Source: Paludibacteraceae bacterium
GTDB taxonomy: Bacteria > Bacteroidota > Bacteroidia > Bacteroidales > Paludibacteraceae
Assembly (NCBI GenBank): GCA_017478725.1
Contig: JAFVDD010000046.1
Location: forward strand, 1 to 44,482
DNA: 44,482 nucleotides
Reading direction: 5' to 3'
The stretch's first letter is position 1; every line of letters starts with the position of its first letter. Made by a program: the position numbers and the translations under genes. Of the stretch, positions 1-44,482 are shown one piece after another. A model generated the notes under the pieces. The model saw nothing but the letters and a program-made list of their open reading frames with translations, made no database searches and was not told the origin of the DNA.

Positions 1-93
1 ATTGCTATCGCTAACAAACTTATCCGACAGGCGTTTGCTGTTGTTACTCAAAATCGACCCTATATAGATGGATATGTATCATCTTTAGCTTAA
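1..93 (+). CDS. IS110-family transposase, C-terminal fragment (window edge)
   Basis: The first 30 codons are open in frame 1 and end in TAA at 91-93. The peptide IANKLIRQAFAVV followed by a short polar tail resembles the extreme C-terminus of IS110/IS1111-type (DEDD plus serine) transposases. The catalytic parts lie outside the window, so the family call rests on about 30 residues. The roughly 220 bp that follow are non-coding and can fold, as expected for the end of such an element. A C-terminal piece of an unrelated protein cannot be excluded. Confidence 0.55.
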   Translation: MAIANKLIRQAFAVVTQNRPYIDGYVSSLA

Positions 94-140
94 AAAGGTA
101 ATTTTTTATCACTTTTTTAATATAGTTCGTTTATGTCTTT

Positions 141-205
141 GAGTGCTTTTTACTCATAGAGTACGGAGTTGGATGGTAAAAGCACTGGGAGTTTACTCAC
201 AAGTG
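141..205 (+). other. Foldable sequence downstream of the IS110-type transposase
   Basis: GTGCTTTTTAC at 143-153 pairs with GTAAAAGCAC at 176-185 (one bulged T), enclosing a loop of about 22 nt. An alternative nested fold pairs CACT 183-186 with AGTG 202-205 and GAGT 189-192 with ACTC 195-198. IS110-family elements encode a structured guide (bridge) RNA in one non-coding end; a role of that kind here is inference. The rest of 94-310 is AT-rich with no gene seen. Confidence 0.3.
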
Positions 206-310
206 TTTTTAGCAGCCAAGTACGTATAGGAAGCGCAGCTTCTAAAGCACTTAAAGGGTTTTGTTTGTTTTTTTCTTATTTTTAGTAGATACTTATGAGG
301 AAAAATTGTA

Positions 311-337
311 AATAAAAAACGGACCCTCATAGGTCCG
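311..337 (-). terminator. Rho-independent terminator of tRNA-Leu(UAG)
   Basis: CGGACC 320-325 and GGTCCG 332-337 form a 6-bp stem with a 6-nt loop. On the minus strand it is followed by a T-rich tract (complement of 311-319). It lies 4 nt beyond the tRNA 3' end. Confidence 0.8.
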
Positions 338-341
338 TGTG

Positions 342-423
342 TGCGGCATAAAAGACTCGAACTTTCACTCCTCTCGGAACCAGATCCTAAGTCTGGCGCG
401 TCTACCAATTCCGCCAATGCCGC
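342..423 (-). tRNA. tRNA-Leu (anticodon UAG)
   Basis: On the minus strand the acceptor arm GCGGCAT (423-417) pairs with ATGCCGC (349-343), with discriminator A at 342. The anticodon stem CCAGA/TCTGG encloses the loop CTTAGGA, giving anticodon UAG, which reads CUA and probably other CUN leucine codons. A long variable arm is present, as expected for leucine tRNA. CCA is not encoded. A minus-strand promoter lies at 516-546 and a terminator follows at 311-337, so it is a single-gene unit. Confidence 0.93.
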
Positions 424-452
424 TTCGCATGTGCTTCCGGCCGGATGCAGTC

Positions 453-497
453 CTTAAGTTCCTTAAACTCCTTAAAGACCTTAAGCTCCTTAAAACC
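453..497. repeat. Five tandem 9-bp units (CTTAAnnnC type)
   Basis: Five consecutive 9-bp units: CTTAAGTTC, CTTAAACTC, CTTAAAGAC, CTTAAGCTC, CTTAAAACC. They lie between the tRNA-Leu gene and its promoter, so they are probably transcribed as the tRNA 5' leader. No function is known to me. Confidence 0.85.
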
Positions 498-515
498 TCC
501 CGCCGAAATCGGCGA

Positions 516-546
516 CAAAATTACTGCTTTTTTTTGAATTATGCAA
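516..546 (-). promoter_or_regulatory. Promoter of tRNA-Leu(UAG), overlapping the M16 start codon
   Basis: Minus-strand TTGC (546-543), a 19-bp spacer and TAATTTTG (523-516) match the Bacteroidota -33/-7 pattern. The spacer carries TTCAAAAAAAAGCAG, one base different from the spacer of three other promoters in the window. The -33 box covers codons 1-2 of the M16 gene at 541. Confidence 0.75.
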
Positions 547-1803
547 GAGAATTCGCAAACTTTTTATCATATTCTGCCAAATGGCGTTAAAATTGTCCAC
601 CGCCGCACGCCTTCGCCCGTCGCTTACATCGGCGTGATGGTCGGAGCCGGCACACGGGACGAACGGCCCGGCGAGAACGGCATGGCGCATTACATCGAGC
701 ATTGTGTCTTCAAGGGCACGGCTCACCATTCGGCGCGCCACATCATCCATGCCATCGAAGGCATCGGAGGTGAAATCAACGCCTATACCACCAAGGAGGA
801 AACCACGTTTTATGCCGCTATTCTCGCCGAACATGTCCAACTGACTTTGCACCTGATAGCCGAAATGGTCACCGAACCGGCCTTCAAAAAGGAGGAAACC
901 GACAAGGAGCGTATGGTCATCATCGACGAGATTGAGAGTTACAACGACAGCCCCTCCGAACTCATCTACGATGATTTTGAGTCCCTTGTTTTTGCCGGCA
1001 CGCCTCTCGCCATGCCTATTCTGGGCACCAAAAAGACCCTCAGAAATATATCTGCCAAACCCGAATATCCCAAACAATGGATGGCGCAGCACTACACGCC
1101 GGACCGGATGGTCGTTTTCTGTCAGGGCAACCTCAAACCCGAGAAAATCTTCCGTCTGGCGGAGAAGGAATTTTCTTCTCTCGCTCGGGTGAATCCGACG
1201 GAGGTCAGACCTGCGACGGTCAGCCGACGGTCAAGTATAACGAAACTACCGGAACAGTATGAGGCGCATTACCGCAAACATACCCATCAGATCCACGCCA
1301 TGCTCGGCGGCCTGGCCTATCCGCTCGGACATGAGAACCAGTTGCCGATGTTTTTGCTGAACAATATTCTCGGCGGTGGCAGTCTCAACAGCCGCCTCAA
1401 TCTTTCTCTGCGCGAGGCGAAAGGGCTGGTCTATACCGTTGAGTCCGCCTATACACCCCTTAGTGACACTGGCTATTGGTCCGTTTATTGGGCTTGCGAA
1501 CCGGAGCATTACTCGTTCAGCCTGAGCCTCGTGCGTCAGGAGCTCGACAAACTCGCTGCCACTCCTTTGACCGAATCCGCGCTGCGCCATGCGCTGCAAC
1601 AGCTCCGCGGACAGATGGCTGTCTCTGCCCAGAATCAGGAAAACAGCGCGCTGGCAATGGCCAAATCAGTGCTCTATTTCGGTCAGGCTCCCGAATGGCA
1701 GGATACGTACGAAAAAGTAGCCCGGACCGATGTCTCCCGCCTGCAGGCTATCGCAGAGGAAATGTTTGACGAAAATAACCGTTACATTTTGACATACGAA
1801 TAA
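541..1803 (+). CDS. M16 family zinc metallopeptidase
   Basis: The protein has 420 residues and the two-lobed length of a bacterial M16B peptidase (mitochondrial processing-peptidase-like). The inverted zinc motif HxxEH is at residues 50-54 (HYIEH), and the probable third ligand is Glu130 in VIIDEIES. The second lobe contains GGGSLNSRL and the G-L-V-Y-T stretch usual for the family, which grips substrate peptides. No signal peptide is seen, so it is probably cytoplasmic; it would degrade or process peptides. The start at 541 fits the family N-terminus (short strand, then LPNGVKIVH). Oddities: the start codon overlaps the divergent tRNA-Leu promoter, no plus-strand promoter was recognised just upstream, and residues about 220-235 are encoded by a repeat sequence found elsewhere in the window (1203-1239). 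Confidence 0.9.
   Translation: MQENSQTFYHILPNGVKIVHRRTPSPVAYIGVMVGAGTRDERPGENGMAHYIEHCVFKGTAHHSARHIIHAIEGIGGEINAYTTKEETTFYAAILAEHVQLTLHLIAEMVTEPAFKKEETDKERMVIIDEIESYNDSPSELIYDDFESLVFAGTPLAMPILGTKKTLRNISAKPEYPKQWMAQHYTPDRMVVFCQGNLKPEKIFRLAEKEFSSLARVNPTEVRPATVSRRSSITKLPEQYEAHYRKHTHQIHAMLGGLAYPLGHENQLPMFLLNNILGGGSLNSRLNLSLREAKGLVYTVESAYTPLSDTGYWSVYWACEPEHYSFSLSLVRQELDKLAATPLTESALRHALQQLRGQMAVSAQNQENSALAMAKSVLYFGQAPEWQDTYEKVARTDVSRLQAIAEEMFDENNRYILTYE
1203..1239 (+). repeat. Dispersed repeat inside the M16 gene
   Basis: GGTCAGACCTGCG at 1203-1215 is identical to 16981-16993 inside murE. CAGCCGACGGTCAAGTATA at 1221-1239 matches 18 of 19 bases of the intergenic array at 29035-29053 (reverse strand). 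It encodes the stretch RPATVSRRSS between the two lobes of the peptidase. Confidence 0.75.
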
Positions 1804-1906
1804 GCCTTTATCCCTCTTTTTTGCTATCGTTTTTTCGGTTTTTTTGAATAAAAATGCAAAATAAGCTGACTTTTTTTGACGAAAAACATATTTTTTTATA
1901 GAAATA

Positions 1907-1938
1907 TTTGGTAAAGTCAAAAAAAAGCAGTATCTTTG
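1907..1938 (+). promoter_or_regulatory. Promoter of the SusC/SusD operon
   Basis: TTTG (1907-1910), a 20-bp spacer and TATCTTTG (1931-1938) match the Bacteroidota sigma-70 consensus. The spacer contains GTCAAAAAAAAGCAG, identical to the spacers before tRNA-Gln and pfp. It leaves a leader of about 105 nt before the SusC start. Confidence 0.85.
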
Positions 1939-2049
1939 CACACTTTTTCGTCTATACGCGCTACGCGTGTACCTTGTTGTATGTGTATGTGCGCGATAGG
2001 TGCGCGTGAAAAGAGCGCGAGAAAAGAAATACATAACAAACAATACATA

Positions 2050-5000
2050 ATGAAAAAATTTTACTATTTGTTAGTCTGCTTGTTCCTCATTCCTGTGGGC
2101 GCTTGGGCGCAGTCATTGGTATCCGGTACCGTTTATGACGAAGCAGGGGAGCCGGCTATCGGAGCCAACGTGGTGGTCGAAGGGACTACTACGGGAACAG
2201 TGACAGACTTTGACGGTTTTTTTGAGATAACCCTTCCCGCCGGGAAAAAGAATCTGGTTATCTCCTATCTGGGCTACAAGACTGTGACAGTCCCTGCAAA
2301 GCCCGACATGAAAGTAAAACTCGAGACCGAGGCGCAACAAATCCAGGAAGTGGTCGTTACCGGTATGGTGAAGCAGGACAAACGTCTCTTCACAGGTGCT
2401 ACTACCAAGCTGGAGGCCGAAGAAACGATGCTCTCCGGTGTGGCGGATATCAGCCGTTCGCTTGAGGGTAAAGCTGCCGGTGTGAGTGTGCAGAACGTCA
2501 GTGGTACATTCGGTACGGCGCCTAAGATCCGCGTCCGCGGTGCCACTTCTATCTACGGTGCTTCCAAACCGCTGTGGGTGGTGGATGGTGTCGTATTGGA
2601 GGATGCAGTCGAGATGAGTGCCGACGACCTCTCGTCCGGTGATGCCAAAACCCTGATTGCCAGCGCTATCGCCGGTATCAATGCCGAGGATATCGAGTCG
2701 TTCCAGATCCTGAAGGACGGTTCGGCTACCTCTATCTACGGTGCGCGCGCTATGGCGGGCGTCATCGTCGTTACTACCAAGAAAGGTCAGGCGGGCAAAT
2801 CCAAACTGCAATATACTACCGAACTGACCTACCGTATGATACCCTCCTATAGGGATTACAATATCTGTAATTCCCAGGAGCAGATGGGTATCTATCAGGA
2901 GTTGGAGCGCAAAGGATGGCTGGAGTATAGTTCTTTGAGCAGCGCTAAGAATAGCGGTGTGTATGGTTTGATGTACCAGCTGATTGACCAAGCCGAGGCC
3001 GGCGGAGTGGGGCTGGAAAACACAGTTCAGGCGCGCAATGCTTATCTGCGTCAGGCTGAGTTCCGCAATACCGACTGGTTCAAGGAACTCTTCAACCAGA
3101 CGGTGATGCACAACCACTCGCTCTCTTATTCTGCCGGTACCGACCGTGCACGCGTGTATGTATCGCTCTCTGCCATGCAGGATCCCGGATGGTACAAATC
3201 CAGCGAGATTTCCCGTTTCACAGGTACGGCTAACGCCAACTTCGACCTGCTACCCTCCACCAGCAAGCAGAAACTGACTGCCGGTGTGAATTTCATGGGT
3301 AGCTACCGTAAGCAGAAAGCGCCGGGAACTATCTCTTCGAGCACTGACCCTATCTCAGGTGCTGTTAGCCGTGAGTTTGATATCAACCCGTTCTCGTATG
3401 CGATGAATACTTCGCGTGCGATGGATCCGACGGCTACCTATCGCCGTAACTACTGCGATTTCAATATCGTGGACGAGTTGGCTCGCAACTATATTGATAT
3501 CAAGGTAACCGACCTGAAGTTCCAGGGCGACATCAGCTACAAGCCGGTACGCGGTTTGGAAATCAGTGCGTTGGGCGCTGTCCGCTACCAGATGAGCCGT
3601 CAGGAACATAATATCACCGACCAGTCCAACCAGGCGCGTGCATATCGTGCGGGTATTGACCCGGAGGATAACACTATTCGTGAGAGCAACTCGTTCCTTT
3701 ATAAGGATCCGGATGACCCTGCTGCACTGCCTGAAACAGTGTTGCCTAAGGGAGGTATCTACAACCTGACCGAGTACTCGCTGCTCTCTACAGATTTCCG
3801 TGCTACGGTTAGTTACAACCGCGATCTGGGCCGTAACGGCGACCATATTATCAGCCTCTTCGGCGGTGGCGAGTTGAACTCGACCAACCGTCAGTACACA
3901 TGGTTCCGCGGCTGGGGGTACCAGTACGAGAACGGCGGTGTGCCGTTTACGGACTACCGTTTGTTCAAACAGAGCCAGGAGGAGAACTCTACCTATTTCT
4001 CCAATGAATTTACCTACTATCGCAACCTCGCTTTCTTCGCGATGGCTACCTATTCCTACAAAGGACGTTATACCGTCAACGGCGTTGTTCGCTATGAGGG
4101 TACCAACAAATTAGGTAAGAGCCAGAGCGCACGTTGGTTGCCTACGTGGAACGTGTCTGCGGCATGGAATGCCCATGAGGAGCGCTGGTGGGAGCCTACT
4201 TTCGGCAGCGCATGGACACACGCCAGCCTCAAGGCGAGCTACTCGCTTACCGCTGACCGCGGACCGAGCTGGGTAACCAACTCGCTGGCTGTCTTCCAGA
4301 GCTATAGCCCGTATCGTCCGAACACCAATGCATCGGAGACGGGTATCCAGCTCTACGACTTGGAGAACTCCGAGCTGACCTATGAGAAGAAGCATGAGTT
4401 GAACATCGGTATAGCCCTTGGTTTTGTGGACAACCGCATCAATCTGGAGTTCGACTGGTATCGCCGTAACAACTTCGACCTGATAGGTATCGTGCAGACC
4501 ATGGGTGTCGGCGGTCAGACCGAGAAATATGCCAACGATGCTACCATGAGTTCCACCGGTTGCGAGTTCACTCTCTCTACTGTCAATGTGAAATACCGCG
4601 ACTTCAAATGGACGACCGACTGGATCTTCTCTTGGGCTGAGAACAAGATTACCAAGCTGGAGTCTCACCCGCAGATGTACTCGCTGGTATCCGGCTCTGT
4701 AATGTCTCGCCGTGAGAACTATCCGGTAGGTGCGATGTTCTCCGTTCCGTTTGCCGGTCTGACGGAGGAAGGTCTGCCTACCTTCTATATAGACGAGGCT
4801 CACACGCAAATCGCCGGTCCGGATAATTACGGAGATGTGGATTTCCAGGAGTATGATAATTTGGATTATTTGAAATACGAAGGAACGGTAGATCCTACTA
4901 TCACCGGTTCGTTCGGCAATGCGTTCTCCTGGAGAGGTATCAAGCTGAATATCTTCTTTACCTACAGCTTCGGCAATGTACTGCGTCTGGATCCGCTTTG

Positions 5001-5421
5001 CTATGTATATAGCAGCCAATATAGCGACCTGACAGCGAGCATGAAGGAAATGAAGAACCGTTGGATGGTACCGGATGACGAGGCTACCACTACGATTCCG
5101 GCTATCGCTACCAAGCGTCAGTATCAGGAGATTAACAATCTCTATACCGCTTATTCGGCATACAACTATTCTACCGAGCGTGTAGCCAAGGGCGATTTCA
5201 TCCGTTTGAAGGAAATCTCGCTGAGCTACGACCTGCCGGCTAAGTATCTGGAAGGTCAGAAAGCGGTGTCCAACTTCGGTGTCAAACTGACCGCTACCAA
5301 CATCTGGCTGGCTTATGCCGACAAGAAACTCAACGGACGTGACCCTGAGTTCTATAACACCGGTGGTGTCAGCTCGCCTAACCCCCGCCAGTTCACACTG
5401 ACCATTAAACTTGGATTCTAA
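2050..5421 (+). CDS. SusC/RagA-family TonB-dependent outer-membrane receptor
   Basis: The protein has 1,123 residues from the ATG at 2050; upstream in-frame codons precede a poor, Cys-rich extension, while MKKFYYLLVCLF begins a clear signal peptide ending AWA-Q at 20/21. A carboxypeptidase-D regulatory-like domain follows (about 22-105, with SGTVYDEAGEPAIGANV and DGFFEI), then a TonB-box-like EVVVTGMV, the plug domain with LWVVDG and the SusC-type signature ILKDGSATSIYGARA, and a beta-barrel ending LTIKLGF. It would import a ligand too large for porins across the outer membrane using TonB energy. It is first in an operon with the SusD partner 20 bp downstream. The substrate cannot be read from the sequence. 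Confidence 0.96.
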   Translation: MKKFYYLLVCLFLIPVGAWAQSLVSGTVYDEAGEPAIGANVVVEGTTTGTVTDFDGFFEITLPAGKKNLVISYLGYKTVTVPAKPDMKVKLETEAQQIQEVVVTGMVKQDKRLFTGATTKLEAEETMLSGVADISRSLEGKAAGVSVQNVSGTFGTAPKIRVRGATSIYGASKPLWVVDGVVLEDAVEMSADDLSSGDAKTLIASAIAGINAEDIESFQILKDGSATSIYGARAMAGVIVVTTKKGQAGKSKLQYTTELTYRMIPSYRDYNICNSQEQMGIYQELERKGWLEYSSLSSAKNSGVYGLMYQLIDQAEAGGVGLENTVQARNAYLRQAEFRNTDWFKELFNQTVMHNHSLSYSAGTDRARVYVSLSAMQDPGWYKSSEISRFTGTANANFDLLPSTSKQKLTAGVNFMGSYRKQKAPGTISSSTDPISGAVSREFDINPFSYAMNTSRAMDPTATYRRNYCDFNIVDELARNYIDIKVTDLKFQGDISYKPVRGLEISALGAVRYQMSRQEHNITDQSNQARAYRAGIDPEDNTIRESNSFLYKDPDDPAALPETVLPKGGIYNLTEYSLLSTDFRATVSYNRDLGRNGDHIISLFGGGELNSTNRQYTWFRGWGYQYENGGVPFTDYRLFKQSQEENSTYFSNEFTYYRNLAFFAMATYSYKGRYTVNGVVRYEGTNKLGKSQSARWLPTWNVSAAWNAHEERWWEPTFGSAWTHASLKASYSLTADRGPSWVTNSLAVFQSYSPYRPNTNASETGIQLYDLENSELTYEKKHELNIGIALGFVDNRINLEFDWYRRNNFDLIGIVQTMGVGGQTEKYANDATMSSTGCEFTLSTVNVKYRDFKWTTDWIFSWAENKITKLESHPQMYSLVSGSVMSRRENYPVGAMFSVPFAGLTEEGLPTFYIDEAHTQIAGPDNYGDVDFQEYDNLDYLKYEGTVDPTITGSFGNAFSWRGIKLNIFFTYSFGNVLRLDPLCYVYSSQYSDLTASMKEMKNRWMVPDDEATTTIPAIATKRQYQEINNLYTAYSAYNYSTERVAKGDFIRLKEISLSYDLPAKYLEGQKAVSNFGVKLTATNIWLAYADKKLNGRDPEFYNTGGVSSPNPRQFTLTIKLGF

Positions 5422-5441
5422 CAACAAAGCAGATTAAGACA

Positions 5442-7175
5442 ATGAAACATAATACATTATACATATTTGCGCTATCCCTTGTAATGGGTCTGCTTTCGGG
5501 ATGCAATTTCCTGGACCAGAACCCGGATATGCGTGCATCGATTGATACCAAAGAGAAGGTGCGTCTGTTGCTGGTGTCTGCCTATACCAACGCTAACGCC
5601 GGAACAATTTGTGAGTTCTCGTCGGATAATATTATTGATAATAACTCCCCGGATGCATATGGCCACTGCAATGCGCTCAATCCTTTGGATAAAATGTACG
5701 ATGAGATTTTTGCATGGCAACCTGTAGTTAGTAGTGAGCAGCAGGATTCGCCTACCTATATCTGGGATGCCTGCTATTCTGCTATTGCAGCCTGCAATCA
5801 GGCTCTTTTGGCTATCGCCGAACTGGAGGCAAAAGGCATCAACATGGATGCCGAAAAAGGCGAAGCATTGGTTAGCCGCGCGTACCACCATTTCCTGCTG
5901 GCTACCGTTTTCTGCCAGACTTGGAAAGACGAGACCCTTAGCAAACAGGACTCGGGTATCCATTATATGACAGAGCCGGAAACCAAAGTGGCTCCTGTGT
6001 ATTACCGTGGTACGGTATATGATACCTACAAAGCTATCGAGGCCGATCTGGAGGCTGGGCTGCCATTGGTGGATGACGGATATTACACCGTGCCCAAGTA
6101 CCATTTCAATGTGAAGGCCGCTCATGCATTTGCTGCGCGTTTCTACCTCTATACCCGTCAATGGGACAAGGTGATTACACACGCCAACTATGTTCTCGGA
6201 ACAGATGATGCGGCTACGCTCGGCATGCTCTTTGATGCACGCTACACCCTGGTGGATTGTACAGACATCAACACAGAGATGAACGGATGGATTGATGCCA
6301 AATCTCCGGCTAACCTGCTTATCTACACTACGATGTCGCAGGCAAGTTATACGGTGTTCTCGTCTTATGGCCGCTATCAGTTCAACCGCGATGCGCGTAA
6401 TTATACTACAAGTGCAGGCGGTCCGTGCTGGGGAAGCCGTTTCCCGGGATTTTCAGTATGGTCTGCCGGTCAGGAGTACGGCTCGTTGCTGGCATGGTTC
6501 TACTATCTGTTTGAATATACCGACAAGGTAAACGGCTATGGTTATATCCATGGAGTGACACGTGCTTTCACTACCAACGAGACTCTGCTTTGCCGCGCTG
6601 AGGCGAAAGCGAACCTCAACGACCTCGGCGGTGCTATCAATGATCTTCGTTTGTGGGCGCAGAGTTATGACGTGAGTGAAAATAACCGTATGGATACATT
6701 GCCCAATGGTGACGTCAACCTCACACAGGCCAAGATTCGCGCGTTCTATGCACCTGGCGGCAACCCGAATTTTGTACCTGTACTTCACAATACTGATATT
6801 TGTCCTTCGTGGGTTCTGTCAGCAGATCAAGAACGTATCATAGATTGTGTACTGCATTTCCGCCGTCTGGAGACTATCCATACCGGTTTGCGTTGGCATG
6901 ATTTGAAACGCTATGGTATTGAGATTGAGCACCGTCAGGGTACAACTCCTGCATCCACGCTGATTTGGAACGACGACCGCCGTGCTATTCAGTTGCCTAA
7001 AAAGGTAATTATCGCCGGCATGAGCGCCAACCCGCGTGTGATATTAGGACCAAACGCTATCGGTGGATCCGACAATGTCTCAGCCGGAACTAATATCGGT
7101 GGCGAACCCGTGAAAACAAGCATTCTGGAGGCTAAAACACTTGGAGCACAGATTACACTTGTGCAAGAAGACTAA
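5442..7175 (+). CDS. SusD/RagB-family outer-membrane lipoprotein
   Basis: The protein has 577 residues. The signal peptide ends in the lipobox LLSG-C (Cys21), so it is lipid-anchored, and in this family usually surface-exposed, where it forms the lid over the SusC barrel. The N-terminus CNFLDQNPDM matches the usual start of mature SusD proteins, and helical TPR-like segments follow (for example VSRAYHHFLLATVF and AAHAFAARFYLYTRQW). The C-terminal part (ERIIDCVLHFRRLETIHTGLRWHDLKRYG) matches the conserved SusD end region where the last helices pack. It sits 20 bp after SusC, so the two should form one import complex. Ligand unknown. Confidence 0.94.
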   Translation: MKHNTLYIFALSLVMGLLSGCNFLDQNPDMRASIDTKEKVRLLLVSAYTNANAGTICEFSSDNIIDNNSPDAYGHCNALNPLDKMYDEIFAWQPVVSSEQQDSPTYIWDACYSAIAACNQALLAIAELEAKGINMDAEKGEALVSRAYHHFLLATVFCQTWKDETLSKQDSGIHYMTEPETKVAPVYYRGTVYDTYKAIEADLEAGLPLVDDGYYTVPKYHFNVKAAHAFAARFYLYTRQWDKVITHANYVLGTDDAATLGMLFDARYTLVDCTDINTEMNGWIDAKSPANLLIYTTMSQASYTVFSSYGRYQFNRDARNYTTSAGGPCWGSRFPGFSVWSAGQEYGSLLAWFYYLFEYTDKVNGYGYIHGVTRAFTTNETLLCRAEAKANLNDLGGAINDLRLWAQSYDVSENNRMDTLPNGDVNLTQAKIRAFYAPGGNPNFVPVLHNTDICPSWVLSADQERIIDCVLHFRRLETIHTGLRWHDLKRYGIEIEHRQGTTPASTLIWNDDRRAIQLPKKVIIAGMSANPRVILGPNAIGGSDNVSAGTNIGGEPVKTSILEAKTLGAQITLVQED

Positions 7176-7197
7176 CCTATAACCCTACGTAATATTG

Positions 7198-8118
7198 ATG
7201 AATATGAAAAAGATATATCAAATACTATTTGTGGGAGCAATGGTGCTCGGCTTGGCTTCTTGCGAGAAAGAAGTATTCGGCCCGAGTATTTTCGTTGATC
7301 CGGTGGTGGATACCACTACTTATACATATGAGTTTGACCAATGGTTGTATAAGCACTATACTGTGCCTTACAATGTAGAGTTTCGCTATCGTCTGGATGA
7401 TAATGCAACAGACCCGAACTACAACGTAGTGCCTGTCAGCATGGGCATGGCGGATACAATTGCCCACCTCTCGCTTTATCTCTGGTATGACGTATATGAT
7501 TCTGTGGCTCCCGCAGGTTTCCTCAAGGAGAACGGACCGCGTATTATTCAGCTTATCGGCTCTGCGATGATCAATGCTTCCCAAGGTACGGAGAAACTTG
7601 GTCAGGCTGAGGGCGGTATCAAGATTACTCTAATGAAGATCAACCTCATGGAGACGAATAATATGGATCAGCTCAATGAGTATATCTTCAAGACGATGCA
7701 CCATGAGTTCTCACACATTCTCCATCAGAAAAAGACGTTGCCGAAGGAATTTGAGCAATTGAGCTCCGGTAACTATAATCCGGATGGTTGGCAATATACC
7801 TCTGATGCAGAAGCATGGCAATTGGGATTTGCTTCTCCTTATGGCAGCAGCCAGGTACGTGAAGATTTCGTGGAGATTATTGCCAATTACATTGTCAAGA
7901 CAGATGCACAGTTGAATACAATGTTTACCACTGCCGAGAAAAATGGCAAGAGTGGACGTAAGATTCTGGAGCAGAAGATAGAGATTTGCCGTACATGGCT
8001 CAAAGAGAAATGGGATTTGGACCTCGATGCTCTTCGCGCTGAAGTCCAAACTCGTCAGGCTAATCTGGACTGGGATGAAGTGATGAGTCTTGGGTTCTTG
8101 AATGAGAGTGCTGAATAA
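7198..8118 (+). CDS. SusCD-associated zinc metallohydrolase lipoprotein (HExxH)
   Basis: The protein has about 306 residues. The lipobox LASC (Cys22) makes it a lipoprotein. The zinc-hydrolase motif HEFSH is at residues 169-173 inside MHHEFSHILHQ; a candidate third ligand is a Glu in REDFVEIIANYIV further on. It matches the family of HExxH lipoproteins found beside SusC/SusD pairs (TIGR04549 type; Pfam 'putative zinc-binding metallopeptidase'). It would cut a peptide or protein bound at the cell surface or in the periplasm before or during uptake; this role is inferred. The start is ATG 7198 or ATG 7204, both ahead of the same signal peptide. It lies 22 bp after SusD and 18 bp before the DUF4302 gene. 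Confidence 0.88.
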   Translation: MNMKKIYQILFVGAMVLGLASCEKEVFGPSIFVDPVVDTTTYTYEFDQWLYKHYTVPYNVEFRYRLDDNATDPNYNVVPVSMGMADTIAHLSLYLWYDVYDSVAPAGFLKENGPRIIQLIGSAMINASQGTEKLGQAEGGIKITLMKINLMETNNMDQLNEYIFKTMHHEFSHILHQKKTLPKEFEQLSSGNYNPDGWQYTSDAEAWQLGFASPYGSSQVREDFVEIIANYIVKTDAQLNTMFTTAEKNGKSGRKILEQKIEICRTWLKEKWDLDLDALRAEVQTRQANLDWDEVMSLGFLNESAE

Positions 8119-8136
8119 TAAATTACGAATAGAGAT

Positions 8137-9417
8137 ATGAAAGCTAAATACTTACTGATAATATTTTCGGTAGCATGTGTGTTAGGAGCATGCAGTCGCG
8201 AAGAAGAGAACCTGTTTGACAAATCGGCTTCCGAGCGTGCGCAGGCTGCGCTTGAAAATGCAGATAATGTGTTCACGGGTGCCAAGAATGGATGGGAGAT
8301 GCTCTACTTCGCCAATCCTTCCTCTTGCGGTTATAGTATAATTCTTCGTTTTAAGAAAGACGGACAAATAGTTGCGACGGCCAAGAATGAAACGACTACG
8401 CGCAACAAACTCCTCACGGATTCGGCTAGTACATGGGATATTAAGAATGATTACGGACCAATTATTACTTTTGATACATATAATTCGGTATTCCATGCGT
8501 GGTCAGACCCGGGCAATGATGGAGACGGTTTGCTTGGTGACTATGAATTCTTGATTCTGCATGCAGATTCCAGTTTCGTCAAATTGAAAGGGAAAAAACA
8601 TGGTGCTTACTGCTACCTATATCCCTTGGAGGAGGGAGTAACTGAAGCACAATATTTTGCAGATGTAGAAGCAATGCAGAAACGTATGTTTGGCAATTCC
8701 AATCTGCTGCATCTCCAAACTTCCGGTAAAGAGTATTTGTTGCGTGATGGCTCTTCGGGCATCTTTACTCTTACAGACTTAGGCGTAGTTGCAGTTGGGG
8801 AAGATCCGGACATCAATCCGTTTGCAGTTACTCGAACAGGCATCCAGATGATGTCGCCTTTCCTCGATTTGACCGCCACCACATATACGCTGCAAGAAGC
8901 TGAGGTGGTAGGAGAGGATTCTAAAATAGCGGCTGCGTCTCCGGCTGAATATATCAATGAATATATATCGATTCTCTCCGGCTCTTGGACTATTGATATG
9001 GCTGAAATAGGGGACTCGATTTCAAGTGTGATAGGATCGATTAATACAGCTCTCAAAGCAACATATAAAAACAATAAAAAGAATGCTTCTGTCAACTCTC
9101 TTGTATTCAAGAAGACGACAAAGGGACTGGTGCTTGTGTTCAGCTATTATGGCAATTCATCCAAGGCAACGACCGATATGAGTTATTTGTTTGATGTTAC
9201 TGCTTCGGATGGTGCGGCAAGTTTTACGTATAGTGGGCCTGCTGATGAGAATGCTCAGAAAACAGTAAATGCTTTTCCTGATATTGAAAAATTGCTTAAT
9301 ACTCTGAGCGGTACATACGAGACTGTGGCAAATGAACCCATTAACCCGACTGCCGGAATCAAACTAACGAATAAATCAAATTCCGAATTATGGTTTACCA
9401 TACAAGGAAAGATGTAA
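8137..9417 (+). CDS. DUF4302 domain-containing lipoprotein
   Basis: The protein has 426 residues with lipobox VLGAC (Cys19). The mature N-terminus has the pattern SASERAQAALENADNVF...NGWEMLYF followed by a G-Y-S-I-I-L-R-F strand, which is the hallmark of DUF4302 proteins in Bacteroidota. These are usually found next to SusC/SusD pairs with the HExxH lipoprotein, as here. The function is unknown; a surface accessory subunit of the importer is the reasonable guess. It is separated from the preceding gene by 18 bp. Confidence 0.85.
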   Translation: MKAKYLLIIFSVACVLGACSREEENLFDKSASERAQAALENADNVFTGAKNGWEMLYFANPSSCGYSIILRFKKDGQIVATAKNETTTRNKLLTDSASTWDIKNDYGPIITFDTYNSVFHAWSDPGNDGDGLLGDYEFLILHADSSFVKLKGKKHGAYCYLYPLEEGVTEAQYFADVEAMQKRMFGNSNLLHLQTSGKEYLLRDGSSGIFTLTDLGVVAVGEDPDINPFAVTRTGIQMMSPFLDLTATTYTLQEAEVVGEDSKIAAASPAEYINEYISILSGSWTIDMAEIGDSISSVIGSINTALKATYKNNKKNASVNSLVFKKTTKGLVLVFSYYGNSSKATTDMSYLFDVTASDGAASFTYSGPADENAQKTVNAFPDIEKLLNTLSGTYETVANEPINPTAGIKLTNKSNSELWFTIQGKM

Positions 9418-9452
9418 TAAATCCAATTATTAACTTCAAAATTAATTAAGGT

Positions 9453-11066
9453 ATGAAAAAATTTACTCTAGTTGCATGCGCGTTGGCAACGACAGTTGCT
9501 TCGTTCGCAGTTCCTTTTGGGAAAGTCGTAAGAGACACCAGAAACTATGATGCTGTACAGAAGGTGGCAACATTTGATGCAGAGAAAGCACAGAAGAATG
9601 TTACCGCTACTGACACTATTCAGGTTCCTTACATGTCTTATACTCCTACATTCCGTGTCGGAAAACCATCTAGTGGTTTATCGTATGACTTTTTTCAGCA
9701 AGGATTGGTATCTGCATATGCTGATACTATTATTCTGCTGAATGACAGTATGTATCCTGCTACTTGGGTACTTGGCGAGAATGTGTTGGCTGAAAATGCA
9801 TGGTACACAAGGCTGCCGGTTCACTTTGGCGAAAATGATCTGCCTGTAATGAAACTGAATGAGAAGGCAGACACTTATATGTTTGATTGGCAAGTTGCCG
9901 GTCTTTATTTGAGAACTTATTGGGAAGGATATGACCAATTCTATACCGCACTTAATGTAGCTCCGGCGCAGTATACTCCTATTACCCAATGTGCAAGATA
10001 TACCGAGAATCCGGCAGAAAATGAATACGGAGTGGATTTGTATCAAGTAGGTGCAGGTTCATATGGTACTTACAGTTATGGAACGCAACTGACCAACCCG
10101 TGGCAATCTACAACCAAGATGGACTCTATGATTGTAGTATTTGAGAATAACGGCAACGTTATGAATATCGATCACATTACAGCCGGTATTTATACTGCAG
10201 GTGGAAGTGGCGATGCTATGTTCCCGGGAGAAAACGATCACGTGCGCTTGAGCATATATCCCGGTGGATTCAATGCTCAAGGCTCTCTTTATGTAGATTG
10301 GGCTAATCCAATCGCAGAGGCCACTGCAAACGCAGATAATGTTACTCTTTCTACCGATCAAAAAGGTAATGCACTGAGTTATGGATTGATTAAATGGGAA
10401 TTCATGGAAGAAGATCCTGTCACCGGCGCGCAGACACCGGCTCCGATTGTGGTGGAGGGTAGTTTCGTGGTTCTTCTTGATGAATATAACGACGGAACAG
10501 CCAACTTTGGTTTCCATGCTGACTACTACGGTAATGGTACATATTGCAGAACCTTCTTCCCGTGGTTTGACTATTCGGAGGGAAAACAGTACACATCTCG
10601 TGTGTGGGGTAGTAATATCTTGCTCAATGTAGTAGCATTGTTCCCTGTTTTCAATGCTCCTGAGAAAGTTAATTTCGAATTGGCAGGCGGCGAATTGACG
10701 CTGGATATTCCTTCTAACGTTTGGGATGATGAAATCGAGCTTGAGGCTGACGAGTGGATTAATGCAGAGATTGCAACTGATTATGAGGAAATTGAAGAAG
10801 ATGGTGAGACCTATTATGAACATAAATATGTTAACCACCTGACTATTACAGTAGGTCAAAGCAGTGAAGACCGAGTAGGAACTATTGAACTTGATGCTCT
10901 TGGCTTGCCTGTAACTATCAAGGTCGTTCAGGGTGAGGATACTGAGGCTGTTGAGAATGTAAACGCTTCTGCTGCTAAGGTAAGCAAGTCGTTTATTGAC
11001 GGTCAGTTGATTATTGAGCGTAACGGTGTTCGCTACAATGCTACCGGTGCTCAGATCAGCAAATAA
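9453..11066 (+). CDS. Secreted protein of unknown function, last gene of the SusCD operon
   Basis: The protein has 537 residues with an N-terminal signal peptide (MKKFTLVACALATTVASFA). No enzyme motif is visible; the body is beta-rich and aromatic, with many Asn/Asp/Tyr residues. An acidic stretch (about 425-450, ELEADEWINAEI...EEIEEDGETYYEH) precedes a strand-rich region. The C-terminus ends SFIDGQLIIERNGVRYNATG plus five residues. That compact ending resembles the terminal tails of many Bacteroidales secreted proteins and may be a short type IX-like sorting signal (inference). It lies 35 bp after the DUF4302 gene, and a strong terminator follows, so it closes the operon. It may bind or hydrolyse the imported substrate. 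Confidence 0.75.
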   Translation: MKKFTLVACALATTVASFAVPFGKVVRDTRNYDAVQKVATFDAEKAQKNVTATDTIQVPYMSYTPTFRVGKPSSGLSYDFFQQGLVSAYADTIILLNDSMYPATWVLGENVLAENAWYTRLPVHFGENDLPVMKLNEKADTYMFDWQVAGLYLRTYWEGYDQFYTALNVAPAQYTPITQCARYTENPAENEYGVDLYQVGAGSYGTYSYGTQLTNPWQSTTKMDSMIVVFENNGNVMNIDHITAGIYTAGGSGDAMFPGENDHVRLSIYPGGFNAQGSLYVDWANPIAEATANADNVTLSTDQKGNALSYGLIKWEFMEEDPVTGAQTPAPIVVEGSFVVLLDEYNDGTANFGFHADYYGNGTYCRTFFPWFDYSEGKQYTSRVWGSNILLNVVALFPVFNAPEKVNFELAGGELTLDIPSNVWDDEIELEADEWINAEIATDYEEIEEDGETYYEHKYVNHLTITVGQSSEDRVGTIELDALGLPVTIKVVQGEDTEAVENVNASAAKVSKSFIDGQLIIERNGVRYNATGAQISK

Positions 11067-11116
11067 GTTTGTTGTCTGCAACAATGATTAACCAATAGCA
11101 AAACTTTTCGTTTTGC

Positions 11117-11150
11117 AAGAGAGTGTGCCCCGCACACTCTCTTTTTTTTG
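11117..11150 (+). terminator. Strong Rho-independent terminator of the SusCD operon
   Basis: AAGAGAGTGTGC (11117-11128) and GCACACTCTCTT (11132-11143) form a perfect 12-bp stem with a 3-nt loop, followed by a run of T. It ends the operon that begins at 1907. Confidence 0.93.
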
Positions 11151-11297
11151 TACGCTCTTTTTACCGGAGACGGACGTGCCGTAGTGGTAACGATGTGGTA
11201 ACGGCATTGCCCCGGAACCGGCAGGAGAATGAGGTTTATTACGGTAACAAACTATAGTACATACTACGATCCGGAAGGTGGAAAGCACTAACCTCCC

Positions 11298-11324
11298 CAT
11301 TTTGCCCCACTTTTTGGCAAAATG
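11298..11324. other. Perfect 9-bp hairpin in the spacer before the dcw cluster
   Basis: CATTTTGCC 11298-11306 pairs with GGCAAAATG 11316-11324 around a 9-nt loop. No T-run follows. Apart from this hairpin and the promoter region at 11418-11459, nothing was recognised between the operon terminator and the repeat at 11471. Confidence 0.45.
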
Positions 11325-11417
11325 TCAATAAGTTGTGTAATCTACTGAAAATATGCGTGTTGGTGCGCGGTTGTATTTGTAGAAATGATGTTGATAAAAT
11401 ATTTAATAAATTTTTTT

Positions 11418-11459
11418 GTGGGGAAATGTGGTGTAATTCAAATATTTTTTGTATCTTTG
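11418..11459 (+). promoter_or_regulatory. dcw-cluster promoter with possible MraZ boxes
   Basis: TATCTTTG at 11452-11459 is a good Bacteroidota -7 box, but the -33 region lacks a clean TTTG. TGGGG (11419-11423) and TGGTG (11429-11433) are spaced exactly 10 bp apart. MraZ of E. coli represses its own operon by binding TGGGN boxes with 10-bp period, so these may be MraZ sites. The second box is not a full match. The four-helix cassette now separates this region from mraZ. Confidence 0.45.
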
Positions 11460-11470
11460 CAGCGTGAAAT

Positions 11471-11992
11471 CAATTTACAATTTACAATTCACAATTAACA
11501 AAGGGACGCCAGAGTATGTACGGTTTAGGTATATTAGGTGACAAAGTTGGGAGTTTTACCAAACGTGTTGTGGATTTAACAAAGCAGTTAAAAGAACAAA
11601 AAGAATATAGTTTGGCAGATCAATTCTTTAGGAGTGGCACTTCAATCGGAGCAAACTGCAGTGAGGCGACTTGCGCGGTGTCAAAAGCTGACTTTGCTAA
11701 TAAGTTGAGTATTGCGCTAAAGGAGGCAAATGAAACGTGTCATTGGATTGATGTAATCTATATGACAGAAATAATTGATCAAACAGTATATGAATCCATA
11801 AAGACAGATGCAGTGGAAATATGCAAATTACTTACAACGATAATTAAGAATGTTCGACAGAACATTGAGAATACTAAGAAGTAAGTGGATGTAGTTAAGT
11901 GCAAGTGCAACTTGATAGAAAGCACAAAGCTTAAAACGTTGTACCAAACTTGTAAAGCTCTTTGTTAATTGTAAATTGATAATTGATAATTG
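11471..11992 (+). mobile_element. Cassette with heptad-repeat inverted ends carrying a four-helix-bundle gene
   Basis: The left end is four heptads of type CAATTnA (11471-11498) plus CAAAGGG (11499-11505). The right end is the inverse: CTTTG (11960-11964) plus TTAATTG, TAAATTG, ATAATTG, ATAATTG (11965-11992). Inside the right end, TTGTACCAAAC (11939-11949) is the reverse complement of GTTTGGTACAA at 13567-13577 in another copy. The only gene inside is the four-helix-bundle protein at 11516-11884; 11885-11938 holds nothing recognised. The element sits between the cluster promoter and mraZ. No transposase is present, so mobilisation in trans is inferred. Confidence 0.6.
11516..11884 (+). CDS. 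Four helix bundle protein (S23/IVP family)
   Basis: The protein has 122 residues and matches the family named for proteins encoded in 23S rRNA intervening sequences (TIGR02436), related to the Avd accessory protein of diversity-generating retroelements. Signature segments are the basic first helix (FTKRVVDLTKQLKEQKEYSLADQF), RSGTSIGANCSEA, and SKADFANKLSIALKEANET, followed by two more helices. There is no signal peptide. Family members form small multimeric bundles and are suspected to bind nucleic acid; the function here is unknown. No rRNA, reverse transcriptase or template/variable repeat is present in the window. It is the sole gene between inverted heptad arrays, 113 bp upstream of mraZ, and mraZ probably depends on transcription through it. 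Confidence 0.9.
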   Translation: MYGLGILGDKVGSFTKRVVDLTKQLKEQKEYSLADQFFRSGTSIGANCSEATCAVSKADFANKLSIALKEANETCHWIDVIYMTEIIDQTVYESIKTDAVEICKLLTTIIKNVRQNIENTKK

Positions 11993-11997
11993 ATATT

Positions 11998-12459
11998 ATG
12001 CAGACATTTGTTGGAAACATAGAAGGCCGGCTGGACGAGAAAGGGCGTATATTCGTCCCGGCAGGTTACAGGAAGATATTGGCGGAAGCCGAGTCGAAGC
12101 GTATAGTAATGCGCCGCGATACAGACAACGAGTGTCTGATGTTTTACCCTGAGCAGATATGGAATGAGAAAGTGGAGCAGTTGCGCCAGGCGCTCAACGA
12201 GTGGGACCCCGAGGACCAGCTCATTCTGATGCAATTCATGGCAGATGCCGAATATCTGGATATGGACGGACAAGGGCGAATCCTGCTGCAGAAGAAAAAT
12301 TTGGAGACTATAGGTGCGCAGCAGGATGTGCTCTTCGTCGGTATGCTCAACCGTTTTGCGCTCTGGGCACCGGAGAAATTCGCCGAGAAACGCCTCAGTC
12401 AGACAGAACTGGCGGCACGGCTGCGCGCCAAGATGAGCCGGAAGGGCGGTAATGTATAA
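11998..12459 (+). CDS. mraZ: Transcriptional regulator MraZ
   Basis: The protein has 153 residues and carries two AbrB-like MraZ half-domains. The first shows GRLDEKGRIFVPAGYRK, and the second shows LDMDGQGRILLQKKNL, each with the family's D-x-x-G-R pattern. MraZ is the first gene of the dcw cluster in most bacteria and represses the cluster in E. coli. The ATG at 11998 is chosen because MQTFVGNIEGRL is the standard N-terminus; the five in-frame codons before it belong to the heptad repeat. Its leader is therefore the right end of the mobile cassette. rsmH starts 34 bp downstream. Confidence 0.95.
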   Translation: MQTFVGNIEGRLDEKGRIFVPAGYRKILAEAESKRIVMRRDTDNECLMFYPEQIWNEKVEQLRQALNEWDPEDQLILMQFMADAEYLDMDGQGRILLQKKNLETIGAQQDVLFVGMLNRFALWAPEKFAEKRLSQTELAARLRAKMSRKGGNV

Positions 12460-12493
12460 GGAAGGCATCTGATATAACCCCGATAAAACCCCG

Positions 12494-13582
12494 ATGAACG
12501 AAGTATATCACATACCGGCGATGCTCAAGGAGACGATCGAAGGCTTGGCTATCAAGCCGGACGGGGTGTATGTGGATGTTACTTTTGGCGGCGGAGGGCA
12601 TTCAAGAGCTATATTGGAGGCTATTGACAATTCACAATGTACAATTGACAATTCACAAAGGGCTGGTGAAAGTTCTGTGCAAAAAGGAAAGCTTTTTTCG
12701 TTTGACCAGGATGAGGATGCACTCCGGAATGCGATAGATGATCCGAGATGGACGTTTGTGCATTCGAATTTCCGCTATCTGAAAAACTGGATGGATTATT
12801 ACGGGGTGGAGCAGATAGACGGTCTGCTGGCGGATTTAGGGGTCAGTTTTCATCATTTCGATTGTCCGGAGAGAGGATTCAGTTTCCGTTACAGCGCACC
12901 GCTGGACATGCGTATGAACCAGACAGCCAAACGCACAGCTGCAGATATAGTGAACAGTTACAGCGAAGAAGAGCTGGCGCGGTTGTTTTGGTTGTACGGC
13001 GAGATGAAAAACGGACGGAGCATAGCAAGGAATATATGTGCTAAAAGAGCGCAGGCTCCTATTCTTCGAACCGAAGAATTAATAGCCGCGGCACTAAAGC
13101 TATCAGCCATCAGCTATCAGCCATCAGACGGCATAGAAAGCCGATGGAGCCTTGGAAATACAGGAAGTCCCGAAGAGTTGGGAATTCCGACAAATGCGAA
13201 AAAGGATTTAGCCAAGCTGTTCCAGGCGCTCCGGATAGAAGTGAACGACGAGATGGGTGCGCTGAGAGAGATGCTGGTGGCGGCACGCGACTTGCTCAAA
13301 CCCGGCGGACGGATAGCCGTGCTGACTTATCATTCGCTGGAGGACCGGCTGGTGAAGAATTTCTTCAGAAGCGGCAATCTGGAAGGCACGATAGAGAAAG
13401 ATTTCTACGGCAATGCGTTGACTCCGTTTGATGTTATCGAGAAGGGGCGCACCGCCTCGGACGATGAAGTAGAACGGAATCCCCGCAGCCGGAGCGCCAA
13501 ACTGCGCGTGGCAGAGACGCTAACAATGCACAATGCACAATGTACAATGCACAAAGGGCTAATGAGGTTTGGTACAAATTGA
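12494..13582 (+). CDS. rsmH: 16S rRNA (cytosine-1402 N4)-methyltransferase RsmH with repeat-derived insertions
   Basis: RsmH methylates C1402 of 16S rRNA using S-adenosylmethionine. The SAM-binding motif VDVTFGGGGHSRAIL follows a typical N-terminus (MNEVYHIPAMLKETI). Further conserved segments are ADLGVSFHHFD, RGFSFRYSAPLDMRM, FQALRIEVNDE and YHSLEDRLVKNFF. At 362 residues it is about 50 longer than the usual length near 310. Three segments account for this. Residues about 45-66 come from the heptad array at 12628-12662 and its flank. About 200-212 come from the array at 13098-13125. The tail after LRVAET comes from the element at 13524-13653, which also supplies the stop codon. The frame stays open and the core motifs are intact, so it is probably functional. 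Confidence 0.93.
   Translation: MNEVYHIPAMLKETIEGLAIKPDGVYVDVTFGGGGHSRAILEAIDNSQCTIDNSQRAGESSVQKGKLFSFDQDEDALRNAIDDPRWTFVHSNFRYLKNWMDYYGVEQIDGLLADLGVSFHHFDCPERGFSFRYSAPLDMRMNQTAKRTAADIVNSYSEEELARLFWLYGEMKNGRSIARNICAKRAQAPILRTEELIAAALKLSAISYQPSDGIESRWSLGNTGSPEELGIPTNAKKDLAKLFQALRIEVNDEMGALREMLVAARDLLKPGGRIAVLTYHSLEDRLVKNFFRSGNLEGTIEKDFYGNALTPFDVIEKGRTASDDEVERNPRSRSAKLRVAETLTMHNAQCTMHKGLMRFGTN
12628..12662 (+). repeat. Single heptad-array end inside rsmH
   Basis: Four heptads (CAATTCA, CAATGTA, CAATTGA, CAATTCA) are followed by CAAAGGG, the same architecture as the left end at 11471-11505. The flank continues CTGGTGAAAGTTCTGTGCAA, whose last 11 bases match GTTTGGTACAA of another copy at 8 of 11 positions. 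It encodes the peptide DNSQCTIDNSQRAGESSV. Confidence 0.8.
13098..13125 (+). repeat. Second heptad array inside rsmH
   Basis: AGCTATC and AGCCATC alternate twice, so a 14-bp unit is perfectly duplicated. It encodes LSAISYQPS. The sequence family differs from CAATTnA but has the same 7-bp period and unit count. Confidence 0.85.
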
Positions 13583-13653
13583 TAAGATTCGTACGGAATA
13601 CTAAGTTTGTACAAAACTTTTAAAACGCTTTGTTAATTGTTAATTGATAATTG
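13524..13653. mobile_element. Gene-less (MITE-like) copy of the heptad-repeat element
   Basis: Left end: CAATGCA, CAATGCA, CAATGTA, CAATGCA, CAAAGGG (13524-13558). Right end: CTTTG plus TTAATTG, TTAATTG, ATAATTG (13628-13653). The 25 nt inside the right end match those of the 11471-11992 cassette at 19 of 25 positions without gaps, and both continue identically into CTTTGTTAATTGT. The 69-bp interior has no gene; it contains GTTTGGTACAA (13567-13577) and the inverse TTGTACAAAAC (13607-13617). The element supplies the last codons and stop of rsmH and the entire leader of ftsL, whose ATG begins 4 nt after it. Confidence 0.65.
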
Positions 13654-13657
13654 ATTT

Positions 13658-13975
13658 ATGGCAGACAGACATGATATACAATCCTGGCTCAACGGTGACC
13701 GGCTGCGCGACAGTCGGATCCGGAAACAATACCCGCTGATAGCATTGATAGCGGTGCTGATTTTTGGGTATATCCTGTTCGGCTACCGCGCGGCGAAACA
13801 GCAGCACAGGCTGACGGACACCAAGAAAGAGATGCTGGACGCCAAATACCGGTACATGACCATCAGTGCGCGGCTGACCGATGTGACGCGTCAGTCGCAA
13901 GTGAGCGAGGCTCTCCGCGCCAACGGCAGTACACTGAAGGAAAATATAGTGCCTCCTACCAAAATTACGAATTAA
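13658..13975 (+). CDS. ftsL: FtsL-like cell-division protein
   Basis: The protein has 105 residues. A basic cytoplasmic segment (residues 1-25) is followed by one membrane span (about 26-43, LIALIAVLIFGYILFGY) and a short periplasmic coiled-coil-like region (AKQQHRLTDTKKEMLDAKYRYM). This is the FtsL/FtsL-like topology; FtsL joins FtsB/FtsQ and activates the FtsW-FtsI synthase. The sequence is too variable for recognition by motif alone, so the call rests on topology, size and its place between rsmH and ftsI. The start codon follows directly after the repeat. The ftsI ATG begins on the base after the stop codon. Confidence 0.85.
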   Translation: MADRHDIQSWLNGDRLRDSRIRKQYPLIALIAVLIFGYILFGYRAAKQQHRLTDTKKEMLDAKYRYMTISARLTDVTRQSQVSEALRANGSTLKENIVPPTKITN

Positions 13976-15775
13976 ATGTCTGACGAGCAGAGAAATACGG
14001 TCTTGCGGTTTGCGGTCATTTTCATAGTGATTGCTCTGGGATTCGTAGCTGTGCTGGCCAAGATTGTGTATGTGCAGACCGTCGAACGCGAGGAATGGAT
14101 GAAAGTGGCGGAGCGGCAAGTGCCCAGCCACCGCTCCATACCTGCCACACGGGGCAACATACTGGATTGCAACGGACAGTTGCTGGCGTCGAGTATGCCG
14201 CAATACTATATGTATATGGACACGCGCGTGGAGGCGTTGCACCAGAACGGCGGCAAACTGTTTTACGAGTATATTGACGAATTGGCGGCCGATCTGGCAC
14301 GCGTAGCGGGTGACCGCACCGCCGCGGAATACAAAGCGCGTATCACGCAGGCGTACAACAAGAAAGAACGCCGGTTGCGGGTATGCGACCGCCGGATCAA
14401 TTATCTGGAACGGCGCGAACTGGAAAAGAACAGCCTGATCAGCAAAGGCAAATACAAAAGCGGCATCCTGTTTGAGGACCAGCACCGGCGTATCAAGCCG
14501 TTCGGTGTGCTGGCGAGCCGTACCATAGGCGGCATCTACGGCGAAGGCGGCTACGGCAACTCGGGTCTTGAGAAACGGTTTGACCCGGAACTGCGCGGCA
14601 AGGACGGGCTGAGCAGCATTCAGCGCATAGGCGGCAGAAACGAGTCGGTGACCGTCAAAGAGGCGGAGGACGGAATGGATGTGATCACCACGATTGACGC
14701 CAACTTGCAGGATATAGTGGAAAATACGTTGCTGGCCAAAGTGGAGGAACGTCACGCCAAATGGGGCTGCTGCATGCTGATGGAGACCCGGACCGGTTAT
14801 ATCCGTGCGATAGCCAATCTGGACCGCGCCGGCGATGACAAGTATTACGAACTGCAGAACCACGCTGTGCAGCGTGTGGAGCCGGGTTCGACCTTCAAGA
14901 CGATAGCTCTGGTGGCGGCGCTGGATGACGGCAAAATAGATATCGATGACACCGTGAGCATAACGAGCAAGCCGTGGGTGTATATGCGCAAATCCACCCA
15001 TACCGACGCCCACAAGATGGACACCGTGCTGACGGTAAAAAGCGCACTGGCTGTGTCCAGCAACATAGCCCTTGCCAAACTGATCACCCGCAGTTACGAG
15101 GGTTCGGCGCGCAAGTTTGTGCAGCGGATCGAGAAAATGGGTCTCTGCGACAGCCTTTATTGCGAGATACCCGGCGCCGAACGCGCCCGTATAGATGTGC
15201 CGAACGACACCGTGACGCTGAGCAAGATGAGTTACGGCTATTCGGTGGAGCTGAGCCCGATGCAGATTATGATGTTTTATAACGCTATCGCCAACAACGG
15301 GCGGATGGTTAGGCCGATGCTGGTGACCGAAGTGCGCGATGAAGGCGAGCCGGTGAAATCCTACCGGACGGAGACGGTGCGTTCGTCGATATGCAGCGAG
15401 CAGACACTGAAAGATATCCGCAGCGCGCTGCATGACGTGGTGTGGGATAACCGTCTGGGAACCGCCGCTCACACGCTCTCCTGGGCCTACAAAGCGCAGA
15501 GTAATCTGGTGCCCATCGCCGGCAAGACCGGTACGGCGCAGCTCATTATTCCCGGGCGTGGCTACTCAGGCAGCCACCACCGCATGACGTTCGTGGGCTA
15601 TTTCCCGGAAGAGAACCCGCAATACACCTGTATCTGCATGATTGAGGATCCCAAATGGCCGTATGACGCCGGAATGGATTGCGGTTCCACCGTCCGCATC
15701 ATAGCCGAGAAAACGATGGCATATACAGGATGCTACGTTTACAAGGAAGGCGAGAAGAAATTAGAGAAGAGATAA
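13976..15775 (+). CDS. ftsI: Penicillin-binding protein FtsI (PBP3-type septal transpeptidase)
   Basis: The protein has 599 residues: one N-terminal membrane span (about 8-26), a PBP dimerisation domain starting at RQVPSHRSIPATRGNILDCNG, and a transpeptidase domain. Catalytic motifs are STFK (Ser305-Lys308), SSN (361-363) and KTG (517-519). It cross-links septal peptidoglycan with FtsW. Many Bacteroidales homologues are, from memory, about 100 residues longer, with PASTA repeats at the C-terminus. Here the protein ends soon after the transpeptidase domain (YKEGEKKLEKR), so PASTA appears absent. It abuts ftsL. Confidence 0.94.
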   Translation: MSDEQRNTVLRFAVIFIVIALGFVAVLAKIVYVQTVEREEWMKVAERQVPSHRSIPATRGNILDCNGQLLASSMPQYYMYMDTRVEALHQNGGKLFYEYIDELAADLARVAGDRTAAEYKARITQAYNKKERRLRVCDRRINYLERRELEKNSLISKGKYKSGILFEDQHRRIKPFGVLASRTIGGIYGEGGYGNSGLEKRFDPELRGKDGLSSIQRIGGRNESVTVKEAEDGMDVITTIDANLQDIVENTLLAKVEERHAKWGCCMLMETRTGYIRAIANLDRAGDDKYYELQNHAVQRVEPGSTFKTIALVAALDDGKIDIDDTVSITSKPWVYMRKSTHTDAHKMDTVLTVKSALAVSSNIALAKLITRSYEGSARKFVQRIEKMGLCDSLYCEIPGAERARIDVPNDTVTLSKMSYGYSVELSPMQIMMFYNAIANNGRMVRPMLVTEVRDEGEPVKSYRTETVRSSICSEQTLKDIRSALHDVVWDNRLGTAAHTLSWAYKAQSNLVPIAGKTGTAQLIIPGRGYSGSHHRMTFVGYFPEENPQYTCICMIEDPKWPYDAGMDCGSTVRIIAEKTMAYTGCYVYKEGEKKLEKR

Positions 15776-15792
15776 ACTGGTGTACACCCGAC

Positions 15793-15836
15793 TTGCCTCC
15801 GATGTGCCTCCGATGCGACTCCGAGATGCCTCCGAT
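15793..15836 (+). repeat. Four tandem 11-bp units between ftsI and murE
   Basis: TTGCCTCCGAT, GTGCCTCCGAT, GCGACTCCGAG, ATGCCTCCGAT. The ftsI-murE spacer is about 100 bp, long for a cluster in which most genes touch. No terminator is seen, so it probably lies within the transcript. Confidence 0.85.
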
Positions 15837-15876
15837 AACATGTTTGTAAAACAATGAAAATGAACCAATTATCAAT

Positions 15877-17355
15877 ATGATACTGAGCGAATTATTGACG
15901 GCGATAGAGCCGATAGAGGTAGTCGGGCGTACCGACGTTGAGATCAACGGCATCCATTTCGACAGCCGTAAGGCGGGAAAAGGCGATTTGTTCGTTGCCC
16001 AGGTAGGCACAGCAGTAGATGGTCATATGTTCATTGATGGTTGTGTCGCCAAGGGCGTAGCGGCAGTGGTGCTGAGTAACCGTGCATACATGCGCGACGC
16101 GAAGGATGTGACATATATTCTGGTTGAGAACACGGACAAGGCGCTGGGGCTGCTGGCGAGCCGGTGGTTTGGCGAGCCGGGCAAGCAACTGACGCTGGTG
16201 GGCGTCACGGGCACGAACGGCAAGACGACTATCGCTACGTTGCTATACAAATTAGTACGGGCGATGGGACACAAGGCAGGATTGCTCTCCACCGTGGTCA
16301 ATTATATTGAAGACGAGGCAGTTGCCGCCACTCATACCACGCCGGATGCCATCGAACTGAACGGACTGCTGAGACGGATGGTGGATGCCGGATGCGAGTA
16401 TGCGTTTATGGAAGTGAGCAGCCACGCGATTGCGCAGGAGCGAGTTGCCGGACTGGATTTTGACGGAGCCCTGTTTACCAACCTGACGCGAGACCATATT
16501 GATTATCATAAGACGTTTGACAACTACCGCGATACGAAGAAGCGTCTGTTCGACGGACTGAAAAAGAGTGCGTTTGCCGTAACCAACAAGGATGACAAGA
16601 ACGGACTTGTGATGACGCAGAACTGCCGCGCCACGGTGCATACCTATTCCACACGCGCGCTGGCGGACTACAAAGCACAGATCCTGGAGGAGGGATTTGA
16701 CGGTATGCTGCTCAGTATCAACGGCAAAGAGGTGTTCGTACCGCTGGTGGGACGATTCAATGTGAGCAACCTGCTGTGTATCTACAGCGCGGCATTGTGC
16801 CTGGGCTTTGACGAACTGGAAGTGCTGCGTGTGCTGAGTACCCTGAAACCTGTGAACGGACGGTTTGAGACTATCCGCAGTCCGAAAGGCTGGACGGCGA
16901 TTGTAGATTACGCCCACACGCCGGACGCCGTGGACAATGTGATCCAGACGATACGCGAGATATTGAACAGCCGTCAGCCGGGTCAGACCTGCGTCAGCCG
17001 TCAGCCAAAGCTGATAACCGTGATCGGCTGTGGCGGCAACCGCGACAAAGGCAAACGGCCGATGATGGCGCAGATTGCGAAGCGCGGCAGCGAGCAGCTC
17101 ATTCTCACCTCCGACAACCCGCGCGACGAAGAACCCGCAGCCATCCTGAAAGACATGACGGACGGTTTGACGGAGGAGGAACTGCGCAGCACGCTGGTGA
17201 TCGAAGACCGCGCGGCAGCCATCCAGACGGCTTGTACGCTGGCGCAGAGCGGCGATGTGATCCTTGTCGCCGGCAAGGGACACGAGGACTACCAGATTAT
17301 CAAGGGCGTAAAACACCATTTTGACGACCATGAGGTGGTGAGAAGATTTATCTAA
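15877..17355 (+). CDS. murE: UDP-MurNAc-L-Ala-D-Glu:meso-DAP ligase MurE
   Basis: The protein has 492 residues in the Mur-ligase fold. The ATP loop is GTNGKTT (112-118), preceded by GVT. The C-terminal DNPR motif (413-416) in TSDNPRDEEP binds meso-diaminopimelate, so the peptide stem should carry meso-DAP rather than lysine. It adds the third residue of the stem peptide in the cytoplasm. A repeat at 16968-17006 encodes an extra SRQPGQTCVSRQPK between the helix ending REIL and the conserved strand LITVIGCGGNRDKGKRP, a surface loop in the C-terminal domain. The start ATG is 15877. mraY follows 31 bp downstream. Confidence 0.96.
   Translation: MILSELLTAIEPIEVVGRTDVEINGIHFDSRKAGKGDLFVAQVGTAVDGHMFIDGCVAKGVAAVVLSNRAYMRDAKDVTYILVENTDKALGLLASRWFGEPGKQLTLVGVTGTNGKTTIATLLYKLVRAMGHKAGLLSTVVNYIEDEAVAATHTTPDAIELNGLLRRMVDAGCEYAFMEVSSHAIAQERVAGLDFDGALFTNLTRDHIDYHKTFDNYRDTKKRLFDGLKKSAFAVTNKDDKNGLVMTQNCRATVHTYSTRALADYKAQILEEGFDGMLLSINGKEVFVPLVGRFNVSNLLCIYSAALCLGFDELEVLRVLSTLKPVNGRFETIRSPKGWTAIVDYAHTPDAVDNVIQTIREILNSRQPGQTCVSRQPKLITVIGCGGNRDKGKRPMMAQIAKRGSEQLILTSDNPRDEEPAAILKDMTDGLTEEELRSTLVIEDRAAAIQTACTLAQSGDVILVAGKGHEDYQIIKGVKHHFDDHEVVRRFI
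16968..17006 (+). repeat. Dispersed repeat inside murE
   Basis: CAGCCGT and CAGCCGG (16968-16981) and CAGCCGT plus CAGCC (16995-17006) flank GGTCAGACCTGCG (16981-16993). That 13-mer is identical to 1203-1215 in the M16 gene. It encodes an inserted loop that keeps the reading frame. Confidence 0.75.
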
Positions 17356-17386
17356 TTATCGACATGACGACATAACGAAAAAGAAC

Positions 17387-18658
17387 ATGCTATATTCATT
17401 ATTTACACATTTCAGCGACGTACTTGGCGCGCGGTTGTTCACCTACATCTCGTTCCGTGCCATCACTGCCGGCGTAATCGGATTGCTGGTCAGTATATGG
17501 TTCGGCAACTGGTTTATCAATTACATGAAGCGTCACAACATCAGCGAGACGCAGCGTGACGAGAAAACCGATCCGTTCAATGTGGGCAAGAAAGGCGTGC
17601 CTACGATGGGCGGACTGATTGTTATTGCCGCTATCCTGATTCCCTGTCTGCTGCTGGGCAAACTGACAAACGTCTATATGATTCTGATGCTTGTCACCAC
17701 GCTGCTGATGGGCGCGCTGGGTTTTGCGGACGACTACATCAAGACCTTCCGCAAGAACAAAGACGGCCTCAACGGCTGGATCAAAATAGGCGGACAAGTG
17801 ACGCTGGGACTCATCGTGGGACTCACCCTGCGTTTCAGTCCTGCCGTCTCGATGAACGAAGTGGTCAACAGCCATATCGAGAACAACGTAGTTGTGGTGG
17901 AGAAAACGCCGGAGATCAAATCCACGCAGACCACCATTCCGTTTGTCAAACATCATAACTTCAACTATGCCGACCTGTTTTCGTGGCTCGGCGAGGAGAA
18001 CAAGTACCGCGCAGGCTGGATTTTCTTTGTGCTGCTGACGGTGTTTGTGGTGGCGGCTGTGTCGAACGGCGCCAACCTGAACGACGGCATGGACGGCATG
18101 TGCGCCGGCAACTCGGCGATAATAGGTGTGGCGTTGCTGATACTGGCATACACCAGCGGTAGCGTCGTCTGGGCAGAGTATTTCGATGTGATGTACATTC
18201 CCGGCAGCGAAGAACTGGTGGTATTTCTGGCATCGTTTGTAGGCGCGCTGGTGGGTTATTTGTGGTTCAACGGATTCCCGGCACAGGTGTTTATGGGCGA
18301 CACGGGTAGTCTGACAGTGGGCGGCATCATCGGCGTTTGCGCCATGGTGATTCACAAGGAACTGATGGTGCCGGTGCTTTGCGGCGTGTTCCTGATGGAG
18401 AGCGTCTCGGTTATCTTGCAGACGCAGGTGTATAAATATTATAAGAAACGCGGGCGCCACGTGCGCGTGTGGAAACGTGCACCGCTTCACGATCATTTCC
18501 GCACATCGGTGGAGCAGGTACTGAAAAACGACCCCACCTGCTCGATTATGTTTCAGGGCAGCAAGAACCTGCACCACGAAACCAAAATCGTGCTGCGGTT
18601 CTGCATCGTCACACTGATATTGGCGGCTATCACTATACTAACTCTTAAAATCCGTTGA
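17387..18658 (+). CDS. mraY: Phospho-MurNAc-pentapeptide transferase MraY
   Basis: The protein has 423 residues with about ten membrane segments. It makes lipid I from UDP-MurNAc-pentapeptide and undecaprenyl phosphate. Key motifs: the DD pair Asp115-Asp116 in GFADDYIK, NLNDGMDGM and FMGDTGSLTVGG. The late loop motif reads APLHDHFR, with Asp in the middle of the usual HHH-type motif. A periplasmic insert (about 160-190, with EVVNSHIENNVVVVEKTPE) lengthens it relative to the E. coli protein of 360 residues. It overlaps the in-frame region ahead of murD, whose ATG starts 2 nt after this stop. Confidence 0.95.
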   Translation: MLYSLFTHFSDVLGARLFTYISFRAITAGVIGLLVSIWFGNWFINYMKRHNISETQRDEKTDPFNVGKKGVPTMGGLIVIAAILIPCLLLGKLTNVYMILMLVTTLLMGALGFADDYIKTFRKNKDGLNGWIKIGGQVTLGLIVGLTLRFSPAVSMNEVVNSHIENNVVVVEKTPEIKSTQTTIPFVKHHNFNYADLFSWLGEENKYRAGWIFFVLLTVFVVAAVSNGANLNDGMDGMCAGNSAIIGVALLILAYTSGSVVWAEYFDVMYIPGSEELVVFLASFVGALVGYLWFNGFPAQVFMGDTGSLTVGGIIGVCAMVIHKELMVPVLCGVFLMESVSVILQTQVYKYYKKRGRHVRVWKRAPLHDHFRTSVEQVLKNDPTCSIMFQGSKNLHHETKIVLRFCIVTLILAAITILTLKIR

Positions 18659-18660
18659 TT

Positions 18661-19941
18661 ATGAAACGAATAGTAGTATTAGGCGCAGGCGAGAGCGGCA
18701 GCGGAGCTGCTATTCTGGCCAAGGAGAAAGGCTTTGACGTTTTCGTCTCGGATTGCGGCACCATCAGCGAGCCCTACCGTGCGCTGCTGGACCAGAACGG
18801 CGTGAAATGGGAAGACGGCAAACATTCAGAAGAGTTGATTCTGAATGCCGATGAAGTGGTGAAATCGCCGGGCATTCCTCTGACGGCTCCGCTGATTCAG
18901 AAATTGCAGGCGCAAGGTACGCCGATTATCTCGGAGATCGAGTTCGCGGCGCGTTATACGAACGCCAAGATGATCTGTATCACCGGTTCGAACGGCAAAA
19001 CCACCACCACTTCGCTCATCTTCTATATCCTGAAACAGGCGGGCTTGAATGTTGGTCTGGCAGGAAACATCGGCAATTCGCTGGCGTTGCAGGTTGCCCA
19101 TGAGAATCATGATTATTATGTGATTGAGCTCAGTTCGTTCCAGTTGGACAACATGTATGATTTCAAGGCCGACATAGCTATCTTGCTGAATATCACGCCC
19201 GATCATCTGGACCGCTACGATTATAAATTCCAAAACTACGTGGACGCCAAGTTCCGCATCACACGCAACCAGACAGCCGACGACGCTTTTATCTACTGGG
19301 CGGAAGATCCGGTGATCGACCGGGAGATGAAGAAAATCCAGTTGGGCGCAACACTCTATCCCTACGGTTTCAGCCAGCCGAATCCGCTGCCCGTGGGCGA
19401 AGACGAACTGGCGCTGAAGGGCAGGCACAATGTGCTTAACTCGATGGCTGCCACGATTGCTGCCAACGTGGTGGGTATTCGCAAGGATGTCATCCGCGAG
19501 AGCCTCAAGACGTTTCAGGGCGTAGAGCACCGCCTGCAGTATGTGGCTACCGTTCGCGGCGTGAGATGGATCAACGACAGCAAGGCTACCAACGTCAACT
19601 CCTGCTGGTACGCGCTGGAGAGCATGACTACGCCGACGGTGCTGATTCTTGGCGGCAAAGACAAGGGCAATGACTACAGCGAGATAGACGAACTGGTTCG
19701 CGAGAAATGCCACACCCTTGTTTTCATGGGGCTGCATAATGAGAAACTGAGAGAGCATTTCGGCTCGTTCGGACTGAATATTATAGATACCAACAATTTG
19801 CATGACGCAATACAAGGTGCCTACCGCGCAGCCCGCGAAGGAGACACCGTGCTGCTCTCGCCGTGCTGCGCCAGCTTCGATCTGTTTAAATCCTATGAAG
19901 ACCGCGGCGAGCAGTTTATGGCTGCCGTAAGAAGTCTATGA
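18661..19941 (+). CDS. murD: UDP-MurNAc-L-Ala:D-Glu ligase MurD
   Basis: The protein has 426 residues. The N-terminal Rossmann-type segment is RIVVLGAGESGSGAA, the ATP loop is GSNGKTT (109-115), and the central domain contains IELSSFQLD and LNITPDHLDRYD. The C-terminal domain has NDSKATN and LILGGKDKGNDY. It adds D-glutamate to UDP-MurNAc-L-Ala. The ATG at 18661 is chosen over an upstream in-frame TTG, which would overlap the mraY stop and add only two residues. The stop overlaps the ftsW start (ATGA, 19938-19941). Confidence 0.96.
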   Translation: MKRIVVLGAGESGSGAAILAKEKGFDVFVSDCGTISEPYRALLDQNGVKWEDGKHSEELILNADEVVKSPGIPLTAPLIQKLQAQGTPIISEIEFAARYTNAKMICITGSNGKTTTTSLIFYILKQAGLNVGLAGNIGNSLALQVAHENHDYYVIELSSFQLDNMYDFKADIAILLNITPDHLDRYDYKFQNYVDAKFRITRNQTADDAFIYWAEDPVIDREMKKIQLGATLYPYGFSQPNPLPVGEDELALKGRHNVLNSMAATIAANVVGIRKDVIRESLKTFQGVEHRLQYVATVRGVRWINDSKATNVNSCWYALESMTTPTVLILGGKDKGNDYSEIDELVREKCHTLVFMGLHNEKLREHFGSFGLNIIDTNNLHDAIQGAYRAAREGDTVLLSPCCASFDLFKSYEDRGEQFMAAVRSL

Positions 19942-21173
19942 AACTGAATCTCAAAAATATCGACCGCACGTTCTGGCTCCTGTTCGGAATGCTGATCATA
20001 GTAGCGATTATTGCGTTGTTCTCGGCGTCATCCACGCTGGTGTATGAGCGCCACTCGGTGCTTGGGCCCATCGGCCAGCAGATGTTTTTCATCGTGCTGG
20101 GTGTGATTGCGGCATTTGTGATTCAGTTTATACCCACCTATTGGGTGCGTTTTTTCGGGTACGGATTGTTGGTGGTGAGTGCCGCTCTGGTCTATTCCAC
20201 CATGATTCCCGGCAATCCTTTTGTGGTTACTATCAACGGCGCTTCACGCTGGGTGAAGATAGCCGGCATCACTTTCCAGCCCTCCGAGTTGGCGAAACTG
20301 TCCTTGATTATTGTTATCGCCGACCAGCTCTCGCGCATCCGTTCGGAGGCGGACAAACCGAAGTATTTCTACCGTTCGTTACTCATCACAGCGGTTGTCG
20401 TACTGCCTATTATGGCATCCAACCTCTCTACCGCCATTTTGATTTGCCTGATTATTTTCTGTCTCTGGGTGCTGGCACGCATCCCGTGGCAATACACGGC
20501 TTCCGTGGTAGGGATAGCGGCGGTGGTGCTGGTGCTGGGATACAGTATAGTGGAGTTCGGCTATGTGCGTCCCGGACGGGAGATGCACGGTCCCTTCAAA
20601 CGTGCCACGACATGGGTGGCGCGAATCGACCGGCATTTTGACAAGGAATCCGATGCCGATAAATACCGTCTGACCGATGATAATATCCAGGAGGTTTATG
20701 CCTCGGTGGCTATCGCCCGCGGAGGTGCCTCGCCGATGGGTGTGCTGCCGGGCAACAGCAAGGAGCGCGATTATCTTCCGCTGGCTTTTGCCGATTATAT
20801 CTTTGCCATCATTGTGGAGGAATCGGGCTTTCTGGGCGCTTTCTTCCTGATTTTCCTGTATCTGGCAATCCTGTTCAGAGCTTGTTATGTCTCCAGCCGC
20901 TATTCCGACATGCCGGCTATGCTGATGACGGTGGGGCTGGCGCTGATGATCACATGCCAGGCCTTGATCTCCATGCTGGTGGCTGTAGGGCTGGGACCTG
21001 TGACCGGTCAACCGTTGCCGCTGATCTCTCGCGGAGGAACCAGCGTGCTCATTACCTCCATCTACTTCGGCATAATGATGGCGGTCAGCCGTGAGCAACT
21101 CGAGCTGCGCGACCGTGTCAACGAAACGATTGAGGAGAGCCAGGAGGATGTGCCGGTGATTACCTTGGAATAG
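19938..21173 (+). CDS. ftsW: Septal peptidoglycan polymerase FtsW (SEDS family)
   Basis: The protein has 411 residues with about ten membrane spans. The SEDS signatures are NGASRWVKIAGITFQPSELAK and GLGPVTGQPLPLISRGGTS. FtsW polymerises glycan strands from lipid II at the septum and pairs with FtsI. It starts inside the murD stop codon (4-bp overlap), so translation is probably coupled. The stop is TAG, and the next start codon begins on the following base. Confidence 0.96.
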   Translation: MKLNLKNIDRTFWLLFGMLIIVAIIALFSASSTLVYERHSVLGPIGQQMFFIVLGVIAAFVIQFIPTYWVRFFGYGLLVVSAALVYSTMIPGNPFVVTINGASRWVKIAGITFQPSELAKLSLIIVIADQLSRIRSEADKPKYFYRSLLITAVVVLPIMASNLSTAILICLIIFCLWVLARIPWQYTASVVGIAAVVLVLGYSIVEFGYVRPGREMHGPFKRATTWVARIDRHFDKESDADKYRLTDDNIQEVYASVAIARGGASPMGVLPGNSKERDYLPLAFADYIFAIIVEESGFLGAFFLIFLYLAILFRACYVSSRYSDMPAMLMTVGLALMITCQALISMLVAVGLGPVTGQPLPLISRGGTSVLITSIYFGIMMAVSREQLELRDRVNETIEESQEDVPVITLE

Positions 21174-22427
21174 ATGTTGATTATGCCGGAGATTCTGCTG
21201 CATTATATTTGGGAGCATTGCCTGTGGGCGGGATTGCCGCAGCAGACAACCGACGGACGCATGGTGGAAATCCTGTCCGTAGGCGAGCATAACTGTGATG
21301 CGGGGCCTGATTACAGCCACGCGCGTATTCGTATAGACGGACGCGAGTGGGTGGGGAATATCGAGATTCACGTATCTGCGTCCGACTGGTTCCGCCATCG
21401 CCATCATCTGGATAAAGCCTACGACAACATCATCCTGCATGTAGTCCGGACGGCGGACAAACCGGTGTATAACTCACGGGGAGAAACGATTCCCCAGTGC
21501 GAATTGCAATACCCGGGCGACAAGGATTACCTGAGCGGTCTCCTGCAATCGGCAAGGCAGATGGATAGTGCCGAGGGGCGCATAGGCTGTGCCGAACAAC
21601 TGCTGCATGAACCGGGATTGCTCACCGACGGATGGCGCCGGACGCTGCTGCGCAAACGTCTGGAATGCAAGCGCGCGTCTGTCAGCCGCCTGCTGCAAAT
21701 CACCAAGGGCAGCTGGGAGCACGCTTTGTATATATCGCTGGCGCGCAATTTCGGGTTTCATACCAATAGTGTGCCGTTTGAGGAACTGGCTATCTCTACG
21801 CCGCTCTCCTATCTGCAAAAACACCGCAACAGCCTCTTCCAACTGACGGCATTGTTGCTCGGCCAGGCAGGACTGATTGACCGGGACGACCAACACATGG
21901 TTCGGGAGTACGCTTTCCTGCAAAACAAATTCAGCCTCACGCCCTTGGATGCCTCTGTCTGGAAACACGCGCGGATGCGTCCGCAGAACAGCCCGGAGCT
22001 GCGTATCCGACAGTTTGCGCAGCTGATTTTCCGCTCAGAGGCGCTGCTGAGCAAAATACTCGATACTTCCGATTTGAAAGAACTGGTTGCCTTGTTTGAG
22101 TGGAGCCGCAACGAGGCCGTTGCTCCCTTAGGCAGAGCGAGTATAGATATCCTGTTGATAAACACCGTAATCCCTTATAAATACGCGCACGCGCTTTATC
22201 GCAACAATGCCGCGGAGGCGGAGCGCGCTTTGATGCTCATGGAGCAGATTGCGCCGGAGAACAACGCCGTCATCCGTCTGTGGCGCGTCCTGGGCCAGCA
22301 AATCACCAGTGCCGCGGACACCCAGGCGCTTCTGCATCTCTACCAGAACTACTGCCAGCACCATGAGTGCATCAACTGTGAGGTCGGTTACAAGATTTTT
22401 GAAAGCAAACAACTGAAACTATTTTAA
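21174..22427 (+). CDS. DUF2851 family protein inserted in the dcw cluster
   Basis: The protein has 417 residues. The N-terminal segment, LLHYIWEHCLW...GHNCDAGPDYSHARIRIDG with WVGNIEIHV, is characteristic of DUF2851, a Bacteroidota family of unknown function. Some conserved residues (Glu, Asp and the G-N-I-E-I-H strand) recall nuclease-like folds, but no function is established. Near the C-terminus, CQHHECINCEVGYKIF has a CxxC-type pair. There is no signal peptide or membrane span. The start is ATG 21174, directly after the ftsW TAG, or ATG 21183. murG follows 12 bp downstream, so it is co-transcribed with cell-wall genes although its role there is unknown. Confidence 0.85.
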   Translation: MLIMPEILLHYIWEHCLWAGLPQQTTDGRMVEILSVGEHNCDAGPDYSHARIRIDGREWVGNIEIHVSASDWFRHRHHLDKAYDNIILHVVRTADKPVYNSRGETIPQCELQYPGDKDYLSGLLQSARQMDSAEGRIGCAEQLLHEPGLLTDGWRRTLLRKRLECKRASVSRLLQITKGSWEHALYISLARNFGFHTNSVPFEELAISTPLSYLQKHRNSLFQLTALLLGQAGLIDRDDQHMVREYAFLQNKFSLTPLDASVWKHARMRPQNSPELRIRQFAQLIFRSEALLSKILDTSDLKELVALFEWSRNEAVAPLGRASIDILLINTVIPYKYAHALYRNNAAEAERALMLMEQIAPENNAVIRLWRVLGQQITSAADTQALLHLYQNYCQHHECINCEVGYKIFESKQLKLF

Positions 22428-22439
22428 AACCTGCATCAT

Positions 22440-23510
22440 ATGCGTTATTTGATTTCCGGAGGCGGGACCGGCGGACATATTTTCCCCGCAGTAAGTATTG
22501 CTAATGCCTTGAAGGAACTGGATCCGCAAGCCGAGATCCTCTTTGTCGGTGCGCTGGGACGAATGGAGATGGAGCGTGTCCCGCAGGCAGGCTACCAGAT
22601 TATCGGTCTCCCCGTCAGAGGGTTCAACAGATCGCAGCCCTGGAAAAATATATCTGTGCTGACGGATCTGTTCAAATCCATCCGTCAGGTGAAGACCATC
22701 ATCCGTGATTTCCGGCCCGATGTAGGAGTAGGCGTAGGCGGTTACGCTTCCGGGGCCGCTATGTGGGCTGCGGCGAAGATGGGTATTCCTATTCTGTTGC
22801 AGGAGCAAAACGGCTTTGCCGGAGTGACCAACAAAATCCTCAAAAACAAAGCCTCCAAGATTTGTGTGGCATACCCGGGGATGGAGCGGTTCTTCCCTGC
22901 CGAGAAAATTATCCTGACCGGCAATCCTGTGCGCCAGAATCTGCTGTCCGGCACGCGCAAGGAAACCAAGGAGAAAAACCTGCTTATCATCGGTGGCAGC
23001 CTTGGCGCGCGTACCATTAACAATGCCATCCGGGCGGCGCTGCCCCAACTGGCTCAGTCCGGGCTTCATGTGGTATGGCAAACAGGCAAAACCTATTTCG
23101 ACAACTGCAGACGGGCTTGGCAGGAAGCCGGCTCGCCGGCTAATATTGAGTGCCTGGATTTCCTTTCGGATATGCCGGACCGGTATGCGCAGGCGGATCT
23201 GGTTATCTCGCGTGCAGGCGCCTCGTCTATCAGTGAGATATGCCTGCTTGGCAAGCCGGCTATTCTGGTTCCCTCACCCAATGTGGCGGAGGATCATCAG
23301 ACCCACAACGCCATGGCGCTGGTGCGCCGCGACGCCGCCGTGCTGGTCAAGGATGCTGATGCCGCAGAGCAACTGGTGCCTACTGCGCTCGAACTGATTC
23401 AGGATACCAAACGCCTCGGCCTCTTGCACTCCAATGTGCTCCAACTGGCGGAAAAAGACTCTGCCAAACGCATTGCAGAGGAGGTTATTGCGCTTGCCAA
23501 AACGCATTAA
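22440..23510 (+). CDS. murG: UDP-GlcNAc:lipid I transferase MurG
   Basis: The protein has 356 residues, a GT28 GT-B fold. The glycine loop is GGGTGGH (7-13) in ISGGGTGGHIFPAVSIA, the second GGS motif is in LLIIGGSLGARTIN, and the UDP-GlcNAc site is in SRAGASSISEICLLGKPAILVPSP. It converts lipid I to lipid II at the inner face of the membrane. It is the last dcw gene here: murC, ftsQ, ftsA and ftsZ, which usually follow in Bacteroidota, are not in the window. A tRNA gene with its own promoter comes next. Confidence 0.96.
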   Translation: MRYLISGGGTGGHIFPAVSIANALKELDPQAEILFVGALGRMEMERVPQAGYQIIGLPVRGFNRSQPWKNISVLTDLFKSIRQVKTIIRDFRPDVGVGVGGYASGAAMWAAAKMGIPILLQEQNGFAGVTNKILKNKASKICVAYPGMERFFPAEKIILTGNPVRQNLLSGTRKETKEKNLLIIGGSLGARTINNAIRAALPQLAQSGLHVVWQTGKTYFDNCRRAWQEAGSPANIECLDFLSDMPDRYAQADLVISRAGASSISEICLLGKPAILVPSPNVAEDHQTHNAMALVRRDAAVLVKDADAAEQLVPTALELIQDTKRLGLLHSNVLQLAEKDSAKRIAEEVIALAKTH

Positions 23511-23532
23511 TTTGCAAAAAAATGCACAAAAA

Positions 23533-23564
23533 TTTGCGTATGTGAAATTTTTGTTGTACCTTTG
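23533..23564 (+). promoter_or_regulatory. Promoter of tRNA-Leu(CAA) and rpsU
   Basis: TTTG (23533-23536), 20 bp, TACCTTTG (23557-23564). The spacer ends TTTTTGTTG, the second recurrent spacer type in the window. Confidence 0.85.
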
Positions 23565-23582
23565 CACGCTTTTTCGTCGGAA

Positions 23583-23662
23583 GCCCAGGTGGCGGAATTG
23601 GTAGACGCGTTGGTCTCAAACACCAATGGGAAACCGTGCCGGTTCGATCCCGGCCCTGGGTA
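23583..23662 (+). tRNA. tRNA-Leu (anticodon CAA)
   Basis: Acceptor GCCCAGG (23583-23589) pairs with CCTGGGT (23655-23661; the first pair is G-U), with discriminator A at 23662. The anticodon stem TTGGT/ACCAA encloses CTCAAAC, giving anticodon CAA, which reads UUG. A long variable arm and a normal TTCGATCCC T-loop are present. CCA is not fully encoded. It shares a promoter and probably a transcript with rpsU 46 bp downstream. Confidence 0.93.
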
Positions 23663-23708
23663 CAATGATTAAAATATACACTACGCAAAGAAAGGGGGTG
23701 CCTAAGCA

Positions 23709-23903
23709 ATGATTATCGTTCCTGTAAAAGAAGGCGAGAACATCGAGCGCGCTATCAAGAAATTCAAACGTAAATTCGATAAAACCGGAGTAGTCAAGGA
23801 GCTTCGTCGTCGTCAACAGTTCGACAAACCGAGCGAGTTGAAGCGTGTCAAAATGGCTCATGCCAAGTACGTGCAATCACTCCATGCCCACGATGACAAA
23901 TAA
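23709..23903 (+). CDS. rpsU: 30S ribosomal protein bS21
   Basis: The protein has 64 residues, the usual size. MIIVPVKEGENIERAIKKFKRKFDKTG is the standard bS21 N-terminus, followed by the basic ELRRRQQFDKPSELK helix. bS21 sits near the anti-Shine-Dalgarno end of 16S rRNA in the 30S subunit. It is probably transcribed with tRNA-Leu(CAA) and is followed by a terminator. Confidence 0.96.
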   Translation: MIIVPVKEGENIERAIKKFKRKFDKTGVVKELRRRQQFDKPSELKRVKMAHAKYVQSLHAHDDK

Positions 23904-23925
23904 TCGTACGTAACGGGTAAGAAAC

Positions 23926-23954
23926 AAAAGAGACACCCTCAGGTGCCTCTTTTT
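23926..23954 (+). terminator. Terminator between rpsU and rubredoxin (probably bidirectional)
   Basis: AAAAGAGACACC pairs with GGTGCCTCTTTT around CTCA, with one mismatch. T-runs follow in both orientations, so it can end rpsU on the plus strand and rubredoxin on the minus strand. Confidence 0.85.
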
Positions 23955-23992
23955 TCGTGTCTCACTCGATGCTCGAGTGGGTGATGTTTCTC

Positions 23993-24151
23993 TTATGCCT
24001 GGGTGAACTGGTCTTTGCCGACTCCGCAGAGCGGACACACCCAGTCTTCGGGCAGGTCCTCGAATGCCGTTCCGGCTGCAATGCCGTTTTCCGGATCACC
24101 TACTTCAGGGTCATACTCATAACCGCATACGTCACAAATGTACTTTGCCAT
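23993..24151 (-). CDS. Rubredoxin
   Basis: A 52-residue protein, the usual rubredoxin size. [16 protein letters not shown] provides the first CxxC (Cys6, Cys9), and [15 protein letters not shown] provides the second (Cys39, Cys42); these four cysteines hold the single iron. The aromatic core (Tyr4, Tyr11, Tyr13, Trp37, Phe49) is preserved. Rubredoxins carry electrons to oxygen- and peroxide-reducing enzymes in anaerobes; the partner is not in this window. It has its own promoter (24187-24217) and is a single-gene unit. Confidence 0.95.
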
Positions 24152-24186
24152 AACTTGAATTTTTAGGGGTTCGTGATTTTACGGAG

Positions 24187-24217
24187 CAAAGGTACAACAA
24201 AAATTCCGATTTCGCAA
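24187..24217 (-). promoter_or_regulatory. Rubredoxin promoter
   Basis: Minus-strand TTGC (24217-24214), 19 bp, TACCTTTG (24194-24187), with spacer end TTTTTGTTG. Confidence 0.78.
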
Positions 24218-24297
24218 TATTAGAAGTGAATATAGGTATAATTATTGTGGGTAGAAATGAGAAAATGCATATTTTTTGCATTTTTTTGCAAAAATAT

Positions 24298-24328
24298 TTT
24301 GTCATGTCAAAAAAAAGCAGTAATTTTG
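24298..24328 (+). promoter_or_regulatory. tRNA-Gln promoter
   Basis: TTTG (24298-24301), 19 bp, TAATTTTG (24321-24328). The spacer carries GTCAAAAAAAAGCAG, identical to that of the SusC operon promoter. Confidence 0.85.
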
Positions 24329-24348
24329 TAGCCGCTTTTGGAAAGCAC

Positions 24349-24419
24349 TGCCGAATTGTGTAATGGTAGCACTACAGATTCTGGTTCTGTCTGTCTGGGT
24401 TCGAGTCCTGGTTCGGCAA
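24349..24419 (+). tRNA. tRNA-Gln (anticodon CUG)
   Basis: Acceptor TGCCGAA (24349-24355) pairs with TTCGGCA (24412-24418), discriminator A 24419. The anticodon stem ACAGA/TCTGT encloses TTCTGGT, giving CUG, which reads CAG. A terminator follows directly. Confidence 0.93.
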
Positions 24420-24420
24420 C

Positions 24421-24449
24421 AAAAAAGAGACCTTTCGGGTCTCTTTTTT
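24421..24449 (+). terminator. Terminator of tRNA-Gln (bidirectional)
   Basis: AAAAAAGAGACC (24421-24432) and GGTCTCTTTTTT (24438-24449) form a 12-bp stem. The symmetric A/T arms let it also end the minus-strand hydrolase gene, whose stop is 3 bp away. Confidence 0.9.
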
Positions 24450-24451
24450 CG

Positions 24452-25903
24452 TTATAGGTGGGTTTTCAGGAACCGTAGCCAACTCTCCCAGTGCCTGTGG
24501 GTCATTTCGTGCCCGCAGTCATAGGCTTCCACCTCCAACCTCTTACCCATTAACCCTTCGCAATTACTATAGACGGAGTCTATATAGCGTACGCAACTAT
24601 CCACAGCCGCGACAGGGAAAAGCTTGTCGTGCAGCCCGTATTGCAACAGGAAGGGCCGTGGCGCAATAGTAGCGGCTATTGCTGCAAACTCTTTCCATTC
24701 TCCCTGAGTCCGTTCGTCGGAATCCGCCGGATAGATCCCTTTGCGTACCATGCACAGCCAGGAATCGTTGTAGCGGTTCTGTGCCAGCGTGGTCATCCAA
24801 TGGGCGGCGATGCAGGCTTTGATGTGCGGTTCTTCCGCAGCCAGGTTCCATGCACGGTAGGCTCCGTAGGAGAACCCGGCTACAGCTATGCGGTCGGGGT
24901 TGACAAAGGGTAGGGAACGAAGATAATCGGCTCCCGCTCTGTCTTCCTCCAGCACGCGCTGATACCATTCGCCGACGCCGCCTAACGAGTCGCTGAAAGC
25001 CCGTTGGGACAATGCCGAGCGACGGCTGCCCCAATAGGGAGCATCGGCACAGTAAACCACGTATCCATGTGCTGCCAGACTATCGCCTATCGCCATGCCG
25101 TTGTAATAGGGTTCGGGGTTCCGGCCAATGACTTTTGCCCAGCCTTTCTCAAACCGTGCGCCGTGGTCGTGCAGCAACAACACGGCCGGCCAACCGCCTT
25201 CCGGCATCGGGCTTTGCGGCAGCAACAAGCGTTGTGCCTTATGATCAGCTACCGGCGTGTGACCCAGTTTCTCGTGGCACTGATGGATATACATCAACGT
25301 TGCTTCGCGTACCCAGCAGTTCTGCCATTGGGGCGCGCGGAACAAGACCTCCGCCCGCTCAAACCATTTCAAAGCCTCCGCTTTGCTGCCGAACGGCTTG
25401 GGCGCGTAGAACATGCATGTGCCGTAATAACTCACCACCAGCGGATCGTCCGGCGCCAGCTGTGTCGCCTCCTTGGCGAGGTTCATCGCTTTCAGGGGAT
25501 GAACCGACTCTTTCAACCTCAGTTCATACACATACACAGCACTCATGTACATCTCGTAATGTCCTTTGGGCAAACGGTCCTTCCGGCTTTCCACATCCGC
25601 CTTGAATAGTTGCACGTACTGTTTGGCTTCGGGGAGCAATGCCTCTTTGCCCGCTTGCTTCGCCTCGGCTACGATATACCCGCAGTATCCGTACTCATAA
25701 AGCAACAGATGCCGGTCTGAGCCGCAGGTCTGACCATGCTGAAGGCTATCCACATACTCCTTCCAAACGGACATGTCCTGCTTCCGGTAGGCGTCAAACA
25801 AATACCTATCCGCCTCAAAACTTTGGGCGGATAGGTATTGACTACATACTATCAAGAGTAGCAGAATACTCCTTCGTATATTGTACATCGTTTCTTTGTA
25901 CAT
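24452..25903 (-). CDS. Exported TPR-like / alpha-beta hydrolase fusion protein
   Basis: The protein has 483 residues. A hydrophobic signal (SILLLLIVCSQYLSA) is followed by a helical domain of about 200 residues with TPR-like pairs (for example HPLKAMNLAKEATQLAPDDP and SKAEALKWFERAEVLF). A C-terminal alpha/beta hydrolase domain starts at GGWPAVLLLHDHGA. The triad candidates are Ser345 in GFSYG, Asp426 in GLHDKLFP and His465 in CGHEMTH. It resembles dienelactone-hydrolase/acetyl-xylan-esterase-like proteins; the substrate is unknown. The start ATG (25903) abuts the pfp stop; an internal ATG at 25888 is a possible alternative. It is probably co-transcribed with pfp, with no obvious metabolic link. 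Confidence 0.82.
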   Translation of the reverse strand: MYKETMYNIRRSILLLLIVCSQYLSAQSFEADRYLFDAYRKQDMSVWKEYVDSLQHGQTCGSDRHLLLYEYGYCGYIVAEAKQAGKEALLPEAKQYVQLFKADVESRKDRLPKGHYEMYMSAVYVYELRLKESVHPLKAMNLAKEATQLAPDDPLVVSYYGTCMFYAPKPFGSKAEALKWFERAEVLFRAPQWQNCWVREATLMYIHQCHEKLGHTPVADHKAQRLLLPQSPMPEGGWPAVLLLHDHGARFEKGWAKVIGRNPEPYYNGMAIGDSLAAHGYVVYCADAPYWGSRRSALSQRAFSDSLGGVGEWYQRVLEEDRAGADYLRSLPFVNPDRIAVAGFSYGAYRAWNLAAEEPHIKACIAAHWMTTLAQNRYNDSWLCMVRKGIYPADSDERTQGEWKEFAAIAATIAPRPFLLQYGLHDKLFPVAAVDSCVRYIDSVYSNCEGLMGKRLEVEAYDCGHEMTHRHWESWLRFLKTHL

Positions 25904-27556
25904 TTATTTGCCGCGCTCGAGCAGCAATGTGCGTGTCGGTTGGTCGCATACCTCTGTCGGACCGTAGTACTGGATCGGACCCGGGTAGATGTAATTGGTG
26001 TGCGGACTTGCCCATTCGGCACGGTGAGCCTCCAGGTACTTGAACGGTGCGCCGTCCAGCTCCACGAGGGCTTTCTGGATGACGGGTTTCATCTTGCCGT
26101 TACGGCGCTCCATGTTCATCATCATCGTGATAGGTACACCGCCTGCGAGCCACTCAGCTGCGGGTCTGGTCAGATTGCGCACGAGCGACATATATCCTGT
26201 CTTGCCGGCTGCGATGAGGTGAGTAGCGTTTACGCCGATGGAGTAGCAGTAGTCAGCATCGAAGTTAGACGGCATGGCGCAGCGACCTTCGTAGCCGAAG
26301 AAGTGATTCAGTGCGGAGAACTTGCCTTTGTATTCGCCGTTGGCTTTGAGCACCGCCAGACGTTTCTGTACCATCTCAATCAGCAGTTTCTCGGTCTCGA
26401 TCTGGCTAACCATGACGTTTCCGTGCGGGTCACGGTCGAGCGTCAGCTGGCGGGCAATGCCCTTCGGCAGCGAACGGTACAGTTCGCACGAAGCGGGCGT
26501 GAGCATGCTCTTTACGTACTCGCGTTTGGCGTCGTCGCCGTCCAACTGGGTGAACTCCTCGTTGTTGGCAAGCATGTCGTTCAGTTCCTGAATCAGCACG
26601 CGCATAGCAGGAATGAATTCAATGAGACCTTCCGGAATCAGCACTGTACCGAAATTGAGGCCTGCGTTCGCACGGGCTACAATCACCTTTACGATATCCT
26701 CTACGATGTCGTTGAGCGTCATCTTCTTCGCCTCTACCTCCTCGCTGATGAGGCAGATATTCGGCTGGCTCTGCAATGCGCACTCAAGGGCGATATGACT
26801 TGCCGAACGGCCCATTAGGCGGATGAAGTGCCAGTATTTCTTTGCACTGTTGGCGTCGCGCTGAATATTACCGATAAGCTCGGCGTAGGTCTTACAAGCG
26901 GTGTCGAAACCGAACGAGGTCTCAATCATCTCGTTCTTGAGGTCACCGTCAATCGTCTTCGGACAGCCGATGACCTGAATACCGCATTGTTTCTGCAGGT
27001 AGTACTCGGCGAGTACGCAGGCGTTGGTGTTCGAGTCGTCGCCACCGATGATAACCACTGCCTTGATACCCAACTGCTTGCAGATCTCGATACCGTTATC
27101 GAACTGCCAGGTCTCTTCCAGTTTGGTACGGCCCGAACCGATGATGTCGAAGCCACCGGTGTTGCGGTATTCGTCAATGATGTCTTTCGTCAACTCTTGA
27201 TACTTGCCGTCAATCAGACCTGAAGGACCGCCGAGGAAGCCATACAGTTTGTTCTCGGGGTTCAATGCCTTCAAACCGTCAAACAGACCGCAGATGACGT
27301 TGTGACCGCCGGGGGCTTGACCACCGGAGAGGATGACGCCGACATTGAACGGCTCGGCACAGGTGTTCTTGCCTGTTGTGGGTTCAAACGTGATAAGCGG
27401 CAGACCGTAGGTATTGGGGAAAAGTTTCTTGATTTCCTCCTGGTCTGCTACCGACTGTGTTTTCTCGCCTTCCACAAGGCGTACTGCGCCCTGCAATGCT
27501 ACCGGCATCTTCGGCTGATAGCTTTGACGGGCGATTTGTAATGGAGATTTTTGCAT
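25904..27556 (-). CDS. pfp: PPi-dependent 6-phosphofructokinase
   Basis: The protein has 550 residues, the length of the long PPi-PFK clade. GGDDS (171-175), rather than the GGDGS of ATP enzymes, and the lysine in PKTIDGDL (199-206) indicate use of pyrophosphate. [14 protein letters not shown] is the substrate-binding MGR motif. It interconverts fructose 6-phosphate and fructose 1,6-bisphosphate reversibly, which suits an anaerobe saving ATP in glycolysis. The ATG at 27556 ([10 protein letters not shown]) is chosen; an upstream in-frame extension would run into the promoter. The promoter is at 27599-27629. Confidence 0.95.
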
Positions 27557-27598
27557 AAGATTAGTATATTTGATTTGACATATCTGCAAATTTGCCTG

Positions 27599-27629
27599 CA
27601 AATTTACTGCTTTTTTTTGACATATGCAA
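27599..27629 (-). promoter_or_regulatory. pfp promoter
   Basis: Minus-strand TTGC (27629-27626), 19 bp, TAAATTTG (27606-27599). The spacer contains GTCAAAAAAAAGCAG exactly. Confidence 0.83.
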
Positions 27630-27644
27630 GGAAAATGTAAGAAA

Positions 27645-28871
27645 TTAGTGCTTCGGGCTCCAGAAAAAGTCGGTTATCCACGGAGGAATGCGGCTTTTGG
27701 GGTTATCTCGCTTCGGCTCGAACGATTGTTGCGTCCATTCGCCATTACCCTCCAACGCCCGTTGTACGCGGTCCTTGCCTGCGCCGAAGCGTACGCCGAC
27801 CGAGGCCTGCACTTTCCAGTTCCAGTTCTCAAGCGATACGACGTTGTGGTTGACGGTAGTCTTGGAGCGGAAACGGATGTTCTCTGCCGTCGCCCAGACG
27901 TTGAGGTGCACCCATTTGTTGATTTCCCAGCTCACAGCGGCACGCATGTTGCCGGACACATGGACGGGAAACGAGGGCTCAAGGTTGTACATCGGCTCGC
28001 CCGGCAGGCCGTTAGCCACGCTGTCAGGCAGGTAGAACGAGACGAGATTGACGGAATAGGTGACGAGCATCGCGGCGGCGGAGGCATGGAGAATCACCTT
28101 GCCGTGGTTGGGCGTATAGTTGATGCCGTAGCCGAGGCCGACAGCTATCTGCCGAGTGCGCACCGCGGTCAGATTCGACATCAGCGCCGGCAGCAAAGGC
28201 ATTTCCGCATCGGGCACTTTCATGGTGTCGGACAAGGCCACCTGGCTGGATAGGTAAGAGAGGTGAAGCAGAAGCGAACCGGCGGTTTTCTTCTGGATAT
28301 ACGATTGCTTGACCGCCGCCTGATGGGAATAATGGGCGGCATTGAGGGCGTACCAGAGGTTGAGGCTGGCGTTGGTGATGATGACGTTATTCTTGGCAAA
28401 ATCTTTGAGCGACCAGTCGCCGATAGTGAGTGATGTGTTGATGTTGGTGCTGGTCTGGATGGCAAAATCAAAGCCGATGAACTTACTGCCCAACGAAAAA
28501 CTGAGCCGCTGGGCATAGGCATGCAGTGCATCCCAACTATAACCGAAACCGAACCCGCGGTAGCCGGCATAGAAGCCGAGGTCCACGCTGGGCGTCGTCT
28601 TGTTGAGCAGGGTGAAACTCATGGTGCCGTACTCAGCGATATCGGTGGTGGAGGTGAGGTTGGAATTGACGCCTACCATGGCGTTGGTGTACGCGAGGCG
28701 CCAGCTATGTTCCGGCAGGTCAATATAAGTGGTGTCTATACTCTTCCGCAGGTAGTTGTCCACCCAGTTGCCAGTGCGGTAAAAGAACAGCAGTCCCTTC
28801 GTCGGCTCGGCATAGGCGGATAAGCAAAGCGTCATCAGCAAGATGAGAATATGTATTCTTGCTTTGTTCAT
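27645..28871 (-). CDS. DUF4421 family protein, probable outer-membrane beta-barrel
   Basis: The protein has 408 residues with a signal peptide ([21 protein letters not shown]). The mature start, with [24 protein letters not shown], is typical of DUF4421, a Bacteroidota family. The rest consists of alternating strands with aromatic girdles ([16 protein letters not shown] and [15 protein letters not shown]), consistent with an outer-membrane barrel. Function unknown. It has its own promoter and lies upstream of pfp on the same strand; the pfp promoter lies between them. Confidence 0.8.
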
Positions 28872-28889
28872 GGACGAAATAATCGATTA

Positions 28890-28921
28890 CAAAGGTACAA
28901 CAAATTTTTGACATATGCAAA
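28890..28921 (-). promoter_or_regulatory. Promoter of the DUF4421 gene
   Basis: Minus-strand TTTG (28921-28918), 20 bp, TACCTTTG (28897-28890). Confidence 0.82.
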
Positions 28922-29034
28922 TTTTCTTTTCGTTTTCTACTTTTTTGATACAATGTGCAGAAATGTGTTTGTGCGAGGGTATGTCGGGGGGGGAATTTTA
29001 GATAAACCTTGTGGTATGATTCCCCAAGTGATAC

Positions 29035-29086
29035 TATACTTCACCGTCGGCTGACCGTCGGCTGACCGTCGGCTGACCGTCGGCGA
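29035..29086. repeat. Four tandem 11-bp units in the DUF4421-ATPase spacer
   Basis: ACCGTCGGCTG three times (29043-29075), then ACCGTCGGCGA (29076-29086). On the reverse strand the edge CAGCCGACGGTGAAGTATA is shared (18 of 19) with the M16 gene at 1221-1239. A run of eight G lies nearby (28986-28993). No gene is seen in 28930-29150. Confidence 0.85.
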
Positions 29087-29154
29087 ACTCCGGTAATTCA
29101 CGTGATATACTTGTGAGTTCGTTGACATGCGACGTTTCGGAAAGGTCAACTTAC

Positions 29155-29179
29155 AAAAAAGCAGCGCCGTCGGCACTGC
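29155..29179 (-). terminator. Terminator of the AAA ATPase gene
   Basis: GCAGCGCC (29161-29168) and GGCACTGC (29172-29179) form a stem with one G-T mismatch. On the minus strand a T-run follows (complement of 29155-29160). Confidence 0.8.
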
Positions 29180-29231
29180 TGTAAAATATGGTTGTTGTCC
29201 TATACGTCGCTCGAAAAAGGTAAAACGATTG

Positions 29232-30431
29232 TCAATACAAAAAACCAACTGACCATATGGGCAATTTGTTTCCTATTGCCGTTTCCAGATTGTCCGCCAA
29301 TACATACGAATTGGGGATGTCTTTGATTTGCCGGAAGTTCTTATTTTCACCTCCTACCTCAATCGTATATTTCCGATCCACCAAGAAATCACCCCGCTTC
29401 TTGCCGAACTCTACGTCGTGTTTTGCCGTCAATTGGTTGACCACAATCGTCTCCCGCACAGTGCCGATCTGCACCGGTGTCGTGGCCCACGCATACAGCA
29501 TGTTTGGATTGTCAATGTAGATTTTATCCGGCTTTTGCATCCGCTTTACACTTACCAAGTCGCAATATAGCAACTGCAGTAATTTCGCCTTGCCCATATG
29601 CATTAGATACTCCACCACCGTATCCCGTTTGAGGCCGCTTAGGATGGACATCTTCGTAATATCCACCTCAAATGGCTCACTGGCGCAGAGCATTGTCATC
29701 AGCGCTTTTATCTTCCGCGTGTTGCTTTGTGAGACATGACAGATCTTCGTCAACTCATTGTCTATCGTTTGGTTCACTACCTGCTGAATGGCTTGGTAAT
29801 AATCGATTTCGTTCTCCATGTAATACGGATAATAGCCATACTTCATATACTCATGGAACAACGCCACAGGCCTGCCAAGACTATTCATCTGCCTAATCAG
29901 CGGAGCTGGATCGGTCAGCACCTCCTCCAACGGATATATAGGCATCTCTATCCCTTTGTAGAAATGCAAGAATTCCCGGAAACTCAAGCCCTGAATGTCA
30001 TGATTAATACACCTTCTGCTCAAGTCCGAATCGCCTTCTGTTAAACTCAATAAGCTGCTCCCGCTGATAGCAATCCGCAGCGTTGGATAAAAATCGTACG
30101 CCTCTTTTATTTCTTGACTCCAGTTGTCGTATTTGTGAATCTCGTCGATGAACAGGTGTTTCCCTCCCTGCAGATAGAACTGCTTGACCAGATCAAGGAT
30201 GGTATGGGTAGAGAAGTAACTGTCGTCGCACGACACATACAGCACTTGCCGGTCCATATACTTGTAGTGCTGCTTGATATACTGGCGCATTATGGTGGAC
30301 TTACCTACACCTTTGGGCCCGCGTATAGCTAATAACCGCGCATCCCAATTGATGGAATTGGCCCACTGCCGAATGATTTCCATCGGTGTTATCTCGATAA
30401 TCCGGTCATGTTTTTCAAATAAAGTATCCAT
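29232..30431 (-). CDS. AAA ATPase with C-terminal DUF4143-type domain
   Basis: The protein has 399 residues. Walker A is GPKGVGKST (38-46) and Walker B is LFIDEIH (93-99), in the AAA_14 arrangement. Sensor-like ISGSSLL and the RRCINHDIQGLSFREFL segment follow. The C-terminal half resembles DUF4143, with a nuclease-like region, GTVRETIVVNQL...VEFGKKRGDFLVDRKYTIEVGG, whose spaced D and E-x-G resemble PD-(D/E)XK folds. The family is common and multicopy in Bacteroidales; its cellular role is unclear, and links to defence or selfish elements are only suggested. It has a repeat-built leader (30437-30529) and its own promoter and terminator. Confidence 0.87.
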   Translation of the reverse strand: MDTLFEKHDRIIEITPMEIIRQWANSINWDARLLAIRGPKGVGKSTIMRQYIKQHYKYMDRQVLYVSCDDSYFSTHTILDLVKQFYLQGGKHLFIDEIHKYDNWSQEIKEAYDFYPTLRIAISGSSLLSLTEGDSDLSRRCINHDIQGLSFREFLHFYKGIEMPIYPLEEVLTDPAPLIRQMNSLGRPVALFHEYMKYGYYPYYMENEIDYYQAIQQVVNQTIDNELTKICHVSQSNTRKIKALMTMLCASEPFEVDITKMSILSGLKRDTVVEYLMHMGKAKLLQLLYCDLVSVKRMQKPDKIYIDNPNMLYAWATTPVQIGTVRETIVVNQLTAKHDVEFGKKRGDFLVDRKYTIEVGGENKNFRQIKDIPNSYVLADNLETAIGNKLPIWSVGFLY

Positions 30432-30436
30432 ATCAG

Positions 30437-30529
30437 CTTCTGCATTGTTTGCTCCTTTTGAAGGGCATTTTGTTGCAATATTTGCCCCTCTAAAAGGGCG
30501 TTTTGTTTTGTTATTTGCCCGTTATCGGG
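30437..30529 (-). promoter_or_regulatory. Leader of the AAA ATPase gene: three tandem hairpin units
   Basis: Read on the minus strand, three units of 31, 33 and 29 nt follow each other (30529-30499, 30498-30466, 30465-30437). Each begins with a CCC...GGG-type hairpin (CCCGATAACGGG; CCCTTTTAGAGGGG; CCCTTCAAAAGGAG), then GCAAA(T/C)A and an A-rich stretch. The start codon at 30431 follows 5 nt later. The leader lies between the -7 box (30532) and the ATG, so it is transcribed. A regulatory role is inferred. Confidence 0.6.
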
Positions 30530-30531
30530 TG

Positions 30532-30563
30532 CAAAATTATAAAAAATAAATGATACACGCAAA
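30532..30563 (-). promoter_or_regulatory. Promoter of the AAA ATPase gene
   Basis: Minus-strand TTTG (30563-30560), 20 bp, TAATTTTG (30539-30532). Confidence 0.8.
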
Positions 30564-30586
30564 TATTTTTGAATATTTTTGGCAAA

Positions 30587-30630
30587 TTGACGGTTTTTGT
30601 TTGGCAGGTTGAAGGTTTTTCGTTTGGCAG
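30587..30630. repeat. Two 22-bp direct repeats upstream of the ATPase promoter
   Basis: TTGACGGTTTTTGTTTGGCAGG (30587-30608) is followed directly by a copy differing at a few positions (30609-30630). They lie just upstream of the -33 box and could be regulator sites. The remaining spacer 30631-30780 is AT-rich with no gene. Confidence 0.75.
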
Positions 30631-30698
30631 TATGATGAATTTACTTAATTTTTGTCGCCAAAATCCATAAAATCACCGCGTATTTTCTATATTCTGTG

Positions 30699-30728
30699 CA
30701 AAATTACTACTTTTTTGATATATGCAAA
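30699..30728 (-). promoter_or_regulatory. Second possible minus-strand promoter before the ATPase
   Basis: Minus-strand TTTG (30728-30725), 18 bp, TAATTTTG (30706-30699), with a diverged TCAAAAAAG spacer. Its transcript would run through the 22-bp repeats. Confidence 0.5.
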
Positions 30729-30769
30729 TTTTCGGTACGTTTTCAATTATTTTGATACAGGCAACAAAA

Positions 30770-30807
30770 ACAGGCAACAAAAACAGCAGCACCGGAAAGT
30801 GCTGCTG
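30770..30807 (-). terminator. Terminator of the MFS-SDR operon
   Basis: CAGCAGCAC (30784-30792) and GTGCTGCTG (30799-30807) form a perfect 9-bp stem; on the minus strand TTTTTG follows. The flank at 30768-30783 holds two copies of CAGGCAACAAAAA-like sequence. Confidence 0.88.
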
Positions 30808-30880
30808 TTACAGAGAAGAGTAGTGTAAGGGTTTTAGAACATTGGGTTATACGCAGGTATGGGGAGGATGAACGTACGGG

Positions 30881-31654
30881 TTATACGCAGGTATAGCCGC
30901 CATCCACGGGCAGGGCGATGCCGGTGATGTAGCGGGACTCTTCGGCGGCAAGGAAAACCGTTGCGGAGTCCAGTTCGCCCTCTTCGCCGTAACGCTCCAT
31001 CGGGATGACCGTCTTGGCGTAGTTCGCGAAATAGTCCGAGCGCAGTGTCTGCTCGGTCAGCGGCGTAATGAAATAGCCAGGACAGATAGCATTGACGGTG
31101 ATGCCGTGCTTGCCCCATTCGGCTGCCAACGCACGCGTCATGTTGACGACGCCGCCCTTGGCTGCATGGTAGGGCGAGGCAGGCGCAATCTTGTTGCCCA
31201 CCAGTCCGTACATCGAGGCGATATTGATAATACGTCCGTAACCGTTGGGGATCATCGATTTCTTCGCTACGGCACGCGCCACACGGAACGTACCGAAAAG
31301 GTCAATCTGCACTTCGTTCATAAACTGCGCATCGGTGATGTCCTCCGCCGGCGCCACGGCACCCGTACCGGCGTTGTTGACCACAATGTCAATCTTGCCG
31401 AAGCGGGCAATCGCTTCGTCCACGGTTTTCTCCACCGCCGCGGTGTCAGTGATGTCGCATTGGAGCGGCAGCACCTGTACGCCGAAAGCGGACTCGATTT
31501 CTTGCTGTACTTCCACCAGTTTCTCATAACGGCGGGCGATAATAACGAGGTTAGCTCCCTGACGTGCAAGCGCTTTTGCCATCTGCACGCCCAGACCTCC
31601 GGAACAGCCGGTGACCAACGCCACGCGGCCGCTTAAATCAAACATATTCTTCAT
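30881..31654 (-). CDS. Short-chain dehydrogenase/reductase, gluconate 5-dehydrogenase-like
   Basis: The protein has 257 residues, a classical SDR. The cofactor motif TGCSGGLG is at 15-22, NNAG at 93-96, and the catalytic residues are Ser147, Tyr162 and Lys166 (YHAAK). ARR after the second strand suggests a preference for NADP(H). It ends LPVDGGYTCV. It most resembles gluconate 5-dehydrogenases and 3-oxoacyl-ACP reductases; the exact sugar or alcohol substrate cannot be fixed. It begins 2 bp after the stop of the MFS gene, so the two probably handle one imported carbohydrate. Confidence 0.88.
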   Translation of the reverse strand: MKNMFDLSGRVALVTGCSGGLGVQMAKALARQGANLVIIARRYEKLVEVQQEIESAFGVQVLPLQCDITDTAAVEKTVDEAIARFGKIDIVVNNAGTGAVAPAEDITDAQFMNEVQIDLFGTFRVARAVAKKSMIPNGYGRIINIASMYGLVGNKIAPASPYHAAKGGVVNMTRALAAEWGKHGITVNAICPGYFITPLTEQTLRSDYFANYAKTVIPMERYGEEGELDSATVFLAAEESRYITGIALPVDGGYTCV

Positions 31655-31656
31655 AT

Positions 31657-32837
31657 TTACAGTTGTTTTGTGTTGTTGCGTTTTTTATGGCTGCGGATGA
31701 GCATAAGCAGGCACACTATCAGCAGTAGCGGGAAGAAAGAGGCGGAGAGGATGCCGGTGGCGATGCCGTTCTCCTGCGCACGGGTGAAAAGCCCCACGAA
31801 CGAAGGGCCAAGTGTGCCGCCTACGTCGCCAGCCAGAGCCAGCAGCGCAAAGAGTGCCGTACCTCCGCCCCGCACATGCCCGACCGACAGGCTGATCGTG
31901 CCGGGCCACATGATTGCTACCGCCAGACCGCTGAGCATACAGCCTGCCAGCGCCAGCCATGGCAGCGGTGAGAGAGCGGCGGTCAGGTAACCGATAAGGC
32001 ACAGCACGCCCGACCAGGTCATGTAGCGCGACAACTCGACCTTGCCGCCGCGTTTGCCGTACCAGAGCCGCCCGAGCCCCATGCAGAAAGCAAAGCCGCA
32101 CGGCCCGAACAGATCGCCCACGGTCTTGCTCACGCCCAGCGACGCTTCGGCAAAAGCCGAGGTCCACTGCGCCATCGAGCTCTCCGACGCGCCTGCGGCA
32201 ATCATCAGCAGGAAGAACAGCCAGAAGACCCGTTCGCGGAAGAGCTGCGTCATGCTTTTGCCCTCGCCTTCGCTGACGATGGGTTCGATCGGGCAGGTGC
32301 TGAAATTATAGATGTTATAGAGCGGCACGATTGCCCAGCCGAGCGCCAGTTCTCCACGCCAAAGCAATGAAAAAAGAGCGTCGAGCCAAGGATGACGCCC
32401 ACGGCGCCCCAGCAGTAGAACGAGTGCAGCAGACTCATCGTCGCCTCTTTGTCAGGGAACGGGCACGCCTCAATAATCGGGCTGCAGAGCACCTCAATCA
32501 GTCCGCTGCCGACGGCATAAACCGCCACGCACAGCAGCAGTCCTACTAAGGGGTTCGGGCATAAGTCCGGCACAAAAGTCAGACCGATGAGTCCGGCGGC
32601 GGAGGTGATTTCGGACAGGATGATGCTGCGGCGGTAATTGAGGTTGGCGAACCGTGCGCAAAGGAAATCCACACTCATCTGGACGATGTAAAACACCGCC
32701 GGCACGAGCGCCAGCGACGCCAGCGGAATGCCGTACTGCCGGTGAAAGAGCACAAACAGCAGCGGCGTGAAGTTCGCCGTAATGGCTTGCGTCACAAACC
32801 CCAGATAACAAGCTATTTTGGTCCGTTGGTAATTCAT
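31657..32837 (-). pseudogene. MFS transporter disrupted by a frameshift
   Basis: Two reading frames together cover one MFS permease of about 390 residues. The first (from ATG 32837, MNYQRTKIACYLGF) carries the first six spans and ends in frame after FFHCFGVENWR. The second continues LGWAIVPLYNIYNFS to the normal end (SHKKRNNTKQL). The frame changes near 32345-32355, between spans 6 and 7. It resembles sugar or organic-acid MFS carriers and lies 2 bp upstream of the SDR gene. Either the gene is inactive or the assembly has an indel here. The promoter is at 32847-32878. Confidence 0.85.
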
Positions 32838-32846
32838 TTGCGAGTA

Positions 32847-32878
32847 CAAAGGTACTGCTTTTTTCTGACATACACAAA
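32847..32878 (-). promoter_or_regulatory. Promoter of the MFS-SDR operon
   Basis: Minus-strand TTTG (32878-32875), 20 bp, TACCTTTG (32854-32847). The spacer has GTCAGAAAAAAGCAG, one base from the shared 15-mer. Confidence 0.83.
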
Positions 32879-32918
32879 TATTTTTGTCTAAATTAAAGAG
32901 AAATCACATTATTTGGGG

Positions 32919-32950
32919 ATTGCGGGGGTGCAGAAAAAAGAGTAATTTTG
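32919..32950 (+). promoter_or_regulatory. Promoter of the porin-imelysin operon
   Basis: ATTG (32919-32922), 20 bp, TAATTTTG (32943-32950). The -33 box is weak. It is divergent from the MFS promoter. Confidence 0.65.
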
Positions 32951-32996
32951 TGCCGAAAAAAGAAACATACTTAATCGTATAAGTGCAAGATTTATT

Positions 32997-34445
32997 ATGA
33001 AGAAATTCTGTATAGTATTCATTTTGCTGATTACCTGCTCGTTAGGCGTTCGCTCGGAAGACAGCATTACCGTGAGTGTCGCCGATTTGCAAAATCTGCT
33101 ACAGCGTGTAGAGCGGTTGGAACAGCGCGTAGAAACCACCGCGGGCGTTGCGCAGGCAGACACGGCTGCATCCCTAAAAATGGCTACAGAACAGGAAGCC
33201 CAACCCAAACGTTCGGGGCGTTTCACTATCGGCGGCTACGGAGAGGCTACTATCAAGCGTTGTTTTTACAGCAACAATTACCTGCGCTACCTCACTCCCT
33301 CCAAGTATGCCAACGACCAGTACGGCGAAGTGGACCTGCCGCACGTGGTCATCTATCTGGGCTATGATTTCGGCAAGGGCTGGAGCGTAGGCACGGAGAT
33401 CGAGTTCGAGCACGGAGGCACGGAGTCCGCCGTCGAGATAGAAGAAGAGGAAGGCGGCGAATACGAATCCGAAGTGGAACGCGGCGGCGAAGTGGCGCTG
33501 GAGCAGTTCTGGCTGCAGAAAGTGTTCAACCAATACGCCGTCATCCGCGCCGGCATGCAGGTTATTCCTGTAGGCGGACTGAACGCGCACCACGAGCCTA
33601 CGGAGTTCTTCGGCGTCTATCGTCCGGAGGGCGAGTTCACTATTCTGCCCAGCACGTGGCACGAAGTGGCGCTCACTTTTATGGGGCAGACCAAGTTCGG
33701 ACTGCGCTACCAGGCGATGTTCCTGCCGGGTCTGGACAGCGACCGCTTCAACCGCAAGGGGTGGATCAATCCCGGTGCCGGCAGTCCATATGAGTTCAAA
33801 CTGGCGAACGTGTACGCAGGCGCCGCGCGCGTAGATTATATAGGTGTGCCGGGGTTGCGCCTCTCTCTGTCCGGCTACTGCGGCAACTCGTTCCGCAATA
33901 CGCTCAGCAGCGTGCGCAACGAGGAGTTCGACTCCATCCGCGGTACTGTCTCCATCGGCAGTTTTGATTTCAAGTACGACGACCACAACTGGATTTTCCG
34001 CGGCAGTGTGACCTATGGCCACCTCGGCGACGCGGCGAAGATAGAAGCCTACAACAAAGTCATGCGCAAGGACTCGCCGTCCAGCAAGCAGTGGGTGGCT
34101 TCGGATGTCATTTCCGCCGGTGCGGAGATAGGCTATGATTTCTTCTCGCTCAATCCTACGCTGCGCGAGCACCGGCAGCGTTTCTTCGTCTGGGGGCGCT
34201 ACGACTACTATGACTCCATGTTCCGCCATAACGGCGAGCGCAACACCACCTATGCCTGGTGCGGCAGACAGCGTATCTCTTGCGGCTTCAACTATTTCCC
34301 GATCAAAGAGATTGCCATAAAGGGCGAGTTCTCCTATGCCATTCTCAACAAGAAACGCGATGCCACGGGCGCGCTGGTCAAGTTCTACAACGACGAACCC
34401 GCGATAGCGTTCGGTATCGTATATGCAGGAATGTACAAACTATAA
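32997..34445 (+). CDS. Outer-membrane porin-like beta-barrel protein
   Basis: The protein has 482 residues with a signal peptide (MKKFCIVFILLITCSLGVRS). A short coiled coil (about 26-46, VADLQNLLQRVERLEQRVE) is followed by FTIGGYGEATI, the usual first barrel strand, then alternating strands ending in IAFGIVYAGMYKL. The N-terminal coiled coil plus barrel is the layout of trimeric porins of the phosphate-selective (OprO/P-like) type. An acidic loop (VEIEEEEGGEYESEVE, about 145-160) could attract cations. It leads a four-gene plus-strand set with imelysin and a di-haem protein, so iron-related transport is inferred. Confidence 0.8.
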   Translation: MKKFCIVFILLITCSLGVRSEDSITVSVADLQNLLQRVERLEQRVETTAGVAQADTAASLKMATEQEAQPKRSGRFTIGGYGEATIKRCFYSNNYLRYLTPSKYANDQYGEVDLPHVVIYLGYDFGKGWSVGTEIEFEHGGTESAVEIEEEEGGEYESEVERGGEVALEQFWLQKVFNQYAVIRAGMQVIPVGGLNAHHEPTEFFGVYRPEGEFTILPSTWHEVALTFMGQTKFGLRYQAMFLPGLDSDRFNRKGWINPGAGSPYEFKLANVYAGAARVDYIGVPGLRLSLSGYCGNSFRNTLSSVRNEEFDSIRGTVSIGSFDFKYDDHNWIFRGSVTYGHLGDAAKIEAYNKVMRKDSPSSKQWVASDVISAGAEIGYDFFSLNPTLREHRQRFFVWGRYDYYDSMFRHNGERNTTYAWCGRQRISCGFNYFPIKEIAIKGEFSYAILNKKRDATGALVKFYNDEPAIAFGIVYAGMYKL

Positions 34446-34483
34446 CAAAACACCATATCCAACCAAAACAAAAAAATACAGCA

Positions 34484-35770
34484 ATGAAAAAAATCTTTTA
34501 TTTCGCAAGCTGTCTGCTTGCACTGATGATGGTTTCCTGCGAGGGTAACCAGACCGTAGAGAACGATTACGCCACCGGCGATTTCGCTACGCTGAACGAC
34601 GCGGACTTGACCAACAACGAGAAGATCTTCAAGAACGCCATCGTGGCTTACATCAACAACACCGTTTTCCCGACCTATGCAGGCATGTCGGACAATGCCA
34701 TCAAGCTGGCGGACCAAATGACTACAATCCTCAATGCCGCCCAAGCCGGCAATCAGGCGGACAACACCTCCCTCGTGGAGAAAGCCGGCGAGTACTGGAC
34801 TGCTTCCCGCATGTTCTGGGAGCAGAGCGAGGCCTTCCTTTATGGTCCGGCTGCGGACTACAGTATTGACCCGCACATCGACTCATGGCCTTTCGACCAA
34901 GCCGCTTTTGAGGACATCATCTCCGACCCCGAGAAAATGGCGAAGCTGCGTACCGAGATGTCCGACGGTTCGTTTGTCGTTACCGACGGCAGCGAGTTTG
35001 ACGAGTACGGTCTGATGGGTTATCACGCACTGGAGTATGCGCTCTTCGCACTCACGGACAACGGCCAGAAATCGACCGCGCACAAAGTAGGCGATTTCAC
35101 AGTGGACCAATGGACGTTTATGGCAGCTGTGGCGAACGATCTGCGCAATCAGTCTATCCTGCTGGAGGCTGCGTGGAAAGGTTACGGACGTGTATCCGCT
35201 GCCAAACGTGCTTTCCTCGACCAGGCGAAGATGAAGGGCAACACCTATCCTTATCTCTACAACGGCTATGCCGCTTATATGCTCCAGCCGGGTGTGGGTG
35301 ACAAGAAATACGCCACCTATCAGGAGGCGGCTGAGCAGCTGATTGCCGGATGTATCGACATCGCAGATGAGGTAGGCAACAGTAAGATCGGTGCGGCAGC
35401 CAATGCCATTCCCGGTTCGGAAACCTACGAGGAAGACCACGATAACATCGAGTCGCCCTATTCGCTGCACTCGATCATCGACTTTCAGGATAATATCGTC
35501 TCCATCCAGCATGCATTCTTCGGCGCACTGCCTACCGATGCTTCGGTCAATGACTTCGTGAAACAGAAAAACAACGAGGTGTCTCAGGCGGTTACAACGA
35601 CTTCGGCTGCCGCTATAGCAGCTATCGCTCTCATCCAGGAGCCGTTCGTGGAGCACGCCAAAGATCCGCAGGCCAAACTGGCTATCGCTGCCGTGGAAGA
35701 ACTGCAGGACGCTCTCAAGAGCGCGTGGGCGGTAGTATCCGGCACCCAGTGGATTGACGAAGAAGAGTAA
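34484..35770 (+). CDS. Imelysin-family lipoprotein (M75-like)
   Basis: The protein has 428 residues with lipobox MVSC (Cys19). The imelysin GxHxxE motif is GYHALE (179-184), and the family core WEQSEAFLYGPAADY...IDSWP lies at about 105-125. Imelysin proteins are helical, envelope-located and belong to iron-uptake systems (EfeO/IrpA relatives); peptidase activity is doubtful. The ATG at 34484 is chosen because the lipoprotein signal starts there; longer upstream reading overlaps the porin gene. It is separated from the porin by 38 bp and from the di-haem gene by 24 bp. Confidence 0.92.
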   Translation: MKKIFYFASCLLALMMVSCEGNQTVENDYATGDFATLNDADLTNNEKIFKNAIVAYINNTVFPTYAGMSDNAIKLADQMTTILNAAQAGNQADNTSLVEKAGEYWTASRMFWEQSEAFLYGPAADYSIDPHIDSWPFDQAAFEDIISDPEKMAKLRTEMSDGSFVVTDGSEFDEYGLMGYHALEYALFALTDNGQKSTAHKVGDFTVDQWTFMAAVANDLRNQSILLEAAWKGYGRVSAAKRAFLDQAKMKGNTYPYLYNGYAAYMLQPGVGDKKYATYQEAAEQLIAGCIDIADEVGNSKIGAAANAIPGSETYEEDHDNIESPYSLHSIIDFQDNIVSIQHAFFGALPTDASVNDFVKQKNNEVSQAVTTTSAAAIAAIALIQEPFVEHAKDPQAKLAIAAVEELQDALKSAWAVVSGTQWIDEEE

Positions 35771-35794
35771 TAACCACCGTAAATAACACCAACA

Positions 35795-37474
35795 ATGAAA
35801 AAAGACAAATCCTTGCTGTTGGCGTCCCTCTTTCTGACAGGAATAGCGCTGACCGCCTGCCAACCCGGCAACCCGAATGACGGCATCACCGTCGATCCCG
35901 ATCCCGAGAGAGCAGATTTGCCGGAATGGTACTGGACGGGAGGCAAGCTCGGTACTACCCAGTTCAACAACACTCAGAACTGTTTCGAGCAGTCCACTGC
36001 TTCCGTGGATAACATGGGCAAAGGCGGCGATTTCACTGTCGGCGACCAGATAGCCGAACGCCCCTTCAACACCAACGCCACGGGTACGCGCTCGGGACTC
36101 GGACCGGTCTATGTGCGCGCTTCGTGCCAGCACTGCCACCCCAGCTACAGCCACGGCATGTCGATTCCCGAAGGAATCTACAACGCCCGTGACATCAGCA
36201 ACGGTACACTGCTCGTGGTCTATAACCCCAACACCGACGCCTATGTGCCCTGGCTTGCCGGTATGCCCCAGCTCTTCGGCGTAGCGCCGTTCAAGGCGCC
36301 GCTGAACCCGGATATGATTACCGTGGAATGGAAAGTGGCGACCGATGAGCACGGCAACAAATTCGCTGACGGCGAGACATATGAACTCCGTTACCCGGAA
36401 GTGCACATGCCCAAGGAAGCGGTGTATGTCTATAACCAAGGTTACCGCGACCCCGACGGGCTGCTGGAGAGCGAGGGCTACAAAGTGCTGCTGGAGAACA
36501 CCATCGGTATCTACGGTACCGGTCTGCTGGACGCTATCTCCGACGAGGACATCATCGCCCAGTATGACAAAGAAGCTGCGGACGGCAAACTGCAGAACGG
36601 GCTCAATCCTGCTATCTATAACGGCGCTTTCCTCACTACCGGCTATTACAAGAACGACCCGCAGTGGGGACCCAAGCGCTTCACCTACGCCCTTACCCGC
36701 GGACCGTTGCAGGACGCTGCCGGAGCCAATGCCATCTGGAATATTACCAACGTGACGCGTTCCGACCGCAAGTATCATTACCTCGACCTCAACGGCAAGA
36801 TTTATGCGGAGTATGCCAGCAAGGACAAGACCGTTCAGGACGGCTTTGAGGCCTTCATTGCCAAGATCGACCCGGATAAGAAGCATGCCGAGTGGTGGAC
36901 TGACGACAAAGAGGCGAATGTCTATAACTACCTCACCTCCAAAGATCTGCCGGCGGAGATGACGGACGCCGAGTTCACCCAGTTCATGGTTTGGCACCGC
37001 GGTCTGGCGGTTCCGGCTGCGCGTAACGTCACCGACAGTGCCGTTCTCCGCGGAAAGAAGCTCTTTACCCAAATCGGCTGCGATTACTGCCACCGTCCTA
37101 CATGGACCACCGGAGCGGACATCGTACGCGACCCGAATACGGACATGAACCTGAGCAGCGACGACCTGCCGCGGTACCCGAACCAGAAGATATGGCCCTA
37201 CACTGACATGGTGCAACACAAGCTGCACATGGCGAACGATATCCGTACCGGCTGGTGCCGCACTACGCCGCTCTGGGGACGCGGACTTCACCGCAAGGCT
37301 ACCGGTGACGCCTATGAGGCACGGCTTCACGACACCCGTGCCCGCAATGTCATCGAAGCTATCATGTGGCACGGCTACAGCCAAGAGAGCGACGCGTACT
37401 ATCCCACGCAGAAGTTCTATGAGCTGGACAAGAAAGACCGTGACGCAATCGTAGAGTTTATAAACGCAATCTAA
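35795..37474 (+). CDS. Di-haem oxidoreductase (DHOR-type) lipoprotein
   Basis: The protein has 559 residues with lipobox LTAC (Cys22). Two c-type haem sites are visible: CQHCH (111-115) and CDYCH (429-433), about 315 residues apart. The arrangement fits the di-haem oxidoreductase/'thiol oxidoreductase' family (DUF1111, PF06537) that often neighbours imelysin genes. The first site lies in the N-terminal domain and the second in the C-terminal cytochrome domain. Likely role: electron transfer at the cell surface in iron handling. Haem attachment would need the assembly protein encoded 1 bp downstream. Confidence 0.88.
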   Translation: MKKDKSLLLASLFLTGIALTACQPGNPNDGITVDPDPERADLPEWYWTGGKLGTTQFNNTQNCFEQSTASVDNMGKGGDFTVGDQIAERPFNTNATGTRSGLGPVYVRASCQHCHPSYSHGMSIPEGIYNARDISNGTLLVVYNPNTDAYVPWLAGMPQLFGVAPFKAPLNPDMITVEWKVATDEHGNKFADGETYELRYPEVHMPKEAVYVYNQGYRDPDGLLESEGYKVLLENTIGIYGTGLLDAISDEDIIAQYDKEAADGKLQNGLNPAIYNGAFLTTGYYKNDPQWGPKRFTYALTRGPLQDAAGANAIWNITNVTRSDRKYHYLDLNGKIYAEYASKDKTVQDGFEAFIAKIDPDKKHAEWWTDDKEANVYNYLTSKDLPAEMTDAEFTQFMVWHRGLAVPAARNVTDSAVLRGKKLFTQIGCDYCHRPTWTTGADIVRDPNTDMNLSSDDLPRYPNQKIWPYTDMVQHKLHMANDIRTGWCRTTPLWGRGLHRKATGDAYEARLHDTRARNVIEAIMWHGYSQESDAYYPTQKFYELDKKDRDAIVEFINAI

Positions 37475-37475
37475 G

Positions 37476-38534
37476 ATGGACTTTTTACGACCTTTCAGGC
37501 TTCGTCTCAAGCCCTTTACCGGTTTGTTGCACATCGCCCTCGCCATTATGCTGACGGGGGCGTGTGTGACGCATTTCTTCGGCGAACAGGGCGAAGTGCA
37601 TCTGCGCCTCGGTGAGACCACTTCCTTGCAAACGCACCACTCGCGTCTGAGTATTTTCCTCTGGGACTTCCGGATAGTGACCGACCCGGCTACGGGTGCA
37701 CCGGCGGATTATGTGTGCGAATTGCGCATCATAGAGAACGGAGTTATGCGGGATGAGAAGGGACAACTGGTAATCGGAGAGGGCATTGCCCGAATGAACA
37801 AACCGCTCAAATACCACGGCTACCGCTTCTGCCAGTCGGATTACGACAGCGACGGCCAAGGCGTGGTGATGGCGTACAACTACGACCCTTGGGGAATAGG
37901 CATCACCTATACCGGCTATGCCTTGCTCCTGATCGCCATGATCGGTTTCTTCTTCCAGCCGAACACACGCTTCCGCGCGCAATTCAAAACGGTCTTCGGT
38001 CAGCGGAGTCTGCTTTTCACGCTGTGTTTCGCAGCCCTTATCATCGTTCTGGCAGCCGTGATGACGAAGGTAGTAACGCCCAAGCCGCCCTTGCAGCCTG
38101 TGCTGCAGACGCCCTTGCTCGGCATTCACGTGTCGGTCATTATGCTCTCCTATACGCTGTTCGCAGTGATCATGGTGAACGGAATAGTCGGGCTCTGCGT
38201 CAGCAAACGGCGCGAACAACTGATGGCGCTGTCTCAGGTGCTGCTCTATCCGGCTCTGTTCTGCCTTACCGCCGGTATTTTCATAGGCGCCGTCTGGGCA
38301 AACATGAGTTGGGGACGCTACTGGGGATGGGATCCCAAAGAGACGTGGGCGCTCATCACCATGCTCGTCTATGCCGCACTGCTCCATTGGCCGTTTATCC
38401 AAGGCAAGTTGCCGCTTAACGGGGAGCAGAAGCAAAAAATCTATCACATCGGCAGCATTGTGGCCTTTCTGTTTGTATTGTTCACCTATTTCGGCGTGTC
38501 ATACCTCTTAGGCGGTCTGCATTCCTATGCTTGA
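37476..38534 (+). CDS. Cytochrome c assembly protein, compact CcsB/CcsA-like fusion
   Basis: The protein has 352 residues with about seven membrane spans. The N-terminal part (spans at about 14-35 and 148-168 around a periplasmic strand-rich domain with KPLKYHGYRF) is ResB/CcsB-like. The C-terminal part has the tryptophan-rich haem-handling motif WGRYWGWDPKETWA and the flanking histidines of CcsA (GIHVSVIMLSY and LLHW). It would export haem and attach it to the CxxCH sites of the preceding gene. It is much shorter than the large CcsBA fusions of epsilonproteobacteria. It starts 1 bp after the di-haem gene, so the pair is surely co-expressed. Confidence 0.87.
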   Translation: MDFLRPFRLRLKPFTGLLHIALAIMLTGACVTHFFGEQGEVHLRLGETTSLQTHHSRLSIFLWDFRIVTDPATGAPADYVCELRIIENGVMRDEKGQLVIGEGIARMNKPLKYHGYRFCQSDYDSDGQGVVMAYNYDPWGIGITYTGYALLLIAMIGFFFQPNTRFRAQFKTVFGQRSLLFTLCFAALIIVLAAVMTKVVTPKPPLQPVLQTPLLGIHVSVIMLSYTLFAVIMVNGIVGLCVSKRREQLMALSQVLLYPALFCLTAGIFIGAVWANMSWGRYWGWDPKETWALITMLVYAALLHWPFIQGKLPLNGEQKQKIYHIGSIVAFLFVLFTYFGVSYLLGGLHSYA

Positions 38535-38538
38535 CAAA

Positions 38539-38564
38539 CAACGCCCGGCTTCGGTCGGGCGTTG
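38539..38564 (+). terminator. Hairpin at the end of the iron/haem operon
   Basis: CAACGCCCG (38539-38547) and CGGGCGTTG (38556-38564) form a perfect 9-bp stem just after the CcsA stop. There is no long T-run, so termination may be partial. Confidence 0.6.
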
Positions 38565-38629
38565 CTCGTGTTCGTTATAGTCCGAGAAGCGTGGAATAGC
38601 TCAAAAAGCGTTTTTTTGCCCCCAAACAC

Positions 38630-38660
38630 TTGCGAGTCTCAAAAAATTGTTGTACCTTTG
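38630..38660 (+). promoter_or_regulatory. Promoter of the metal-uptake locus
   Basis: TTGC (38630-38633), 19 bp, TACCTTTG (38653-38660). The spacer ends AATTGTTG, similar to the tRNA-Leu(CAA) promoter. Confidence 0.78.
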
Positions 38661-38678
38661 CAAGCCGAAACGGTAGCA

Positions 38679-39083
38679 ATGATGAGAGTACGCTGCTCAT
38701 ATAGTATTCTCGCATGGGTGACGATGGTTGCTTTCTGCGGAATGATGGTGGTCAAAGACTACCACGCCCTTTGGATGCATACCGGCGCTCATACACACGC
38801 CTGTTGTTGCCATCCTATGCATAGTGCGCAGCATATTATCTGCGTGCTGGACGGTCTGCCGCTCAGCGAGCACAAAGCCCATACGCACAGCTCGTTCGTG
38901 GAAGCGGATACGGACGGAGAGGGCTGCGCCATTTGTGATTTCTCTATAGCCAAGATACTAAGACCTTCTTATTTCATGTGCGAGGTAGTCACCGCTTGTT
39001 TAGGTTCGCTGCCCGCCCATGATTATTTATTTTCACTCTATACATTCTTCGACCACTGTTCCGGTCGGGCACCGCCATGTTAA
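38679..39083 (+). CDS. Small His/Cys-rich exported protein
   Basis: The protein has 134 residues, family not recognised. A membrane segment or uncleaved signal (SILAWVTMVAFCGMMVV, about 10-26) is followed by clusters of metal-binding residues: HTGAHTHACCCHPMHSAQH, HKAHTHSS and CAICDF. The start is ATG 38679 or 38682. It lies 94 bp upstream of a TonB receptor whose partner lipoprotein is also His-rich, so binding of zinc, copper or a similar metal in the envelope is likely (inference). It is driven by the promoter at 38630-38660. Confidence 0.72.
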   Translation: MMRVRCSYSILAWVTMVAFCGMMVVKDYHALWMHTGAHTHACCCHPMHSAQHIICVLDGLPLSEHKAHTHSSFVEADTDGEGCAICDFSIAKILRPSYFMCEVVTACLGSLPAHDYLFSLYTFFDHCSGRAPPC

Positions 39084-39084
39084 A

Positions 39085-39138
39085 TGAAAGGTGAAAGGTG
39101 AAAGGGGGTTGGCATATGTACAAAGTACGAAGTACAGT
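39085..39138 (+). repeat. Two adjacent heptad arrays before the TonB receptor
   Basis: TGAAAGG three times (39085-39105), then GTACAAA, GTACGAA, GTACAGT (39118-39138). They start 2 nt after the stop of the His/Cys-rich gene and lie in the leader of the receptor gene. Confidence 0.8.
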
Positions 39139-39177
39139 CCCCTGTAATTTCAGTATTTAACATTTACACGGCACAGG

Positions 39178-41358
39178 ATGTATATACTTACTATTTTGAG
39201 CGCCGTATTGTTGTCCGTCCTTACCGGCATGCCTGTTGACAGCAGTTCGCTGCGGCTGGAAGAAGTGACGGTGACGGCTGTGCACAGGCACAGTTCGCCG
39301 ATTACTTCACAGAGCAGCGTGGAAGTGCCCGCCGAGCAACTGAAAGAGCAGTTGCAGAGTTCGCTGGCGCAGAGCCTGAACGGCATAGCCGGTGTGCAAG
39401 CCTCGTCTATCGGTTCGGGGCAGGCGCGCCCTGCGGTGCGGGGCATGGGCTTTAACCGTTTGGCTGTCGTGCATGACGGAATCCGCCACGAAGGACAACA
39501 ATGGGGCGACGACCACGGACTGGAGATTGACCGGTTCGCCATAGACCATATAGAGATTATCAAAGGTGCTTCGGCACTCTTGTACGGCTCCGACGCTATC
39601 GGAGGCGCGGTGGTTCTAAGTACAAGGGGACGAGGTGCGATGTACGAAGATGCCAAACCCATAGGCGGTTCGGCGCAGTTCTTTGCGCGCACGAACAATA
39701 AGTTATTCGGTGCCTCTGCGCGTGTGGAAGGAGTGAAGAAAATACCCAGCGACCAAGTACCCCATACAAAGGAGGGGACTTTCTATTGGCGCGTGAACGC
39801 CACCTATCAGGACTACGCGGATTACAGTGTGCCTACGGACAGTTTTGAGTATTATTCCTACCGCATTCCGCTGTACAAACGCACGCTGCGTAACACTGCG
39901 GGCAGAGAGGCGGACGGTTCGCTCACGCTCGGCTATACCACCGGCAGTTGGCATACCTGCTTGCGCGTTTATGAGACTTGGGCGCGGAGCGGTTTCTTCG
40001 CCAATGCGCATGGTCTTGAGGTGCGGCTATCCGATATTGACTACGACCGCAGCGACCGCGATACCGACCTGCCCCGGCAGGAAGTGAACCACCTCAAAGT
40101 GCTTTGGCACACCGCCTACAGCCATGACCACTGGGGCGTTGAAGTGAACGCCGCATGGCAGCATAACTTGCGGCTGGAGGAGTCAGAGCCTGTCTCGCAC
40201 GGTTATATGCCTACGCCGCCGGACACCCGCGAACGGCAGTTCAGCAAGCACACCGGCACGCTGCACGCCTTGGCTAAATGGAACGTGGCGGCGCGGCACA
40301 CCTTGCGCTTCGGGTTGCAGGGCGAAGTGCAGCACAACAGGCGCAGCGGCTGGGGATTCATCATTCCGGATTTCGAGCAGTACAGCGCAGGGCTTTTCGC
40401 TGCGGAGGAATGGCGTGCCAGCCGCACGCTGACCGTCAACGCAGGCGTGCGCTACGACTACGCCCACATGGATATCCACGCCTACCGCGACTGGTTTCCT
40501 ACGCCCGTAGGAGACACGGCGGTTTATCAGGAACGGTCGGCAGCCATAGCGCGTAACTTTCATAGTTTCACTTGGTCTGCCGGGCTGCGGTATGCCGACA
40601 AGGGTTGGCTTGTACGTGCGAATATCGGCAAGGCGTTCCGCACCCCGATTGCCAAGGAGTTAGGCACAGACGGCATCAACTACCATATTTTCCGCTATGA
40701 AGCCGGCAATACGGACTTGCAGCCTGAAGAGAGTTATCAGGCGGATCTGTCGGTGGCGTGGGAGAATGAGTACGTGCGGGTGCAGGTGGACCCGTTTGCC
40801 GGCTATTTCCCGAACTATATCTACCTCAACCCGACGGCGGAGTATCGCGAGGGGCTGCAACTATACCGCTACACGCAGGCGCAGGTCGTCCGTGCCGGTG
40901 GCGAAGCGATGCTGACCGTCCGTCCGTGGCGGCATATGGATATCAGCGTGCAGGGCGAGTACCTCTTTGCGCGCCAGCTGTCCGGAGACAAGAAAGGCTA
41001 CGGTCTGCCCTTCTCGCCGCCGTGGCGTGTCATGCCCGAACTGCGCTTCCATTGGGAGACTCCCCTCGTACACCGTACATCGCTCCCTCGTCCTTCTCTT
41101 GGCTATGCCGCGATCAATTTCCGTGTCTGCGGGGCGCAGCGGGATATCGTGCCGCCCGAAAAACCTACTGACGGATGGTGGACACTCAACCTGTCTGCCG
41201 GACAGAAATTTCATTTGTCTTCCTGCGAACTGAGTATCAGCCTGAAGGCGGACAATATACTTAACACCAAATACTACGACCACACTTCCTATTACCGCCT
41301 GATTGACATTCCCGAAGCGGGGTGGAACATCTCAGTGATGGCAGGGGTGGAATTCTAA
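39178..41358 (+). CDS. TonB-dependent receptor, probable metal importer
   Basis: The protein has 726 residues. A short signal (MYILTILSAVLLSVLTG) precedes a TonB-box-like LEEVTVTAV and a plug domain with ARPAVRGMGFNRLAVVHDGI and IEIIKGASALLYGSDAIGGAV. The 22-strand barrel ends AGWNISVMAGVEF, with the terminal Phe used by the BAM complex. The size and His-containing loops (RHEGQQWGDDHG and HDHWG) resemble zinc (ZnuD-like) or copper receptors. It lacks the SusC-type N-terminal domain, so it is a classical receptor. The following lipoprotein begins 11 bp downstream. Confidence 0.9.
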   Translation: MYILTILSAVLLSVLTGMPVDSSSLRLEEVTVTAVHRHSSPITSQSSVEVPAEQLKEQLQSSLAQSLNGIAGVQASSIGSGQARPAVRGMGFNRLAVVHDGIRHEGQQWGDDHGLEIDRFAIDHIEIIKGASALLYGSDAIGGAVVLSTRGRGAMYEDAKPIGGSAQFFARTNNKLFGASARVEGVKKIPSDQVPHTKEGTFYWRVNATYQDYADYSVPTDSFEYYSYRIPLYKRTLRNTAGREADGSLTLGYTTGSWHTCLRVYETWARSGFFANAHGLEVRLSDIDYDRSDRDTDLPRQEVNHLKVLWHTAYSHDHWGVEVNAAWQHNLRLEESEPVSHGYMPTPPDTRERQFSKHTGTLHALAKWNVAARHTLRFGLQGEVQHNRRSGWGFIIPDFEQYSAGLFAAEEWRASRTLTVNAGVRYDYAHMDIHAYRDWFPTPVGDTAVYQERSAAIARNFHSFTWSAGLRYADKGWLVRANIGKAFRTPIAKELGTDGINYHIFRYEAGNTDLQPEESYQADLSVAWENEYVRVQVDPFAGYFPNYIYLNPTAEYREGLQLYRYTQAQVVRAGGEAMLTVRPWRHMDISVQGEYLFARQLSGDKKGYGLPFSPPWRVMPELRFHWETPLVHRTSLPRPSLGYAAINFRVCGAQRDIVPPEKPTDGWWTLNLSAGQKFHLSSCELSISLKADNILNTKYYDHTSYYRLIDIPEAGWNISVMAGVEF

Positions 41359-41369
41359 AATTGAAAATT

Positions 41370-41891
41370 ATGAAAAAGAATATTATCCTTCTGTTTGCGC
41401 TGGGCGCAATGATTATCGGCTTTGCCGCTTGTGAGAAAACTGCCAAAGACCTTACGCCGCCGGTTATTGACGAGGCGGGGTTTCTGCCTGCCGACTGTGA
41501 TATTTACTATCTCGGCGATACGATTCAGGTGCATTTCGTTTGCTCCGATGACACCGAATTAGGCAATTTCAATATTGAGATACATAATAACTTCGACCAC
41601 CACACGCACGGTACCTCGTCGGTGGACTGTGACGGCGAAGAGGGCGACGACCACCACCATGACGGGGACGAAGAGCATGAGCATGAACACGAGGCTGTGG
41701 AAGGCGCGTGGGTTTTCAATCAAGACTACGCCATCGTCCGCGGACTGAGTTCAGACACCGTGGACATAGCTATTCCTGTGCCTGCGGATGTGCTGGAGGG
41801 CGATTACCATTTTATGCTTCGCCTGACCGACCGCGCCGGGTGGCAGACCCTCAAAGCCGTGGCTATTCATCTGCACAACCCCAACGAATAA
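41370..41891 (+). CDS. DUF4625-type lipoprotein with His-rich loop
   Basis: The protein has 173 residues with lipobox FAAC (about Cys20). The mature start EKTAKDLTPPVID and the strand pattern (GDTIQVHFVCSDD and GDYHFMLRLTDRAGW) match DUF4625, an Ig-like Bacteroidota family. A loop in the middle (residues about 73-111) is almost wholly His, Asp and Glu (HHTHG and DDHHHDGDEEHEHEHE), a probable metal-capture site. The ATG at 41370 is chosen for its signal peptide. It is probably the surface partner of the TonB receptor. Confidence 0.83.
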   Translation: MKKNIILLFALGAMIIGFAACEKTAKDLTPPVIDEAGFLPADCDIYYLGDTIQVHFVCSDDTELGNFNIEIHNNFDHHTHGTSSVDCDGEEGDDHHHDGDEEHEHEHEAVEGAWVFNQDYAIVRGLSSDTVDIAIPVPADVLEGDYHFMLRLTDRAGWQTLKAVAIHLHNPNE

Positions 41892-41901
41892 CAATCATTA
41901 G

Positions 41902-41928
41902 AAGAGCACTCAAAAGGTGCTCTTTTTG
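41902..41928 (+). terminator. Terminator of the metal-uptake locus
   Basis: AAGAGCACT (41902-41910) pairs with GGTGCTCTT (41916-41924) around CAAAA, followed by TTT. It ends the TonB receptor/DUF4625 transcript. Confidence 0.85.
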
Positions 41929-41944
41929 CTATATTTGGGGCTTG

Positions 41945-42838
41945 TTAGTTATGCTGAGTGGGAGAGGTGCGGAAGTGTTTGGGGGAACAGCCGGCATGGC
42001 GGCGGAAGAAGGTGCCGAAATGACTTTGGTTCTGGAAACCGAGGGTGTCGGCAATCTGTTGCACTGAAAGAGAAGTGGAGAACAAAAGGGACTTCGCTTG
42101 ACGGACAAGCACTTGGTCTATGCAGGCGTTGGGCGACATGCCCAAGGTCTGTTTGAGTACATTGGATAGATATTTGGGCGAGAGGCACAGTTGTCCGGCG
42201 TACCATTCGACTGTATGCTGTTCGCGGCAATGTATTTCCACTAACGACAAAAATTGTCCGCAGATTTGCTTCGCGCGTGTGAGCGTGTGCACCTGCTGCG
42301 GATATAAGAGTGAATAATCTTCGGCAAGGTTATAGAGCAATGATTTGACGAGTTGAAGGACGGCGGTTTCTTTGCGTTCTTTGATGAGCACGCGAAGCAA
42401 TTCGACATATTGGAGCGCAACGGTCATCTGGCTGTCGCTCATCCGCCATACGGGTCTCATGATTAACTGCGCAAGCTGGGCTTGGGGAAGGTCTATACTA
42501 AGCATTTCGGCAAATTCGACTGTGAAGCCCAAAGTGTACATTTCGCAATCAGGGCTCATTTCTTCCGCCTTCAGTACATAATCAGCCAGAATAAATACAC
42601 CGCTGTTAGGGGTTATTTCAACCCGCGTATTATTTATTGTTCCTATGATTTTGCCCCGCGTCACGAACTCAATAGCGTACATGGGAGGCACAAACTGCTC
42701 AGGAAAATGAGGAAAATTACCCTCGATTTTTGTGAGATTGAGCACCTCAAACGTATCCTTTTGCAAGGAGCAATACCATGCAAAAGCGTCAAACCCCTGT
42801 AAAGGAGCCACTTCCGGTATGGGGTTGGAATGAAGCAT
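41945..42838 (-). CDS. AraC-family transcriptional regulator
   Basis: The protein has 297 residues. The N-terminal part (about 20-140) is cupin-like, with FVPPMYAIEFVTRGKIIGTINNTRVEI. The C-terminal pair of helix-turn-helix motifs is VEWYAGQLCLSPKYLSNVLKQ and VQQIADTLGFQNQSHFGTFFRRHAGCSPKHFR, the AraC/XylS signature. The ATG at 42838 (MLHSNPIPE) is chosen; the longer in-frame reading overlaps its own promoter (42856-42886). It is divergent from the GH53-like gene and may control it (inference). Confidence 0.92.
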   Translation of the reverse strand: MLHSNPIPEVAPLQGFDAFAWYCSLQKDTFEVLNLTKIEGNFPHFPEQFVPPMYAIEFVTRGKIIGTINNTRVEITPNSGVFILADYVLKAEEMSPDCEMYTLGFTVEFAEMLSIDLPQAQLAQLIMRPVWRMSDSQMTVALQYVELLRVLIKERKETAVLQLVKSLLYNLAEDYSLLYPQQVHTLTRAKQICGQFLSLVEIHCREQHTVEWYAGQLCLSPKYLSNVLKQTLGMSPNACIDQVLVRQAKSLLFSTSLSVQQIADTLGFQNQSHFGTFFRRHAGCSPKHFRTSPTQHN

Positions 42839-42855
42839 AATTTGGTATTTTTTTG

Positions 42856-42886
42856 CAAAGGTACTACAAAAATTGCACATGCGCAA
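42856..42886 (-). promoter_or_regulatory. Promoter of the AraC-type regulator
   Basis: Minus-strand TTGC (42886-42883), 19 bp, TACCTTTG (42863-42856). Confidence 0.8.
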
Positions 42887-42986
42887 GCAAAATGTGAAAA
42901 AAAGAACAATTTTAAAGAATTACGCGTAATGCATATATGAAATAAAAGCGGTACTTTTGTACTCGATTTCGAAAATACATGTAATT

Positions 42987-44482
42987 ATGAGAAAAATTTG
43001 TACTATTTTATGGATGTCGATGATGTGGCTTGTGTCCGTGGCGCAAAGCAATTACTTCTTCGACATGGATGCTTTGGTGGCAAGCGAAGGTCTGTACTTG
43101 CCACAGAATAAACCAAATCCGTTCAATAGTTCGACAGACCTCTATCTGGCGGTAGTGGATGGCACCGAAGTGAGCATTGTAGCAGCCGATGTGTTCGGGC
43201 ATATTGAGGCGCAGTACACGGGTTCGTTGGAGCCGGGTGTGCATCGTCTGCGCGTGACCTTGCGCGGCAAAGGAACGCACGTGTTAGGTGTGCATCAGAA
43301 CGGTAAGAGCCGGTCGATCGTGCTGCTGTGCGACGAGAGCGGAGCAACCAACCGCATTGAGTACGGCGAGTTCGTAGAGCCGATAGACCTTGCGCTCTAC
43401 GAGGAACTGCTGAATGCCGACAAAGATGAGGATTTCGTGGCGTACGGAGCCGTTCAGACCGCCAAGCACAAGGCCGCCGCTTATGCCGGTGATTTCCGCG
43501 TGGCGCTGTCGCTCAGTCCGTTCACACTCAATCAGTTCGATGCCGGTTATACGTTCAAAGTAGGGGATAAGACGGCAACCACTCCGGCTGAATTGCAGCA
43601 AATCTATCAGAGCCTCGGTTCGACGGAGATGTACGTGCGTCTGGCGACCAAGCGGCACAAGACCTACAATGCCGACGGCACGTTGGACAACACCACCGAC
43701 GGCAAGGCGGACGAGAACGCCAATGTCCACACGTTCGACCAAGTGATGCAGACATGCCGCATCGCCGCGTCGCTTAATATCCCCATCAACCCCGAAGTCA
43801 TGTGCGCGTATATCTATATGGATATGGACGGCACGCAGGCACCGCGGTTCTACAAATCCGACTACCCCGAACTCTATGCGTCTAACCCGACGTGGGCAGC
43901 TATCCTGAAAGACGGCGAAGCCAAATGGGAAGAACTGTCGTTGGAGGACATCTGCACGGTCTTGGAGATATACGGCGAGTTTGTGGCAGACAGCATTCTG
44001 GCTACGGGTGCTACGGTCAATGACTGGAACCTCGGCAACGAAGCCAATTTCGGTTTTGCCGGAGTCGGAATAGGCGTGCCGAACTCGTTTGACCAGACGT
44101 TAGCGAGTGCAGGTCCGTTGAAGCGGTATATGTCGTCGCTGTTCAGCCTCTGGTGGCTCAAGAAACATGTGTGGTGCTACAATGTCAAGCAATACGCAGC
44201 TGTCCGCCGTGGTATCCTCAAGGCGTACACCAAAGCCGGCAAGGACACCTCCGCCGTGCGTTTCTCCACCCATATAGCGACCGTCACTTCCACGCCGCGT
44301 GCCACCGCTTCGTTCTTCAAATATATGGCGGAGCACGGCTATGCCGTGGTTGTTGCGGGTATCAGTTACTATCCGAGTGCGCCTGCCATGAGTTTCAACT
44401 AGAAGAAAATGCTCACCAAGACCATTACGCGCATCAACAAGACATGCGGCCTGCCTGTCTTCATCGGCGAGTTCTCTTACCC
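42987..44482 (+). pseudogene. GH53-like endo-beta-1,4-galactanase interrupted by TAG, partial at window edge
   Basis: From ATG 42987 (MRKICTILWMSMMWLVSVAQ, a signal peptide) 471 codons are open to TAG at 44400-44402. The same frame then continues KKMLTKTITRINKTCGLPVF to the window end. GH53 features: STEMYVRLATKRH, the acid/base motif LGNEANFGF, the VVAGISYYPSAP strand, and, after the stop, VFIGEFSYP, where GH53 enzymes carry the nucleophile Glu. So the stop removes the nucleophile. GH53 enzymes cut beta-1,4-galactan side chains of pectin. The segment LPQNKPNPFNSSTDLYLAV (about 38-56) begins a FlgD/sorting-tail-like beta domain placed at the N-terminus. A -7-like TACTTTTG lies at 42952-42959. 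Confidence 0.72.

Follow-up and report, generated by a model that had tools for sequence, protein, structure and literature searches.

The window analyzed here, a 44,482-nucleotide stretch of DNA from a Paludibacteraceae bacterium (assembly GCA_017478725.1, contig JAFVDD010000046.1), carries directly upstream of mraZ a small gene enclosed by inverted arrays of a 7-nt repeat. The question raised by this locus is whether gene and arrays constitute a mobile element and, if so, what part the encoded protein, of the S23 or four-helix-bundle (FHB) type, would play in it. S23/FHB genes are very common and unexplained in the family of this organism, and heptad arrays, noticed in several phyla, are likewise unexplained. 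A link between them gives both a testable role, namely that the protein is the recognizer of the array, and would place rRNA intervening sequences and the Avd proteins of diversity-generating retroelements (DGRs) in one wider class.

Results

The element upstream of mraZ

The features of the locus are listed in Table 1. The units of the left arm, in order, are CAATTTA, CAATTTA, CAATTCA, CAATTAA, and CAAAGGG (11471-11505). The right arm is the inverse of the left, except that CAAAGAG replaces CAAAGGG and the outer units read CAATTAT. The letters themselves confirm the original prediction of four CAATTnA heptads and CAAAGGG on the left, the inverse on the right, and one small gene between. Two bases separate the right arm from the ATG of mraZ at 11998. 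When searched with a two-heptad pattern allowing at most one mismatch, the window yields 11 matches versus 0.27 expected, and none of 100 shuffles reaches 11.

Table 1 Features of the element, its gene-less relatives, and the neighboring genes
Feature	Position	Strand	Description
Left arm	11471..11505	+	Four CAATTNA heptads, then CAAAGGG end; read from the letters and by pattern search
FHB/S23 gene	11516..11884	+	122 aa; profile matches (23S_rRNA_IVP, TIGR02436; PF05635) and PDB 2RLD match
Right inner flank	11908..11964	-	Homologue of ~57 bp of the gene-less core
Right arm	11958..11995	-	CAAAGAG end and inverted CAATNNA heptads
mraZ (presumed from sequence)	11998..12459	+	Neighbor downstream of the element
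rsmH (presumed from sequence)	12494..13582	+	Carrier of the solo end and one gene-less copy
Solo left end	12621..12690	+	In frame within rsmH; downstream limit approximate
Gene-less copy	13523..13653	+	1.6 kb from the gene-bearing element; overlaps the end/stop of rsmH
Heptads of the copy	13523-13551	+	Part of 13523..13653
Near-palindromic core of the copy	13552-13632	+	Part of 13523..13653
Inverted heptads of the copy	13633-13653		Part of 13523..13653

The protein scores 85.8 bits against PF05635 (E 2.8e-24; curated cut-off 33.8) and 100.4 bits against TIGR02436 (E 6.4e-29; cut-off 24), and by these curated cut-offs belongs to the S23/23S_rRNA_IVP family. A solved relative is PDB 2RLD (E 1.6e-28). 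The source assembly (2.16 Mb, 60 contigs, 84% complete) has four PF05635 matches, of which the window gene alone lies above the cut-off. A PADLOC run on two proteins, directed at a role in defense, gave no match.

Gene-less copies in the source genome

The end pattern CAATNNACAANNNACAAAGNG has 17 exact matches in the source genome, five of them in the window, and its reversed control has none in that genome. The solo left end of Table 1 is composed of heptads, CAAAGGG, and apparently part of a core, and it is here that the DNA matches of relatives break. Eleven gene-less copies, found in both orientations, were aligned over the near-palindromic core, which measures 81-85 bp in the 10 copies printed. 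Heptads lie outside the core on both sides in inverted sense. These copies are short, dispersed, and non-coding with inverted ends, the traits of a MITE.

The inner flanks of the gene-less copies had been expected to be shared, and they are, both among the aligned copies and with the gene-bearing element. Indeed, the right inner flank of the latter exceeds the maximum of 200 shuffles for nine of ten gene-less cores, with a best score of 40.0 (shuffled maximum, 20.0); the one core below its maximum is that of L018 (13.5 versus 15.0). For the copy 1.6 kb away (13523-13653), whose homology to this flank had been proposed from the outset, the score is 19.5 against a shuffled maximum of 13.0. The CAATNNA arrays of the source genome are the ends of a dispersed element.

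A covariance model of the gene-less copies has 20 matches in the source genome, and among 178 genomes from the genus, 33 contain matches. All eight genomes with a window-type FHB (at least 75% identity) have such matches (hypergeometric p 6.5e-7), a value that denotes association only, since it ignores shared ancestry, the census scored at most ~21 candidates per genome, and an FHB element may itself trigger a match to the model (G162 has one, weak). Dependence of the gene-less copies on a window-type FHB was rejected because 25 of the 170 genomes without a close FHB also show matches.

In 398 kb of the source genome, arrays of periods 7, 8, and 11 number 48, 19, and 23, and those of periods 6, 9, and 10 number 3, 5, and 0. 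Just five period-7 arrays occur in 400 kb of G024. The heptad arrays of the source genome far outnumber its FHB genes, and thus most arrays there stand without an adjoining FHB gene. Some of the period-8 and period-11 arrays are stacked beside heptad arrays of other families (L148-L167). At L125 (G292:C33), an FHB gene is positioned between two apparent tandem gene-less copies rather than within one element.

Inverted arms around FHB genes in general

S23/FHB genes are present in 112 of 150 genomes drawn from the family of the source organism. The loci collected for comparison (three lists of 30 each and the best 80 of at least 589 matches) contained 174 distinct FHBs. Ten had flanks too short to be used, and nine of the other 164 had a flank of fewer than 12 nt; without these, 155 elements remained. 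Arms were scored by local alignment between the flanks with a threshold of at least 11, and the 1001 control genes were given flank lengths drawn from the FHB set. Inverted same-repeat arms were found in 122 of the 155 top-scoring FHB elements versus 34 of the 1001 controls (Fisher p 7e-101). As the loci come from the top of ranked lists, this 79% should not be read as the frequency among S23 genes as a whole. The original prediction had named a lack of enrichment of FHB genes between inverted arrays as evidence against itself; the enrichment is there. With random flank partners, inverted arms averaged 9.6 of 155 over 20 shuffles and never exceeded 16. Arms in direct orientation (score of at least 11), present in 33 of 155 FHB elements versus 38 of 1001 controls, are also commoner than in controls, and 33 of the 155 have no detectable inverted arms. 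By a second measure (at least five shared 10-mers), the inverted counts are 40 of 86 FHBs versus 3 of 623 controls and the direct counts 15 of 86 versus 14 of 623. The named-genome set (n = 85) has 26 inverted and 7 direct. At L144 and L145, the arms around closely related FHB genes look direct, not inverted.

A detected array is present in 106 of 172 and 67 of 170 flanks; its period is 7 in 94 and 52 and 8 in 11 and 9. Of the first 31 FHB loci, 11 are flanked on both sides by arrays of period 7 or 8, with a unit particular to each locus, and the raw flanks reveal further, shorter arms. The unit varies from one element to the next and is common to both arms of a given element. As to CAATTnA heptads being the termini, heptad ends have held up and the sequence has not, for it differs from element to element. 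A detector for longer arrays, applied to 800 kb of sampled sequence and the window, returned seven same-unit inverted pairs. One of these is the window element. A second, in G024, surrounds part of an FHB-like reading frame, 76 aa long, that matches the first 46 positions of the PF05635 profile with an E of 1.8e-5 and falls short of the cut-off. Two more contain mraZ or rsmH, since they stretch from one copy of a family to another, and the other three, all in L161, have between their arms nothing or an open frame taken as spurious.

Beyond the Bacteroidota, arms at the same threshold occur in loci labeled Nitrospirae, SAR324, Lambdaproteobacteria, Kiritimatiellaeota, Omnitrophica/Omnitrophota (three of four), Clostridia (a bin), and Oryzomonas. 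They were not found at that score in loci labeled Nitrospirota (L264), Phycisphaerales, and Acidobacteriaceae, or in a Desulfuromonadales locus whose flank has masked bases. For cyanobacterial plasmids (24 records), 5 of the 10 FHB loci examined have an inverted score of at least 11, and two of the five negative loci share identical flanks. On the plasmids of Anabaena sp. 90 and Pseudanabaena galeata (L307 and L309), an FHB gene sits between cas6 and cas4 of CRISPR-Cas loci. Inverted arms were not found at L307 at a score of at least 11, and L309 scores higher in the direct orientation.

Gene and arms as one unit

Arm similarity correlates with FHB identity across 7180 pairs from non-orthologous sites, with a Mantel r of 0.275, a value reached in none of 2000 permutations (maximum 0.074). 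Arm similarity at such sites rises from 0.045 below 20% FHB identity to 0.31 at 60-80% and 0.68 above 80% (eight pairs). With the AT difference held for 59 named-genome elements, the partial r is 0.197 (0 of 2000 permutations). In the four largest junctions, the left arm compared with the inverted right arm of the same element gives median scores of 16.5, 13.5, 14.0, and 16.0. Between species, the left arm gives 8.0, 9.2, 7.0, and 8.0 and the right arm 8.0, 8.2, 5.8, and 7.0, all at background. The arms match within an element but not between species at one junction, and thus both arms change together. At several junctions that comprise two or three close relatives, the interspecies match of the same arm is equally good or better, in keeping with recent common descent. 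By these alignments, gene and arrays have been inherited, and placed at differing sites, as one unit, and the original suggestion that the FHB gene belongs to a small element with short-tandem-repeat ends is supported.

The dN/dS values for the FHBs are 0.031-0.063 in 6 of 28 pairs, namely the computable ones. Where computable, then, the S23 gene is, as judged from its codons, under strong purifying selection.

Placement

Protein-size open frames lie close by on both sides of 150 of 164 elements, and co-directional frames of at least 150 aa are located nearby on both sides of 124 of 155 FHBs. Certain junctions recur across families: thiolase/acyl-CoA dehydrogenase (n = 17), fadB/thiolase (n = 9), and sdhA/sdhB (n = 7), where the gene names are those we presume from the protein sequences. 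FHB genes in fatty-acid degradation operons and between sdhA and sdhB are seen at L193, L202, L214, L216, L219, L239, L247, L250, and others. On the FHB tree (121 columns, 164 rows; the bootstrap had not settled), at least 4, 3, 3, and 2 changes are forced for junctions with 17, 9, 9, and 7 members, which suggests that the FHBs of one junction are not a single clade; both gain and loss may contribute to these changes. The fadB/thiolase label is unclustered on this tree, as 270 of 500 shuffles were as low. Eight pairs of FHBs that are more than 80% identical, with similar arms, occupy unrelated junctions.

The FHBs closest to that of the window (75-85% identical, among the matches listed) lie, as it does, before mraZ in G162, G273, G275, and G276, at the mraZ/rsmH junction in G241, between ftsL and ftsI in G239, and elsewhere in G292; these dcw gene names are again our presumed assignments. 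An FHB gene is found upstream of mraZ in 3 of 30 dcw loci (window included), to which G162 and G276 add two. The original prediction had looked to close relatives for an empty site, and one was found. At the same site, G276 has 505 bp and G312 a 24-bp leader, with two differences in ~95 promoter bases and two in 132 mraZ bases on the sides. No instance of transposition was observed, and no target duplication was found in this sole empty-site pair, in which 24 bp are replaced rather than cleanly interrupted. Also before mraZ, L116 retains the left array and an apparent core stub and L096 the heptads alone; both are probably decayed copies.

Discussion

The preferred reading and its alternatives

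The observations are best accommodated, with a probability of roughly 0.6, by a minimal mobile element comprising one S23/Avd-like FHB gene bounded by inverted 7-nt (sometimes 8-nt) arrays, in which the S23 protein would recognize its own arrays. Its recurrence with differing repeats across several phyla points to an overlooked class of small mobile element. At both ends the unit, in inverted sense, is the thing that is kept. A recognizer of that unit would be the simplest cause, and the S23 gene is the sole gene inside, is under strong purifying selection where this is computable, and co-varies with the unit.

A different entity would be kept, namely the complementarity of an RNA stem, if the arms paired in the operon transcript and were cut by RNase III as in the intervening sequences of 23S rRNA. 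The available text of PMC4990558 describes rRNA intervening sequences that encode the same protein family and have stem-forming borders. The outer arms here pair in the predicted RNA (z of -4.6 and -4.1), and the co-directional frames flanking 124 of 155 FHBs would supply such a transcript. We nevertheless regard this RNA-level explanation as unlikely. The arm mismatches show no G-U bias (152 G-U-compatible versus 200 of the A-C type), a consensus fold of 11 gene-less copies has a two-sided change in 1 of 24 pairs, and L306, with strong arms, is antisense to both of its neighbors. Somewhat less likely still is a stable regulatory cassette of the operon that is no longer mobile, its pattern arising from old insertions, gene conversion, and repeat turnover. 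The recurrence of the same junctions across families (17, 9, and 7) and the strong purifying selection, where computable, are in keeping with such a cassette, but the FHBs at one junction do not appear to be one clade, and the eight pairs above 80% identity have similar arms at unrelated junctions.

The element could alternatively be the passenger of another mobilizer, either an enzyme like the IS200/RAYT type that serves REPINs or a reverse transcriptase like that of DGRs; these two, by way of PF01797 and reverse transcriptase, were the mobilizer families looked for. The gene-less copies do resemble near-palindromes of the REPIN type, and L058, a typical FHB, has a match to the DGR Avd PHROG (E 8.7e-8), to which the window protein gave no match. 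Yet the source genome has 20 gene-less model matches and no match to PF01797 (the Y1 transposase), an absence that is not certain in an assembly 84% complete, and no reverse transcriptase is present in the FHB-rich genomes G134 (11 FHB matches) and G050 (seven). The two RVT_1 matches of the source genome are on contig C23, and the window is C5. On these grounds RAYT and reverse transcriptase were each rejected as the mobilizer, and the link to DGRs raised in the original prediction was not sustained insofar as dependence on a reverse transcriptase is concerned. A passenger is in our judgment less probable again than a stable cassette. That microsatellite-like arrays and FHB genes are both merely tolerated in intergenic space is very improbable: arrays without an FHB are common in the source genome, but the counts of 122 of 155 versus 34 of 1001 in the control genes already contradict chance, as does a unit that is common to both arms and yet private to the element.

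Two hairpin-based processes were rejected as the means by which the inverted arms are maintained. Selection for an RNA stem fails in that the mismatches lack a G-U excess; when pooled they differ in the sense opposite to a G-U bias (p 0.012), and by element the counts are 39 versus 43 (p 0.74). Were one arm mainly templated on the other by snap-back or quasi-palindrome copying, variant units would be expected in mirrored order, and the 76 elements examined do not show this. Compared with the mean of shuffled orders, the mirrored-order score is higher for 28 elements and lower for 40 (p 0.11), and the better-fitting order is reversed in 33, mirrored in 27, and equal in 16 (p 0.05).

Proposed mechanism

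Beyond the co-inheritance and differing placements demonstrated above, we infer the following for binding and the chemistry of movement. The mobile element, located mostly between co-directional genes, would insert there and probably be read through from the host operon. Its S23 protein most likely recognizes the repeat unit found in the arrays of the same element; with a row of binding sites in each array, it would bring the two ends of the element together. To our knowledge, no catalytic site has been described in the S23/four-helix-bundle family, and for that reason the cutting and joining or copying are assigned to host enzymes or to an enzyme acting in trans. The gene-less copies, which share the ends, would be non-autonomous derivatives. 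The median net charge of the FHBs is 0, such that their composition gives no clear sign of a surface for binding nucleic acids. An S23 crystal structure, as described in the available text of PMC4990558, is a ring of five four-helix bundles. Such a ring would lend itself to binding several sites of an array at once.

A bolder extension, which we consider tentative and on balance doubtful, is that the bacterial heptad-repeat families are for the most part traces left by a single ancient S23/Avd class, self-spreading and extending across phyla. Each protein lineage would have its own heptad and perhaps direct the building of arrays, so that both ends change with the protein.

Relation to known systems

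We know of no element that pairs an S23 gene with element-specific inverted heptad arrays, and the element is therefore regarded as categorically new. More cautiously, it could be filed as a non-rRNA, heptad-armed extension of the intervening sequences.

In the rRNA intervening sequences of Coxiella and Leptospira and the rRNA insertions of CPR bacteria, an S23/four-helix-bundle ORF is likewise present (PMC4990558 and PMC11270868, in the text available). The Coxiella insertion has complementary borders (PMC4990558, same text), as does the window element around its S23 ORF. The present elements differ in lying between protein genes, before mraZ in the window, and not in 16S or 23S rRNA, and in having at their ends tandem 7-nt arrays, with a unit that varies among elements. 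DGR Avd proteins are of a related family, given the resemblance of PF05635 to Avd (PMC10053308, in part) and the match of L058, but no reverse transcriptase lies beside the FHB gene here. With REPIN/RAYT systems and MITEs (PMC3116915, in part) the element shares dispersed, gene-less, near-palindromic copies. Its heptad-array ends and S23 gene set it apart, as does the lack of a Y1 transposase in the 84% complete source genome.

The STRR sequences of Nostoc constitute another bacterial heptamer repeat family. From the available text of the respective papers, GGGAATC occurs in Xanthomonas, with related repeats in Nostoc and 70 and 75 inverted pairs in two Xanthomonas genomes (PMC4692102), TAACTGA is found in Beggiatoaceae (PMC4679880), and Geobacter has heptads as well (PMC2700814). 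These families are similar to the present arrays in their 7-nt tandem units and largely intergenic location, but the same excerpts (PMC4692102, PMC4679880, PMC2700814) report no link to an S23 gene. The BrickBuilt MITE of Porphyromonas gingivalis, also in the Bacteroidales, has tandem repeats in an inverted-repeat element, but the unit is 23 nt and the available portion names no gene inside (PMC4596501). Single four-helix-bundle genes are listed in passing in the excerpts of PMC5524665 and PMC8700078. Within the accessible portions of the open-licence full-text literature, no link between S23/four-helix-bundle genes and heptad arrays was found.

Other sequences at mraZ and rsmH

Another heptad array in the window, with the unit AGCYATC, is located in frame within rsmH at 13098-13127. 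It occupies a second variable loop of rsmH, where the length differs among relatives. Just upstream of mraZ, L095 and L104 contain a different small insert, with much the same sequence in both, and the insert upstream of mraZ in L100 looks as though it is perhaps related to it.
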